Translations under genes and position numbers: made by a program
Source of the DNA: Flavobacteriales bacterium
GTDB lineage: Bacteria; Bacteroidota; Bacteroidia; Flavobacteriales_E; Vicingaceae
Direction: 5' to 3'
DNA: 64,000 bases
Assembly: GCA_020853105.1 (NCBI GenBank)
Contig: JADYZM010000077.1
Coordinates: 62,001-126,000 of the forward strand
Shown here: in pieces, positions 1 through 64,000 of the stretch
Position numbering within the stretch: the stretch's first letter is position 1
How the letters are laid out: every line of letters starts with the position of its first letter
The notes under the pieces: generated by a model
What the model was told of the DNA's origin: nothing
Seen by the model: only the letters and a program-made list of their open reading frames with translations
Database searches by the model: none

Positions 1-171
1 TTGATAAGATGCTCTTATGGCATCAAAAGTTGATTTTTATCAGCATGCAAAAGTATCTACACTTTTACTAAATTACAAAATTTTATATTGAAAATTATGT
101 TGTAAAACTTATGTGTTAAAATTTTGTTTGGTTTTGTAGCTCAAAAAAAGTGTATTAACCTATAAATTATA

Positions 172-366
172 AAAAAATGAAAATTTATTTTGATAGTTCG
201 TTTTTTTTTTTTTTGTCGGCGAAACGAGATAATTTATCTAAACATAAATAATCTGTATTCGGTAGATAAAATATTTAGTAACTAAAAAAAAAATAAAATG
301 AAAAAAGTAAATTTAATAATTGGAATTTTTTTAATGGTATTGCTAGGTTCTTGTACTAAAGAAAAA
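172..366 (+). repeat. Direct repeat copy 1: upstream region plus signal-peptide coding segment, near-identical to 2296..2487
   Basis: Both copies share ...tgaaaatttattttgatagttcgT(n)gtcggcgaaacgagataatttatctaaacataaataatctgtattcggtagataaa... through MKKVNLIIGIFLMVL-GSCTKE. Confidence 0.95.
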
Positions 367-750
367 ACAGAGCCAATTGTCGGAAATGAGAACAACAGTG
401 GTAATTCGTTAATTACAAACCCTGTAGAATTATTAAAGAAAGGAGACTATGAGCTTTATTGTAATGTTCAAACAAGCAGAGATTATGTTAATTTTGTGGG
501 TGGTGTGATGAGGCAAGATTGTATTGATAATTATAAGGTTAGTCCGATGTGTTGTATGACAGGCTCTTTGTGCTATATTATTGTTGAAGCAGATGGACCA
601 GAAGATGAAAGGAATTCAAATGATATGAGATTAATATATCAAAACTCTAGCACAAGAAAAATAGAAAGATTTAAAGGGTTTGGAGATAAACTCGTTATAA
701 ATAATGGTCAAGTGTTAGATGGTGATTTTATTATCAGTGAACAATATTAA
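298..750 (+). CDS. Small Cys-containing lipoprotein (cassette 1, gene A)
   Basis: Lipobox LLGSC; 5 further Cys in the mature part; N-terminus nearly identical to 2420..2812. Confidence 0.8.
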   Translation: MKKVNLIIGIFLMVLLGSCTKEKTEPIVGNENNSGNSLITNPVELLKKGDYELYCNVQTSRDYVNFVGGVMRQDCIDNYKVSPMCCMTGSLCYIIVEADGPEDERNSNDMRLIYQNSSTRKIERFKGFGDKLVINNGQVLDGDFIISEQY

Positions 751-1888
751 ATTAATTTGTCTAGTTGTACTTCTATTTTTTTGTAGTTGTATAAATAAGA
801 CTAATAAATGCGTAGGAATTTGTGAATTAAGAACAGTTGTAGTTGATGAAACTGATTTATTAATTGAAAGACAGCCATATAGCGTATCAATATTAAATGA
901 TTCTATTGCATGTTTAATTGTGAATGATCAACAGTTGGTATTATATAATATAAATACTGGTATCCCATGTAAAATAATTGATTCGACGAGCATAGATTTA
1001 TCGAAATTTCGTTCAGAGTTAATCAAGGAAAAACAAAAATATTTTAAAGAGAATGACTACAACTATTTATCTGATAAAGAAGTGGAAGATTATAATAGTG
1101 CTGCGTTACCTAAGTATTTGTTTCACTCCCTAATAATTCAAGATAGTACTCCTTTTTTATTAGCCTCTGTTTTCACGCCATATATTAAAAGGAATAAAGA
1201 TACTCTTGATTTTGTTTACTCCGAATCAACATTTTATATTGTTGAATTTGATAAAGAATTCAATAGTAAAAGAAATATTATTGAATCACTAGTCCCTCAT
1301 CATCTAACTGATTTCAAAAAGCCATTTTCCTGGCTATTTCAAGGGTTTATTGTAGATGATTCATTAGTATATACCAATGTTAATTCGGAGGGAAGGGTAG
1401 AAGATTATAACAACAGTTTATCAGCAGTTTACAAAATAACTCCTAATGGGTTAAAATTCAAAGCGTTTTTGGATATTAAACGTTCAGAAAAGCTTTCAGA
1501 AAAGTATCAAAATTATATTTCAGAAAGTACTCCAACCCCATATTTGAAGAAAGGAAATAAATTTTTCGTATCAAATGGGAGTCATTTGTTCGAATTGATA
1601 ACAGGTAAACGAATAGCCAATAACTTATTGTCTGATGAAGAAGATAAAATCATAATAAATTTTGATTTTTCGATAAACAAAAAATATATGCTTTATAGTT
1701 GTTACGATACAGTTAAAAATAAAATTTTTGCTGTTGTTTATGATTTATCTTTAGATAAAATAGTTGAAAAAAAAGAATTTGAAAAGTACACTAAAATTGC
1801 ATTTTTTCAGAATAATATGGTCTGTTTAGAATTTAATGATAAAAATGAAGAATATAGGTTTAATACTTATCGTATGTGTGACAATTAA
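737..1888 (+). CDS. Lipoprotein, putative beta-propeller-like (cassette 1, gene B)
   Basis: In-frame GTG at 737 gives VNNIKLICLVVLLFFCSC lipoprotein signal; overlaps end of gene A. Confidence 0.7.
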   Translation: MNNIKLICLVVLLFFCSCINKTNKCVGICELRTVVVDETDLLIERQPYSVSILNDSIACLIVNDQQLVLYNINTGIPCKIIDSTSIDLSKFRSELIKEKQKYFKENDYNYLSDKEVEDYNSAALPKYLFHSLIIQDSTPFLLASVFTPYIKRNKDTLDFVYSESTFYIVEFDKEFNSKRNIIESLVPHHLTDFKKPFSWLFQGFIVDDSLVYTNVNSEGRVEDYNNSLSAVYKITPNGLKFKAFLDIKRSEKLSEKYQNYISESTPTPYLKKGNKFFVSNGSHLFELITGKRIANNLLSDEEDKIIINFDFSINKKYMLYSCYDTVKNKIFAVVYDLSLDKIVEKKEFEKYTKIAFFQNNMVCLEFNDKNEEYRFNTYRMCDN

Positions 1889-2276
1889 TAGTTGTTCAAG
1901 GACAAGGAGTTCAGAATTGCATCATGTTTTGGAGGTTGATAATTCAAATGAAATTATTATTGTTAGTATTAATGCATTTGATTGTATTTCTTGCTTCGGT
2001 ACAATAAACATTGAATTGAAGAAAGCTTTTAAAAAATATCTGATACCTAGCCAAAACAGATTTCTGTATATCTATAACACAAGAAAAAAAGCTCAACGAA
2101 ATTTTTTAGATAATTACGTGAAATTAGATAGTAGTTTTAAGTTTATTCATCTTAATGATGAGAATATTATAAAGCAAATTGAAGTTGTAACAAAAGGCAA
2201 TAATAACCAAGAGTCACGTTATTTTATAATTGATAAAACGAATAAAGTTAAAGTTGAAAAAAGATTTAAACCTTAA
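1845..2276 (+). CDS. Small lipoprotein with CxxC motif, possibly thioredoxin-like (cassette 1, gene C)
   Basis: MKNIGLILIVCVTINSC signal; VSINAFDCISCFGTI motif; overlaps end of gene B. Confidence 0.6.
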   Translation: MKNIGLILIVCVTINSCSRTRSSELHHVLEVDNSNEIIIVSINAFDCISCFGTINIELKKAFKKYLIPSQNRFLYIYNTRKKAQRNFLDNYVKLDSSFKFIHLNDENIIKQIEVVTKGNNNQESRYFIIDKTNKVKVEKRFKP

Positions 2277-2295
2277 CCGAACTGAATTTTAATTG

Positions 2296-2487
2296 AAAAA
2301 ATGAAAATTTATTTTGATAGTTCGTTTTTTTTTTTTTGTCGGCGAAACGAGATAATTTATCTAAACATAAATAATCTGTATTCGGTAGATAAATAAATTT
2401 AGTAACAAAAAAAAATAAAATGAAAAAAGTAAATTTAATAATTGGAATTTTTTTAATGGTATTGATAGGCTCTTGTACTAAAGAAAA
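2296..2487 (+). repeat. Direct repeat copy 2 of 172..366
   Basis: Direct visual alignment with copy 1; poly-T tract is 13 T here and 14 T in copy 1. Confidence 0.95.
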
Positions 2488-2812
2488 TATTGAACCATCT
2501 TATGAAAATAAAAGTAGTAATACCCATAGGATAATTCAAAATAATCCAGACACAATTAATGAGGCTAGGAAAGGTCAAATAGCTTGTAGTGTATATGATA
2601 GTTATGGAACTATTGTATGTGCTGGAGTTAGGTGTGGTACTCCTAGAGGTGATTGTGGAAGGAAATTTACCGAGTGTGAATGTGTATCGCGAGTAATTTC
2701 AATAGAAAATAAAATGTCAAATATTGATTTTAAAAATTTTCAAAAGTTATGGAATTCTGAAAATGAAAGGGAAAAACTTAAAATAAAAGGTTATTTTTCA
2801 AAGGATATATAG
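2420..2812 (+). CDS. Small Cys-rich lipoprotein (cassette 2, gene A')
   Basis: MKKVNLIIGIFLMVLIGSC leader; 6 Cys in mature region; paralog leader of 298..750. Confidence 0.8.
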   Translation: MKKVNLIIGIFLMVLIGSCTKENIEPSYENKSSNTHRIIQNNPDTINEARKGQIACSVYDSYGTIVCAGVRCGTPRGDCGRKFTECECVSRVISIENKMSNIDFKNFQKLWNSENEREKLKIKGYFSKDI

Positions 2813-3891
2813 TGAAAAGATGGAAATACATATTTATATGGCTTATTGTTGGGGATATATTTTTTTTTACTAACTGTACACTTCCGGAAAATAAAAATAA
2901 TCTAAATCTTTTGGTTGTTGAAAACGATACAGTTTCAATCATTAATGTTGATACATTTAAGTTTTCAAGTATCAATAAATTTCACCAACCCTATGGGTCT
3001 CGAAATATTTATTTCATGAATGAAAAAAAATTAGATTTTTTCAAACTCAACACATCGAATTATACACTTGATTATTTATTTAGATTATCTGATAAGCAGG
3101 AATTTATAAGTTTCATTGTTGATGAAAATACAAAAAAACTACACCTGGTTGGCGATAAATATATTTATACATATAATTTTTATGGAATCCAGGAGTCAAC
3201 TATTAAAATCCCAAATTATAATGGGTTTTTAACTGTTCTTAATCAAAATTTTTCACCCTTATTAAAAGAAAAATGTTGGTATTTTCATTATTTTCCTGAT
3301 ATAGAAGATACATATAAATCTTCAGTTTTTTTTACCAAACCAATTGAAGCAATATACAATCATAGTTCACAAGAAATTAACTTAATTAACTTGAGTTATC
3401 CTGAGAGTTATTCTAGTCATTGTTATGGATATAATTTTGCTCCAGATAGGATTAATATAAATTCATCATTACATGGGTATTGCTTCCCACAAAGTGACTC
3501 AATTTATTTATATGATCTTAATACAAAAAAAAGCACAGTTAAGTATTTTGGTTCTAATAGAAATAAGAGTTTTTATTTCATTAAGTTTGATGAAATCAAC
3601 AAAATAAACAATAGTTTGTTTGACGAAATGTATAAAAAAAGTTCATCTTATTTTTTCTCTAACTACGCCCCTTTATCAAAGAAATTTTATAGATATTATT
3701 TTCAAGGTAACAAAAGTGATACATCTACAAAAATAAAACCATCTTATTTGGTAGCATATAATAATGATTTAGAATATATCGGAGAAACTTCAGATTCATT
3801 CAATTCTGGAATAATATTTGACTCTGAAGATGGATTAATAGCATTATCTCTCAATAAATCTAAACTATATATTATAAAATTTAAATGGTAA
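2812..3891 (+). CDS. Lipoprotein, putative six-bladed propeller-like (cassette 2, gene B')
   Basis: GTG start overlapping the TAG stop of A' (TAGTG); lipoprotein signal IFFFTNC. Confidence 0.7.
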   Translation: MKRWKYIFIWLIVGDIFFFTNCTLPENKNNLNLLVVENDTVSIINVDTFKFSSINKFHQPYGSRNIYFMNEKKLDFFKLNTSNYTLDYLFRLSDKQEFISFIVDENTKKLHLVGDKYIYTYNFYGIQESTIKIPNYNGFLTVLNQNFSPLLKEKCWYFHYFPDIEDTYKSSVFFTKPIEAIYNHSSQEINLINLSYPESYSSHCYGYNFAPDRININSSLHGYCFPQSDSIYLYDLNTKKSTVKYFGSNRNKSFYFIKFDEINKINNSLFDEMYKKSSSYFFSNYAPLSKKFYRYYFQGNKSDTSTKIKPSYLVAYNNDLEYIGETSDSFNSGIIFDSEDGLIALSLNKSKLYIIKFKW

Positions 3892-4373
3892 TTAAAAATT
3901 TATTATTAATATTTGTAATTGCTCATTTTATTTCTTGTGAATTAAATCACGAGAAAAATAATACTATTAATAATATCGAATTTGATAGTAAATATTATTA
4001 TATCGAAGATATTTCAAAAAGAGTAGATAATTTTTTACTTCAAAATACTGAGTATAGTTCAATTTCTGACTTCATAATTTTTTCAAGTAACAACTATTCG
4101 AGTTGCGCCATTGAAAATTTTAGTACATTAAGTAAATATTTTGAGAAAACAAATCGTAAAACACTTGTCTTATTCAGTGATAGTAATCTTTTCAATTATA
4201 AAATTGCAAATGAAAACGTAATTTTTATCCAAAAGCCAATGCAATTTTTTATAAAAGCTAAGATAGTACATTCTACTCCATATTTATATGTTAGGGAAAA
4301 AGAAAAATTAATTTCTCAAGAAATGAATTCTTATATTATAGATTCCTTAATAAAACACAGTGATAATCAATAA
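3885..4373 (+). CDS. Small lipoprotein (cassette 2, gene C')
   Basis: MVIKNLLLIFVIAHFISC signal; overlaps B' end; FIIFSSNNYSSC resembles the C motif but with SSC instead of CxxC. Confidence 0.6.
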   Translation: MVIKNLLLIFVIAHFISCELNHEKNNTINNIEFDSKYYYIEDISKRVDNFLLQNTEYSSISDFIIFSSNNYSSCAIENFSTLSKYFEKTNRKTLVLFSDSNLFNYKIANENVIFIQKPMQFFIKAKIVHSTPYLYVREKEKLISQEMNSYIIDSLIKHSDNQ

Positions 4374-5317
4374 CCCTTCCCTCTGTAATTTTCTTCCTCA
4401 TCGTCATTATACATACTCAGATAATTGTTGTATCTGAATTCTGCAATATTGCCTTCAGCAACTGCTTTTTTTACAGCACATTTGGGTTCGTTGATGTGTT
4501 GGCAATTATTGAAATGACAATGATTTAAAACAGCTCTCATTTCTATAAAGTAATGTGATAAATCAGATTTTTCAAAATCAATTAATCCAAAAGCTTTTAC
4601 TCCAGGCGTATCAATCAGATATCCTCCCAAATTCAATTCATGCATTTCAGCAAATGTAGTAGTGTGTTTGCCTTGCTCATAAACTTCTGAAATTTTGCTG
4701 GTTTTAATATCTAACATCGGTTCAATTGTATTTAAAAGCGTTGATTTGCCAGCTCCTGAATGTCCGACAACTACTGAAGTTTTGTTTTTTAAAACGGAAC
4801 GAACTTCGTCAAGATTTAATTCTGTTGTTGCAGAAACTGAAATGCAACGATAACCGATTTTTGAATAAATTGACGAAAGATATTCTAATTTTTGTTGAGA
4901 TTTAGAACTGTATATATCAAGTTTATTAAAAACAATTACAACGGGTATATGATAAGCCTCAGCAGTTACAATAAAACGGTCGATAAAACCTGTTGATGTT
5001 TCAGGCTGCTCAATGGTAACTAATAACAATGCTTGGTCGATATTAGCAGCAATAATATGTGAATGTTTAGAAAGATTAATAGACTTTCGGATAATATAAT
5101 TTTTTCTTTCACCAAGTTTTGAAATCACAAAATTTTCATTCTCTTTCTCTAAGAAAACATTGTCGCCAACTGCAATTGGGTTAGTTGTTCTAATTCCTAT
5201 TGTTCTAAATTTTCCTTTTATTCTGGCATCAACAATGTCATTCGATTCGAGCTTAACCCGATACCAACTTCCTGTCGATTTTACTACAATACCTTGCATT
5301 TTTTGTAAAAAAACCAA
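4367..5317 (-). CDS. rsgA: Ribosome small subunit-dependent GTPase A
   Basis: Circularly permuted GTPase motifs (NKLD, GHSGAGKSTLLN, DTPG) and zinc-binding C-terminal CHFNNCQHINEPKCAV. Confidence 0.95.
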   Translation of the reverse strand: MVFLQKMQGIVVKSTGSWYRVKLESNDIVDARIKGKFRTIGIRTTNPIAVGDNVFLEKENENFVISKLGERKNYIIRKSINLSKHSHIIAANIDQALLLVTIEQPETSTGFIDRFIVTAEAYHIPVVIVFNKLDIYSSKSQQKLEYLSSIYSKIGYRCISVSATTELNLDEVRSVLKNKTSVVVGHSGAGKSTLLNTIEPMLDIKTSKISEVYEQGKHTTTFAEMHELNLGGYLIDTPGVKAFGLIDFEKSDLSHYFIEMRAVLNHCHFNNCQHINEPKCAVKKAVAEGNIAEFRYNNYLSMYNDDEEENYRGKGY

Positions 5318-5379
5318 AGGTAAAGAATTATTATGCTTTAAGTTAAAATCTTTAGTTTTGTAAACTATTCGAGTAAAAT

Positions 5380-6282
5380 ATGAGTATCGAGGTTACAAAT
5401 GTTACAAAAATGTATGGCAATCAAAAAGCCATTGATAATGTTTCATTTATGATTGAGCCAGGACAAATAGTTGGATTTCTAGGTCCAAATGGTGCAGGAA
5501 AATCAACGATGATGAAAATTATTACTTGTTTTATCCCTCAAACATTCGGCGAGGTTAAAGTCTGTGGATTTGATGTAACTGACAATCCTATAGAAGTGAA
5601 AAAAATGGTTGGATATTTACCCGAGCACAATCCACTATATCTCGACATGTACATAAAAGAGTATCTCGATTTTACTGCAGGAGTATATAAAGTACAAAAA
5701 AGAAAGCAAAGGATTGATGAAATAATAGATACTGTTGGGTTGACTGCCGAAAAAAACAAAAAAATAGGAGCTCTATCAAAAGGCTATCGTCAACGAGTTG
5801 GATTGGCTCAAGCACTAATTCATGACCCTCAAGTATTAATATTAGATGAGCCAACTACAGGATTAGATCCAAATCAAATTGAAGAAATAAGAAATTTGAT
5901 AAAAAAAATAGGAAAAGAAAAAACCATAATGCTTTCAACCCATATCATGCAGGAAGTTGAAGCTATTTGCAACAAAACAATAATAATCAATAAAGGTAAA
6001 ATTGTTGCAAACGATACCACATCTGAGCTGCAAAATCTAGGAAAAGATACTATAACTCTACTACTAGAATTTGATAAGGAAATCTCAAAATTGGAGCTTG
6101 AGAAAATCAACGGAATATTAAAAGCAGCAGGTAAAACACCAACCATTTGGTATGTTGAAATAGAATCAGATTCCGTTAGAAATAATATCTTTCAATTTGC
6201 TTTAGAAAACAAGCTTACCGTTTTAACCATCCAAAAAGAAACACAAAGCATTGAAAATGTGTTCAAAAAATTAACCAAATAA
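5380..6282 (+). CDS. gldA: Gliding motility-associated ABC transporter ATP-binding subunit GldA
   Basis: Walker A GPNGAGKST, LSKGYRQRVGLAQAL signature, LILDEPT; overall GldA-like. Confidence 0.85.
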   Translation: MSIEVTNVTKMYGNQKAIDNVSFMIEPGQIVGFLGPNGAGKSTMMKIITCFIPQTFGEVKVCGFDVTDNPIEVKKMVGYLPEHNPLYLDMYIKEYLDFTAGVYKVQKRKQRIDEIIDTVGLTAEKNKKIGALSKGYRQRVGLAQALIHDPQVLILDEPTTGLDPNQIEEIRNLIKKIGKEKTIMLSTHIMQEVEAICNKTIIINKGKIVANDTTSELQNLGKDTITLLLEFDKEISKLELEKINGILKAAGKTPTIWYVEIESDSVRNNIFQFALENKLTVLTIQKETQSIENVFKKLTK

Positions 6283-6335
6283 AATACGGTTAAAATAGTA
6301 GGGCATAATTTTTTTTCTTTACTTTGTCGCGATTA

Positions 6336-6412
6336 TTTGTGGAATGATTTGATTGATTGCAACCACACAAATTTTACTCTTGAGTGAAATTTAAAAAGTG
6401 CTAAAATATCAC
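6336..6412 (+). ncRNA. Putative SAM-II (SAM_alpha type) riboswitch upstream of metK
   Basis: GTGG-aaTGATTTGattgaTTGCAA-CCAC stem-loop followed by GCTAAA; loop TGAT (6354-6357) can pair with ATCA (6408-6411); precedes a SAM synthetase gene. Confidence 0.65.
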
Positions 6413-6473
6413 AATTCTGACCTCATTTTTTCAATTACAATTAACTAAAGTATAATCTTTAAAATTTAAATTA

Positions 6474-7727
6474 ATGTCTTATTTATTTACATCTGAATCA
6501 GTATCAGAAGGTCACCCGGACAAAGTTGCCGATCAAATCTCTGATGCTCTAATCGACAATTTTTTAGCTTTTGACCCAAACTCAAAAGTGGCGTGTGAAA
6601 CATTAGTTACAACAGGGCAAGTGGTTTTAGCCGGTGAGGTTAAATCAAAAGCGTATCTGGATGTTCAAGAAATAGCCAGAGAAGTAATTCGTAAAATTGG
6701 TTATACCAAATCAGAATACATGTTTGAAGCTAATTCATGTGGTATTTTATCTGCAATTCACGAACAATCTGCTGATATCAACCAAGGAGTTGATAAAAAG
6801 AAAAAAGAAGACCAAGGAGCAGGTGACCAAGGTATGATGTTTGGCTATGCAACTAATGAAACAAGTAACTATATGCCTCTGGCATTAGACTTGGCTCATG
6901 CAATTTTAATAGAGTTGGCAGCATTAAGACGAGAAAATAAACAAATAAAATATCTAAGACCTGACGCTAAATCACAAGTAACATTAGAATATAACGATAA
7001 AAACGTTCCTGTTAGAATTGATGCTATTGTGGTGTCAACGCAACATGATGATTTTGACACAGAATCTAAGATGTTAGCAAAAATCAAAAAAGACATCATA
7101 AGCATATTGATTCCGAGAGTTAAAAAGAATTATCCAAAATATGCCAAGTTATTTAACGATAAAATTAAATACCACATTAACCCTACCGGTAAGTTTGTAA
7201 TTGGTGGTCCACACGGGGACACAGGCTTAACAGGGCGAAAAATTATCGTTGACACTTATGGCGGGAAAGGTGCTCATGGAGGCGGAGCATTTTCTGGAAA
7301 AGACCCAAGTAAAGTTGACCGTTCTGCAGCTTATGCAACACGACATATTGCTAAAAACTTGGTTGCAGCAGGAGTTTGTTCGGAAGTTTTAGTGCAAGTT
7401 TCTTATGCTATCGGAGTTGCTAAACCAATGGGTATTTTTATAGACACAAATGGAACAGCAAAAGTGAAAATGACTGATGGTGAAATTGCAAAAGTTGTTG
7501 AAAAAGTGTTTGACATGACACCGTATGGAATTGAAACCAGACTTAAATTACGAAATCCAATATACAGCGAAACTGCAGCTTATGGGCACATGGGTAGAAA
7601 AAACGAAGTAGTTTCAAAAACTTTTAAAGTAAACGGAGGAAAAACAAAAACAGTTAAAGTTGAATTGTTTACCTGGGAGAAGTTGGATTATGTGTCAAAA
7701 ATTAAAACTGCATTTAAAATTAAATAA
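6474..7727 (+). CDS. metK: S-adenosylmethionine synthetase
   Basis: [56 protein letters not shown]. Confidence 0.98.
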
Positions 7728-7734
7728 TAAATGA

Positions 7735-7765
7735 AAAAGGGTTGCGTAGTAGCAACCCTTTTTTT
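7735..7765 (+). terminator. Rho-independent terminator of metK
   Basis: AAAAGGGTTGC gtagta GCAACCCTTTTTTT. Confidence 0.85.
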
Positions 7766-7872
7766 ATAAAAAAATCCAAATAAAAAATAGAAACGATTAA
7801 ATGTTTTTTTTGTAATTTGGCGACTTATAAATAAAAAATTAAAACAAAAAGAAGATAACAAACAATTAAACT

Positions 7873-8685
7873 ATGAAAAAGGTATTAGCATTATTAACAA
7901 TTACAAGCGTACTAAGCTTTGGTATGTTAAATTCGGTTCATGCTCAAGACGAAGCTGCCAAAACAGAAACAACACAACAAGCAGCTCCTGCTGATAAAGC
8001 AGCAGCACCAGCAGCACCAGAAGCAGCAGCACCTGCAGAAGGTGAAAAGTCTTTTACACAGGTAATTAAACAAAAATTTATTGAAGGTGGTCCAGAGTTT
8101 ATGGGGATTACTTTAATCTGTTTGATTCTAGGGCTTGCTATTGTAATTGAAAGAATTATCTATTTAAACATGGCTACAACGAATTCTACCAAGCTGTTAA
8201 AAAACATTGAAAATGCACTTAACTCAGGTGGAGTAGAAGCTGCAAAAGAAGTATGCAGAAACACTCGTGGCCCTGTTGCTAGTATTTTTTACCAAGGTTT
8301 AGACAGAAGTCATGAAGGAGTTGATATGGTTGAAAAATCAATTGTTGCTTATGGAGGAGTTCAAATGGGATTGTTAGACAGAGGATTGTCTTGGATATCC
8401 CTATTTATTGCATTAGGTCCAATGTTAGGTTTCTTGGGAACAGTTATCGGTATGATTGACGCTTTTGATGCTATTGCTGCTGCTGGTGATATATCTCCTG
8501 CAATCGTTGCTGACGGTATCAAAGTTGCGTTATTAACCACTGTACTTGGTTTGATTGTAGCAATGGTTTTACAGTTGTTCTACAACTACTTAATTGCAAA
8601 AGTTGAAAGCATTGTTAATGATATGGAAAATGCATCTATTTCATTAGTTGACTTATTAGTAAAACATGAATTAACTAAAAAATAA
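7873..8685 (+). CDS. MotA/TolQ/ExbB proton channel family protein
   Basis: Signal peptide, Ala/Pro-rich linker, then ExbB core (GPMLGFLGTVIGMIDAF, VALLTTVLGLIVAM). Confidence 0.9.
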   Translation: MKKVLALLTITSVLSFGMLNSVHAQDEAAKTETTQQAAPADKAAAPAAPEAAAPAEGEKSFTQVIKQKFIEGGPEFMGITLICLILGLAIVIERIIYLNMATTNSTKLLKNIENALNSGGVEAAKEVCRNTRGPVASIFYQGLDRSHEGVDMVEKSIVAYGGVQMGLLDRGLSWISLFIALGPMLGFLGTVIGMIDAFDAIAAAGDISPAIVADGIKVALLTTVLGLIVAMVLQLFYNYLIAKVESIVNDMENASISLVDLLVKHELTKK

Positions 8686-8693
8686 GAATAATT

Positions 8694-9101
8694 ATGAATA
8701 ACAAAATATTTAGATTTATCTTATCAGGATTACTTGGAATATCAGCAATACTCAGTGTATTGTTTTTTCTGGAGTCAATCTCTGAAGGGATATTAATAGC
8801 CTGGTGTTATGTATTATTCGCTATTGCTACTGTTGCTGCAATAATATTCCCAATTGTCAATATGATTTCAAACCCAACGGGTGCAAAAAATGTGCTAATT
8901 GGAGTTGCGTTAACAGGATTAGTTTTTGGAATTGGTTTTGCTTTTTCAACTAATGAGGAATATTATACTTTGAGTGGAGTACAATTAGCTGATGCTTTTG
9001 AATCTAGCTATTCTGAAGCCGGGCTTATTGCATTCTACATCATGGGAACTACAGCTATTTTAGCTGTAATTTACGCTGAAGTTTCAAAATTATTTAAATA
9101 G
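8694..9101 (+). CDS. Hypothetical membrane protein in ExbB/ExbD operon
   Basis: Multiple predicted TM segments; tightly packed between exbB and exbD. Confidence 0.75.
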   Translation: MNNKIFRFILSGLLGISAILSVLFFLESISEGILIAWCYVLFAIATVAAIIFPIVNMISNPTGAKNVLIGVALTGLVFGIGFAFSTNEEYYTLSGVQLADAFESSYSEAGLIAFYIMGTTAILAVIYAEVSKLFK

Positions 9102-9114
9102 AAAATCAATAAAA

Positions 9115-9723
9115 ATGGCAAAGAGAGAGATTCAGGAAATTAATGCCGGCTCGATGGCTGATATTGCATTTTTGCTATTGATATTCTTCTTGGTTACTAC
9201 AACGATGGATACGGATACAGGGTTAATTAGAAAACTACCTCCACCACCGGAAGATGTTAGCGACCCTGAAAAAATTGATATCAAACAAAGAAACATTTTT
9301 GAAGTACTTGTAAATGCAAATGACCAATTGTTGGCAGATGGAGAATACATACCGGTTACAGAACTTAAAGAAAAAGTAAAAGAATTTATCAAAGGAGACC
9401 CAAACAATCCTGAAATGCCCGAATATAAAGTTGAGGAAGTCCCTCTATTTGGATCAATTCCTGTATCAAAACAAATTGTTTCGTTACAAAATGATAATGG
9501 CACGTCTTACCAAATGTACATTAAAGTACAAAACGAGCTTATTGGTGCTTATAGGGAAGTTAGAAATGAAAGAGCAATGAAAGAGTTTGGAAAAAGTTTT
9601 GATGAGCTCTTAGTTCTTGCTGAGAAATCGGAAGAATTTAGTAATCAAGCAGAAGCAATTAAAGCAATTTATCCTCAGCGAATTTCTGAAGCTGAACCAA
9701 AATCAATAGGAGGAAAAAAATAA
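9115..9723 (+). CDS. ExbD/TolR family biopolymer transport protein
   Basis: MADIAFLLLIFFLVTTTMDTD. Confidence 0.9.
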   Translation: MAKREIQEINAGSMADIAFLLLIFFLVTTTMDTDTGLIRKLPPPPEDVSDPEKIDIKQRNIFEVLVNANDQLLADGEYIPVTELKEKVKEFIKGDPNNPEMPEYKVEEVPLFGSIPVSKQIVSLQNDNGTSYQMYIKVQNELIGAYREVRNERAMKEFGKSFDELLVLAEKSEEFSNQAEAIKAIYPQRISEAEPKSIGGKK

Positions 9724-10199
9724 TGTCAAAATTTAGAAAAGACGGAAAAAAAGCGATGCCTGCAATCAGTACTGCATCACTTCCTGATATTGTTTTCATG
9801 TTGCTATTCTTCTTTATGGTTACTACAACAATGCGACAAACTACTTTAAAAGTTAATGTAGTTTTACCAAAAGCTACTGAAGTTGAGAAATTGGAAAAAA
9901 AATCATTGGTAAGCTATATTTATATAGGCGACCCAATCAAATCACTTCAAGCATCTTTTGGTACTGCAGCAAGAATACAATTAAACGATGCATTTGCAGT
10001 TAAAGAAGATTTGTTTCAATTTGTAGAAATGGAAAAAGATAAAAGAGATGAGGCAGAAAGAAATATGATTACTTGGTCATTAAAGGTTGACCAAGATACT
10101 AAAATGGGAATTGTAACAGAAGTTAAACAAGAAATGCGTAAAGTAAACGCACTTAAAATTAACTACTCTGCAAAACGTACAGACAAAATATCAGAATAA
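9723..10199 (+). CDS. ExbD/TolR family biopolymer transport protein
   Basis: SLPDIVFMLLFFFMVTTTMR; start overlaps previous stop. Confidence 0.9.
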   Translation: MSKFRKDGKKAMPAISTASLPDIVFMLLFFFMVTTTMRQTTLKVNVVLPKATEVEKLEKKSLVSYIYIGDPIKSLQASFGTAARIQLNDAFAVKEDLFQFVEMEKDKRDEAERNMITWSLKVDQDTKMGIVTEVKQEMRKVNALKINYSAKRTDKISE

Positions 10200-10214
10200 C
10201 ATTTAGAAAGTTAT

Positions 10215-10248
10215 AAAAAAAAGAGGGAGATTTCTCCCTCTTTTTTTT
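10215..10248 (+). terminator. Rho-independent terminator
   Basis: AAAAAAAAGAGGGAGA tt TCTCCCTCTTTTTTTT. Confidence 0.85.
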
Positions 10249-10336
10249 ATAAAAAAGTAATCAAGATTAAATTTATTAAGTGATTTCTATCACATAGAAT
10301 CAGATAAATCTAATTTCATTTTAGAAAAAATTATCA

Positions 10337-11059
10337 ATGAAGAATTTTATAAAAAATATAAAAAAATGGTCAATACGATTTATTTTATTTTTCTTTATAT
10401 CTTCTATATTGTCTGTTTTGATTTTAAAATGGGTGCCTGTTTACATTACACCACTGATGATTATTCGTGTTATTGAGCAAAAAGCTGATGGAAAAGACGC
10501 TAAATTATCTAAAGAGTGGAAGTCATTAGATAAAATTTCACCTCATTTACAATTGGCAGTAGTTTGCTCAGAAGACCAAAATTTTATTAAACACAATGGA
10601 TTTGATTTTGATGCAATTCAAAAAGCAATAAAACACAACGAAAAGAGCGATAAAAAAAGAGGAGCAAGTACAATCAGTCAACAAACTGCTAAAAATGTTT
10701 TTTTATGGGCTGGAAGAAGTTGGATAAGAAAAGGTTTTGAGGTTTATTTTACCTTTTTGATTGAATTGATGTGGGACAAAGAAAGAATAATGGAAGTTTA
10801 CTTGAATATTGTTGAATTAGGTGATGGAGTTTATGGGGCAGAAGCTGCATCTCAGGAGTTTTTTAATATATCAGCAAACAAAATTGATAAAAGGCAAGCT
10901 GCAACATTAGCAGTTGTACTACCAAGCCCTCTTAGATATAATGCCAAAAAACCAGGAAAATACTTACAAAAAAGAATTGATTGGACCTTGAGGCAAATGC
11001 GATTGTGGGGCGGAAAATTAGACTATTCTGACACCACTACGAATAAACAAAAAAAATAA
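10337..11059 (+). CDS. mtgA: Monofunctional biosynthetic peptidoglycan transglycosylase
   Basis: SEDQNFIKHNGFD, GASTISQQTAKNVFLW, IMEVYLNIVELGDGVYGAEAAS. Confidence 0.95.
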   Translation: MKNFIKNIKKWSIRFILFFFISSILSVLILKWVPVYITPLMIIRVIEQKADGKDAKLSKEWKSLDKISPHLQLAVVCSEDQNFIKHNGFDFDAIQKAIKHNEKSDKKRGASTISQQTAKNVFLWAGRSWIRKGFEVYFTFLIELMWDKERIMEVYLNIVELGDGVYGAEAASQEFFNISANKIDKRQAATLAVVLPSPLRYNAKKPGKYLQKRIDWTLRQMRLWGGKLDYSDTTTNKQKK

Positions 11060-11563
11060 TTATCTTTTATAGATAGGAACTGCTGAACAAGCTTCTCCAA
11101 ACATTATGGATTTTGCAAATTCTTGAGTATGCATAGCGAAATCAATTATCACACTCTCCGGAATAGGGTACTTTCCACAACCCTTTATGATTACCGATTT
11201 GTCTTTAAAAATAGAAAAATCATAAGTAGAAATTATATCACTAAAAATAGATTTTTCCATATCTTTTGTAGTTCCAAAAATTACTTTTTTTGAATGAGGC
11301 TTAATGTGTGAAGCGATTAACATAAATGCCCAAAGAGGAATTATTGCATCAACAGAACATAAAATCGAAACATAATTATTTTTATAAATTGACCAATCGT
11401 GTTGTTTTACAAAGCTTCGAATATCTTTTTCAAGTAATATTTGTTCTTGAAAGAGCAATTCTTTCATATCAAATATTTTCCTTTCTCCAGTAGGATATAA
11501 ATCATCTAAATTTATTTGAACAATTCCACTTTTTTCTACTCTGTTTGTGATTTCTTTTTCCAT
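11060..11563 (-). CDS. DUF2480-like family protein
   Basis: MEKEITNRVEKSGIVQINLDDLYPTGERKIFDMK start internal to the listed ORF; recognised Bacteroidetes family. Confidence 0.75.
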   Translation of the reverse strand: MEKEITNRVEKSGIVQINLDDLYPTGERKIFDMKELLFQEQILLEKDIRSFVKQHDWSIYKNNYVSILCSVDAIIPLWAFMLIASHIKPHSKKVIFGTTKDMEKSIFSDIISTYDFSIFKDKSVIIKGCGKYPIPESVIIDFAMHTQEFAKSIMFGEACSAVPIYKR

Positions 11564-11692
11564 ACTTGTAAAATTAATTGTTTTAAAATAAATCAAATAG
11601 GATTTTTTTTGATTCAACAACAATATCAATACGTTCCAAATTTTTGAGGATAATGTTTAACTTCGCTAATTATTTAACACATCTCAATAAAT

Positions 11693-13252
11693 ATGACAAC
11701 AACTGTAACATCGAACTCTTTTGGCATAGAAGAAACATTAAAAAAATTAGGACTAAAAGAAATTAATGAAGGAACATCAACGGGTTCTACATTTTATAAA
11801 GGAGATAAAACAATCTCATCATTTTCTCCAACTGATGGAAAATTGATTGGTAGAGTAACTGTTACTTCACCGGAGAATTATGAAAAAGTGATGAATACAG
11901 CATCTGATGCATTCAGAATTTTTAGAGCCATTCCAGCCCCAAAAAGAGGAGAATTGGTTCGTCAATTTGGACAAAAATTAAGAGAATTAAAAGAGCCTCT
12001 TGGAAAATTAGTTTCCTATGAAATGGGCAAATCACTTCAAGAAGGATATGGTGAAGTTCAAGAAATGATTGATATTTGTGATTTTGCTGTTGGATTATCA
12101 AGACAATTGAATGGATTAACAATACCTTCTGAACGACCCGGCCATGTGATGAGGGAACAATATCACCCGTTGGGAATAATTGGTATCATTTCAGCGTTTA
12201 ATTTTCCTGTAGCTGTTTGGAGTTGGAACACCGCATTGGCATGGGTTTGTGGAGATGTTTGTGTTTGGAAACCATCAGAAAAAGCTCCTCTGTGTTCAAT
12301 TGCTTGTCAAAATATTATTGCTGAAGTATTGAGAGAGAATAATCTCCCAGAAGGTATATCGTGTATAATAAATGGAGATTATAAAGTGGGAGAGATGCTA
12401 ACAACTGACTTTAGAGTACCGTTGGTTTCTGCAACAGGTTCTACTCGAATGGGAAGAATTGTAGGAACAAAAGTTGCCGAACGATTTGGAAAGTCATTAT
12501 TAGAATTGGGTGGAAACAATGCAATAATAATAACTCCCACAGCTGATTTAAAAGTTGTAGTACCAGGTGCTGTATTTGGTGCTGTAGGAACTGCTGGACA
12601 AAGGTGCACATCTACTAGAAGATTAATTATCCACGAAACTGTTTATGATAAAGTTAGAGATGCAATTGTCGGAGCATACAGCCAAATCAAAATTGGAAAT
12701 CCGCTAGATGAAACCAACCATGTAGGGCCATTGATTGATAAAGATGCTGTTATTATGTATTTAAATGCAATAGACCAAGCAAAATCTGAAGGCGGAAACG
12801 TGCTGGTTGAAGGTGGAATTTTGCAGGGTGTTGGATATGAGAGTGGTTGCTATGTAAAACCTTGTATTATTGAGGCAAAAAATCATTTTAAAATTGTTCA
12901 ACACGAGACCTTTGCCCCTATTTTGTATTTGATGAAATACTCAGGTGGTGTCGAAAATGCAATTGAGATTCAAAATGAAGTTATGCAAGGATTATCCTCG
13001 GCTATTATGACAAATGAAATAAAAGAGGCTGAAAAATTTCTTTCTTATGCAGGTTCAGACTGTGGGATTGCAAATGTTAATATCGGTACTTCTGGTGCAG
13101 AGATTGGAGGAGCCTTCGGCGGAGAAAAAGAAACAGGCGGTGGAAGAGAGTCAGGATCTGATTCATGGAAAATTTATATGAGAAGACAAACAAATACCAT
13201 CAACTATTCTGATAGTTTACCACTTGCTCAAGGAATTAAGTTTGATTTATAA
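11693..13252 (+). CDS. Aldehyde dehydrogenase, ALDH7 / alpha-aminoadipic semialdehyde (piperideine-6-carboxylate) dehydrogenase type
   Basis: LLELGGNNAIIITPTAD, GTAGQRCTSTRRLIIHE, FGGEKETGGGRESGSDSWKIYMRRQT. Confidence 0.9.
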   Translation: MTTTVTSNSFGIEETLKKLGLKEINEGTSTGSTFYKGDKTISSFSPTDGKLIGRVTVTSPENYEKVMNTASDAFRIFRAIPAPKRGELVRQFGQKLRELKEPLGKLVSYEMGKSLQEGYGEVQEMIDICDFAVGLSRQLNGLTIPSERPGHVMREQYHPLGIIGIISAFNFPVAVWSWNTALAWVCGDVCVWKPSEKAPLCSIACQNIIAEVLRENNLPEGISCIINGDYKVGEMLTTDFRVPLVSATGSTRMGRIVGTKVAERFGKSLLELGGNNAIIITPTADLKVVVPGAVFGAVGTAGQRCTSTRRLIIHETVYDKVRDAIVGAYSQIKIGNPLDETNHVGPLIDKDAVIMYLNAIDQAKSEGGNVLVEGGILQGVGYESGCYVKPCIIEAKNHFKIVQHETFAPILYLMKYSGGVENAIEIQNEVMQGLSSAIMTNEIKEAEKFLSYAGSDCGIANVNIGTSGAEIGGAFGGEKETGGGRESGSDSWKIYMRRQTNTINYSDSLPLAQGIKFDL

Positions 13253-13265
13253 ATTTAAAACCTGT

Positions 13266-13298
13266 AAAAAAAAGCGAATCGCATGATTCGCTTTTTTT
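13266..13298. terminator. Bidirectional rho-independent terminator
   Basis: AAAAAAAGCGAATC gcat GATTCGCTTTTTTT between convergent genes. Confidence 0.8.
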
Positions 13299-13300
13299 AT

Positions 13301-15364
13301 TTATTGAATAATTAGTTTCTGAATACTATTTTTTCCATCAACTTCAAAGCGAATGAAATATACTCCTTTGGTCAAATTACCAAATTGGTTTATAGGAATA
13401 GAAAACTTTCCAGGAGCAAATTTCTGATTTTTAAGGACTTCACAAACTTCCTTGCCTATTACATCACAAATTGAAATATTCAAATCATTTATATTTTTGT
13501 TTACATTAAATGAAATAGTAGCATGTTTTGTTGTTGGGTTTGGGTAAACATAAACACCTGATAGTAAACCAGGGTCATCAATTCCGGTTACTATACCTAT
13601 ATTTATATCGTCCATCCAAAAGTTGTTCCCTCCGGAATTTCTAAACATAAATCTAAATTTCACATTGTTGAATTGGGTGAGTGATGATAAATCAATGGTG
13701 TCTTCTTTCCAATCCGAATTTGTAGGAATAAAATAACTGTCTGTAGGACTTGAAGTGCTTAGTGTTGAACTTAGTTTTGCTTTCAAAACATTCCAGGTTT
13801 TCCCGCAATTGGTTGTATAATATATAACTAATCTGTCGTTTCCGCCATTTAATTTTTTTGCATACGCATATTTATAGGTTAATCGCATGTTTGGACTTAG
13901 AGTTAAGTCATACGATGGTGAAATTAGGTCAGATATTTCCGTAAAGCTATTGTTAACGTTACTAATCATTACAGATCTATTTCCAGAAAAGCTGGCAACA
14001 GAAGTGTTGTTCCAGTTGTTTTGGGCAGATTCAACAATCATCCAATTTGTGTTAAATGCACTGAGACTTTCAAAATCATCAGAAAAAGGCAAAACAGAAA
14101 AATCAGCATTATCATTGCTTACAAAAATAATATTGTTTTTTTCATGATAACCCACTCCAGCAGTTGTTCCAGGTCTATTGATTGCAGAATAAACGCCCTT
14201 AGAATTATAGGTAATTATTGGGTTTTGAATATTCGAACTTGATGGAGTGCCTCCATTAAATACCCAATCCCAAGATGTGGGTGTCGCATTATAAGAACTA
14301 TCAGTAAAAAGAACTTGCTCACCTTCGCATAGGTAGCGTTTGTTGTACTTAAAATTTGCAATTGGTGTACAAATCGGATTGGGATTATATGGGTCTGCAG
14401 TTCCTGTGTTGATTAAGTTCGTTTGACTAACAATATAATCTCTAAATCCATCGGGTGAATTTAATGCTGCGTGCATGCGTTGTTTTTGCCCTTCAGTAAA
14501 CATTAAATCACAGAAATTATATTCCATGTAATTTTGAACATTATCAATGCTGCCACAAGAACTTGCTGTATCGCTACAACCTGTTTTTCCAATTGTATTC
14601 GGAGTGTCTGCTACATCATCATCTTGAAAGCAATTCGCAGGGTCTTGTGGGCTATTACTATGACCCCAAGTGTGGGCTAGGTTAAGCCAATGACCAACCT
14701 CATGAGTTACCGTATTTCCCAATTGTTGTGCAATGAGAACAATGCCTTCCATTTCATCTGGAACTGTGCCTGGATAATAAGCATAACCACCTGCTCCAAA
14801 TGAAATTACTTTTCCTTGCCAAATATTCAAGTATTTTCTTGTTGGTGTGTTCCATGATGGTCTAACTGTATAGGGGTCATCCATCAAATATGTGTGTTTG
14901 CTCTCTGTTCGAGTGATACCTTCAGTACAATTTCCATCAGGGTCTATGGTTGCAAGTCTGAACTCAATTTCACAATCTGCAACTATACCTGCAAACAATG
15001 CATGAACATTTCCAACATCAGAATTTAGTTTTTGAAAATCCAGATTCAGTTTCGCTATTTCATTTACAATAGAATCCTTTGAGATATTTTCAGGTCCATT
15101 GTCATGTATAACATGCCAAACAACTGGTATGATGTATGAAATTGTTTTTTTTCCTGTAGAATTTGATTTTCCATAGTTTTTGTTCGTCCATTTTTTAGCA
15201 AATTTGCTTTGCCTGTCCATCAATTCCTGAATGTTTGGATTCTTTTTTAATAATTCATTGTATTTTTCAGAGGTTGAGCAAGTTCGGTATTCGCTATCAT
15301 TTGATTGAGCAAATACACGAAATGAAAAAATTACAAACAGCTTTACGATAATTAGGTATTTCAC
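13301..15364 (-). CDS. Secreted M43-type (pappalysin-like) zinc metalloprotease with PKD-like region and T9SS type A sorting domain
   Basis: THEVGHWLNLAHTWG zinc site, NVQNYMEYNFC Met-turn, VYVYPNPTTKHATISF...KLIIQ C-terminus. Confidence 0.9.
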   Translation of the reverse strand: MKYLIIVKLFVIFSFRVFAQSNDSEYRTCSTSEKYNELLKKNPNIQELMDRQSKFAKKWTNKNYGKSNSTGKKTISYIIPVVWHVIHDNGPENISKDSIVNEIAKLNLDFQKLNSDVGNVHALFAGIVADCEIEFRLATIDPDGNCTEGITRTESKHTYLMDDPYTVRPSWNTPTRKYLNIWQGKVISFGAGGYAYYPGTVPDEMEGIVLIAQQLGNTVTHEVGHWLNLAHTWGHSNSPQDPANCFQDDDVADTPNTIGKTGCSDTASSCGSIDNVQNYMEYNFCDLMFTEGQKQRMHAALNSPDGFRDYIVSQTNLINTGTADPYNPNPICTPIANFKYNKRYLCEGEQVLFTDSSYNATPTSWDWVFNGGTPSSSNIQNPIITYNSKGVYSAINRPGTTAGVGYHEKNNIIFVSNDNADFSVLPFSDDFESLSAFNTNWMIVESAQNNWNNTSVASFSGNRSVMISNVNNSFTEISDLISPSYDLTLSPNMRLTYKYAYAKKLNGGNDRLVIYYTTNCGKTWNVLKAKLSSTLSTSSPTDSYFIPTNSDWKEDTIDLSSLTQFNNVKFRFMFRNSGGNNFWMDDINIGIVTGIDDPGLLSGVYVYPNPTTKHATISFNVNKNINDLNISICDVIGKEVCEVLKNQKFAPGKFSIPINQFGNLTKGVYFIRFEVDGKNSIQKLIIQ

Positions 15365-15384
15365 TTTGAAATTTGTTTTTTAAC

Positions 15385-15419
15385 AAAAAAAGACTCGAAA
15401 CCGAAGTGCGAGTCTTTTT
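15385..15419 (-). terminator. Rho-independent terminator
   Basis: AAAAAAGACTCG ... CGAGTCTTTTT. Confidence 0.7.
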
Positions 15420-15440
15420 AATGTAAGTTTATGAATTGAT

Positions 15441-17546
15441 TTATTTAACAATTAATTTTTCGATTTTGATTTTATTATCAGCATTAAACTCAATAAAATA
15501 CATGCCGGTTGAAAGTTTTTTACCTTGGTCAATACTCATGTTATATTTTCCAGCTGTCAATGATTGTCCGTTAATTACGGTTGTAACTTCTTTTCCTAAA
15601 ACATCTTTAACTGATATTTTTAATTTTTTCACATCGCTGTTTAGGACAAATGAAATATTAGCACTTTCATTAGTAGGATTGGGATAAACAATGAAATTAG
15701 AAATATTTTTTACTTCAGGAACTGCGGTAGGGTTGTCGCCAAAAATATTGATGTCATCTAAATACATGTTATTTCCACCGTTACTTTTGAAATGAAATTT
15801 GAATCTAACATTAGTTTTTGAAGCTAATGCAGCACTAATTGTATAAGTATTGTCTTTCCACTGAGAAGCTCCAGAAGGTGTAAATGAAGCATCAGTTGCA
15901 GGTGCACTCGACATTGAACTTGCAGTTTTTACTGTTGCAATTTGCCATGAAGTACCACAATCAATTGAAGAATAAATAGTAAGAATATCATTACCACCGG
16001 CAATTTTCTTTGCATAAGCAGCTTTCCAATTTAGCTTAGGGGCTGTGTATGTAGATAAATTATATGATGGGGAGATTAGTTCAGTAATATCGTTTGTGGA
16101 ATTGGAAACATTATTTACTCTCATCGCTCTTGATCCAGTATATGCAGCATTTGTTGAGTTTGTCCAGCCAGATCCATTTTGTGTTTCAATTTTCCAGTCG
16201 GCATTAAATTGAGAAACATTTTCAAAACTCTCAGCAAATGGAAGTGTATATTGTGCTGTTAATGTACTTACTGTGATAATATTTGATTTAGAAGCCTGTG
16301 TTGCATAACCTGCACCATTCCCAGGTGAGTAAGTGGCACCATAAACACCAGCAGTATTGTAAGTAATAACTGGAGTTTGCAAAGTTGATGAACTAGGAGT
16401 TCCTCCAGCAAATGTCCAACTCCATAAAGTTGGAGTTCCGTTATATGTGTTAATGTCATTAAATGTTACACTATCTCCTTCGCAAATTTTCGATTTGTTG
16501 TAAACGAAGTCAGCACCTTGAAGTAAACAAACAGGATTTTGGTTGTATGGGTCATCAGTACCTGTGTTTGTTCTGTTTGCAGCACTCCATAAAGAACTTC
16601 TTTTTCCAACACCAGAATTTAATGCTGCATGCATTCTTTGTTTTTGCCCCTCTGTAAACATAACATCACAGAAGTTATATTCCATGTAGTTTTGTACATT
16701 ATCAATACTGTTACAAGATTGTGAAGTTTCTGAGCATCCGGTTTGTCCAATTGTGTTTGGGGTATCAGTTACATCATCATCTATATTACAGTTGTTTGGA
16801 TCGCCAGGTGTGTTTGAATCTCCCCAACAGTGTTTAAGATTTAAGTAGTGTCCTACTTCATGAGTAACTGTATTTCCTAATTGTCCGGCAATCAAAACAA
16901 CACCCTCTCTGTTGTTGGGTACATAACCAGGATAAAATGCATAACCACCGGCTCCACTTGCAATAGCTGAACCCTGCCAAATATTTAAGTAGGTATGAGT
17001 TGAAGAATTCCAAGATGGGCGAATAGTTTTTGCAGATTCGTCCATGGCGTAAGTAATGGCATTTTTGGTTCTGGTAATTCCTTCGGTACAGTTGCCATTT
17101 GGGTCTTTTCTTGCCAATCTAAATTCAACTTGTATATCGGCTGTAATTCCTGCAAATAAAGCATGAGCATTAACAATGTCTGCATTCAGCTTTTGATAAT
17201 CTTCATTTAGTTTTGCAATTTCGCTTTCAATCGTTGCTTTAGAGATATTTTCTGGACCACCGTTATGAATAACATGCCAAACTACTGGGATTACATATAG
17301 AATTGTTTTTTTTCCTGTTACTGGATCAATACTTGATTTACCATAGAACTTTTTTGTCCAATCTAATGCATGTTGGTTTTGTTGTTCCGCCAAAGCCTTA
17401 ATTGTTAAATTGTTTTCGCTGATTTCGTTGTTGCGTTCTGCTGCAGAACACGCTCTGTAATCAATTCCCGGAATACCTGTTTGTGTAAATGCAGTTATTG
17501 AAAATAAACTACATGCTATAATTGAAATTGTAAATTTTGCTTTCAT
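15441..17546 (-). CDS. Secreted M43-type zinc metalloprotease with PKD-like region and T9SS type A sorting domain (paralog)
   Basis: THEVGHYLNLKHCWG, NVQNYMEYNFCDVMFTEGQKQRMHAALNS, FIVYPNPTNESANISF...KLIVK. Confidence 0.9.
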   Translation of the reverse strand: MKAKFTISIIACSLFSITAFTQTGIPGIDYRACSAAERNNEISENNLTIKALAEQQNQHALDWTKKFYGKSSIDPVTGKKTILYVIPVVWHVIHNGGPENISKATIESEIAKLNEDYQKLNADIVNAHALFAGITADIQVEFRLARKDPNGNCTEGITRTKNAITYAMDESAKTIRPSWNSSTHTYLNIWQGSAIASGAGGYAFYPGYVPNNREGVVLIAGQLGNTVTHEVGHYLNLKHCWGDSNTPGDPNNCNIDDDVTDTPNTIGQTGCSETSQSCNSIDNVQNYMEYNFCDVMFTEGQKQRMHAALNSGVGKRSSLWSAANRTNTGTDDPYNQNPVCLLQGADFVYNKSKICEGDSVTFNDINTYNGTPTLWSWTFAGGTPSSSTLQTPVITYNTAGVYGATYSPGNGAGYATQASKSNIITVSTLTAQYTLPFAESFENVSQFNADWKIETQNGSGWTNSTNAAYTGSRAMRVNNVSNSTNDITELISPSYNLSTYTAPKLNWKAAYAKKIAGGNDILTIYSSIDCGTSWQIATVKTASSMSSAPATDASFTPSGASQWKDNTYTISAALASKTNVRFKFHFKSNGGNNMYLDDINIFGDNPTAVPEVKNISNFIVYPNPTNESANISFVLNSDVKKLKISVKDVLGKEVTTVINGQSLTAGKYNMSIDQGKKLSTGMYFIEFNADNKIKIEKLIVK

Positions 17547-17717
17547 TTTTATGGATTTAAGAGTATAAAGTTACGAATTAGCTTCATAAAAGTTTAGATT
17601 ATTCCAAATTTATGATTGTATTCCTATTGTTTTTAATATCCAGATGTTTATAAAATTCATTTGAGTTACCCAATTGTAAAACCATTTTGGATTAGTATTG
17701 CTTTTAAATTTTTTGTT

Positions 17718-18731
17718 ATGAATAAATCGAGAATAGTTTATATTGTTTTTTTTCTTTCTGCAGTGGTAGTTTCATGTGTTCCATCACGAAAGTATGAAGA
17801 GTTAAATGCTAAATATAAAACTTGTACTGATGAGAATGCAAGTTTAAAGAACTCAAATAAAGAACTTGAAGAGAAGTCTAACGAAATGTCGGTTTCTATT
17901 GAACAGATGAAAAAAGCTATTGCATCTTTAGAAAGTGATACCACTGTTATGGGAACTTCATTACGATTAATGACGACAAACTATGACAACATCAATAAAA
18001 CCTATCAATTGTTGTTAGATAAGAACAATGAATTATTATCGGGGAATAAAACAACTACTGAAAAATTGATGAAAGATTTGCAAAAAACACAAGAAGAATT
18101 GCAGTCGAAAGAAGATGCGTTGAGAACATTGGAGGGGTCATTAACAGCTAAAGAGGAGAAATTGAAAAAATTAACTACTGAATTGGAATCGAGAGAGAAA
18201 CGAGTGAATGAGTTGGAAGCAATGATTAATAGAAAAGATTCGTTAGTTACGGCATTAAAAAATAAAGTAAAAGATGCATTGCTTGGATTTGAAAACAATG
18301 GGTTAACTATTCAACAAAAAAATGGGAAAGTATATGTTTCATTAGACGAAAGTTTGTTGTTTTCGTCGGGAAGTTATGCTGTAGCAGCTAAAGGGGTTGA
18401 TGTGTTAAAGAAATTAGCAAAAGTATTAGAGCAAAATCAAGAAATTAATATTTTAGTGGAAGGTCATACCGATAATGTTCCATTAAATGGTAAAGGTGAT
18501 ATTGCTGATAATTGGGATTTGAGTGTTAAACGAGCAACCTCTGTGGTTAAAATTATAACAACCAACAGCACGGTAAATCCAAAACGCTTAACAGCTGCCG
18601 GAAGAAGCGAATACATTCCGTTAGACATGACCAACACCGCTGATGGTAGAAAGAAAAACAGGAGAACAGAAATTATTCTTTCACCAAAACTGGATGAGTT
18701 ATTACAGATGTTAGAGAGTAACAGTAACTAG
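17718..18731 (+). CDS. OmpA family lipoprotein with coiled-coil region
   Basis: MNKSRIVYIVFFLSAVVVSC signal; long coiled-coil; ILVEGHTDNVPLNG...NRRTEIILSP OmpA C-terminal domain. Confidence 0.9.
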   Translation: MNKSRIVYIVFFLSAVVVSCVPSRKYEELNAKYKTCTDENASLKNSNKELEEKSNEMSVSIEQMKKAIASLESDTTVMGTSLRLMTTNYDNINKTYQLLLDKNNELLSGNKTTTEKLMKDLQKTQEELQSKEDALRTLEGSLTAKEEKLKKLTTELESREKRVNELEAMINRKDSLVTALKNKVKDALLGFENNGLTIQQKNGKVYVSLDESLLFSSGSYAVAAKGVDVLKKLAKVLEQNQEINILVEGHTDNVPLNGKGDIADNWDLSVKRATSVVKIITTNSTVNPKRLTAAGRSEYIPLDMTNTADGRKKNRRTEIILSPKLDELLQMLESNSN

Positions 18732-18739
18732 GAAGGGTA

Positions 18740-19291
18740 TTAATTTTTAATTCGTTGATAATCTTCAACTTCTTGAATTATTTCTTTATTATTTGGCTCA
18801 GCGACCATTTTTTTAATTAACTCTCCCTGCTTCAAATCATTACGATAGTAGATATCGATAAGGGTATTTGACGGTACGAACAGTAACGAAATAATGAAGA
18901 TTAAAAAAACAATAGGGATTCCGATATTTTTATATAGACTTGGTATGCTATTTTTCAAGTCTTCCCTAAAATAAAAAATAAAATTCAAAACTATTCCTGC
19001 CAAGGATATACTGAGTAGTAAATTCGAATTTGGAAATAGCTGTATCTTAAAATATATGGCAATAGTAGAAAAAGTCCATATCATATTCGAGAAAACAATA
19101 AATATTATAGATAACTTATTTAATTGCTTATTAAAAAAAGATTTTATTCCGATTGTTAAAAAGATAATTACCAATAAAAAAATTAAAAATGTTGTAATTG
19201 ACCCTGCCATTATTCCATTAGCAAACTTAATTGCAATTGAAAATACTAAAAATACTCCGATTACTCCGATTAAAAAGAATTGATTTTTCAT
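18740..19291 (-). CDS. Hypothetical multi-pass membrane protein
   Basis: Several hydrophobic segments; same strand as the two following genes. Confidence 0.65.
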   Translation of the reverse strand: MKNQFFLIGVIGVFLVFSIAIKFANGIMAGSITTFLIFLLVIIFLTIGIKSFFNKQLNKLSIIFIVFSNMIWTFSTIAIYFKIQLFPNSNLLLSISLAGIVLNFIFYFREDLKNSIPSLYKNIGIPIVFLIFIISLLFVPSNTLIDIYYRNDLKQGELIKKMVAEPNNKEIIQEVEDYQRIKN

Positions 19292-19310
19292 AAAAAAAAT
19301 CTATTAAAAC

Positions 19311-19709
19311 TCAGTACCAAATAAATTTTTCATTTTTCACTAATTTTCTCACGATGAAAAATAAGACATATAAAGAATAACTACCTAATAATAGGTATGC
19401 ACTTATTTCAAAATTTCTTTTGAAAAGAAAATCAATAATTTTACCTACAGATAGCAAAATAAGATAGTTAAAATACGTGTATATTATTGGCTCATTCTGA
19501 AGTTGATTTTTTGAAACTTTCATAAAAAATATCCATTGAGAAACAAGCAACAATCCTAAACCAACGATAACAATTAAAAACCCAATAATTGAATCTGGTA
19601 ATAAGCCGTTGACAACAAACCACAATAAAACAAATATTATCCCGAAAGAAAATAAAAACTTATTATATTTTACCGTGTTATTCATGAATTTTTTATTTTT
19701 CAATATCAA
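19311..19709 (-). CDS. Hypothetical multi-pass membrane protein
   Basis: Four hydrophobic segments; first ATG may be internal (MNNTVKYNKFLFSFG). Confidence 0.6.
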   Translation of the reverse strand: MILKNKKFMNNTVKYNKFLFSFGIIFVLLWFVVNGLLPDSIIGFLIVIVGLGLLLVSQWIFFMKVSKNQLQNEPIIYTYFNYLILLSVGKIIDFLFKRNFEISAYLLLGSYSLYVLFFIVRKLVKNEKFIWY

Positions 19710-19726
19710 TGTATACCCTATTAATA

Positions 19727-20569
19727 TTAAGCATTAACACAAGAAGACCCTGATCCTGTTAGTCCACAACTTGCTCCGCAACACATAGCAGTACCCAATA
19801 TACAAGGAATTTCACCCATTAAGGCACAAGCTATCTCACATCCAAAATGAGTAGAACAATCACTCCGTACTTGTTTATAGCAGTTAGCAAAACATGAAGA
19901 TTCTACAGTACCGTCGTCTCCAATTATTATATCAATTATTCTATTATTTTTTATATTCGTTGTTACTAATAACTGACCCGAAGGCTCAAAAAAACTGAAA
20001 CTGCCTGAGTTTGTTTCAAAGATTAATTGATCAACATTTTCAATACTTTCAATAATTAATTTAGTTTCGACAACTATAGAGAAGAAATTTAGATTATTTG
20101 ATGGAACAAATCCAGCCAATCCTTTTTTACCAGTTTCTTTCTTATCTTTAGATGGAATATATATTACTTTTTCTCCATTTAAATACGTTCCTAATAATGC
20201 GTTATTCAAATCTAATTCACCAAATTTTGATTCATTATAACCTGTAAAACCAATACTATTACGAAAGTCAATATATAAGGGGTCATTGATAGATAATGGA
20301 ATTTCGCTAACCAATACACTCTGAAATACAACATTATCTTCAACAGAACCAAACTTATCACCATGTTGTAAATGAGCTGAAATAGCATTTTCATTAACAT
20401 TTAGTGTGTTCCCATTATGAACTACATTAAATTTATCTATTCTTTGAGTTATAGATGTTTCATTAACACCCGTAGTTAATGAATTGCTTTCGGTATTTTC
20501 TTTATTACACCCAAGTACTGTTAAAACTATCGTTGCTATCAATAAAAATTTCTTTTTCATAATATTCAA
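19727..20569 (-). CDS. Lipoprotein with Cys-rich C-terminal domain
   Basis: MKKKFLLIATIVLTVLGC lipobox; last ~55 residues contain 10 Cys (CFANC...CEIAC...CC...C...C). Confidence 0.75.
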   Translation of the reverse strand: MNIMKKKFLLIATIVLTVLGCNKENTESNSLTTGVNETSITQRIDKFNVVHNGNTLNVNENAISAHLQHGDKFGSVEDNVVFQSVLVSEIPLSINDPLYIDFRNSIGFTGYNESKFGELDLNNALLGTYLNGEKVIYIPSKDKKETGKKGLAGFVPSNNLNFFSIVVETKLIIESIENVDQLIFETNSGSFSFFEPSGQLLVTTNIKNNRIIDIIIGDDGTVESSCFANCYKQVRSDCSTHFGCEIACALMGEIPCILGTAMCCGASCGLTGSGSSCVNA

Positions 20570-20597
20570 ATTTAAAGATTAAAACATTAACAAATGA

Positions 20598-20627
20598 AAA
20601 CTATTTTTTCAGATTAAAAAATAGTTT
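20598..20627. promoter_or_regulatory. Perfect 12-bp inverted repeat in divergent intergenic region (possible operator)
   Basis: AAACTATTTTTT cagatt AAAAAATAGTTT. Confidence 0.45.
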
Positions 20628-20683
20628 AAACTTCTAAATATTGACATATTATGACTAATTTAGACGTTTTAAAATTTATCTAG

Positions 20684-21040
20684 ATGATAGAAATAGGCTC
20701 AAACATTCGAAAAATAAGAGAATTAAAAGGATTCCCTCAAGATTTTATGGCAAATCAATTAAAAATAAGCCAACGTCAATATAGCCGTATTGAAAAAGAA
20801 GAAACGAAGTTAGATTTAGATAAACTCAACGCTATAAGTGAAATTCTAGAAGTAACTCTTGAACAATTACTTGGTTTCAATGAAAAATTTATTTTCAATA
20901 ATTGTCAAACGGCTTTTGGTAATAACAAAAATTATTATGCCTACTCCGAAAACGAAAAAACATTATACGAGAATCGGATAAAACACTTAGAGGATGAAGT
21001 GCTTTTTTTAAGAGGAGAGATTAATAAAAAATATAAATAA
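20684..21040 (+). CDS. XRE-family helix-turn-helix transcriptional regulator
   Basis: IGSNIRKIRELKGFPQDFMANQLKISQRQYSRIEKEETKLDLDKLNAISEIL. Confidence 0.9.
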   Translation: MIEIGSNIRKIRELKGFPQDFMANQLKISQRQYSRIEKEETKLDLDKLNAISEILEVTLEQLLGFNEKFIFNNCQTAFGNNKNYYAYSENEKTLYENRIKHLEDEVLFLRGEINKKYK

Positions 21041-21087
21041 AATACTGAAAAATTTTCAAAATTGTCGATTTTATGGATAGGATATAT

Positions 21088-21864
21088 TTAGTGTCTCTCT
21101 ATAATGTCAATATTTGGTAAAGCATTTTCTACGTCAAAATCACCAATTTTTGTTCTACGCAATTCGCTGAGGTGAGCACCTGAGTTTAATCGTAATCCAA
21201 AATCTCTTACGATGGAGCGTATGTAAGTTCCTTTACTACACGTAATGCGAAATTTTACATATAATCCTTTTTCGTAATTCGGAGCTAAGTTGATTCTGTC
21301 GTTTTTGTAATTTTCGTCAATCTTTACAGTATCTTTTAGCTCATTAATATTGGTTGAAAACCCTAGAATTTCAAACGATTTAATGGTGATTGTATTAGAT
21401 TTTATTTCTACTTCTTCGCCACTTCTGGCATACTCATAAGCTCGTTTTCCGTCAATTTTTTTTGCTGAATGTATTGGGGCTGTTTGTTGTTGTTCTCCAA
21501 GAAATGATTTTGCTACCTCTTCAATCATTTCTTTAGTAATGTGGTTGGTAGGAAATTCTTCATCAACTTCTTTTTCTAAATCGAATGATGGAGTTGTTGC
21601 TCCAATAGTTATAGTACCGGTGTATTCTTTGGTTTGAGCTTGAATTTCGTCAATTTTTTTGGTGAATTTACCAGTACAAATAATTAAAAGTCCTGTTGCT
21701 AAAGGGTCGAGTGTTCCAGCATGACCAACCTTTATTTTTTTAAGGTCTAATTCTTTTCGTAATTGATAGTGAATTTTTTTTACCACATCAAACGATGTCC
21801 ACTTTAGTGGTTTGTCAATTAAAATGATTTGTCCGTTTAAAAATTTGTCTTGAAGTTGCTGCAT
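21088..21864 (-). CDS. truB: tRNA pseudouridine(55) synthase TruB
   Basis: GQIILIDKPLKWTSFDVV, VGHAGTLDPLATGLL, CSKGTYIRSIVRDFG. Confidence 0.97.
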   Translation of the reverse strand: MQQLQDKFLNGQIILIDKPLKWTSFDVVKKIHYQLRKELDLKKIKVGHAGTLDPLATGLLIICTGKFTKKIDEIQAQTKEYTGTITIGATTPSFDLEKEVDEEFPTNHITKEMIEEVAKSFLGEQQQTAPIHSAKKIDGKRAYEYARSGEEVEIKSNTITIKSFEILGFSTNINELKDTVKIDENYKNDRINLAPNYEKGLYVKFRITCSKGTYIRSIVRDFGLRLNSGAHLSELRRTKIGDFDVENALPNIDIIERH

Positions 21865-22658
21865 TATACTATGGTAAGTTCAATTCCCATAAAATAAAGT
21901 GCTAGAATAATAATTCCAACAACAATACGATAGTATCCAAAATATTTAAAACCATGTTTGGTTAAGAAACTGATAAATCCTTTTATAGCAAGAATAGCTA
22001 CAATAAAAGCAACTACATTTCCAATAATTAACAAGGTAATTTCTTCACCATGAAAACCTCCGCCATCTTTATAAAACTTTAACAATTTATAGCCTGTTGC
22101 CGCTAGCATGGTTGGAATAGCAAGAAAAAATGAAAATTCGGCAGCGGCTTTTCTGTTCATTTTTTGAGTTAAACCACCAATAATGGTTGCAGCTGAACGA
22201 GATACGCCAGGAATCATGGCAATACATTGAAACAATCCGATTTTAAAAGCCGTTGGGTAAGTAACTTCAGAAGTGCCAGAAACTTCGGTTTTTTTAAACC
22301 ATTTATCTACATAGATTAAAACAATTCCCCCTAACAAAAGTGTGGTGGCGACTACAATTACATTTTCCAATAAGGCATCAATGTAATCATTCAATAAAAA
22401 CCCGAAAACAGCTGCAGGAATAAATCCAACAAATAATTTAAGGTAAAAATTTACAGATTGAAAAAAACGCTTCCAATATAACGCCAATACTGACAAAATA
22501 GCTCCAAACTGAATAGCAATAGTAAATGTTTTAGTAAAATCATCATTTGCGATTCCCATCAATGAAGAACCGATAATCATGTGACCGGTAGAAGATACAG
22601 GTAAAAATTCAGTTATTCCTTCAATTACAGCAAGTATAATTGCTTCAATAATTGTCAT
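21864..22658 (-). CDS. uppP: Undecaprenyl-diphosphate phosphatase
   Basis: [30 protein letters not shown]. Confidence 0.97.
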
Positions 22659-22675
22659 CAGGTAGTTTTATAAAA

Positions 22676-22915
22676 TTATTTAACTTTTTTCATAATGCCC
22701 CAGCCCACAATTACCAGTCCAAGGATAATCAAAACGGGAGAAACAAACATTCTTCTAAAAGAAAACAATTCTTCACTAAAAACAGCAGGGTCTTCAGAGC
22801 CTCCACCGGATAATAAAACATATCCCAAAACAGTTAAAAAAGTACCAATTATTAGTAGTATATAATTCTGCTTTCCAAATGCAAAATCTTTATTTATTCT
22901 ATTGTTATCACTCAT
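22676..22915 (-). CDS. DUF3098-like small membrane protein
   Basis: Two TM segments; located between uppP and ftsX as commonly seen in Bacteroidetes. Confidence 0.8.
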   Translation of the reverse strand: MSDNNRINKDFAFGKQNYILLIIGTFLTVLGYVLLSGGGSEDPAVFSEELFSFRRMFVSPVLIILGLVIVGWGIMKKVK

Positions 22916-22967
22916 TTTTTTTATTTATTAAAAAGTTTATATTATTTTTTAGTCAGAACAGATAATC

Positions 22968-23846
22968 TTAATAATACAAATTTCCGGTTTCCATTCTTAA
23001 AAACTTTCTTACTGCCAAAATTGTAGATATCCATGAAATCAATATTCCTAAAATAATTACCATTAGAAATAATGCACCATATAACTCTATATTGTTAAAA
23101 TCAATAATTTCAGGAATTTGTTTTTCTAAATAATAAAGAAAAATCAATATTAATCCTATGGATATAGTTGAGGCTATAATTCCATTGCCAATCCCTTTAA
23201 GAATAAAAGGCTTTTGAATAAAAGATGATTTTGCACCAACCAACTGCATGGTTTTAATTAAAAATCGTTTGGAATAGATAGAAAGTCTGATGGTATTGTT
23301 TATCAGAGCCATAGCAATAGTTAAAAGTAACGCACTAAAAGCCAGAAGATAAAAGCTTATTTTATTTACATTTTCATTGACAAGGCTTACCAAGTCTTTC
23401 TGATAAAAAACTTCTTTTATTTTAGGGTTATCAGAAAGATTAGATTCAATAACAGAAAGACTGTCTGTATTTGCATAATCAGCATTTAATTTTACATCTA
23501 TCGAAGATAGCAAGGGATTATATCCTAAGAAGTTAATAAAATCTTCACCAAGCTCTCGTTGAAGTTCTGCTGCAGCAGAATCCGGATGAATAAAATGGGT
23601 AGATTTTACAAAACTTTCTGCATCAAGCGATTTCTGAATTTGTGCAATATCAACTTCTTTGATTCCTTCTTTTAAGATTATTGAAAAACCTATATTTTCT
23701 TTAACATGATTGGAAATTTGCTTAGCGTTCAAAATAATTAGTCCTAAAATACCTAGCATAAATAATACCAACGAGATACTAATTATAGTTGTAAAATAAG
23801 ATGAACGTATTCTTCTACCTGTATATTTATTTTGTTTGTCTAACAT
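22968..23846 (-). CDS. ftsX: Cell division protein FtsX-like permease
   Basis: N-terminal TM, extracellular domain, C-terminal FtsX TM region (RLSIYSKRFLIKTMQLVGA). Confidence 0.88.
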   Translation of the reverse strand: MLDKQNKYTGRRIRSSYFTTIISISLVLFMLGILGLIILNAKQISNHVKENIGFSIILKEGIKEVDIAQIQKSLDAESFVKSTHFIHPDSAAAELQRELGEDFINFLGYNPLLSSIDVKLNADYANTDSLSVIESNLSDNPKIKEVFYQKDLVSLVNENVNKISFYLLAFSALLLTIAMALINNTIRLSIYSKRFLIKTMQLVGAKSSFIQKPFILKGIGNGIIASTISIGLILIFLYYLEKQIPEIIDFNNIELYGALFLMVIILGILISWISTILAVRKFLRMETGNLYY

Positions 23847-23956
23847 TTTTTATTGATTACTAAAGTAAGACTTTAACTTGTTTGACTTTATTCTATTTTT
23901 CAAAAATACTGCTAAATATTGTTAATTTCGCGACTCAATTTGATGACTTTTCAACG

Positions 23957-26926
23957 ATGCAATATCAATTTCAGGAGATAGAAAAGAAATGGAGAAAGTA
24001 TTGGGCAGATAACAAAACTTTTGCTGTTTCTGACCAAAGTGTAAAACCAAAATGCTACGTATTAGATATGTTTCCATATCCTTCCGGAGCTGGATTACAC
24101 GTGGGTCACCCACTTGGGTATATTGCATCGGACGTATATGCTCGTTATAAAAGACTTTTAGGGTTTAATGTTCTTCACCCTATGGGCTATGATTCTTTTG
24201 GTTTGCCTGCTGAACAATATGCAATCCAGACAGGTCAACATCCTGCAATAACAACCAAGGTAAATATTGAAGGTGGAGTTGATAAACAAGGAAATACTAT
24301 ACCTGGATATAGAAAACAGTTAGATAAAATTGGATTTTCATACGATTGGGATAGAGAAGTTCGAACTTCAAACCCTGACTACTACAAGTGGACTCAATGG
24401 ATTTTTAAGCAGTTGTTTAGTTCTTGGTACAACATTAATTCTAATAAAGCCGAAAGGATTGAGTCTTTGATAGAAGCATTTAAAAACAATGGAAATTCAG
24501 GAATAAATGCTGTTTGTGATGAAACAATCCTTTTTTCAGCCGAGCAGTGGAATAGTTGGAGTGAGGAAGAACAACAAAAAATTCTTTTAAACTACAGAAT
24601 AGCCTATTTATCTGATACATGGGTAAATTGGTGTCCTGCTCTAGGAACTGTTTTAGCAAATGATGAAATTAAAGATGGTGTTTCAGAGCGAGGAGGCTAT
24701 CCGGTTGAACAAAAACTAATGAAGCAGTGGAGCATGAGAATTACTGCTTATGCTGAACGTTTACTTCAAGGATTAGATAAACTAGATTGGACAGATTCAA
24801 TAAAAGATGTTCAGCGCAATTGGATTGGAAAAAGCGAGGGAGCACAAGTCATTTTTGAAGTAAAATCTTCTATTCATAAAAATTTAACTATTGAAGTTTT
24901 TACAACACGTCCAGACACTATTTTTGGAGTTTCTTTTATGGTATTAGCTCCTGAACACGATTTAGTTGATTTAATTACAACACCTGAACAAATAGAATCA
25001 GTTGAGGCATATAAAAAATCAGCTTTATTGAAATCAGAAAGAGACCGCCAGTCTGACATCAAAAATATTACTGGAGCTTTTACAGGGGCATACGCAACTC
25101 ATCCATTTACGGGTGAAATTATTCCTGTTTGGATTGGTGATTATGTTCTTGCAACTTATGGAACCGGTGCTGTGATGGCTGTTCCATGCGGAGATCAACG
25201 AGATTGGGATTTTGCCAAACATTTTAACATTCCAATTAAAAATATTTTTAAAGACATAGATGTTTCACATGCTGCATACACAGAAAAAGATGCGATAATT
25301 ACTCAATCTAATTTTTTAGATGGCTTGCAGGCAAAAGAAGCGTTAAAAATGGCGATTGTTGAGATTGAAAAACGAGGATTTGGGAAAGGCAAAACACAAT
25401 ATAGATTAAGAGATGCCGTATTTTCCAGGCAGCGATATTGGGGCGAACCATTCCCTGTTTACTACAAAGGTGAAACCCCTTTTTTGATTGAAGATGAGAA
25501 TTTACCTGTAATTCTACCTGATATAGATTCGTATTTACCAACAGAAGATGGCAACCCGCCATTAGCCAGAGTTTCAAAAACAAATTGGTCTGTTCAGTGC
25601 ACTGGAGAAAGAATGGAATACAATACAATGCCGGGTTGGGCGGGAAGTAGTTGGTACTTTCTACGGTATATGGACCCTAAAAACAATAATGAGTTTGTCT
25701 CTAAAGATAAAGTGAATTATTGGAAAAATGTTGATTTATACATAGGTGGAGCAGAACACGCAACCGGTCATTTGCTTTACTCTCGTTTTTGGACTAAGTT
25801 CCTATATGATTTGGGATATATTCCGTTTGATGAGCCGTTTCAAAAAATGATAAACCAAGGAATGATACAGGGAAGAAGCAGTATAGTTTATCGGACTCAT
25901 TTGGACATTACTGTTGAATCAAACGAAGGGTTTGATATCTTTCTTTTGAATTTCATTAAGAATCATCCTATTTTTATATCATCAAAACAGCTTAACAACA
26001 GAAATCATCAAAACTTCACAATCCTGATTGAAAAGCTAAAAAATAAATTTATTCTGCAACATCCTGAAATTCAAATTATAGATATTAAAACCTATGAAAA
26101 TGTAACACCAATTCATGTTGATATTTCTATGGTTGAAAATGATAAATTAAACATTGAAGCTTTTAAAAAGTGGAGAGAAGAGTTTAATGGGGCTGAATTT
26201 ATTTTGGAGGAAAACGGAGATTATATATGCGGGTATGAAATAGAAAAGATGTCAAAATCGAAATTTAATGTTCAAACTCCAGACGAACTTGTTGAAAAAT
26301 TTGGTGCTGACACATTGCGTTGCTACGAAATGTTTTTAGGTCCTTTAGAGCAACATAAACCTTGGGACATTCAGGGAATTACCGGTGTTCACGGATTTTT
26401 AAAAAAACTGTGGAAACTTTTTTATGATGAAAATGGTTGGATTGTTTCCGAAGAAAAACCAACTGAATCTGAATTAAAAACACTTCATAAAACCATAAAA
26501 AAGATAAAAGAAGATATTGAACGGTTTTCGTTTAATACTCCAATTTCTGCTTATATGATATGTGTAAACGAATTAACATCTCAAAAATGCAATAAAAGAG
26601 AAATATTAGAAGATTTATTGATAATCCTATCGCCTTTTGCTCCTCATATTTCTGAAGAATTATGGGAAAAATTAGGTCATTCAGATAGTATTTCACATGC
26701 TGTTTTCCCTAAAGTAAATGAATCTTATTTGGTTGAGAGTAATTATAAATATCCGGTATCTTTTAATGGCAAAATGAGGTTTGTGCTTGAATTACCAACA
26801 TCATTATCAGCGGCTGAGATTGAAAAAGAAGTAATTAATAATGAGCAAACTGCCAAATATCTGGAGGGAAAAGCACCTAAGAAAATAATAGTAGTTCCGC
26901 AAAAGATAGTAAATGTGGTAATGTAA
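23957..26926 (+). CDS. leuS: Leucyl-tRNA synthetase
   Basis: MQYQFQEIEKKWRKYW start; PYPSGAGLHVGHPLGY (HIGH) and EKMSKSKFN (KMSKS). Confidence 0.97.
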   Translation: MQYQFQEIEKKWRKYWADNKTFAVSDQSVKPKCYVLDMFPYPSGAGLHVGHPLGYIASDVYARYKRLLGFNVLHPMGYDSFGLPAEQYAIQTGQHPAITTKVNIEGGVDKQGNTIPGYRKQLDKIGFSYDWDREVRTSNPDYYKWTQWIFKQLFSSWYNINSNKAERIESLIEAFKNNGNSGINAVCDETILFSAEQWNSWSEEEQQKILLNYRIAYLSDTWVNWCPALGTVLANDEIKDGVSERGGYPVEQKLMKQWSMRITAYAERLLQGLDKLDWTDSIKDVQRNWIGKSEGAQVIFEVKSSIHKNLTIEVFTTRPDTIFGVSFMVLAPEHDLVDLITTPEQIESVEAYKKSALLKSERDRQSDIKNITGAFTGAYATHPFTGEIIPVWIGDYVLATYGTGAVMAVPCGDQRDWDFAKHFNIPIKNIFKDIDVSHAAYTEKDAIITQSNFLDGLQAKEALKMAIVEIEKRGFGKGKTQYRLRDAVFSRQRYWGEPFPVYYKGETPFLIEDENLPVILPDIDSYLPTEDGNPPLARVSKTNWSVQCTGERMEYNTMPGWAGSSWYFLRYMDPKNNNEFVSKDKVNYWKNVDLYIGGAEHATGHLLYSRFWTKFLYDLGYIPFDEPFQKMINQGMIQGRSSIVYRTHLDITVESNEGFDIFLLNFIKNHPIFISSKQLNNRNHQNFTILIEKLKNKFILQHPEIQIIDIKTYENVTPIHVDISMVENDKLNIEAFKKWREEFNGAEFILEENGDYICGYEIEKMSKSKFNVQTPDELVEKFGADTLRCYEMFLGPLEQHKPWDIQGITGVHGFLKKLWKLFYDENGWIVSEEKPTESELKTLHKTIKKIKEDIERFSFNTPISAYMICVNELTSQKCNKREILEDLLIILSPFAPHISEELWEKLGHSDSISHAVFPKVNESYLVESNYKYPVSFNGKMRFVLELPTSLSAAEIEKEVINNEQTAKYLEGKAPKKIIVVPQKIVNVVM

Positions 26927-26930
26927 ATAA

Positions 26931-26962
26931 AAAAATCCGTTAGAAATCTAACGGATTTTTTT
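26931..26962 (+). terminator. Rho-independent terminator of leuS
   Basis: AAAAATCCGTTAG aaat CTAACGGATTTTTTT. Confidence 0.85.
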
Positions 26963-26963
26963 G

Positions 26964-27038
26964 TGGGAGATGAGGGATTCGAACCCCCGACCCTCTCGGT
27001 GTAAACGAGATGCTCTGAACCAGCTGAGCTAATCTCCC
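26964..27038 (-). tRNA. tRNA-Val (anticodon UAC)
   Basis: Reverse complement GGGAGAT TA GCTC AGCTGGTTCA GAGC A TCTCG TTTACAC CGAGA GGGTC GGGGG TTCGAAT CCCTC ATCTCCC A folds as a cloverleaf. Confidence 0.96.
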
Positions 27039-27101
27039 TTCTTGTTAAAGCGGCTGCAAATATATACTTATTCTAATTTACTACAAACTTTTTTAAAAAA
27101 A

Positions 27102-29009
27102 TTATTCCTGCTTCAGTTTGAAAAGAAGTTTTCCAGAGCAGTTCATCATTTTTGTTGATTTTTGATTAGTCTGGAAGGTAATGTTTTCAAAAATAAATTT
27201 GTATTCCAATTCTCCGGATATTCCAGCAATCGTCATATCACTTAAAGGCAAGTCATATTTATTTACTTTACCATATTTTTCTTCTAAATTCTGTTGGATT
27301 GTGCTTAAACTTATGGTTGAAATTGGCTTTGAATCTCTGTTTATAACTAAGGTTGACTTTTGTTTTGATGGGACAATTACTTCATAAGCACTACTATCAA
27401 TCGTAAATTGAGCAAAGACTTCTTTTATTGTTTTATCATCTGGAAATAGATAAATGTACAACGGGATTTCATAATCATAACCCTTGATTTCAGTAAATGC
27501 AGAACTATTGTTTGAAGAATAAGTATAGCTTTTATCTAGGGTTGCATCATAATATATATAATCTAACCCCATTGCTTTCATATAAATTTCGGCTTCATTA
27601 ATTCTTTCCCAACTTTCTTTTTTCTCATTGTATGAAGTAAGCTGCTGGTCAAATTGTTGAGAATACCAATTTTTAATAGAGTTGAAATCATGAAAATCAT
27701 CAAGATAATCAAGAATAGATTTAATTTCTGCTTTCAAAGAGTCGTTTATTTGATTCTGATTTTGCGGATTAAAAGTTATAGTCCTGAAGTTCGTATCTAT
27801 TTTTATAGTTTGTTCGTTAACTATTTTTTCATTTTTTAGTAAGTTAGAATTTTCTAAAATGTGTTTCAGTCTGTTTACTTGGCTTTTTTCACTAACGCTA
27901 AAAATACCCCATGGTCCAAACGAAGCAGTAGTTATTGTGATGAATAAAGAAATCGGTATAATCTTGATATTGGTTTTACCTATAATAAAATAGATACTCA
28001 CCAAACTTAGCCAAACTCCCATCATAAATAATAAATATCTGTTTATTGTTATTCCATAATCATTCAATCTCATACTAAGAGCTATAAAAAGCATTACAAC
28101 TAATGGAATTAAAATAAAATAGTAAGCCCTAGAGACAGTTTTAATCCAACTATTTCCTTCTTGATTTCCATAAGGAAACATCAATAACATATTAAAAATT
28201 CCAGAAACTGCTACTCCGGTAATCATATATGAAACCACACCCTTGGGCCAGTCCCACAAAGAAATTATTTTTACTCCATAACTATACAGTATAAGGATAT
28301 ATAATGCTAGCAAAGGAAGAAATATATATTGTGAGAAAATTTTAAGTCCCGAAGGATAGCTTATATCTTCATCTATTGTGCTACTGTCTTCAGGGGCTCC
28401 GGACAAAAATATCCATGTACTTATCAAGCCCTGAATTACAATGAATGCTTCTAAGTAGAGATTATTATTTATTTTAATATTAAATAAAGTATCTAATGCG
28501 GCTAATGATAAAATTATTCCGAGGTATAAAAAAAATGAAAAGATTGAGGCTACAATAAATCGGATAAACAAGGCTTTATTAAATTGCCAAAATCCATTTA
28601 TTTCACTTGTTTTTATAAAAGGAGAAAATGAAACCAATAAATGAATCGCAATACTATAAATTACAAATTTGATATAAGGAACATTTGTTGTGTAGTGGAA
28701 GTCAGAGGTTGGAAATGTAAAAAATAATAATGCAAGCAGTACAATTCCAACGGTATTTAATAAAACTCGTTTTGTTAAATTAAGTTTGTGTCTGGAGACA
28801 ATAATCTCAACACAAAAGAAGAGTGAAATACCAAGCCCACAGCATAGTATTGTATTAATATAAGGTAGATGGTTCGTTATGGATTTTTCCTTTTCAACCA
28901 ATATTATTCCTATAAAAACTAGAGCCAATGAACTTAATAAGCTCATAGGATATCGAAGTGCTGAAGATTTTGCCTGAGTTGCTAAATAATTAATAGAAGG
29001 AAGTTTCAT
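27102..29009 (-). CDS. DUF4153-like multi-pass membrane protein
   Basis: Many TM segments followed by soluble C-terminal domain. Confidence 0.7.
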   Translation of the reverse strand: MKLPSINYLATQAKSSALRYPMSLLSSLALVFIGIILVEKEKSITNHLPYINTILCCGLGISLFFCVEIIVSRHKLNLTKRVLLNTVGIVLLALLFFTFPTSDFHYTTNVPYIKFVIYSIAIHLLVSFSPFIKTSEINGFWQFNKALFIRFIVASIFSFFLYLGIILSLAALDTLFNIKINNNLYLEAFIVIQGLISTWIFLSGAPEDSSTIDEDISYPSGLKIFSQYIFLPLLALYILILYSYGVKIISLWDWPKGVVSYMITGVAVSGIFNMLLMFPYGNQEGNSWIKTVSRAYYFILIPLVVMLFIALSMRLNDYGITINRYLLFMMGVWLSLVSIYFIIGKTNIKIIPISLFITITTASFGPWGIFSVSEKSQVNRLKHILENSNLLKNEKIVNEQTIKIDTNFRTITFNPQNQNQINDSLKAEIKSILDYLDDFHDFNSIKNWYSQQFDQQLTSYNEKKESWERINEAEIYMKAMGLDYIYYDATLDKSYTYSSNNSSAFTEIKGYDYEIPLYIYLFPDDKTIKEVFAQFTIDSSAYEVIVPSKQKSTLVINRDSKPISTISLSTIQQNLEEKYGKVNKYDLPLSDMTIAGISGELEYKFIFENITFQTNQKSTKMMNCSGKLLFKLKQE

Positions 29010-29090
29010 TAGATTTTTTTTAAATAACGAATAAGAACCAGTAAATAGTATTAACGAAAATAGAATAATTTTTTGATTAATCCTATAGGG

Positions 29091-29765
29091 CTATTCCTGG
29101 AAACCACTAACCACAATAACAATTTCACCTTTTAAAGAATTGTTTTTGTAATATTCAAGAACTTCTGCAACACTTCCACGTACTGTTTCTTCATGGATTT
29201 TAGTCAACTCGCGAGATACAGAAATTTGACGGGTTTCACCAAAAAATTCAGAAAATTGCTCAAGAGTTTTAAGCAATCGATGAGTGGATTCATAAAAAAT
29301 AATAGTTCTAGTTTCTTCTTTAAGAAGATTTAGTCGGGTATGACGACCTTTTTTATGAGGTAAAAAGCCTTCAAAAACAAACTTATCACACGGAAACCCT
29401 GAGTTTATAAGAGCAGGCACAAAAGCAGTTGCCCCTGGTAGGCATTCAACATCTATTTCATTTTGAATACAGGCTCTAACAATTAAAAAACCGGGGTCAG
29501 ATATACCCGGTGTACCTGCATCACTAACTATAGCTACTGTTTTGTTTTGCTTCAAATCTTCAATTATCCGTTCAAGGGCTTTATGTTCATTGTGCTGATG
29601 AAATGGAACCAATTTCTTGTTGATTGTAAAGTGGGAGAGAAGTTTTGCAGTTTGTCGAGTATCTTCTGCGAGAATGTAATCTACATCCTTCAAAGTTTGT
29701 ATTGCTCTAAAAGTGATATCATTCAGATTTCCAATGGGTGTTGGGACTATGAATAATTTAGCCAT
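29091..29765 (-). CDS. rsmI: 16S rRNA (cytidine(1402)-2'-O)-methyltransferase
   Basis: LFIVPTPIGNLNDITFRAI, EDTRQTAKLL, VSDAGTPGISDPG. Confidence 0.96.
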   Translation of the reverse strand: MAKLFIVPTPIGNLNDITFRAIQTLKDVDYILAEDTRQTAKLLSHFTINKKLVPFHQHNEHKALERIIEDLKQNKTVAIVSDAGTPGISDPGFLIVRACIQNEIDVECLPGATAFVPALINSGFPCDKFVFEGFLPHKKGRHTRLNLLKEETRTIIFYESTHRLLKTLEQFSEFFGETRQISVSRELTKIHEETVRGSVAEVLEYYKNNSLKGEIVIVVSGFQE

Positions 29766-29873
29766 AAATTTTAATATTCAGTGTAAAGATAATCGCTGCA
29801 AATATAAATTGTTTAACTTTATGTGAATTTAATGCAACCTTTTTCATAATTATTACATCTAAAAGCCAAGTAG

Positions 29874-30416
29874 ATGAAACTTACTGATGAGCAACTGGTA
29901 AAAAAGTGTCTTGAAAAAGATTCTCTTGCTCAAAAGCAGTTGTTTGATACTTTTTCAAAACGAATGATGGGTACTTGTTTGCGTTATACAAAAGACGTAG
30001 AAGAGGCTCAAGATGTGTTGCAAATGGGTTTTGTAAAAGTTTTTGAAAAGCTTTATTTATTTAATAATGAAGGTTCTTTAGAAGGTTGGATTAGAAAAGT
30101 GATTATCAATACGGCATTAGACCAAATTCGAAAAAATAAAAAATTTGAAGATAATTTGGATTTGAATGTAGTAGAATATCATGTTTCATCAGATAATGAA
30201 AATGCTTTAGAACATCTGTCGGCGAAAGATTTATTAAAAATAATTCAAGAAATGCCAACAGGTTTTAGAACTGTTTTCAATTTATATGCAATCGAAGGAT
30301 ATACACATCAAGAAATTGCCGATAAACTAAATATTTCAATAAACACTTCGAAGTCACAATATTCAAGAGCCAGAGTTTATTTACAAAAGATTTTAATAGA
30401 AGAAAAAATAGTGTAA
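29874..30416 (+). CDS. ECF-type RNA polymerase sigma factor
   Basis: Region 2 (DVEEAQDVLQMGFVKVFEKL...GWIRKVIINTALDQIRK) and region 4 (YTHQEIADKLNISINTSKSQYSRAR). Confidence 0.93.
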   Translation: MKLTDEQLVKKCLEKDSLAQKQLFDTFSKRMMGTCLRYTKDVEEAQDVLQMGFVKVFEKLYLFNNEGSLEGWIRKVIINTALDQIRKNKKFEDNLDLNVVEYHVSSDNENALEHLSAKDLLKIIQEMPTGFRTVFNLYAIEGYTHQEIADKLNISINTSKSQYSRARVYLQKILIEEKIV

Positions 30417-30423
30417 CAAAAAC

Positions 30424-31533
30424 GTGAAAAAAGACCTAAATAACATAGAAGATTTATTCAAAGAAGCGTTTAACGGCTTCGAAGCAGACGTTGACTCATC
30501 TGTTTGGACAAATATTCAACAACAAATAGGTTCTGTTGCGAATTCCTCTCCATCTGGAAATTCAGGAGTTGTTTCTTCCGGGGTTACAAAATCAGTATTG
30601 GTTAAAATTGCTGCCGGAGTTGTAATTGCTACCGGTATTTCAGTTGCAGCATATCAAATATTTTCTCCTGAAAAAATTGAAGAAACAAATACAATTTCTT
30701 TATCTCATAATCCAACTATAAATGAACATATTGAAGTAGAAAGTAACGAAAATCAAGCCGGTAAAAATATTGTAATTGATAAAACCAAACATCAAGAACA
30801 AGAAGAACAAAAAGTAAAAATTGAGTCTAAAAAATCAATAGTAGAAAATGATAATCAAGTTCAATCTGTTGAAAATAACACTCAAATAAAAGAAGATAAA
30901 ATCATCTCAGTTTCTAGTAACAATAAGGCTGTTACTCAACCCGCAATAAATTCGAATGCAATAACTCAGAAAGCAAACGCAAACAACAATAGTGAGCAAG
31001 AAGTTGAAAAATTAAAAGCAAAAATAATAGCTTCATCTATTAAAGGAAAAGCTCCATTCTACGTTGATTTTGATGTTGATGGAAATGCCACAGATTATTT
31101 ATGGACTTTTGGAGATAATACCTCTTCTGAGGATAAAAATCCAACACATAGTTTTGAAAAACCTGGAAAATATACAGTAGTGTTAACAGCAAAAAACAAG
31201 CTCAATCAAACAATAATCTGTAAACAAGAAATAACTGTTAACAGTTCTATTGTTTCTAAAATTGCTACAATTCCAACAGTTTTTTCACCAAATGATGATG
31301 GAATGAATGATATTATTAAAGTTGACGGTGAATATATTACTCAATTTAAAGCAGTGGTTAGAGATATAAAAGGAGACGTTGTGTTTGAATGGGATAGTAT
31401 TGATGGTTTTTGGGACGGAAAAGACATGCACAATCAAATAAAACCTGGAGGAACTTACTATTTAATTGTTGTTGCAACAGGTGAAGACGGAGAAAAACAC
31501 ACAATCAAACAAAGTGTTCAACTATTCAGATAG
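30424..31533 (+). CDS. Putative membrane-anchored PKD-domain protein with gliding/T9SS type B-like C-terminal domain; possible sigma-factor partner
   Basis: TM SVLVKIAAGVVIATGISVAAY; PKD YLWTFGDNTSSEDKNPTHSFEKPGKYTVVLTA; C-terminal PTVFSPNDDGMNDIIKV...QSVQLFR. Confidence 0.8.
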   Translation: MKKDLNNIEDLFKEAFNGFEADVDSSVWTNIQQQIGSVANSSPSGNSGVVSSGVTKSVLVKIAAGVVIATGISVAAYQIFSPEKIEETNTISLSHNPTINEHIEVESNENQAGKNIVIDKTKHQEQEEQKVKIESKKSIVENDNQVQSVENNTQIKEDKIISVSSNNKAVTQPAINSNAITQKANANNNSEQEVEKLKAKIIASSIKGKAPFYVDFDVDGNATDYLWTFGDNTSSEDKNPTHSFEKPGKYTVVLTAKNKLNQTIICKQEITVNSSIVSKIATIPTVFSPNDDGMNDIIKVDGEYITQFKAVVRDIKGDVVFEWDSIDGFWDGKDMHNQIKPGGTYYLIVVATGEDGEKHTIKQSVQLFR

Positions 31534-31544
31534 AATAGATTAGG

Positions 31545-32294
31545 CTAGTGGTTTTTGAATCGCTGCATAATTTTTGAAGCATAGACAAACTCGCAAAGTT
31601 CTTTGTTGTCTGTTTGAAGAATATCAATATTATTCCCCATCCACCATTTTTTTCCTTGATGTAAAAATAAAATATTTTCTCCCGTTTCCATTACAGAGTT
31701 CATATCATGTGTTACGACAATTGTTGTCATTTGAAACTCTCTAGTAATTTCTAGAATCAGATTGTCTATTACAATTCCTGTTCGAGGGTCCAAACCCGAG
31801 TTGGGCTCGTCACAAAATAAATATTTTGGATTTAATGCAATTGCTCTTGCAATTCCAACTCTTTTTTGCATACCTCCACTCAATTCAGCAGGATATTTGA
31901 AATTTGCATTTGTCAGATTTACCCTATTCAAACAAAAGTTTACTCTGTCCAGCATTTCTTCTCTGGTCATTTTTGTGTACATCTGAAGTGGAAATAAAAT
32001 ATTATCTTCTACAGTTAGTGAGTTAAAAAGAGCTGATGCCTGAAATAACATACCCACCTCTGATCGTATAGATTTACGTTGCATGAACCCCATCTGAGTA
32101 AAGTTTCTCCCATCAAATTCAATACTTCCTTCATCAATCTCATGGAGGCCAACTATACATTTGATTAATACTGATTTACCCGACCCACTGGCTCCAATTA
32201 TCAAATTCATTTCACCTTGCTTGAAAACATGAGAAACATCTTCTAATACTTTGTGATTTCCAAATGATTTTGATATGTTTTTTATTTCTATCAT
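31545..32294 (-). CDS. mlaF: MlaF-like ABC transporter ATP-binding protein
   Basis: GASGSGKSVLIKCIVGL, LSGGMQKRVGIARAIAL, DEPNSGLDPRTG. Confidence 0.9.
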   Translation of the reverse strand: MIEIKNISKSFGNHKVLEDVSHVFKQGEMNLIIGASGSGKSVLIKCIVGLHEIDEGSIEFDGRNFTQMGFMQRKSIRSEVGMLFQASALFNSLTVEDNILFPLQMYTKMTREEMLDRVNFCLNRVNLTNANFKYPAELSGGMQKRVGIARAIALNPKYLFCDEPNSGLDPRTGIVIDNLILEITREFQMTTIVVTHDMNSVMETGENILFLHQGKKWWMGNNIDILQTDNKELCEFVYASKIMQRFKNH

Positions 32295-33038
32295 TTACAT
32301 CAATAACAATTCAGTTAAAATATAATTGATTATAAGAATTGCAATACTGCTATAAACTACTGATTTGGTTGCAGCTTTACCTATTTCTAAAGAGCCACCA
32401 CGAACATAATAACCAAAAAACGAAGGAACGCTTGTGATAATAAAAGCAAAGAATAAGGTTTTGATAAGCGCATAAATAATACTGAATAAAGTAAACTTCC
32501 ATCGAATTCCTATTAAATATTTATCCATGGTAGAAAAGTCTGAATATGAAGAAACAACAGCTCCACCTAACACACCCAAAAACATACTATAGATTATTAT
32601 CAGAGGAACTATCATTAAGGCAGCAACAATTTTTGGAAGAATTAAATATGAAGCAGAGTTAACACCCATTATTTCATAAGCATCTATTTGTTCGGTAATT
32701 CTCATGGTTCCAATTTCTGAAACTATGTTAGAACCAATTTTACCGGCTAATATTAAACACATCATGGTTGGAGCCAACTCCAATATAAATGATTGCCGAG
32801 TTGCAAAACCGATTGCATAATCTGGAATTAAAGGACTATCGATGTTTGATGCTGTTTGTAATGTTACTACAGCACCCATAAAAAATGATATTATTGCAAT
32901 TAAGCCCAATGAACCCAAGCCTAAACTAACCATTTCAGTTAGTGTTTGACGCCAATATAAACTCAAGTTTTCCGGTTTTTTAAAAACTCGATTCAACAAA
33001 AGAAAATACTGTCCTATTTGATGGAGTGCCGTTAACAT
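32295..33038 (-). CDS. mlaE: MlaE-like ABC transporter permease
   Basis: LELAPTMMCLILAGKIGSNIVSEIGTMRITEQIDAYEIMGVN. Confidence 0.93.
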   Translation of the reverse strand: MLTALHQIGQYFLLLNRVFKKPENLSLYWRQTLTEMVSLGLGSLGLIAIISFFMGAVVTLQTASNIDSPLIPDYAIGFATRQSFILELAPTMMCLILAGKIGSNIVSEIGTMRITEQIDAYEIMGVNSASYLILPKIVAALMIVPLIIIYSMFLGVLGGAVVSSYSDFSTMDKYLIGIRWKFTLFSIIYALIKTLFFAFIITSVPSFFGYYVRGGSLEIGKAATKSVVYSSIAILIINYILTELLLM

Positions 33039-33149
33039 TTTGTAAATATTCGATAAAAGTAATTATTTATTGAGAATTGTCTGTTTAGAATTCATGCATT
33101 TACTAAAGAAAATAAAAAAAAATAATCAAACAATCGTAATTTCGTAATA

Positions 33150-33290
33150 ATGAAATCGCTCTCGATATATGTTTTTATTTGTGCTTTTTTATTTGCACTG
33201 ATTTGCTCCTGCTCCTCATCAAAGAAAAGTAAATGCAACACATGTCCAAAGTGGAGCAATAGAAATTCAATTAAATTTCAACAAGCATAG
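33150..33290 (+). CDS. Small (46 aa) putative lipoprotein
   Basis: ATG...TAG reads MKSLSIYVFICAFLFALICSCSSSKKSKCNTCPKWSNRNSIKFQQA; below the ORF-track length cutoff. Confidence 0.6.
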   Translation: MKSLSIYVFICAFLFALICSCSSSKKSKCNTCPKWSNRNSIKFQQA

Positions 33291-33374
33291 TGAAATGCTG
33301 ATTAATATCAGTATCTGTAAAAAAAATATAATTACTTTTGTTTTCTATTTAGATTAAATCTAAATAAAGCACGA

Positions 33375-33599
33375 ATGAGAACATTAGACCAACTTAAACA
33401 AAAAGAATGTGGTACAATTTTGAGCATTGTTGATAACCAACTTGCCTTACAATTGATTTCTATGGGATTTGTAATAGGAGAAAAAATAACTGTTGATAGA
33501 ATTGCGCCACTCAATGACCCAATTATAATTTCATGCGGTTCAAACTGTGTTTGTATTCGGAAAAAAGAAGCAACACTAATTACAGTTGATGATGAGTGA
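33375..33599 (+). CDS. feoA: Ferrous iron transport protein A
   Basis: FeoA-like SH3 domain (RTLDQLKQKECGTILSIVDNQLALQLISMGFVIGEKITVDRIAPLNDPI); overlaps feoB. Confidence 0.88.
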   Translation: MRTLDQLKQKECGTILSIVDNQLALQLISMGFVIGEKITVDRIAPLNDPIIISCGSNCVCIRKKEATLITVDDE

Positions 33600-35586
33600 T
33601 AAAATTGTGAAGAATTCAACCAGCCAAGCATTGAGAGTTTTATTAGTTGGAAATCCAAACACGGGAAAAAGTACTCTGTTTAACACGTTAACAGAACTTA
33701 ACCAAAAAGTAGGAAATTTTCCAGGGGTTACAGTAGATAAAAAATCGGGCTATTTAAGAATTAATGACAAGTCTGTTTCAGTTACTGATTTACCTGGAGC
33801 ATATAGCCTATCGCCAAATTCTGAAGATGAGAAAATAACTTCCAAAATAGTTTCAGAAACTGAAAATAATGATGTTGTCATAGCTGTTGCTGATGCAACA
33901 AATCTGAGCAGAAACCTGATGTTGGTAACACAACTGATTGATAAAAACAAAACAGTAGTGCTAGCATTGAATATGATGGACTTGCTACAAAAAAACAATC
34001 AAGAAATCAATATTGATGAACTTTCATCGCAACTAGGGATTAGGGTTATACCACTAAACGCATACGTTGGAAAAGGAATTGAAGATTTAAAACAGGCAAT
34101 TGTTTCAGCACAAAAGCCAACAAAAAAGTTTATAGAATCAAGTGAATTTGGCTCTTTAGATGATAATTTGATTCGTTATAAAAAAATAAATCAACTTGTT
34201 GACAAATGTATAATCAAAAAAGGCGAAGATAAAAATTCAGGATTGACTAAAAAAATTGACAACATTTTAACCCATAAATATTATGGGTATATGATTTTTT
34301 TGTCGTTGATGTTTTTAATTTTTCAAGCTATTTTTTCGTGGTCGTCATACCCCATGGAGATAATTGAAAATGCCTTTTTACAGCTTGGAGGGTGGCTTTC
34401 AGAGGTCGTTCCACAAGGGATTTTAAGTGATTTGATAGTTAACGGAATAGTTGCCGGACTTAGCGGAGTTGTTGTTTTTGTTCCGCAAATAGCAATCCTT
34501 TTTGCATTTATCATTATTCTCGAAGATACTGGTTATATGGCAAGAGTTAGTTTTTTGATGGACAAAATTCTTCGTCAGTTTGGATTAAATGGAAAATCAA
34601 TTATTCCTTTGTTGAGCAGCACAGCTTGTGCAGTTCCTGCGATAATGAGTGCTAGAACAATTAATAACACTAAAGAAAGACTCATTACAATTATGGTTTC
34701 GCCATTGATTAGTTGTTCTGCTAGAATTCCTGTTTACACTCTGCTTATTGCAATTGCTATCCCTAAAGACAAAACATTCGGAATGTTTAATCTACAAGGG
34801 CTATTAATGATGGGATTGTATTTAATAGGTTTTTTAGCTGCTCTATTTGCAGCATGGATTATGAAGATTATTATAAAATCAAATGAAAAGAGCACTTTTA
34901 TTTTAGAAATGCCCATCTATCGAATGCCAAAATGGAAAAGCGTTGGACTGAATATTTTCAGCAAGGTTAAGGTGTTTTTAGTTGACGCAGGAAAGATTAT
35001 TATTGCCATTTCAATTGTACTGTGGGGTCTTTCATCATATTCACCTGGAAATAGAATAGAGAAAATTGAGGAAAAATACAGTGAAGCCATTAAAAGCCAA
35101 AATGGAAACCAACTGTTAATGAATCAAAATGGAGAGTATATGAACGAGGAAGAATTAAATGCACATATCGCATCTGAAAAACTCGAAGCTTCTTATGCCG
35201 GGATTATTGGAAAAACAATTGAACCATTAATTCAGCCGCTCGGGTTTGATTGGAAAATTGGAATTTCGTTGGTTACATCATTTGCTGCAAGAGAAGTTTT
35301 TGTTGGAACAATGGCTACCTTGTACAGTGTTGGCGATTCCGATAATTCAACATCGGTACGGGAAAAGATGATAGATGCAAAAAACAGTAAAACCGGTGAA
35401 AAGCTTTATACTTTTGCAACAACAATTTCGCTGTTGTTGTTCTATGCGTTTGCAATGCAATGTATGGCAACCTTAGCTGTTGTTTATAGAGAAACGAAAT
35501 CCTTCAAATGGCCGGTTATTCAACTTGTTTATATGGGAGCTTTGGCTTATTTTTCAAGCCTTTTAGCATATCAACTTTTATCATAA
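33586..35586 (+). CDS. feoB: Ferrous iron transport protein B
   Basis: GNPNTGKSTLFNTLT, LPGAYSLSPNSEDEKI, GLNGKSIIPLLSSTACAVPAIMSAR. Confidence 0.97.
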   Translation: MMMSDKIVKNSTSQALRVLLVGNPNTGKSTLFNTLTELNQKVGNFPGVTVDKKSGYLRINDKSVSVTDLPGAYSLSPNSEDEKITSKIVSETENNDVVIAVADATNLSRNLMLVTQLIDKNKTVVLALNMMDLLQKNNQEINIDELSSQLGIRVIPLNAYVGKGIEDLKQAIVSAQKPTKKFIESSEFGSLDDNLIRYKKINQLVDKCIIKKGEDKNSGLTKKIDNILTHKYYGYMIFLSLMFLIFQAIFSWSSYPMEIIENAFLQLGGWLSEVVPQGILSDLIVNGIVAGLSGVVVFVPQIAILFAFIIILEDTGYMARVSFLMDKILRQFGLNGKSIIPLLSSTACAVPAIMSARTINNTKERLITIMVSPLISCSARIPVYTLLIAIAIPKDKTFGMFNLQGLLMMGLYLIGFLAALFAAWIMKIIIKSNEKSTFILEMPIYRMPKWKSVGLNIFSKVKVFLVDAGKIIIAISIVLWGLSSYSPGNRIEKIEEKYSEAIKSQNGNQLLMNQNGEYMNEEELNAHIASEKLEASYAGIIGKTIEPLIQPLGFDWKIGISLVTSFAAREVFVGTMATLYSVGDSDNSTSVREKMIDAKNSKTGEKLYTFATTISLLLFYAFAMQCMATLAVVYRETKSFKWPVIQLVYMGALAYFSSLLAYQLLS

Positions 35587-35589
35587 TAA

Positions 35590-36207
35590 ATGAAGGAATT
35601 CCTAATCCAATTAGGGAATCATATTCCACAAAGTGCTCTACCTATATTAAAAACATGGGTTGAAAGACACCCTTTTTGGTTGAAAGTAACAAATGCAAGA
35701 AATACTAAGTTAGGTGATTACAGATCACCTACAAAAAAACTACCTCACCGAATTTCTGTAAATCATAACTTAAATCAATATTCGTTTTTAATAACACTTA
35801 CTCATGAATACGCCCATTTATTGGTATTTGAAGAATTTAAAAATCGGGTTGATCCTCATGGAAAAGAATGGAAAATGTGTTATGCAAGTTTACTAACAGA
35901 GCTTGTGAGCAACTCTGTATTTCCACATGATTTATCACAAGCTGTTCAAAATCATATTAAAAAGATACCTGCTTCGTCATCTGCCGACATGGAACTAAAC
36001 AGAGAATTAAAAAAATACAATCAAGCAACTGATAATTTCATTCATCTTGTTGATTTAGAAAAAGGAGACATTTTTTGTTTAAAAAATAATAGAGTTTTTG
36101 TGAAAGGAGAGAAAAGAAGAACTCGCTTTTTGTGTTTGGAAAAAAAATCCCAAAAACAATATTTGATACATGGAGCAGCTGAAGTTATCCTTGTAAGCAA
36201 TCATTAG
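35590..36207 (+). CDS. SprT-like domain-containing protein
   Basis: ITLTHEYAHLLVFEEF zinc-binding motif, DPHGKEWK. Confidence 0.85.
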   Translation: MKEFLIQLGNHIPQSALPILKTWVERHPFWLKVTNARNTKLGDYRSPTKKLPHRISVNHNLNQYSFLITLTHEYAHLLVFEEFKNRVDPHGKEWKMCYASLLTELVSNSVFPHDLSQAVQNHIKKIPASSSADMELNRELKKYNQATDNFIHLVDLEKGDIFCLKNNRVFVKGEKRRTRFLCLEKKSQKQYLIHGAAEVILVSNH

Positions 36208-36266
36208 TTAGTAAAAAAATAAAATACAAGTAGAAAGAAAAACTTGGATTACTTAACTTTGATTTT

Positions 36267-37289
36267 ATGAACTCAAATTTAGATGCAGAAGGACAAAACT
36301 TAAATTCTACCGAAAAAGAATTTGAAAAAGCTCTGCGTCCTCTTTCCTTTGACGACTTCGCAGGTCAGGCACAAGTTTTAGAAAACTTAAGAGTTTTTGT
36401 TCGTGCAGCAAATCAACGAGATGAAGCTCTTGACCATGTACTTCTACATGGTCCACCGGGACTAGGAAAAACAACATTAGCAAATATTATTGCCAACGAA
36501 CTCAAAGTTGGGTTTAAAGTTACCTCAGGACCGGTTTTAGAAAAACCGGGCGATTTAGCCGGCTTGCTTACCAATTTAGAGAAAGGAGATGTTTTATTTA
36601 TTGACGAAATTCATCGATTGTCTCCTGTTGTTGAAGAATATTTATATTCTGCAATGGAAGACTATAGGATTGACATTATGATTGATACGGGTCCAAATGC
36701 AAGAAGTGTTCAAATTGAACTCAACCCTTTTACTCTTATTGGAGCAACTACTAGGACCGGATTGTTAACATCCCCACTTAGAGCTCGATTTGGTATTTCT
36801 GCACGGTTGGAATATTATGATACAGAACTGTTAGCAACAATTTTACAACGGTCTGCCGGAATTATGAGAATTGAAATTAATGAAGAAGCAGCAATTGAAA
36901 TTGCCGGCAGAAGTCGAGGAACTCCTAGAATTACCAATGCGTTACTTAGAAGAGTTAGAGATTTTGCTCAAGTAAAAGGCGATGGTACAATCTCAAAAGA
37001 AATCGCACTGTATGGATTGAATGCATTGAATGTTGATAAACACGGGTTAGATGAAATGGACAACCGTATTTTATCTGCCATAATAGATAAATTCAAAGGA
37101 GGTCCGGTTGGATTAACCACAATTGCAACCGCAGTTAGTGAACAACCTGGAACTATAGAAGAAGTTTATGAACCTTTTCTGATTAAAGAAGGATTTTTGA
37201 TGCGAACACCAAGAGGCCGAGAAGCTACTGAAAAAGCATTCCTACACTTAGGAAAGCTTCGTCAACCCAACCAAGGAAATCTATTTTAG
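36267..37289 (+). CDS. ruvB: Holliday junction branch migration DNA helicase RuvB
   Basis: [59 protein letters not shown]. Confidence 0.98.
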
Positions 37290-37296
37290 AAAAAAA

Positions 37297-38658
37297 TTAT
37301 CCGATTGCTTTTATCATATCTTGTTGAGTGATAATATGATATTTGCTTGAATCATAATTTACCAACACAGCTTTTGTTCCACTTTGAAAAAGCTTCGATA
37401 CATTCTCAAAAGAAGTTTCACCAACAACAATTGGAAATGGTTCTTGCATTACATTTCTTACTGGAAGCTCCTTCAACTCTGAGTTTTCAATCAATTTTTT
37501 AAACAAATAATTGTCGTTTAATGCTCCAACAAATTGATTATTTTCCAATACAGGGATTTGAGAAATATTGTATTGATTCATTAATATAATAGCTTGACTT
37601 ACCGGTGTATCAGAGCTTACAGTAACTAAATGTTTCCCAGAGTGGTCTTTAATTAAATCTAGAGCAGTTTTCTTTTCTTCATCTAAAAATCCTCTATCAC
37701 GCATCCAGTCATCGTTAAACATTTTTCCAAGATAACGAGTTCCATGGTCATGAAAAATAACAACCACAACATCTCCCGGTTTGAACATTTCTTTCATCTG
37801 AACTAACCCAGCCATTGCACTACCGGCGCTATTTCCAACAAAAATTCCTTCTTCACGTGGAATTCTTCGAGTCATAATTGCAGCATCTTTGTCGGTTACT
37901 TTCTCAAAATGGTCAATTAAACTAAAGTCAACATTTTGAGGAAGAAAATCTTCTCCAATTCCTTCTGTAATATAGGGATAAATCTCGTGTTGATCAAAAA
38001 CTCCAGTCTCCTTGTATTTTTTAAAAACAGAACCATAGGTGTCAATTCCTAAAATTTTTATAGCCGGATTTTTTTCTTTGAGATATTTGGCTGTTCCACT
38101 AATTGTACCGCCTGTACCAACACCTACTACTAAATGGGTTATTTTACCATCGGTTTGTTCCCAAATTTCTGGTCCGGTAGATTCGTAATGAGCCTGTGCA
38201 TTACTTGGGTTGTCATATTGATTTGGTTTCCATGAATTTGGAACTTCATTTACCAATCTGCTCGAAACTGAATAGTATGATGCTGGGTCTTCAGGGGCTA
38301 CATTAGTAGGACACACAAAAACTTCAGCACCAAAAGCTCGTAGGGCATCAAATTTTTCTTTTGATTGTTTATCGGTTGATGTAAATATACAGTTATAACC
38401 TTTGATTACAGAAGCTATTGCAAGTCCCATGCCTGTATTTCCACTGGTTCCTTCAATGATTGTTCCGCCGGGCTTAAGCCTTCCGTCTTTTTCAGCATCT
38501 TCAATCATCTTCAATGCCATACGGTCTTTTATGCTGTTTCCAGGGTTTACCGTTTCAATTTTAGCCAATACCAATGCTGGTATATCTTTAGTTAGTTTGT
38601 TAATTTTTACTAGTGGAGTATTTCCTATTGTTTCAAGGATATTGTTAAAATATTTCAT
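37297..38658 (-). CDS. PLP-dependent cystathionine beta-synthase-like enzyme with C-terminal CBS domains
   Basis: NPGNSIKDRMA, EGTSGNTGMGLA, GVGTGGTISG; CBS pair DTPVSQAIILMNQYNISQIPVLE. Confidence 0.92.
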   Translation of the reverse strand: MKYFNNILETIGNTPLVKINKLTKDIPALVLAKIETVNPGNSIKDRMALKMIEDAEKDGRLKPGGTIIEGTSGNTGMGLAIASVIKGYNCIFTSTDKQSKEKFDALRAFGAEVFVCPTNVAPEDPASYYSVSSRLVNEVPNSWKPNQYDNPSNAQAHYESTGPEIWEQTDGKITHLVVGVGTGGTISGTAKYLKEKNPAIKILGIDTYGSVFKKYKETGVFDQHEIYPYITEGIGEDFLPQNVDFSLIDHFEKVTDKDAAIMTRRIPREEGIFVGNSAGSAMAGLVQMKEMFKPGDVVVVIFHDHGTRYLGKMFNDDWMRDRGFLDEEKKTALDLIKDHSGKHLVTVSSDTPVSQAIILMNQYNISQIPVLENNQFVGALNDNYLFKKLIENSELKELPVRNVMQEPFPIVVGETSFENVSKLFQSGTKAVLVNYDSSKYHIITQQDMIKAIG

Positions 38659-38709
38659 TTATTAGTAATAATAGATTTTTTTCGTAAAAGTAATAATTGC
38701 CAAGAAAAA

Positions 38710-39939
38710 TTAATCAAATCGTATGGCTTTTACAGGAGAAATTTTTGTTATTACATAAGAAGGAATTATTAGCATTGAGATACATATAAAAAGGGTACCA
38801 AAGTTTAAAAGCAGAATGGTGGAAATACTCATCTCAATTGGCACTTCAGAAATGTAATATGATTCCTCAGGCAATTTGATTACTCCAAATTTTAGTTGAA
38901 TTAAACAAAGCCCGATGCCAATAATATTTCCAATAGTAAGACCATATAAAATTAAATGCAAAGCATTATATAAGAATACTTTTCGAACTCTCCAGTTTGA
39001 AAGCCCCAGTATTTTCAAAATACCTATAGTTGAAGTTCTTTCTAATATCAAAATTAGCAGGGCTGATATAATATTTATTACAGCTACCAAAATCATCAAT
39101 AAAATAATAATTACAACATTTAAATCTTGTAATTCCAACCAATGAAAAATCTCAGGATTTCGGTCAATAATTGTTGTAGAATTCAGTTCATAACCAATGT
39201 GATTATACACAAATTCTGCTAACCTATCTAGTTGACTATAATCATCAATAATTACTTCAAATCCTCCAACTTGATTACTACTCCAATTGTTTCGCTTTTG
39301 AATATGTGAAATGTCAGTAATCACAAACATATTGTCAAATTGTTCGAGCCCGGACTGATAAATTCCTTTTACTACAAAATCTTTTGGTCTCAATTGTCCG
39401 TCGGATTGAATAAAATACAGAAACAATTTTTCATCAACATCAATTTTCATTTTGTTGGCAATGGTTTGAGAAATAACTATTTCATTAGTTGAAACGTCTT
39501 TTTGAATTTTTAATGGTTCACCTTTTTTTAATTTGTCTTTAAAAAAAGTCCAGTCAAAATCTGAACCTATACCTTTTACAACAACACCATAGATATCGTT
39601 GTTTGTTTTTATAATTCCAGGTTTTGTAGCAAAGATTTGAATTTGTTTAATTCCGGCAACACTGTCCATACCTGGATAAAACGGTTGATTCATTTCTATT
39701 GGGCTTCCTTCAAAAGAATTTTGAGAGTCGTATTTCGTTATTTGAATATGTCCGCCAAAACCAATTACTTTATTTCTTATTTCTCGTTGAAATCCTGATA
39801 CAATACTTATAGAAATAATCATTACAATCATGCTGAGAGCTATGGCAGCGATTGAAATTTTTATTATAGGCTGAGTAAACTTTTTAGATTTACTATTGCC
39901 TTTCATAATATTACTTGCTATAAAATATTCTAAATTCAA
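38710..39939 (-). CDS. FtsX/LolC-E-like ABC transporter permease
   Basis: TTG at 39939 gives LNLEYFIASNIMKGN...; ISIAAIALSMIVMIISISIVSGFQREIRNKVIGFGGHI. Confidence 0.85.
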   Translation of the reverse strand: MNLEYFIASNIMKGNSKSKKFTQPIIKISIAAIALSMIVMIISISIVSGFQREIRNKVIGFGGHIQITKYDSQNSFEGSPIEMNQPFYPGMDSVAGIKQIQIFATKPGIIKTNNDIYGVVVKGIGSDFDWTFFKDKLKKGEPLKIQKDVSTNEIVISQTIANKMKIDVDEKLFLYFIQSDGQLRPKDFVVKGIYQSGLEQFDNMFVITDISHIQKRNNWSSNQVGGFEVIIDDYSQLDRLAEFVYNHIGYELNSTTIIDRNPEIFHWLELQDLNVVIIILLMILVAVINIISALLILILERTSTIGILKILGLSNWRVRKVFLYNALHLILYGLTIGNIIGIGLCLIQLKFGVIKLPEESYYISEVPIEMSISTILLLNFGTLFICISMLIIPSYVITKISPVKAIRFD

Positions 39940-39993
39940 AATAGTTATTTTTGTCAATCTTTTGATAAAACAAAAATAATAAATTGCCATTAG

Positions 39994-41217
39994 ATGAATT
40001 TCAACCCTTTCATCATTCTTCTTTTTGTAATACTGTTTCTTATTGGTTGTACTAGTCAAAAAAAAATAATTGATACTGAAAATATCCTGCAAACTAGTGT
40101 TGCGGATTCTAACAGTGTAAATACTTTGAAAATAACTGAAGGTGCAGAAAGGCTAACGGAGTATCTTCCTTTAATTCGAGAAAAAAGAGTTGGCATTGTA
40201 GCGAATCACACATCATTTATTAGTGGTACACATTTGGTTGACACGCTTCTTCAACTTAAAATTAATATAGTAAAGGTTTTTAGCCCTGAGCATGGTTTTA
40301 GAGGAAAAGCTGACGCAGGAGAAAATGTAAGTTCTGATGTTGATAAATCAACAGGGTTGCCATTAATTTCATTGTATGGAAAGAACAAGAAACCTACAGC
40401 CGAGCAACTCAGTGGAATTGATGTTGTAATTTTTGATATTCAGGACGTAGGAGCCAGATTTTATACATATATCTCTACTATGCATTATGTAATGGAAGCT
40501 TGTGCTGAAAATAATATTGAACTCATTGTGTTAGACAGACCAAACCCGAATGGAGATTATGTTGATGGTCCTGTCTTAAAAAAAGGATTCGAATCTTTTG
40601 TAGGCATGCACAGTGTTCCTATCGTACATGGATTAACTATTGGAGAATATGCCCAAATGATAAATGGGGAAGAATGGTTGCTTAACCAAGTAAAATGTAA
40701 GCTTCAGGTTATTAAAATGGAAGGTTATTCACATACAACGCATTATGTTTTACCTATTAAGCCATCACCAAATTTGCCAAATATGCAAGCGGTTTACTTA
40801 TATCCATCTATTTGCTTGTTTGAAGGAACAGCCATTAGCTTAGGTAGAGGAACTGAAAAGCCTTTTCAAATGATTGGACATCCAAAACTTGATTACGAAT
40901 TTTATTTTATCCCAAAACCAACTTATGGAGCAAAAGAGCCTTTATTGAAAGGGCAAAAATGTTTTGGTATCGATTTGTCTAATTTACCTGTAAAAAAAGA
41001 ACTGGATTTATCCTATCTCATTGATTTTTATAAACAATATCCGGCAAAAGATGAATTTTTTCATAAATTTTTTAATACTCTAGCAGGCAATTCAGAACTG
41101 CAGCAACAAATTAAAAACGATATTCCTCTTGGTGAAATTAAGTTGTCCTGGAGAAAAGATATTGAGCAATACAAAGCAATTCGTAAAAAATATTTGTTGT
41201 ATCAAGATTTTGAGTAA
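39994..41217 (+). CDS. DUF1343 / NamZ-like exo-beta-N-acetylmuramidase lipoprotein
   Basis: VGIVANHTSFI, VFSPEHGFRGKADAGENV, FDIQDVGARFYTYISTM, LDRPNPNG. Confidence 0.9.
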   Translation: MNFNPFIILLFVILFLIGCTSQKKIIDTENILQTSVADSNSVNTLKITEGAERLTEYLPLIREKRVGIVANHTSFISGTHLVDTLLQLKINIVKVFSPEHGFRGKADAGENVSSDVDKSTGLPLISLYGKNKKPTAEQLSGIDVVIFDIQDVGARFYTYISTMHYVMEACAENNIELIVLDRPNPNGDYVDGPVLKKGFESFVGMHSVPIVHGLTIGEYAQMINGEEWLLNQVKCKLQVIKMEGYSHTTHYVLPIKPSPNLPNMQAVYLYPSICLFEGTAISLGRGTEKPFQMIGHPKLDYEFYFIPKPTYGAKEPLLKGQKCFGIDLSNLPVKKELDLSYLIDFYKQYPAKDEFFHKFFNTLAGNSELQQQIKNDIPLGEIKLSWRKDIEQYKAIRKKYLLYQDFE

Positions 41218-41228
41218 GATACTTGTTT

Positions 41229-42002
41229 TTAACCGATTGAAAAGGTAAAACTTCTATCTCCCGAATCGTTAAAAGGTCCTTCAATAAACTTCCCATTTTT
41301 ATCAACCAATTGAATTCTAATGGTGTTGTCATGATTCAAGTTGCCTTCAATTTTGTATGCTGCCCATTTATCAATAAGAAATTCGGTGGAGTTTATGGTA
41401 ACTTTTACTTTGTTTTCTGTTGGTGAAATTGAAGTGTTAACCAAATAAAAGTCTAAAACAGGTTGTTTAGTATCAGCTTGAGGTAGGTAGAAAAACAAAT
41501 GTGGCTGATTCATTTCAAACAATGTTTCCATATCGCCAATAACCACATTTTTAAGTATGTGTGCTTTGTTCTTCTTTACACTAATGTTGTTTTGGTCGGT
41601 TAAAAAAGCCAGAAAAACATTGTTTCCGTTTAAGAACTCTTTTTTAATACTAGTTGTATTGAAGTGAGTTATTGAATAATTATTTTCAATGATGGCAATA
41701 GTGTAGTTTGAAATTTCTTCAACTGAAAAACTTAATAGGTTTGTTCCTTCTTTAAATTGTTTTGTCGTTAATTCCATTGAAGTTTTTGAAAAATCTTCTG
41801 CTTTAATCTCAACCAATGAAATACCATTTTTGATATAGGTTTTTATTTCATCGTCAACAATTGGTTCAATTATCTGAGATTTTTCCAAACTTATTTTAGA
41901 TTGTGTTGATAAGGTTGAATCTTTAGTAGATGGTATTTCGGGTTCCGAATTAGAACCGGAACAAGAAAATAAAAAAACAAGAATAATTAGAAAAAATCTC
42001 AT
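41229..42002 (-). CDS. Hypothetical lipoprotein
   Basis: MRFFLIILVFLFSCSGSNSE. Confidence 0.7.
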   Translation of the reverse strand: MRFFLIILVFLFSCSGSNSEPEIPSTKDSTLSTQSKISLEKSQIIEPIVDDEIKTYIKNGISLVEIKAEDFSKTSMELTTKQFKEGTNLLSFSVEEISNYTIAIIENNYSITHFNTTSIKKEFLNGNNVFLAFLTDQNNISVKKNKAHILKNVVIGDMETLFEMNQPHLFFYLPQADTKQPVLDFYLVNTSISPTENKVKVTINSTEFLIDKWAAYKIEGNLNHDNTIRIQLVDKNGKFIEGPFNDSGDRSFTFSIG

Positions 42003-42010
42003 TTAGGTTG

Positions 42011-42520
42011 CTAAAAATTAATGAGCACTTGGTTTTTCTCTACAGCATCACCTTTTTTTATAACAATACTTTTTATAACTCCATCTGTTGGCGATTTTAT
42101 TACATTTTCCATTTTCATGGCTTCTAAAATTAATAAAGTATCGCCTTTTTGAACAGTTTGTCCAACTTCAACAGCAATGTTAATTACTAAACCGGGCATA
42201 GGGGCTTTCACATTTAAAACTTTTGTAGCAGCCATGCTGTCTAGTCCTAGGCTTTTTAACAGTTGGTCGTATTTGTCCTGAACAGTAAACTTGAATTTTT
42301 TTCCGTTGATTTTTATGAAATAATTTTTTTCGTCAAAATTTACTTTTAGCAATTCAACATTGTATGACTTGTTGTTTTTGAGAACATGAAAAGTTCGTTC
42401 ATTAATAGATACAATATCCCAATTAAATTGCTCAGAATTTATTTGTCCACTATTTAAATTAGTATCAAAGCTAATTTGATACTCTTTTTTATCTTCAGAA
42501 ATGACTTTTATCTCGTCCAT
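42011..42520 (-). CDS. Biotin/lipoyl attachment domain protein (biotin carboxyl carrier-like)
   Basis: APMPGLVINIAVEVGQTVQKGDTLLILEAMKMENVI. Confidence 0.9.
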   Translation of the reverse strand: MDEIKVISEDKKEYQISFDTNLNSGQINSEQFNWDIVSINERTFHVLKNNKSYNVELLKVNFDEKNYFIKINGKKFKFTVQDKYDQLLKSLGLDSMAATKVLNVKAPMPGLVINIAVEVGQTVQKGDTLLILEAMKMENVIKSPTDGVIKSIVIKKGDAVEKNQVLINF

Positions 42521-42607
42521 TTTTATAAATATTATTGACTTCAAATGTAAAGTATATTCATTAAAATTTTGAATTTTATACCCTAAAGAAAAAGTAAAAT
42601 TTAATAA

Positions 42608-43372
42608 ATGAAATTAAACTATAAAAAAGTTGGAGAAGGGAAACCACTAATTATCCTACATGGACTGTTTGGTTCGTTAGATAATTGGATGGGTATTGCT
42701 AAAACATTGGGCGAACATTTTGAGGTTTTTGTGGTTGATGCCAGAAATCATGGTCAATCCTTACATTCAGAGGAATTTGATTATGAGGTGATGGCAAATG
42801 ATTTGGCAGACTTTATTTCTGAATATAAATTAAATAGCCCTATAATTCTTGGACATTCAATGGGAGGCAAAACTGCCATGCAATTTGCAATGAATTATCC
42901 CGATAAATTATCTAAATTGATTGTAGTTGATATTGCGCCAAAATCATATCCTATTCACCATAGGCAAATTATTGATGGACTGTTATCTCTTGATTTTGAT
43001 GTGCTTAAAACCAGAACAGAAGCTGACATTGAGCTAGGTAAGTATATAGAGGATATATCGGTTCGTCAGTTTTTATTAAAAAATTTATATTGGGTTGAAA
43101 AAGATAAGTTGAGATGGCGGTTTAATTTAGACGTCATTAACAAACAAATAGAAGCTATTGGAAAAGGATTAAATAATATTCATCAATTTAATTTGCCAAC
43201 ATTGTTTGTTAGGGGAGAAAGATCCAATTATATTTTAGATTCCGACATTGAATCCATGCGGTCTATTTTTAGTGAAGCTGAAGTAAAAACAGTAAGTGAT
43301 AGTGGGCATTGGGTACATGCAGAAAATCAATTAGAATTCTTAAAGACTATTATGAACTTTTTAATGAACTAA
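42608..43372 (+). CDS. Alpha/beta fold hydrolase (YbfF-like)
   Basis: LHGLFGSLDNWMGIAKTLGEHF, ILGHSMGGKTAMQFA, DSGHWVHAE. Confidence 0.92.
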   Translation: MKLNYKKVGEGKPLIILHGLFGSLDNWMGIAKTLGEHFEVFVVDARNHGQSLHSEEFDYEVMANDLADFISEYKLNSPIILGHSMGGKTAMQFAMNYPDKLSKLIVVDIAPKSYPIHHRQIIDGLLSLDFDVLKTRTEADIELGKYIEDISVRQFLLKNLYWVEKDKLRWRFNLDVINKQIEAIGKGLNNIHQFNLPTLFVRGERSNYILDSDIESMRSIFSEAEVKTVSDSGHWVHAENQLEFLKTIMNFLMN

Positions 43373-43507
43373 TAAAAATTGCAACAAATTGTCGATTTAT
43401 TACGTCTTTTAGTTTGTGAATTTTTCGAGAATTTAAACGATAATAGTAACATATTTTGTATTATTGTCGTATGTAGTTTTTTGATTTTGAAATAATATAC
43501 TGATTTA

Positions 43508-46500
43508 ATGAATTTTTTTAGAAATTATTTGCTGATTATATTGCTTCTTTTAGCTTTTGTTAGCAGTTCATTTGCATCTGATTTATATTGGGTTGGAAAC
43601 AGCGGAAATTGGAATGACGCTTCGCATTGGTCAACAATTTCAGGTGGAAAAGGAGGGGCAGGAGTACCCGGCAAATTTGATAATGTATTTTTTGATAACC
43701 AATCATTTTCTTCAGCAAATTCATCAATCCAAATTGACGGAAATGTTCAAATTAAAAATTTAACTATCTCGTCAAAAATAAATTTTATTCTTTCTTCCGA
43801 TATAAACTCAGAGATTGAAATTTACGGTTCTGTAAATATATCATCAATTTTTAACAATAAAATAAAATCAAAAATTAGATTAAAAAGCAACGAGAGCGAA
43901 ACAGTTGGTTTTGGTTGGTTTTTATGGTATTCTGATATTTATTTTGAAGGAACAGGAACTTATAAATTAATCAGTCCAATTCAAAACCATAACAATTCAA
44001 TTAAACATATTAGCGGAACACTTGATTTGAATGGGTTTGATGTTTTATGCGGTTCTTTTATTTCCAATTCTACTAATAAAAAAGTTCTAAAATCCGATAA
44101 ATCAACAATTCTTGCATACAACAAGTGGGAAGTAAGCGAATCTAAAAATAGTTTTGACTTTTCTAAAACAACAATTTTTAGTGGAGAAACTCCAGTGCCA
44201 GTTTTCAAAAAGAAACCCAATTATGAAATAATCTATTTGAATACAAATTCATCTACATTCAAAACCGTTTCAAATGGAGTAGTTTCAACGGATACTGTAT
44301 CTTGCGGTAACAATTGTGACGGTGTGTTAACAGTGGTGGCAAACACTACTTGTCCTACAGCTACAGTAGATTGGTTGCCTGGTTCCGGAACAAATGACTA
44401 TATAGGAGAGTGTATAACATGTCCAATACCTGGTCCAACAGTCCGAGATACCATATCTGGTCTTTGCCCTGGAGTTTATACAGCTGTGATTAGAAACAAT
44501 TGTGATGCAAGTGTTATTGCTCCCCAAGGACGTGTAGAAGGACACCCATCGATTGTTCCTATATTTGAGGATATTGTTGGAACAAAATGTAAAGACACTT
44601 GCGATGGCTCTATAAATGTTGTTGTTACTGGAGCTAGTTTTGCAGTTTTTGATTATCAATGGTACCCCATGCCACCATTTACATTGGCAGACAATACCCC
44701 TGCGGTTACGGGTTTATGTGCAGGAAACTACTCACTGGAAGTAAAAGATGGGTTCGGTTGTATTGACACATTTGATTATGTGATTACAGAACCGGATTAT
44801 GTTTATCCAAATGTGACTATAACTAATATAAACTGTTTTAACGATTGTAGTGGTTCAGCAACTGCAAACCCGTATGGTGGAAATGGAGGTTATACCTATC
44901 AATGGTCGGCAAACGCTTTACCCAATGTGCTAACAAATGCAGGAATATCTAATTTATGTGTTGGTACATATACAGTTGATGTTCTTGATTCTAAAGGCTG
45001 TCCAGGTGATACATCTGTAACAATACAATCACCAGATTCGTTAACAATAACATCTTCTCAAATAAACGTAAGTTGTGGTGGCTACTGCGATGCTTCTGCT
45101 TCTGCTACTGTTGTTTCGGGAGGGGTCGGTCCTTATACTCATAATTGGAGTACAGGTTTTTCTGAATCATTAAATGCAGGTCAGACCTCTACTATTTCGA
45201 GTTTATGTGCAGGAACTTATACAGATTCTATCAGTGATGGTAATGGCTGTGATACTGTAATTACGTTTGTTATTACAGAACCTGATACTTTGCTCACAAA
45301 TACCTCAATAGCAGATGTAAAATGTTTTGGAGCATGTGATGGAACAGCTGCAACATATCCTTACAATGGTACTCCGCCTTATAATTATTTGTGGTCTCCG
45401 GGTGGAGCAATAACAGACTCTATTTCAAGCCTCTGTCCTGGTCAGTATATTGTTAGAGTTAGAGACTCTAAAGGATGTGAAATTAGAGATACTGTTACAA
45501 TCAATGAACCAACCTTATTAGTTGCAAACCCATCAACAATTCAAAACATGTCTTGTCCTGGAATATGCGATGGAGTAGCGACTTCCAATCCTATTGGCGG
45601 AACAAGTCCATACACATACAGTTGGAATAATGGAGATATTACCCAAACTACTACAACTGGTTTATGTGATGGCTATGTGGTTGTTACAGTTACAGATTCT
45701 AATTTGTGTACTGCAACAGATAGTGTTTTGATAGTTGAGCCGCAACCAATGGTTTTAACCATGAATAGTTCAGATGTTAAATGTAATACTGCATGTGATG
45801 GAACAGGAAGTGTTACAGTTACTGGAGGAACACCAAATTATACTTATATCTGGGTACCAGCACCTCCATTTGGTCAAGGAACAAGTTCTATTTCTGGATT
45901 ATGCCCAAATACATACACTGTAACTGTAACAGATTCGGGTGGTTGTATTGCCAGTAATTCAATCACAATTGATGAACCCAATGCCCTTTCTATAAATATT
46001 TCAACGATAGACTTAAGATGTAACCAAGTGTGTCAAGGTTCTGCTACAGCCACTCCCCAAGGAGGTGTTTCCCCATATACAGTATCTTGGGATGGTGGTC
46101 CTTATGTTGCTGTTTCTGGACCAAATACTTCAACTTCTAATCTTTGTGCAGGAGCTCATACTGTTTCAATCCGAGATGCAAATAATTGTTTAACTACATT
46201 AAATTTTAATATCAATGAGCCCACAGCCCTTACAACGGTTTCAAGCACTACAGATTTAAGTTGTTTCGGCATTTGTAATGGCACAGCAACTACTAATCCT
46301 TCAGGTGGAACATCCCCCTATACATACAGTTGGAATACATTACCAATACCAAGAACTACACAATCAATTAATTCACTGTGTGCAGGGACTTATGTTGTAA
46401 CAATTACTGATGACTCATTATGTACAACAACCGATACTGTTGTTGTTGCTGAGCCAACTCAGATTGATGCGAATGTTCAATTTACCGATATTACTTGTAA

Positions 46501-49500
46501 CAACCAAAATAATGGAACTGCAACATCACTTCCATTTGGTGGGACACCCGGATATACAATTGTTTGGAATACTGTTCCTGCTGGAGCTCCAATACCAGGA
46601 AACCCAATTTCAGGGTTATCTGCCGGACAATATTTTGTAACTGTAACAGACTCTAAAGGTTGTGTTGACAGAGACACAATTTCTATTACAAATCCACTTT
46701 TGATTGATGTAAATGCATCTGCAATAAGTTCGAGCTGTCAAACCAATTGTGATGGTCAAGCAACAGCTAATCCAACTGGTGGAGTTGGAGGGTATTCATA
46801 CTTGTGGTCAAGTGGAGATTTTACACAAACAACTACGGCAACTTTATGTCCAGGTAATTATACAGTTACTGTTACCGATTCAAATGGTTGCTCAATTACA
46901 GACCAAGTAACTATTTCTCCATCAATTGTTATAAATATTATTACAGATACTGTTGGAATCAGTTGTAATGGAGCATGTGATGGAGAGGCAACTGCTTTTC
47001 CGAATGGTGGAGTTGCCCCTTATTCATATTCTTGGAACACCGTTCCACCCCAAAATACACAAATAGCAACAGGTTTATGCCCTGGAAATTATACGGTTAT
47101 TGTAACCGACCAAACGGGGTGTATTGCTACCCAATCGGTTACAATGCCTGTAGATCCTAATGTACTTGTACCAAACGGGTCTTCAACAAACGTTACTTGT
47201 TATGGACTAAACGATGGTACTATTACTTCAAGTCCTAGTGGTGGTGTTCCTCCATATACATTAACATACTCAGTTAGTCCACAAACAGGTTTAGCACCTG
47301 GAACATATTGGGTTACAGTAACTGATGCAAATTCATGTAGTCAGACAGATACTTTAATAATTACACAACCCGATTCAATCGAATCTAATCCAACAATTGT
47401 AAATGTTAATTGTAATGGAAATTCAACGGGAAGCATCTCGCTAAATCCAACAGGTGGAGTGCCTGGTTATACCTATCTTTGGAACGGAGGATTGGGTTCA
47501 AACTCTTCAATTTCCGGACTTAATGACGGGACCTATATAGTTGCTATCACTGATTCAAACGGTTGTTCAGTTTTGGATACTTTTAATATTTCTGAACCTC
47601 AAATTTTTGCTTCTAACCCATATAATGTTCATGAAACTTGTTACGGAGCTTGTGATGGAATTGCAGGAATTATTTTAAGTGGCGGAACTCCCCCATATTC
47701 AACTAGTTGGTCAACAGTACCACCACAATCTACTGATACAATTACTGGATTGTGCCCTGGAAATTATTCAGTTATTTCAATTGATTCTAATGGATGTTCA
47801 ACTAATCAAACTATAACAATAAATGGAAACCAAGTTCTATCAGCGAATGTAACAGGAAGTTCAATTCAATGCAACGGGAATTGTACAGGAACTGCAACTG
47901 CTACTCCATCTGGTGGAAGCGGCGGTTACACCTATATTTGGACAGCAATAGGTGGGTCTCCTATATCAAATCCTACTGGGGCATCTATTTCAAACCTGTG
48001 CCCGGATACTTATCAAGTTACAATTACCGATACTAGCGGATGTACAATTAATGGAAGTTATACTGTTAGCGATGTAGCAGTTTTACAAGTAACACTAGAT
48101 AGCACTAACATTACTTGTAACTCATTAAATGACGGTTCTGCAACTGCAACGCCAATTGGTGGAGTTTCTCCATATTCTTACTCATGGACAGGTGGTAATT
48201 TACCTATTCCAACAACAACTTCATCTATTAGCAATTTAGTACCTGGTATTTATAGTATAACTGTTACCGATTCTAACGGTTGTTATTTTAATGGAAACGT
48301 GAATATCGTTGAACCAGCTTTAATATCTACTAATGAAGTAATTATAAATGCAAATTGTGGTGCTACAGATGGCTCTATTACTGTAAATCCGACAGGTGGT
48401 ACGCCTGGATATTCTCACTCATGGAGTACAGGTTCAATTTCAAACTCAATATCTAACTTATCAGCTGGTTTTTATACAGATACAATATCTGATGCTGCTG
48501 GTTGTAGTCAAACTTTCACTTTTGCAGTAAGTAATCCAACGGGACCATCAGGTGTTGTTGTTACGGTTAATGATGCAACATGTTTTGGTTCATGCGATGG
48601 TTCTGCTAATGTGATTCCAATCGGTGGAACTCCTGCATATTCTTATGTATGGAATATTCCTGGAGAAACAGACTCAACAATCAGTGGATTATGTGCTGGA
48701 ACATATAATTTAACAGTTACCGATGCTGCTAATTGTGTGCTTAATACGTTTGTTGTTATAGGACAAACTGATAGCATCATACTGAATGTTAACAACTCAA
48801 CTGTTTCATGTAATGGAAGTTGTGATGCTGTCGCTAATGTTGTTCCATCTGGAGGAACTGCTCCATACACATATTTATGGGCAGACGGACAAACAACATC
48901 TTCTGTTTCTGGTCTGTGCTTTGGAGCATCAAGTGTTACAGTTACTGATGCAAACGGATGTCAAAAAGTGGAAAATTTTACAATTTCTAGTCCAAATGTA
49001 TTGAGTGTTACTACTAATAATACTGATGTTGCATGTAACAGTGATACAAGTGGTACAGCAACTGTTATACCTGTAGGGGGAACTTCACCATATACTTATC
49101 AATGGGATGATCCGGCATCACAAAATACAGCTACAGCAACAGGGTTAGCTGCAGGAACTTACAATGTAACAGTAACTGATGCGAATGGGTGTTTTACAAA
49201 TGCTTCAGTTACAATAAACGAAAATAGTTTGATTGCTGCTAATGATACCGTAATAGATGCAAATTGTGGAAATAATGATGGATCTATTACTCTTGCTCCA
49301 TCTGGTGGTACATCTCCCTATTCCTATGTTTGGACATCAATGCCTGGGGTTACTGTTCCTAATGTAACAGGTTTAACAGCGGGTTCTTATACTGTAGAAA
49401 TAACAGATTCAAATGGATGTATGCAGTCGTTTTTAATCCCTGTTAATAACACTAATGGACCAACAATTAATGTTTCTACTTCAGATGCTACATGCGGAGG

Positions 49501-52500
49501 AAATTGTGATGGTTCAGCTACAGCTTCAGTAGTTTCCGGTACACCAAATTATTCGTATTTATGGACTGGCGGTGGGATTACAGGTCAAACCACTTCTTCA
49601 GTTTCTGGGCTTTGTGCTGATAGCTATACAATCCAAATTACTGATGGAAATGGATGTTCGACTGTTCAAACTGTTACGATTGGAGAAAACTCATTAATAA
49701 CAGCTAATGTATCAACTATTGATGTTTCGTGTAGTGGAGGTTCAGATGGTTCTGCAATAGTTGTTCCTTCTGGTGGTGTTCCACCATACTCATATTCTTG
49801 GAGTGGACCATGTGTTGCCCCTAATAATAATGCTGTAACTAATCTTTGTGCAGGAAATTATACTGTAACTATAACCGATTCAAAAGGATGCTCTTCCCCT
49901 ATATCTGTTGTCATTGATGAGTCAAATGTATTGTCTGTTTCTGCCATTGCAAACAACAATACTTGTTTTGGACAAAATGACGGTTCGGCAACTGCAACTG
50001 CATCAGGTGGTACTGCTCCATACTCATATTTATGGTCAAACGGGTTGTCAACACCAACGGTAAGTGGACTATCTTCAGGAAATTACTCTGTAACCGTCAC
50101 AGATATAAATGGTTGTAGCACTACCACTAATGTTACAATTTTCAGTGGTAATGCTATTACAGCTACCTTTAATAGTACAAATGCTGCTTGTGGTTCTTGC
50201 GATGGAACTGCAACTATAAATGTTGATCCAGGCTCAGGACCATATAGTTATTTTTGGTTACCAACTGGTCAAACCGGACAAATTGCGAATAATCTTTGTC
50301 CCGGTTCTTACAACGTAGAAGTTACAAATATGTTTGGTTGTGAACAAACATTTACAGTTTTAATCAGTAACCCAAATGGACCATCTCTTTCAAGTGATTC
50401 AGATAGCACCCAGTGTTTTGGCTCTTGTGATGGTTCTGCTTGGACTGAAGTTTTGTCCGGAAATCCTAATTATATATATCAGTGGGATGATAATTTGTTG
50501 CAAGCATCTGATACAGCAACTGCGTTATGTGCTGGATTTTATAGTGTAGTTGTTCAAGATAGTGTTGGTTGTGTTACTGTTGATACAGTTACTGTATATG
50601 AACCTACTGAAATTCAGGCAAATTTAACTAAAACACCAATTTCTTGTTTTGGTGTTTGCGATGCAACTGCAACTGTTAATCCAACCGGTGGTGTTGGAAT
50701 TTATACTGTTGTATGGAGTAATGGTGATACAGGTCTTACGGCATCAAATTTATGTTCAGGAAATCATTCAGTTACAATCACTGATGGAAATAGTTGTCCT
50801 CTAGTGTATAATTTTACAATTAATTCTCCAACAGTTTTATCTTTATCGCTTTCATCAACTTCACCAACTTGTAATGCCGATTGTGACGGTACTGCTTTAG
50901 TAACTGCTTCCGGAGGAACTGCACCATATATTTACTCTTGGAATTCAACGCCTGTTCAAACAAATTCGCTGGCAACTTCTCTTTGTGATGGTATTTATAC
51001 AGTTACTGTTACAGACATCAGAGGTTGTGCCAATTCTGATTCAATTGCTGTTGTAAGTCCAACAATATTGTCAACGACTTCAACGGTTATTGATGCAAGT
51101 TGTAACGGACAAAATACCGGTAGTATAACAACAAATCCTACAGGTGGGATTCCACCTTATACCTATATTTGGAGTACAACCCCTATCCAAACTGGACAAA
51201 CTGCAACTTCATTAGCTGCAGGAATTTATAATGTTATTGTTGTAGATGCAAATGGTTGCACTGCATACGATACTCTAACCGTTAATGAACCTAGTTCTTT
51301 AATTGACAGCTCTACTGTTATTGGTCCGAATTGTGGAGTATGTAACGGCTCAGCTACCGCAAATCCATCTGGAGGTGTTGGTCCATACGCCTATTTGTGG
51401 GGAAATGGAGATACTACTCAAACCACATCAACTGGTTTATGTGCAGGCACTATTAGTTTGCAAATAACTGACTTAGGTACAGGATGCTCTTCTCAGTTTA
51501 CTGTTATTGTGAATAGTGTAAATGGACCAAACTTAAATTTATCTAAAACTGATGAAACTTGCCCAGGATTGTGTAATGGTTCAATTTTAGTTTCCGCATC
51601 AGGGGGTAATGCTCCTTTTTCATATTCTTGGTCTCCAACTGGAGGAACTGATTCTTTAGCAATTGGTCTTTGTTCTAATTTTTATACGGTTACTGTAACT
51701 GATTCAATGAATTGTGTGTCAACTGATACAATTTCAATTAATTCAAATGGTTTAAATTTATCAATATCAAACATAATACCTGAAAGTTGCGTTAACTCTT
51801 GCGATGGTAGTGCCACAGTTGTTGTAAGCAATGGTGTATTGCCTTTCACATATATGTGGAATCCAATTGGAGGAAACAACAGCACTGCTATTAATTTGTG
51901 TTCAGGAAACTATACAGTAACAGTTACTGATAGTTTAAACTGTTCAGATTCTATTAGCACAGTAATAACTAGCCCAACAACATTTGATGCAACAATTAAT
52001 GTGTTAAGTCAAATTTCTTGTTATTCAAGTTGTGATGCATCTTTGTCTGTATCCCCTATAGGAGGAACTCCTCCATTTACATACTTATGGAGCAATGGAC
52101 AAACATCATCAAGCATTTCTAATCTTTGCGTTGGAACTTATTGGGTTGAAGTTTCCGATGCCGGAAACTGTTCGGTTTTTGATACAATCACAATTTCAGA
52201 ACCAAGCCAAATAGTTGCTAATGAAGTGTTAATTAATCCTGCTTGTAATGTTTGTGATGGACAAATTCAACTAAATCCATCTGGAGGAACAGGTCCATAC
52301 CAATATTTGTGGAGTTCTCCATTATCTCCTCAAAACACATCAACTGTAATTAATTTGTGTGCAGGAGTTTATGAAGTTGAAATTACTGATAATACAAATT
52401 GTTCAACTACTTTTATTTTTGCTTTAAGTAATACAAATGCTCCAGATCCAAATGTAACAGTAACAAATCCATCTTGTTTTAATACTTGTGATGGGTCATT

Positions 52501-53869
52501 AGTTTCTTCACCAATTGGTGGTGTTTCTCCATACACGTATGTTTGGTCTCCAAATGCGACACCAAATAGTCTTTTTGGAAATGCTATAACTAATTTATGC
52601 CCAGATGTGTTTACGTTAAATGTAACCGATTCAGTTGGCTGTGTTGGTGTTGCTATTGATACTATTATTGCTACACCACAATTATTTGCAAACATAACAT
52701 CATCAAATGTTACTTGTTTTGGATTTAATGATGGATGGGCATCAGTAACTCCAACGGGTGGTACAGCCCCATATAATATTGCTGTTTGGAATCCTGGAGG
52801 AACTTCCGATTCTATATCTTCTTTGACACCTGGAACTTATATAGTTTCTATAACTGATAACAATGGATGTACTGTACAAGATTCTACAATAATTACTGAA
52901 CCTACCGCAATTTCAGCATCTTCTACAGTAACAGATGCTAGTTGCTCAAGCGTTTGTAATGGTCAAATTGCTGTAACTGCTTCAGGTGGAGTTGGGGGAT
53001 ATTCGTATAGTTGGTCTCCAAGTGGACAAATTACCAGTGTAGCAACTAATCTTTGTTTTGGAAGCCATCAAATATCTATAACTGATGCTAATGGCTGTAT
53101 GTTAATACAAAATATTAATGTAGGCTCATCTGATACAATAGTGGCTTTTGCAGGAAATGATACTTCAATCTGTGAAGATAATTCTATTCTACTTCAAGGA
53201 ATAACAACCGGAAATGCTACTGGCGTTGAATGGTTTGCACTTCCATCAATGAACTCAATTGGAGTTGCTGATACTATTACTGTTCAATCTGCAGTTCCAG
53301 GAACTTTTTGCTATGTATTTGCCGCCTACGGTGCTTGTAATGATTATGATACAGTTTGTGTAACATTTAATGCTAAACCTACTGTTAATGCTGGTATTGA
53401 TATTACAATAATAGAAGGAACTAGTGGACAATTAACCGCTACAGGCGGAGGAAGTTATGTATGGACACCTTCATTAGGGTTAAGCGATACGACAATTGCG
53501 AATCCAATTGCAACACCTGAAGAAACTACAACTTATACTGTTACAGTAACATCTTCTGACGGCTGCTCTGCTTCTGACCAGGTTACAGTTATTGTTATTC
53601 CAACAATTCAATTCCCTGATGGAATTACTCCAAATGGCGATGGTAAAAATGATACTTGGGTAATTGATTATATTGATCAATATCCAAATCATGTGGTTGA
53701 AATTTATAACAGATGGGGCGAGTTGTTGTATCGTTCTACAGCTTACAAAAATGACTGGGACGGAAAATACAACGGAGAAAACTTACCTATTGGTACCTAC
53801 TATTATGTAATTGAACTTAATGATGGTAAAACAAAACCATTTACTGGACCAATAACTGTATTAAGGTAA
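43508..53869 (+). CDS. Giant SprB-repeat cell-surface protein with T9SS type B sorting / gliding C-terminal domain
   Basis: ~38 repeats C-x3-CDGxAxxxPxGGxxPYxYxW...LCxGxYxVxVTDxxGC; N-terminal LYWVGNSGNWNDASHWS; C-terminal DGITPNGDGKNDTWVI...YNRWGELLY...VLR. Confidence 0.93.
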   Translation: MNFFRNYLLIILLLLAFVSSSFASDLYWVGNSGNWNDASHWSTISGGKGGAGVPGKFDNVFFDNQSFSSANSSIQIDGNVQIKNLTISSKINFILSSDINSEIEIYGSVNISSIFNNKIKSKIRLKSNESETVGFGWFLWYSDIYFEGTGTYKLISPIQNHNNSIKHISGTLDLNGFDVLCGSFISNSTNKKVLKSDKSTILAYNKWEVSESKNSFDFSKTTIFSGETPVPVFKKKPNYEIIYLNTNSSTFKTVSNGVVSTDTVSCGNNCDGVLTVVANTTCPTATVDWLPGSGTNDYIGECITCPIPGPTVRDTISGLCPGVYTAVIRNNCDASVIAPQGRVEGHPSIVPIFEDIVGTKCKDTCDGSINVVVTGASFAVFDYQWYPMPPFTLADNTPAVTGLCAGNYSLEVKDGFGCIDTFDYVITEPDYVYPNVTITNINCFNDCSGSATANPYGGNGGYTYQWSANALPNVLTNAGISNLCVGTYTVDVLDSKGCPGDTSVTIQSPDSLTITSSQINVSCGGYCDASASATVVSGGVGPYTHNWSTGFSESLNAGQTSTISSLCAGTYTDSISDGNGCDTVITFVITEPDTLLTNTSIADVKCFGACDGTAATYPYNGTPPYNYLWSPGGAITDSISSLCPGQYIVRVRDSKGCEIRDTVTINEPTLLVANPSTIQNMSCPGICDGVATSNPIGGTSPYTYSWNNGDITQTTTTGLCDGYVVVTVTDSNLCTATDSVLIVEPQPMVLTMNSSDVKCNTACDGTGSVTVTGGTPNYTYIWVPAPPFGQGTSSISGLCPNTYTVTVTDSGGCIASNSITIDEPNALSINISTIDLRCNQVCQGSATATPQGGVSPYTVSWDGGPYVAVSGPNTSTSNLCAGAHTVSIRDANNCLTTLNFNINEPTALTTVSSTTDLSCFGICNGTATTNPSGGTSPYTYSWNTLPIPRTTQSINSLCAGTYVVTITDDSLCTTTDTVVVAEPTQIDANVQFTDITCNNQNNGTATSLPFGGTPGYTIVWNTVPAGAPIPGNPISGLSAGQYFVTVTDSKGCVDRDTISITNPLLIDVNASAISSSCQTNCDGQATANPTGGVGGYSYLWSSGDFTQTTTATLCPGNYTVTVTDSNGCSITDQVTISPSIVINIITDTVGISCNGACDGEATAFPNGGVAPYSYSWNTVPPQNTQIATGLCPGNYTVIVTDQTGCIATQSVTMPVDPNVLVPNGSSTNVTCYGLNDGTITSSPSGGVPPYTLTYSVSPQTGLAPGTYWVTVTDANSCSQTDTLIITQPDSIESNPTIVNVNCNGNSTGSISLNPTGGVPGYTYLWNGGLGSNSSISGLNDGTYIVAITDSNGCSVLDTFNISEPQIFASNPYNVHETCYGACDGIAGIILSGGTPPYSTSWSTVPPQSTDTITGLCPGNYSVISIDSNGCSTNQTITINGNQVLSANVTGSSIQCNGNCTGTATATPSGGSGGYTYIWTAIGGSPISNPTGASISNLCPDTYQVTITDTSGCTINGSYTVSDVAVLQVTLDSTNITCNSLNDGSATATPIGGVSPYSYSWTGGNLPIPTTTSSISNLVPGIYSITVTDSNGCYFNGNVNIVEPALISTNEVIINANCGATDGSITVNPTGGTPGYSHSWSTGSISNSISNLSAGFYTDTISDAAGCSQTFTFAVSNPTGPSGVVVTVNDATCFGSCDGSANVIPIGGTPAYSYVWNIPGETDSTISGLCAGTYNLTVTDAANCVLNTFVVIGQTDSIILNVNNSTVSCNGSCDAVANVVPSGGTAPYTYLWADGQTTSSVSGLCFGASSVTVTDANGCQKVENFTISSPNVLSVTTNNTDVACNSDTSGTATVIPVGGTSPYTYQWDDPASQNTATATGLAAGTYNVTVTDANGCFTNASVTINENSLIAANDTVIDANCGNNDGSITLAPSGGTSPYSYVWTSMPGVTVPNVTGLTAGSYTVEITDSNGCMQSFLIPVNNTNGPTINVSTSDATCGGNCDGSATASVVSGTPNYSYLWTGGGITGQTTSSVSGLCADSYTIQITDGNGCSTVQTVTIGENSLITANVSTIDVSCSGGSDGSAIVVPSGGVPPYSYSWSGPCVAPNNNAVTNLCAGNYTVTITDSKGCSSPISVVIDESNVLSVSAIANNNTCFGQNDGSATATASGGTAPYSYLWSNGLSTPTVSGLSSGNYSVTVTDINGCSTTTNVTIFSGNAITATFNSTNAACGSCDGTATINVDPGSGPYSYFWLPTGQTGQIANNLCPGSYNVEVTNMFGCEQTFTVLISNPNGPSLSSDSDSTQCFGSCDGSAWTEVLSGNPNYIYQWDDNLLQASDTATALCAGFYSVVVQDSVGCVTVDTVTVYEPTEIQANLTKTPISCFGVCDATATVNPTGGVGIYTVVWSNGDTGLTASNLCSGNHSVTITDGNSCPLVYNFTINSPTVLSLSLSSTSPTCNADCDGTALVTASGGTAPYIYSWNSTPVQTNSLATSLCDGIYTVTVTDIRGCANSDSIAVVSPTILSTTSTVIDASCNGQNTGSITTNPTGGIPPYTYIWSTTPIQTGQTATSLAAGIYNVIVVDANGCTAYDTLTVNEPSSLIDSSTVIGPNCGVCNGSATANPSGGVGPYAYLWGNGDTTQTTSTGLCAGTISLQITDLGTGCSSQFTVIVNSVNGPNLNLSKTDETCPGLCNGSILVSASGGNAPFSYSWSPTGGTDSLAIGLCSNFYTVTVTDSMNCVSTDTISINSNGLNLSISNIIPESCVNSCDGSATVVVSNGVLPFTYMWNPIGGNNSTAINLCSGNYTVTVTDSLNCSDSISTVITSPTTFDATINVLSQISCYSSCDASLSVSPIGGTPPFTYLWSNGQTSSSISNLCVGTYWVEVSDAGNCSVFDTITISEPSQIVANEVLINPACNVCDGQIQLNPSGGTGPYQYLWSSPLSPQNTSTVINLCAGVYEVEITDNTNCSTTFIFALSNTNAPDPNVTVTNPSCFNTCDGSLVSSPIGGVSPYTYVWSPNATPNSLFGNAITNLCPDVFTLNVTDSVGCVGVAIDTIIATPQLFANITSSNVTCFGFNDGWASVTPTGGTAPYNIAVWNPGGTSDSISSLTPGTYIVSITDNNGCTVQDSTIITEPTAISASSTVTDASCSSVCNGQIAVTASGGVGGYSYSWSPSGQITSVATNLCFGSHQISITDANGCMLIQNINVGSSDTIVAFAGNDTSICEDNSILLQGITTGNATGVEWFALPSMNSIGVADTITVQSAVPGTFCYVFAAYGACNDYDTVCVTFNAKPTVNAGIDITIIEGTSGQLTATGGGSYVWTPSLGLSDTTIANPIATPEETTTYTVTVTSSDGCSASDQVTVIVIPTIQFPDGITPNGDGKNDTWVIDYIDQYPNHVVEIYNRWGELLYRSTAYKNDWDGKYNGENLPIGTYYYVIELNDGKTKPFTGPITVLR
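44285..53120 (+). repeat. Array of ~38 diverged SprB-type repeats (unit ~225-240 bp)
   Basis: Direct count of repeat starts in the translated ORF. Confidence 0.9.
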
Positions 53870-53881
53870 AAGATAATTGCT

Positions 53882-54802
53882 ATGAAAAAAATAGTTTATA
53901 TAACATTCTTAGTTTTAGTGTCTAAAGTAGTTACAGGTCAACAATTACCTCATTTTAGTCAATACTATTTGAATGATTATTTAATTAACCCTGCTATTTC
54001 AGGAGCTCGTCCCTACTTCGAGGCAAAATCTGCTCACAGGTACCAATGGGAGGGAATTACAGATGCACCTCGAACTTATACTTTAAGTATTAATGGTCCG
54101 ACAAGAAATCAAAAAATGGGTTTAGGTGGCTATTTATTTACGGATAATGTTGGTCCAACTAGAAGAACTGGAGTTAATTTAACTTATGCCTACCACATAA
54201 AAGTTTCCGAAAAATTAAAATTAGGAATGGGACTTTCAGCTGGTATTATTCAATTTATGATTGATGGCTCAAAAATCACACTTCGCGAATCAGATGATGA
54301 TATCATAACAAATGGGGTTCAATCTGTACTATTACCTGATGCCGGCTTTGGGCTTTATTTGTACCATGAAAAGTACCACATTGGGTTTTCAGCCCCTCAG
54401 TTATTGAATAGTAGAGTAAATTTCTTTAATAGCGGCAGAAATCCAGAAGGCACACTACCAAGTCACTTTTTCTTTAGTGGAGGATATAAATTTAAGTTGT
54501 CTGATGAATTTGTATTAGAGCCTACTGTTTTTGCAAAATATATTAGTCCTGTTCCATTGCAAATAGAAGGTACGCTTCGAGTGATATACCAAGAAAAAAT
54601 TTGGTTAGCAGGTACATATAGAGATAAGGATGCAATAACAGCTTCTATTGGCTATTTAATAAACAACTATTTTACAATTAGTTATGCATTTGACTTCACA
54701 ACAACTAATCTAAGAAATTATAGTGATGGAACTCACGAATTATTAGTTGGGGTTAGATTTCATGCAATAGGCAATAAACAGTCTGTACCTTCGATAAAAT
54801 AA
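53882..54802 (+). CDS. PorP/SprF family type IX secretion system membrane protein
   Basis: GQQLPHFSQYYLNDYLINPAISGARPYFEAKSAHRYQWEGITDAPRTYTLSINGP. Confidence 0.92.
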   Translation: MKKIVYITFLVLVSKVVTGQQLPHFSQYYLNDYLINPAISGARPYFEAKSAHRYQWEGITDAPRTYTLSINGPTRNQKMGLGGYLFTDNVGPTRRTGVNLTYAYHIKVSEKLKLGMGLSAGIIQFMIDGSKITLRESDDDIITNGVQSVLLPDAGFGLYLYHEKYHIGFSAPQLLNSRVNFFNSGRNPEGTLPSHFFFSGGYKFKLSDEFVLEPTVFAKYISPVPLQIEGTLRVIYQEKIWLAGTYRDKDAITASIGYLINNYFTISYAFDFTTTNLRNYSDGTHELLVGVRFHAIGNKQSVPSIK

Positions 54803-54805
54803 AAG

Positions 54806-57800
54806 TTAGAAAAATGCTCTAATTTGAACACCTCCAATGTGTATAACTGGAGAGTTGATAGATTTTCTACCGTTATAAGTTATACTTAATTGCATGTGTT
54901 TTGAAATGTTATGTTGGAACATTAACTCCCATGTTGAATTAGTTCCTGGCATTAACCCCTCCAGCATCTCGTATGATATAGAATTATTTTCTTTTTCATA
55001 CCTATAATGATTATTGATTATTGAAAAGTTAGCCATTAAACTACCTTTTGTTGCTATATTATATCGAACTTCAGTACCAAATTTTTGTGCAATTAATTTT
55101 TCACCACCATATAGATAACTGTTATGTTTCTCTTTGTAATTTATCCACAAACTCCACCGAAATTTCACATTCGGTTGAAAAATAATTTTAGGCTCTGCCT
55201 CATAATTGAGTATATAATAATTTTGATTTGTAAAATACTCTGAAATTTTAGATTGAATGCCGTTTGAGAATACATTTTGCAATGAAAGTGTTTTTGAAAT
55301 GTTGTTTCGAGTTTTTAAAGTTCTTATAATTGTTTTTCTTGATTCCATGCCATTGGTTAAAAGTGATTTTTCCTGATTTTCTTGGTACGTAAAATCCATA
55401 CTCCATTTTGTATTGGATTTATTAAAGTAAATGGTATTTAGAAACCCATAATTTGTGGAAACCAAATTTGTGTCATTAATATTGTTAGCAATCGGATTAT
55501 AATAATCTTTTTTGCTCAAGGTTTTTCTATTAATCCTATAGTTGGTTCGGTTAGAAAATCGAGAAACAAATTTTTTTAACCCATCTTGATTCCCAAATAT
55601 TACCTCAGGGTTAACAAATAATCCTTGATTAATTTCATTTGAATAGGTTCTGATATAGTTGTTTGTAGGAGTATAAATTTTTATATATTTTGCTTGATCT
55701 TTAAAAACAGCAACTTCAAATTCATTTAAGTCATTAACACCATTATTATTGAGATCACCTAAAAATGCGTGTGTTCCCTGCCCGGGTTGAACTTCAACAA
55801 ATGAAAATTCTTTTTTCACTTCCATGCCTGTCCCCAATTGATAAAAAGTGCTTGAAGTAATAAAACCTTTAGCAAAACGTGCATTATATTCAACTCTTGA
55901 TAATACATTTTCATCAGGCCTTTGTTGGGTTATTGTGGTGTCTAAAACATATAATTTTCGATAAATTAAACTACTACGAATAATATGATTGCTATTTTTT
56001 AAAAAAGCGTATGATAATTCCAAGTCTTCAGCTTTCATTAATGGTTTGAATGATGTTGTTTTTGGTGTCTCATCTATACGGGTTTTATAACTAATCATAA
56101 ATTTATTCACTGTTGTATCTGCATTATGAATAAAGCCTTTCCACGAATAAAACCGAAAACTATTTGCAAGCAAAGAGTCTGAGTGAAGCCTGAAAAATTT
56201 GTTTTGTTCCAATTCATTTGCTACTCCAAGTACTACCCATTTGATTTCTTTTGATAAAACAGAATTGTTTCTAAAAAATTCAGTATTGTTAATTCCTTCT
56301 GTTTTTAGGAAACTGTTTTTATGATTTAACTTAAATCCTGCATGATTTAAATTAATCGATATTCCATTTTTAATTCCCTTGTATTCAGAAGAATTATCCA
56401 AAATATTAACATCATATCGGATATCAATTTTTTTACTTTTTTCAATTCCCACATAGGCATTCACTGCGTTTTGATTTGTTGTAAAATTTATAGAAGAAAT
56501 GTTCCAATCGCGTTGAAATTCAATATTCCTAAATGGACCTAATCCCTTGAAATTTCTATCAATAAATTCATATCCTGTACCAACATTTAATTTCCAATTC
56601 TCATTTTTTTTAGAAACAAAAAATGAATTGTCATTTTTCATTTTAAAAGCATAACCAAGGTCGTCATTGCTGTCTTTACCAGAAAATGTATTAATATCAT
56701 TGTTTGAAATGGCACCCTCCCAACTGACTTTCGAAAAGTCTGAAATTTGGTATTCTCCACCAACAATTGTCATTTCTATTTTTTTTGGAGCAATAAGTAG
56801 TATCACCGGTTCATAGTTCCCCTGAGGCAATCCACCAATGGGCTGAACCCATTGATAAACTCTACCATTTCCTGAACTTTGAATTAAAACATAATTTCCA
56901 TTGTTTTGACCCACTTGAGTAAATCCCAATTGATAAATTGCACTGTCGGGGTTGGTTGAATAAATAAATACTGAGTCATAGCCCAGTGTGTCAACCATTT
57001 TATACAAAACTAAGTTTTCATTAAATGCAACTTGATTAATGTTTGGAACTACAGCCTGATTAACATTATCACCAACTTCAGATAATAGTTTCTTTTGTGA
57101 ATCCGTTAAATCCTGAAGAAGAGGTTGATTTTTCAAATCTTGTTCAGAAAAATGATTGATATTGAGCTTAAGCTTTTTGTTTTCAATTTCGGTGCCGATG
57201 TTATACAATGCCCTAGAATAGCTTCTTTCTGTATATTCAAATTCAGCAACTATTCTTGAATCTTTTGTTATCAAAAATTTTGGTGTAAAAAATACTTCAG
57301 CCGTATTATAGTCAATTGTATAATCATTTTCTGAACCTCTGGTCAGTTGCTTACCATCAACATAAATTTTCTCTGTTCCGGAAAGAATTATGATAAAAGT
57401 TTCATTTTCATTTCCGTGTAGTCTATATGGGCCCTGATTTCCTTCAACACCAACAATAGAATGTCTGGCGTATTTTCCTTTTGATACGGCACCGCTAATA
57501 AAAGGCGTAATTTTTAATTTTTCATCTTTTTTTGAAGGTGAAAATGAAATTTCAAAACTTCCTCCTTGCACTTTTTTATTGAAATTCAAAAAGTAACTTT
57601 TAGGATGTCGCACAAAATAATCTCCGGCGGTTAATTTCCAATTTTCATCAAATAATTGTATGAATACTTTATCAAAATCTTGTAATTGTTGAGTATTTCC
57701 TTCAGCCTGAATAGGAATGTTGTCATCAGAAATTGAAGCCAATATATTTACTCGTGGGCTGATTCTGCCTGAAAGTTGTAAATTCAAATTTGAATTTACC

Positions 57801-58261
57801 GCTAAATCTTGATTATTTCCAAATGTTGCACCTCTTGAAATACTCCCGGATTTATTCAACCCATTTAAATAAAAAATATCCTCTTTTTTAGGGGTGTATT
57901 CATAATAGAAAGGATTCATCACAACAGGAGAATTTTGTTCAATACTTGAAATTTTTTTATGTTGAATAGATTCGGTAAACGATACGGGAAATGTTTTATA
58001 AGTAATAATAGCTTCCTGGTTCAGTAAATCATGATTTTTAATAATTATTTTACCCAAACTGTAATTAATTTCATAATCTGTCGTATGAACAACCTGATTT
58101 TTGATACTCACCACTTCAGAAAAAGGAACAATAGCTTGGCTATCAAGTTGTATAGTATCAGAGTTAAAAAGAATTCCTTTTTTACGATAGTTGCTGAGGT
58201 CTTGAGCAAACGAAACGGTTGCCCCAAAAAGGAAAAATAGTATTAGTAAATAAAAACGCAA
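54806..58261 (-). CDS. Large putative outer-membrane / surface protein (1151 aa)
   Basis: Signal peptide, beta-rich sequence, aromatic C-terminus (IHIGGVQIRAFF). Confidence 0.7.
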   Translation of the reverse strand: MRFYLLILFFLFGATVSFAQDLSNYRKKGILFNSDTIQLDSQAIVPFSEVVSIKNQVVHTTDYEINYSLGKIIIKNHDLLNQEAIITYKTFPVSFTESIQHKKISSIEQNSPVVMNPFYYEYTPKKEDIFYLNGLNKSGSISRGATFGNNQDLAVNSNLNLQLSGRISPRVNILASISDDNIPIQAEGNTQQLQDFDKVFIQLFDENWKLTAGDYFVRHPKSYFLNFNKKVQGGSFEISFSPSKKDEKLKITPFISGAVSKGKYARHSIVGVEGNQGPYRLHGNENETFIIILSGTEKIYVDGKQLTRGSENDYTIDYNTAEVFFTPKFLITKDSRIVAEFEYTERSYSRALYNIGTEIENKKLKLNINHFSEQDLKNQPLLQDLTDSQKKLLSEVGDNVNQAVVPNINQVAFNENLVLYKMVDTLGYDSVFIYSTNPDSAIYQLGFTQVGQNNGNYVLIQSSGNGRVYQWVQPIGGLPQGNYEPVILLIAPKKIEMTIVGGEYQISDFSKVSWEGAISNNDINTFSGKDSNDDLGYAFKMKNDNSFFVSKKNENWKLNVGTGYEFIDRNFKGLGPFRNIEFQRDWNISSINFTTNQNAVNAYVGIEKSKKIDIRYDVNILDNSSEYKGIKNGISINLNHAGFKLNHKNSFLKTEGINNTEFFRNNSVLSKEIKWVVLGVANELEQNKFFRLHSDSLLANSFRFYSWKGFIHNADTTVNKFMISYKTRIDETPKTTSFKPLMKAEDLELSYAFLKNSNHIIRSSLIYRKLYVLDTTITQQRPDENVLSRVEYNARFAKGFITSSTFYQLGTGMEVKKEFSFVEVQPGQGTHAFLGDLNNNGVNDLNEFEVAVFKDQAKYIKIYTPTNNYIRTYSNEINQGLFVNPEVIFGNQDGLKKFVSRFSNRTNYRINRKTLSKKDYYNPIANNINDTNLVSTNYGFLNTIYFNKSNTKWSMDFTYQENQEKSLLTNGMESRKTIIRTLKTRNNISKTLSLQNVFSNGIQSKISEYFTNQNYYILNYEAEPKIIFQPNVKFRWSLWINYKEKHNSYLYGGEKLIAQKFGTEVRYNIATKGSLMANFSIINNHYRYEKENNSISYEMLEGLMPGTNSTWELMFQHNISKHMQLSITYNGRKSINSPVIHIGGVQIRAFF

Positions 58262-58470
58262 AAAAATAATTTAAAGTGCAAAAAGTAAAGTTATAAAAAT
58301 ACCAATCATCATGTCTAATAATTAATTCATTAAGCAATCAAAAAAATATTCCAATGAAATACTCAACGCAATTCTTTTAAAAAAATTAATACTTTAGTCA
58401 ATTATTTTAGGAATTTATGATGATATACCTATATTTGTAATTAATATTGTTTCAAGAATATTTAAAACCT

Positions 58471-60204
58471 ATGAAAAAAATTATATATATTTTATTTGCA
58501 GCATCACTTGGTTTATCTAGTTGTGGTGGTGATGATAGTAATAAAAATGGAGATGAAAAGGCTGCTTTAGGCGGAGTTAAGTATGGTGGAGTTTTTAGAG
58601 TGAATGAAACAGAAGATTTTAGAAGTCTATATCCGCTAAATGTAACAGAGGTGGTTGCGCACAGAATTACCAACCAAGTATATCAAGGGTTAGTTAAACT
58701 TAACCAAGAAGATTTAACTGTTCTTCCTTCACTTGCAGAAAAATGGGAAATTAATGAAGATGCAACATCATTTACTTTTCATCTTAGAAAAGGCGTAAAA
58801 TTTCATGACAACAAATGTTTTCCCGACGGAAAAGGAAGAGAATTAAAAGCTAGCGACGTTAAATTCGCTTTAGATAAAGTTTGTGAATCATTCCCTGAAA
58901 ACCAAATGTATTGGATTTTCAAAGATAAGGTTAAAGGTTCTGATGCGTATTTTCAATCTACTGTTGCAAAAAAACATCTTCCAACCGGTGTTGAGGGTAT
59001 AAAAGTAATTGATGATTATACAGTTCAAATAGATTTAGATTATCCATTTGCTGGATTCCTTAAAATTCTTAGTCATTCCTCATGTTGGATTTATCCAAAA
59101 GAAGCTTTTGACACGTATGGTGTTGATATGAGAATAAATTGTGTAGGTACCGGTCCATTCAGAATTAAAACTGTTAAAGAATCAGAGGCTGTAATTTTAG
59201 AAGCAAACCCTGATTACTATGGCATTGATGAACACGGAAACAAGCTTCCATATTTAGACGGAATAAAATACACTTTTATTAAAGAGAAAAAAGCAGAGTT
59301 GTTAGAATTCAAAAAAGGCAATTTGGATATGGTTTTTAGATTACCTTTAGAAATGATAAAAGATGTAGTTGGCGAACTTGAAGATGCTAAAAAAGGTGGT
59401 AATAAACCCTATATCATGCAGGTTGTTCCTGCTATGAGTGTAGTTTATCTTGGAATGCAAAATAAACTTGCTCCATTTGATAATGTTGATGTTAGAAAAG
59501 CCTTTAATTATGCAATTGATAAAAATGCAATCGTAACATATACATTACAAGGTGAAGGAAGACCTGCATTACATGGATTAGTTCCTCCGTTCAAAGGATA
59601 TGATTTTGAAGGTGTAAAAGGATATGACTATAACGTTGAAAAAGCAAAAGAACATTTAGCAAAAGCAGGTTATCCGGGAGGAAAAGGATTTCCGGAAGTT
59701 ACACTTCAAATTAACTCCGGCGGTGGCGATAGAAACGTACAAACAGCTGAAGTAGTTCAAAAAATGCTTGCAGAAAATTTAAATGTTAAGGTAAAGATAG
59801 AACAACTTCAATTTCCACAACATTTAGAAAATTTAGAAACAGGAAAAGCGCTGTTTTGGCGTTCCGGTTGGATTGCAGATTATCCTGATCCTGAAAATTT
59901 CCTTAACTTATTGTATGGTATAAATGTTCCTGCTGATATCTCAACCAAATCATTTATTAATTCGGTTCGATATCAAAGTGCTACTTACGATGCTAAATTC
60001 AAAGAAGCTTTAAAAGAGGTAGATGAAGCTAAGCGTTATGAATTATATAAACAAGCTGACCAAATAGCTGTTGACGATGCAGCTACTGTTCCAATTTTGC
60101 ATGATGAAAATACTCGATTAATTCAAATCTATGTAAAAAACTTTCCGTCAAATGCTATGGAATATAGAGACATGACAGAGGTTTATTTCGATAAAGAACA
60201 ATAA
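58471..60204 (+). CDS. ABC transporter substrate-binding lipoprotein, family 5 (peptide/oligopeptide type)
   Basis: LGLSSCGG lipobox; VYQGLVKLNQEDLTVLPSLAEKWEINEDATSFTFHLRKGVKFHDN. Confidence 0.92.
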   Translation: MKKIIYILFAASLGLSSCGGDDSNKNGDEKAALGGVKYGGVFRVNETEDFRSLYPLNVTEVVAHRITNQVYQGLVKLNQEDLTVLPSLAEKWEINEDATSFTFHLRKGVKFHDNKCFPDGKGRELKASDVKFALDKVCESFPENQMYWIFKDKVKGSDAYFQSTVAKKHLPTGVEGIKVIDDYTVQIDLDYPFAGFLKILSHSSCWIYPKEAFDTYGVDMRINCVGTGPFRIKTVKESEAVILEANPDYYGIDEHGNKLPYLDGIKYTFIKEKKAELLEFKKGNLDMVFRLPLEMIKDVVGELEDAKKGGNKPYIMQVVPAMSVVYLGMQNKLAPFDNVDVRKAFNYAIDKNAIVTYTLQGEGRPALHGLVPPFKGYDFEGVKGYDYNVEKAKEHLAKAGYPGGKGFPEVTLQINSGGGDRNVQTAEVVQKMLAENLNVKVKIEQLQFPQHLENLETGKALFWRSGWIADYPDPENFLNLLYGINVPADISTKSFINSVRYQSATYDAKFKEALKEVDEAKRYELYKQADQIAVDDAATVPILHDENTRLIQIYVKNFPSNAMEYRDMTEVYFDKEQ

Positions 60205-60264
60205 GCTATAAACGGGATTACGCTATAAAAAAGCATCACGATTTGACGTGATGCTTTTTTATTT
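60203..60264 (+). repeat. Left copy of imperfect direct repeat containing a terminator
   Basis: AAGCTATAAACgggaTTACGcTAtAAAAAAGCATC...GATGCTTTTTTATT; compare 61071..61133. Confidence 0.7.
60227..60260 (+). terminator. Rho-independent terminator
   Basis: AAAAAAGCATCACG atttga CGTGATGCTTTTTT. Confidence 0.85.
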
Positions 60265-60491
60265 TGGTTTCTTTGCTAATGTTGAATTCATCAGCTATTT
60301 TTTGTAAACTTCTTTGATTACTTAGTCTAAAGTTAGCACAGATACTCTTAACTTTTGTGTCCACCTAAAGGTAGTTCTCCATTTTATACTACCGTTAAAA
60401 AATAGGATTGAAATACCTATTGAAATACAGACTAAATATATTGAAGATAAAAATTAGTAAGTTGTTGTAAATTGTTTGAATAATTACTTAA

Positions 60492-60536
60492 ATATACGAC
60501 AATAACTGTCATATCTATATATAATGTCGTATATAT
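60492..60536. promoter_or_regulatory. Inverted repeat/three half-sites upstream of HTH gene, putative autoregulatory operator
   Basis: ATATACGACA (60492) ... TGTCATAT (60507) ... TGTCGTATAT (60525). Confidence 0.5.
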
Positions 60537-60541
60537 GTTAC

Positions 60542-60838
60542 ATGAAATACGATTTTTATAATAACAATGAAATTCTTGAGTTGATTGGAAAGAAGCTTCA
60601 AGAATATAGGGTAAGCAAAAACATTTCACAAAAACAACTGTCAAAGATTACGGGAGTGAGCAGGTCCAGAATTAGTGATATTGAAAATGGATCACCATCA
60701 TCATTGGTGTCGTTGATAGAAATTATGAGGGCATTAAAAATATTGGATAATATTGAACTCCTTATACCTTCGGTGGTTAAATCTCCAAGAGAAGTTTTAA
60801 AAGAAACATTAAAAAAACGTAAAAGAGCTCGGCAATGA
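60542..60838 (+). CDS. Helix-turn-helix (XRE/HipB-like) transcriptional regulator
   Basis: IGKKLQEYRVSKNISQKQLSKITGVSRSRISDIENGSPSSLVSLIEIMRAL. Confidence 0.88.
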   Translation: MKYDFYNNNEILELIGKKLQEYRVSKNISQKQLSKITGVSRSRISDIENGSPSSLVSLIEIMRALKILDNIELLIPSVVKSPREVLKETLKKRKRARQ

Positions 60839-61070
60839 TTCCCAAAATCTAAATGTAATTATTGTATTTGCCCCATCAACAATAATATCTGAATAACTTA
60901 TAAATGCCGTACCACCATCTGACCAATAACCAACATGATAAAAATTAATATTTCCTCCACCCAAAGTTAGCAACTCCATTAAACAGATTAAAGAAATTGG
61001 TAGATGGGAAATAAATTCTTTAGCTTTACTAAACAGGAAATTTGCGATGTTCTGTACCTCGGCTCACGTT

Positions 61071-61133
61071 AAGCTATAAACAATTTACGTTAATAAAAAA
61101 GCATCGTAACACTTTGTTACGATGCTTTTTTAT
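61071..61133 (+). repeat. Right copy of imperfect direct repeat containing a terminator
   Basis: AAGCTATAAACaatTTACGtTAatAAAAAAGCATC...GATGCTTTTTTATT. Confidence 0.7.
61095..61131 (+). terminator. Rho-independent terminator
   Basis: AAAAAAGCATCGTAAC acttt GTTACGATGCTTTTTT. Confidence 0.85.
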
Positions 61134-61161
61134 TATTCCTTTGCGGCATATTTGAAATCCA

Positions 61162-62100
61162 TTGAAAAAACTTGTTTTTATCCTATTCTTAATCATAATT
61201 GAGTCTCATATTGTGTTATCGCAAATATTGGATATTAATAAACCTGTTTTCGCTGAAGAACCATTTTTTAACTCACAGTTTATTCAAAAAAATAAAATAA
61301 AATTAATAACCGGCTCCCGTTCCAGTAAAAAAGTTAAAGACATAATCCGTACGAAAGGACTAGATTATTATTATGAATTTAACACTCAAGGATATTTAAC
61401 AAAACAAATGTCAACTTTTCACAACCAGATTGAGAAAAAGGACACCAATGTAATCATCTATTATTATAACAATAAAAATTTAATTGAAACCGTCAGAAAA
61501 ACTGATAGTTACGGTTATTTTTCAAATCATTTTTTATACAATGATTCCAATAAGGTTATCTCACAAACGTATTGCAGAGATGAAAATCATTGTGATTTTA
61601 AAGGAGAATTTGATTTAGCAAAACAATACATAATAAATACTGACAGCTTTGCCTATGAAACCCAAGGTGAATTTATGCAGAAAAAGCAATTTTTTAATAA
61701 ATACAATAAGGTTTACCGTGAGGAATTCTTTTATTTCAATGATTTAGGGTACTTGAGAGAAATATATTCAAGATACATCATTGGAAACAAAAGGAATAAA
61801 ACACTCTACGAATATGATGAAAAGGGAAGGGTTGGTAAAATAATTTACATTGATGATGTCAGTAGTTCTAATCAAGAAAGTGAAATATTTATATACGATG
61901 ATTTGGACAATCTGTTAGAAATTAAATATTATCACAATGAAAAATGGAAAACGTCAAAGCAATTTTTATACGATAAGAAAACATATTTACTCACAGCACA
62001 ACTGATTCAAGATATAGAAACGGAATTTATTCAAATTATCCAATATCAATACGTGTTCTACACTGGCGAAACAACCAATCTGAGTTTCCAAGAAAAATAA
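61162..62100 (+). CDS. Exported protein with YD-repeat-like segments
   Basis: TTG start; signal peptide MKKLVFILFLIIIESHIVLSQ; YYEFNTQGYL, YEYDEKGRVGKIIYID, FIYDDLDNLLEIKYY. Confidence 0.75.
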   Translation: MKKLVFILFLIIIESHIVLSQILDINKPVFAEEPFFNSQFIQKNKIKLITGSRSSKKVKDIIRTKGLDYYYEFNTQGYLTKQMSTFHNQIEKKDTNVIIYYYNNKNLIETVRKTDSYGYFSNHFLYNDSNKVISQTYCRDENHCDFKGEFDLAKQYIINTDSFAYETQGEFMQKKQFFNKYNKVYREEFFYFNDLGYLREIYSRYIIGNKRNKTLYEYDEKGRVGKIIYIDDVSSSNQESEIFIYDDLDNLLEIKYYHNEKWKTSKQFLYDKKTYLLTAQLIQDIETEFIQIIQYQYVFYTGETTNLSFQEK

Positions 62101-62115
62101 GAGATATTGCTGACT

Positions 62116-62634
62116 CTATTGATAATATGGGGATATCATCAAATATACCAAGATTCCTGTAGCAGAAACATAGATCCAAATTGGAAAAGTAATTTTTGCA
62201 ATTCTACGGTGTTTGTCAAACTTTTCAGAGAGTGCTCTAACTAATGAAATTAAAATGAGGGGTACTAAAAATGCAGATAAAAAAATATGAGTAGTTAATA
62301 TAAAAAAGTATATCGTTTTTAAGATACCACTACCCCCATAAGGAGTAGATGGCATATTTGAGTGATAAACAACATAAGAAATTAAAAAAATACTTGAGAA
62401 AACAAATGCTGTCCACATCAACCTCTTGTGGAGTGGAATATTTTTCTTCTTAATTGCAAAAAAAGCAAAGAGTAGGATGATAAACGTTGCTGCATTAATT
62501 AGAGTATTGAATAAGGGGAGGTGTTTAAAAAAAGATTTCTCCAGGTTCTGTGATAGGGTCAATAAAACTATAAGAGTTAATATTGCTGATAAAATAAAAA
62601 AAAGAAGTGGCTTAATTTTTTTTAATAGATTCAT
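62116..62634 (-). CDS. DUF420-like membrane protein (cytochrome oxidase assembly context)
   Basis: Conserved His in TM segments (HKRLMWTAFVFSSIFLISYVVYH...HIFLSAFLVPLILIS); next to ctaB. Confidence 0.85.
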   Translation of the reverse strand: MNLLKKIKPLLFFILSAILTLIVLLTLSQNLEKSFFKHLPLFNTLINAATFIILLFAFFAIKKKNIPLHKRLMWTAFVFSSIFLISYVVYHSNMPSTPYGGSGILKTIYFFILTTHIFLSAFLVPLILISLVRALSEKFDKHRRIAKITFPIWIYVSATGILVYLMISPYYQ

Positions 62635-63524
62635 TGAACTTTATCGAAGAAGATGAATAGCAACGAGAAAATTAAGTAAAGATATGATAACAGCATGATG
62701 TGAAGAGCATATTTATTTTCACCTGATTTAACCAGCCTTACACATGGAATAATCATTAAGAAAGAGAATACTTGAAGTGCTACAGTTGATATTCTGCCGC
62801 TCAATCCAACCCATTCGGGTAGAAAACTACTTAAATACAACAGGATTGAACTTGATAAAATAATATATGCCGAAGTTTTATTTTTCTTCTGAAACGGTAA
62901 CATTTTATATCCCGCATTTGAATAATCGTTATGATATTTCCAAGCAATAGCCCAAAAATGAGGGAATTGCCACAAAAACTGAATAAAAAATAAAATCCCT
63001 GCTTCTAAGCTAAAACCACCAGTTGCTGCAACAAATCCAAGCATGGGTGGAAATGCACCCGGAAAAGCACCTACAAAAACGCCAAAAGTCGTAATTCTTT
63101 TTAGTGGGGTATAAACCGCTGCATATAAGAAAACAGCAAGTAATCCTAATACTCCACAAAGAATGTTAACTCCCAATCCTAACATTACAATACCTAAAAC
63201 TGTCATAAAAAAAGCTATAATCAGAGCTTCAGAAACTGCTAATTTTTGCTGTGGAAGAGGTCTGTTTTTTGTTCGCTCCATAATGGCGTCATAATCCCTT
63301 TCAATGATTTGATTAAAAGCATTTGAAGCTGCTGTAATCAAAAAGCCACCCAGAGTAAGCCAAACCAATGTTGATAGGGAAAAACTTTCCATTCCAATAA
63401 AATATCCAAAAAGAGATGAGATAACAACAAAAACTGCAATTTTTAACTTAAAAAGTGCAAAGTAGTTCTTTAATTTTTCAGAAAAACTGATAGAAGTTAT
63501 ATGTTCAGAATTGATTAAAGCCAT
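62631..63524 (-). CDS. ctaB: Protoheme IX farnesyltransferase (heme o synthase)
   Basis: NAFNQIIERDYDAIMERTKNRPLP, YTPLKRITTFGVFVGAFPGAFPPMLG. Confidence 0.95.
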   Translation of the reverse strand: MALINSEHITSISFSEKLKNYFALFKLKIAVFVVISSLFGYFIGMESFSLSTLVWLTLGGFLITAASNAFNQIIERDYDAIMERTKNRPLPQQKLAVSEALIIAFFMTVLGIVMLGLGVNILCGVLGLLAVFLYAAVYTPLKRITTFGVFVGAFPGAFPPMLGFVAATGGFSLEAGILFFIQFLWQFPHFWAIAWKYHNDYSNAGYKMLPFQKKNKTSAYIILSSSILLYLSSFLPEWVGLSGRISTVALQVFSFLMIIPCVRLVKSGENKYALHIMLLSYLYLIFSLLFIFFDKVQ

Positions 63525-63611
63525 CTAATATATGTTTTACAACATAAATACAAAGGAACACATTCTGAATTTAAAAAGCGAATTTCACAATGTTTTTTTT
63601 GTTTAATAGAA

Positions 63612-63639
63612 TTGAATTTTATATAAATAACTACATTTG
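63612..63639 (+). promoter_or_regulatory. Putative Bacteroidetes-type promoter for secA
   Basis: TTG -N17- TACATTTG (TAnnTTTG). Confidence 0.45.
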
Positions 63640-63722
63640 TCGGTTACATAATGTCATAATGTCGCAAACTAAAGAATGGACATAAATTTGACTCATTATA
63701 AGTACATAAAAAATAAATTAAA

Positions 63723-64000
63723 ATGGCAGGAGCAGGATTTCTAAACACCGTACTTAAAGTTTTTTTAGGAAGTAAAACCGATCGTGATTTAAAAGAATTA
63801 TCACCTATAGTTGAAAAAACCAATCAAATATATCAAACCCTTCAATCAATATCTAACGATGAACTTCGGGCAAAGACTCTCGACTTTAAAGCTAGAATAG
63901 CATCAAGATTGAAACCTGATGAAGATAAAATTGCTGAAATCAAAAGTAAAATTGAAAACGATGATTCGATTGATATTCTTGCAAAAGAAGAACTCTACAA
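63723..64000 (+). CDS. secA: Preprotein translocase SecA, N-terminal fragment (runs off window)
   Basis: MAGAGFLNTVLKVFLGSKTDRDLKELSPIVEKTNQIYQTLQSISNDELRAKTLDFKARI. Confidence 0.9.
   Translation, partial: MAGAGFLNTVLKVFLGSKTDRDLKELSPIVEKTNQIYQTLQSISNDELRAKTLDFKARIASRLKPDEDKIAEIKSKIENDDSIDILAKEELY

Follow-up and report, generated by a model that had tools for sequence, protein, structure and literature searches.

Tandem three-lipoprotein cassettes behind a shared leader block in a Flavobacteriales genome, with relatives across the class Bacteroidia

The closest described counterparts of the locus analysed here are the pairs of NVEALA (PF14055) and DUF4221 (PF13970) genes, in which, as in our cassettes, a small cysteine-bearing exported protein is followed by a DUF4221-type lipoprotein; a single profile of the second protein retrieved both these pairs and the cassettes. 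NVEALA proteins are peptides of 60-90 aa, whereas the first proteins (A) of the two cassettes in the window (the whole stretch of 64,000 nucleotides that was analysed) are lipoproteins of 130-150 aa that give no PF14055 match, and a third gene, C, is part of both window cassettes, whereas it is absent from four of five short-A loci. The BF3164/TolB-like propeller lipoproteins (PF15869) resemble the second protein, B, in size, in being lipoproteins and in their NVEALA context, but PF15869 found no match anywhere in this genome at E <= 1. A further parallel is offered by SitBAI of myxobacteria, where a conserved lipobox leader likewise precedes mature parts that are unrelated to one another, the neighbouring genes are cognate and a genome has several cassettes (PMC5562445); our cassettes differ in having no toxin domain or SUKH-type immunity gene and, instead, a thioredoxin-like partner and a conserved cysteine motif. 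We found no paper describing a three-lipoprotein cassette and, in the literature library searched, none on NVEALA or DUF4221.

Two gene trios and one duplicated leader

The locus lies between metH and rsgA and consists of two consecutive trios in the same order, A-B-C and A'-B'-C' (Table 1). All six reading frames of the initial annotation were confirmed, as was their tight packing, with every B and C start falling at or within the end of the preceding gene. Each N-terminus ends in a lipobox-type cysteine, the least typical of the six being the FCSC of B. This anatomy is well supported. None of the window proteins gave a Pfam, NCBIfam or PADLOC match over cut-off, to toxin or immunity families or otherwise.

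Table 1. Features of the tandem cassettes (positions within the window)
Feature	Position	Strand	Description
Shared 5' block, copy 1	172-365	+	upstream region, 5'UTR and first 22 codons of A (signal peptide, lipobox, C-T-K-E)
Shared 5' block, copy 2	2296-2487	+	counterpart of copy 1 at A'
Possible 5'UTR hairpin	215-267 (copy 1; copy 2 has it too)	+	within shared block; from fold z-scores
A	298-750	+	150-aa lipoprotein; C-T-K-E after lipobox; 5 further Cys
B	737 (GTG; or ATG 719)-1888	+	~383-aa lipoprotein
C	1845-2276	+	143-aa lipoprotein; DCISC at 1983-1994; thioredoxin-like family by profile
A'	2420-2812	+	130-aa lipoprotein; 6 Cys including CGTPRGDC
B'	2812 (GTG)-3891	+	359-aa lipoprotein; remote DUF4221-type by profile
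C'	3885-4373	+	162-aa lipoprotein, member of the C family; YSSC at the active site (4095-4106) in place of CxxC

The approximately 190 bp of near-identical DNA reported at the 5' ends of A and A' were recovered at 96% identity (E 4e-85), and the shared stretch ends two bases past the C-T-K-E codons. In this genome and 60 relatives the block is present at just these two sites, all other matches being AT-rich segments of 22-112 bp with E >= 2e-8. Past the leader the two cassettes part: similarity between A and A' is mainly confined to the leader, as had been described, and BLASTP found nothing above noise either between B and B' or between C and C'. The duplication is therefore limited to the 5' block, and the idea of a duplicated whole cassette had to be given up. 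One further match to A in the genome contigs was rejected, as it covers only the signal peptide of an unrelated phosphatase-like gene.

The 194-bp block may represent a constant module that supplies promoter, signal peptide, lipobox and export signal, and recombination would have placed different mature A-B-C sets behind it. A constant leader with swapped cargo suggests a route by which such displayed proteins diversify. The 5'UTR hairpin within the block has no Rfam match; its fold z-scores of -2.3 and -2.7 are weak and come from only two near-identical copies.

Recurrence and co-variation across Bacteroidia

The order A-B-C, built from unrelated-looking sequences, was seen in 16 cassettes; they come from 14 genomes that belong to 12 genera and, within the class, to 8 families. 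In the cassettes located by similarity of B alone, A precedes and C follows B in G017, G005, G004, G036 (two cassettes), G157, G224 and G382, and also in G122, G264, G126, G153, G231 and G268. Three-row profiles connected only the A leaders, and deeper profiles were needed. Since conserved neighbours recur in these genomes, A and A' cannot be regarded as stray paralogs, in agreement with the initial annotation, which had treated them as more than ordinary ones. The chromosomal site itself is not conserved: among the other genomes of the family only G017 carries a cassette at the equivalent position, and the rest have different genes there.

The third gene is a regular part of the arrangement where A is long. 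C is present in 15 of the 15 long-A cassettes with enough contig, compared with one of five with a short, NVEALA-like A (Fisher p=0.001). B and C are tightly coupled, their genes overlapping in nearly all cassettes; an opposite-strand ORF in L105 considered as the C gene was rejected, as it runs antisense to the real one. Mantel correlations of the protein similarities amount to 0.56 for A-B, 0.57 for B-C and 0.54 for A-C (each p=0.0005). Judged by these similarities, A, B and C change together across many Bacteroidia.

The second cassette illustrates this at the level of a single pair. For A', B' and C' alike, the nearest relative is found in L131, a member of a different family, although the family to which this genome belongs has five further cassettes; the homologous trio there shows 30% identity for A' (E 2e-19, with six mature cysteines in both proteins), 28% for B' (E 3e-34) and 20% for C' (E 0.002, a value that is weak alone). 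B of the first cassette has one distant relative, in L132 (22% over the full length).

Relatives of B and B' are almost absent from the nearest 199 genomes, and this, together with the fact that neither B/B' nor C/C' are recognisable as paralogs, could be taken to mean that two unrelated, lineage-specific lipoprotein sets became adjacent by chance and that a promoter-signal block was repeated locally. Such a coincidence is strongly disfavoured by the identical gene order in eight families, the homologous A'-B'-C' trio in another family, the constant presence of C with long A and the Mantel statistics.

Relationships of the B, C and A proteins

B' joins a DUF4221-containing profile over 335 columns (hhalign 97.8%, E 7e-13), that is, over its full length. 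Compared with solved structures, the B profile finds the DUF4221 protein 3s9j (E 2e-49) and the NHL propeller 6d69 (E 5e-4), and matches other propellers likewise weakly. On this profile evidence B' is remotely related to DUF4221, the family whose propeller-type proteins accompany NVEALA peptides. Neither B nor B' gives a Pfam DUF4221 match even at E<=5, let alone one at the gathering score, and phmmer against the PDB returned nothing for either. The B protein of a same-family relative, L121, does pass the Pfam model (52.3 bits vs 23.4), and those of L113, L110, L109, L119 and L117 match it as well. For B of the first cassette no link to DUF4221 was detectable, and a search of viral contigs returned nothing. 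The annotation's proposal of an NVEALA/propeller relative with a redox partner is supported by the DUF4221-containing profile that B' joins, by one relative in the same search set that adjoins a true Pfam NVEALA gene, and by the CxxC family of C; B stays outside the DUF4221 link. The single-sequence AlphaFold model of B' (pLDDT 35) was too poor for use, and a match of B' in L026 (E 9e-4) was set aside as a DUF5074 propeller without A or C neighbours.

The C proteins form, by profile similarity, a thioredoxin-like family. CxxC occurs at the usual place in 16 of 18 members, and the nearest solved structures to the family profile are the thioredoxin oxidoreductase 8t4c (9e-4) and DsbC 4fyb (0.004). 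This similarity belongs to the family profile only: C alone matched no Pfam thioredoxin model and, with phmmer, nothing in the PDB. The C proteins differ from known thioredoxin-like and Dsb oxidoreductases in that they are lipoproteins of small size with a genetic link to a single pair of partners. C carries DCISC as annotated; in C' the reported SSC is correct and reads YSSC, so that the first active-site cysteine is lost and C' cannot act as a standard dithiol enzyme. A single-sequence AlphaFold model of C (pLDDT 45) gave a low-confidence b-a-b-a-b-b-b order; the GTPases that Foldseek returned for this poor model were disregarded as meaningless.

A and A' match no Pfam or NCBIfam family, NVEALA (PF14055) included, and their leader is of the lipobox and not of the NVEALA type. 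The cysteine counts after the lipobox were annotated correctly. Two motifs, noticed after the fact and in comparisons where some rows are related to each other, recur in the long A proteins: C-x5-[DNS]-C is found in 12 of 16, against 0.33 expected, and lysine at +3 in all 16, the corresponding counts being 1 of 24 for B proteins, 0 of 18 for C proteins and 9 of 36 for other lipoproteins. A of the first cassette is without the C-x5-[DNS]-C spacing, and only 11 of the 16 have D or E at +4. In Capnocytophaga, C-X-K-(D/E)2 is a surface-export signal (PMC5080379). A continues from the lipobox as C-T-K-E-K and A' as C-T-K-E-N, with K at +3 and E at +4 and without the second acidic residue; C-T-K-E thus resembles in sequence the lipoprotein surface-export signal C-x-K-(D/E) defined in other genera.

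The proximity of a cysteine-bearing A to a thioredoxin-like protein with CxxC might also speak for metal or cofactor handling, with A as a thiol metallochaperone at the surface or in the periplasm, C as a TlpA-like reductant of its cysteines and B as a substrate-binding propeller, given that propellers can bind ligands. We hold this to be quite improbable, as most of the simple A proteins have just two cysteines, seven residues apart, no conserved His or Met was seen, no metal transporter or sensor was noticed among the listed neighbours, and rapid diversification would be unusual for a metal site.

A putative surface-protein system

Because the trio recurs and its three proteins change jointly, it has the appearance of a surface-protein system that has not been described before. 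We put at about even odds (roughly 0.5) the reading that the window holds two different members of a widespread operon in which A is displayed at the surface, C treats disulfides and B is a partner on the periplasmic side. Mechanistically, we infer that A would be exported by Sec and then lipidated, that C would oxidise or isomerise its disulfide of the C-x5-[DNS]-C type in the periplasm, and that B, on the periplasmic side, would bind A as its specific partner, be it for folding, as a receptor or as a safeguard; as a last step A, a variable ligand, would be flipped to the surface of the cell or into vesicles. The diversifying surface system proposed earlier gains from the export-signal-like +3 lysine in every long A and from the three-gene co-variation, its function being an inference. 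A tentative and rather doubtful extension would make the cassettes a class-wide, undescribed group of hypervariable surface lipoproteins, each with its own propeller-type partner and disulfide catalyst, whose constant promoter-signal-export leader passes to new cargo by recombination, and which would serve recognition or antagonism between cells.

The constant leader with its replaced mature part, the different cassettes in tandem, the patchy distribution, the overlapping genes and their cognate co-variation would also suit polymorphic surface-lipoprotein antagonism or kin recognition, in which A is a variable effector delivered at the surface or by vesicles and B, or B with C, the cognate immunity or accessory protein; in SitBAI, too, a lipobox leader is followed by C-termini that show no relationship to each other, and the immunity gene is linked (PMC5562445). 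This explanation is unlikely in our judgement: A is small and gives no toxin-domain or PADLOC match, its cysteine motif is kept from one A protein to the next, whereas toxin tips are unrelated, neither a thioredoxin-like gene nor a propeller is part of SitBAI, and a plasmid search with two B proteins found no match.

For the preferred operon of displayed A, disulfide-treating C and partner B, the trio adds to the NVEALA-DUF4221 pairs a redox gene as third member, a signal resembling one for surface export that is confined to A, a common cysteine motif and evidence of set-wise evolution. It would turn two families of unknown function into a testable system, the points to test being which members of the trio bind each other, whether C acts on A, and where A ends up.

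Two cassettes behind a common 5' module

Six plus-strand genes, in the order A-B-C (cassette 1) and A'-B'-C' (cassette 2), lie between metH and rsgA and are AT-rich, with a GC content of about 23-29% compared with 29-38% in the flanks. Each B and C gene starts at or inside the end of its predecessor, and all six proteins carry the lipoprotein-type signal peptide assigned to them in the initial annotation. The near-identical leader of about 190 bp followed by divergent A sequences, described there as well, was borne out: positions 172-365 and 2296-2487 form a repeat of 96% identity. It runs from the upstream region through the 5'UTR, where a modest hairpin is possible, and on through the signal peptide and lipobox to C-T-K-E, and stops two bases past the Glu codon. 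Since A and A' share almost no likeness beyond this block, and comparison of B with B' and C with C' revealed no recognisable similarity, the proposed duplication of a whole cassette did not occur; judged from sequence, these are two different cassettes of one kind with one common 5' module.

Their outside relatives are separate. B' has a full-length homolog in G231, a genome of another family (E 1.6e-31, 28% identity), accompanied by homologs of A' (30%, E 2e-19; each protein with six mature cysteines) and C' (20%, E 0.002; CVPC in place of YSSC). A distant relative of B in the genome G268 (BLASTP E 3e-8 for residues 1-70; 22% identity full-length) has a lipoprotein with cysteines on one side and a thioredoxin-like gene with DCLNC on the other.

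Coordinates of the cassettes and neighbouring genes
Feature	Position	Strand	Remark
metH	upstream of A-B-C	-	
A, B, C	window 298-750, 737-1888, 1845-2276	+	cassette 1
A', B', C'	window 2420-2812, 2812-3891, 3885-4373	+	cassette 2
rsgA	window 4367-5317	-	
helix-turn-helix gene	L042 4959-5336	+	XRE-type by eye
helix-turn-helix gene	L055 648-1010	-	XRE-type by eye
helix-turn-helix gene	L112 1528-1770	-	XRE-type by eye

Recurrence and co-variation of the trio

No family library searched named the cassette proteins of the window, and the 199 closest genomes contain next to no relatives of B and B'. Among the sites read in the family's other genomes, only G017 has a cassette of the same shape at rsgA. 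Its B gene, used as query, retrieved relatives in G005 and G004, each likewise preceded by a small lipoprotein gene and followed by one for a GCxxCN protein; a three-row profile then led to G036 and a four-row profile to many further B genes from different families of the same class. In the neighbourhoods of the B matches the A-B-C order was found in 16 cassettes with a long A lipoprotein (14 genomes, 12 genera, 8 families), in support of the anticipated conservation of neighbours in other genomes. All 15 cassettes with sufficient contig contain C, and the sixteenth (L121) has a C-like start running off the contig; of five relatives with a short NVEALA-like A, one has C (Fisher p=0.001 against the long-A cassettes). 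As the queries were B alone, except for the first cassette, which was met by its place, the A and C neighbours constitute independent evidence.

Similarity scores of the mature A, B and C proteins from 16 cassettes (15 long A, one short A) correlate with each other (0.56, 0.57 and 0.54; permutation p=0.0005 each). Cassette 2 is nearest to that of G231 and not to the remaining cassettes of its family, and the cassettes closest to L055 likewise come from other families, so that species history accounts for the co-variation only in part; transfer of whole trios or uneven retention of old variants would both fit.

We place the trio with the NVEALA/DUF4221 kind of locus. NVEALA (PF14055) and DUF4221 (PF13970) are named families, on which we found no paper in the literature searched, outside of which lie many subscription journals; nor did that literature yield a description of the trio, its export-signal-like feature or its co-variation.

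Protein features and a possible mechanism

A profile built from 21 relatives of B, of which six exceed the Pfam DUF4221 cut-off, matched B' paired with its counterpart from L131, the trio in G231 (335 columns, 97.8%, E 7e-13). It also found 3s9j, a DUF4221 protein of solved structure (E 2e-49), and gave weak matches to NHL and other propellers. B', which itself scores below the Pfam cut-off, is related to DUF4221 at profile level and may be propeller-like as suggested; for B no link to the profile was found. The 18 aligned C proteins share the lipobox Cys and 16 have CxxC; the best solved matches of their profile, thioredoxin oxidoreductase (9e-4) and DsbC (0.004), agree with the redox type assumed for C, whereas C' has lost the first active-site Cys (YSSC, window 4095-4106). 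The C protein of L116 also lacks one (CPGT).

C-x5-[DNS]-C occurs in 12/16 long A proteins (0.33 expected). As this motif was picked out by inspection and the rows include relatives of one another, its nominal probability is overstated. All 16 have Lys at position +3 behind the lipobox Cys, compared with 1/24 B, 0/18 C and 9/36 other lipoproteins of the same loci, and in 11 of the 16 it is joined by D/E at +4. In Capnocytophaga, C-X-K-(D/E)2 suffices for surface targeting of lipoproteins (PMC5080379), and a related signal of Bacteroides additionally directs them into vesicles (PMC6222051). On the likely reading of this signal-like feature, A is displayed on the surface and B and C remain at the periplasmic face; in that case the conserved leader would serve as an expression, export and display module. 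We propose that C would form or shuffle disulfides of A, that each B would bind its own A, and that A would work outside the cell; in cassette 2, C' may hold a mixed disulfide, or the step may be lost. A constant lipobox leader with different cargo and a linked cognate gene also characterises SitA-type cassettes (PMC5562445), yet no toxin domain was found when looked for in the cassette proteins, and a polymorphic antagonism system of this type appears unlikely; metal handling by the cassette is less probable still.

Locus variants

L107 carries a tandem pair of closely similar B genes within one cassette (3475-4755 and 4715-5947). An apparent frameshift, reflecting decay or assembly error, splits the B gene of L115 (2893-4012) alongside an intact C gene. 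In L113 (reoriented, 2493-5621) NVEALA, DUF4221, a second NVEALA-like gene and a further lipoprotein gene of about 347 aa stand in a row, as tandem pairs of the better-known locus type. The small helix-turn-helix genes adjoin or lie near A in three cassettes and are possible candidate regulators. On the minus strand of L042, downstream of A (4371-4835) and ahead of B (3150-4313), there is a hairpin resembling a terminator, together with a T run (AAGAAGGGAGTTAAAACTCCCTTCTTTTTTT), so that A would outnumber B and C.
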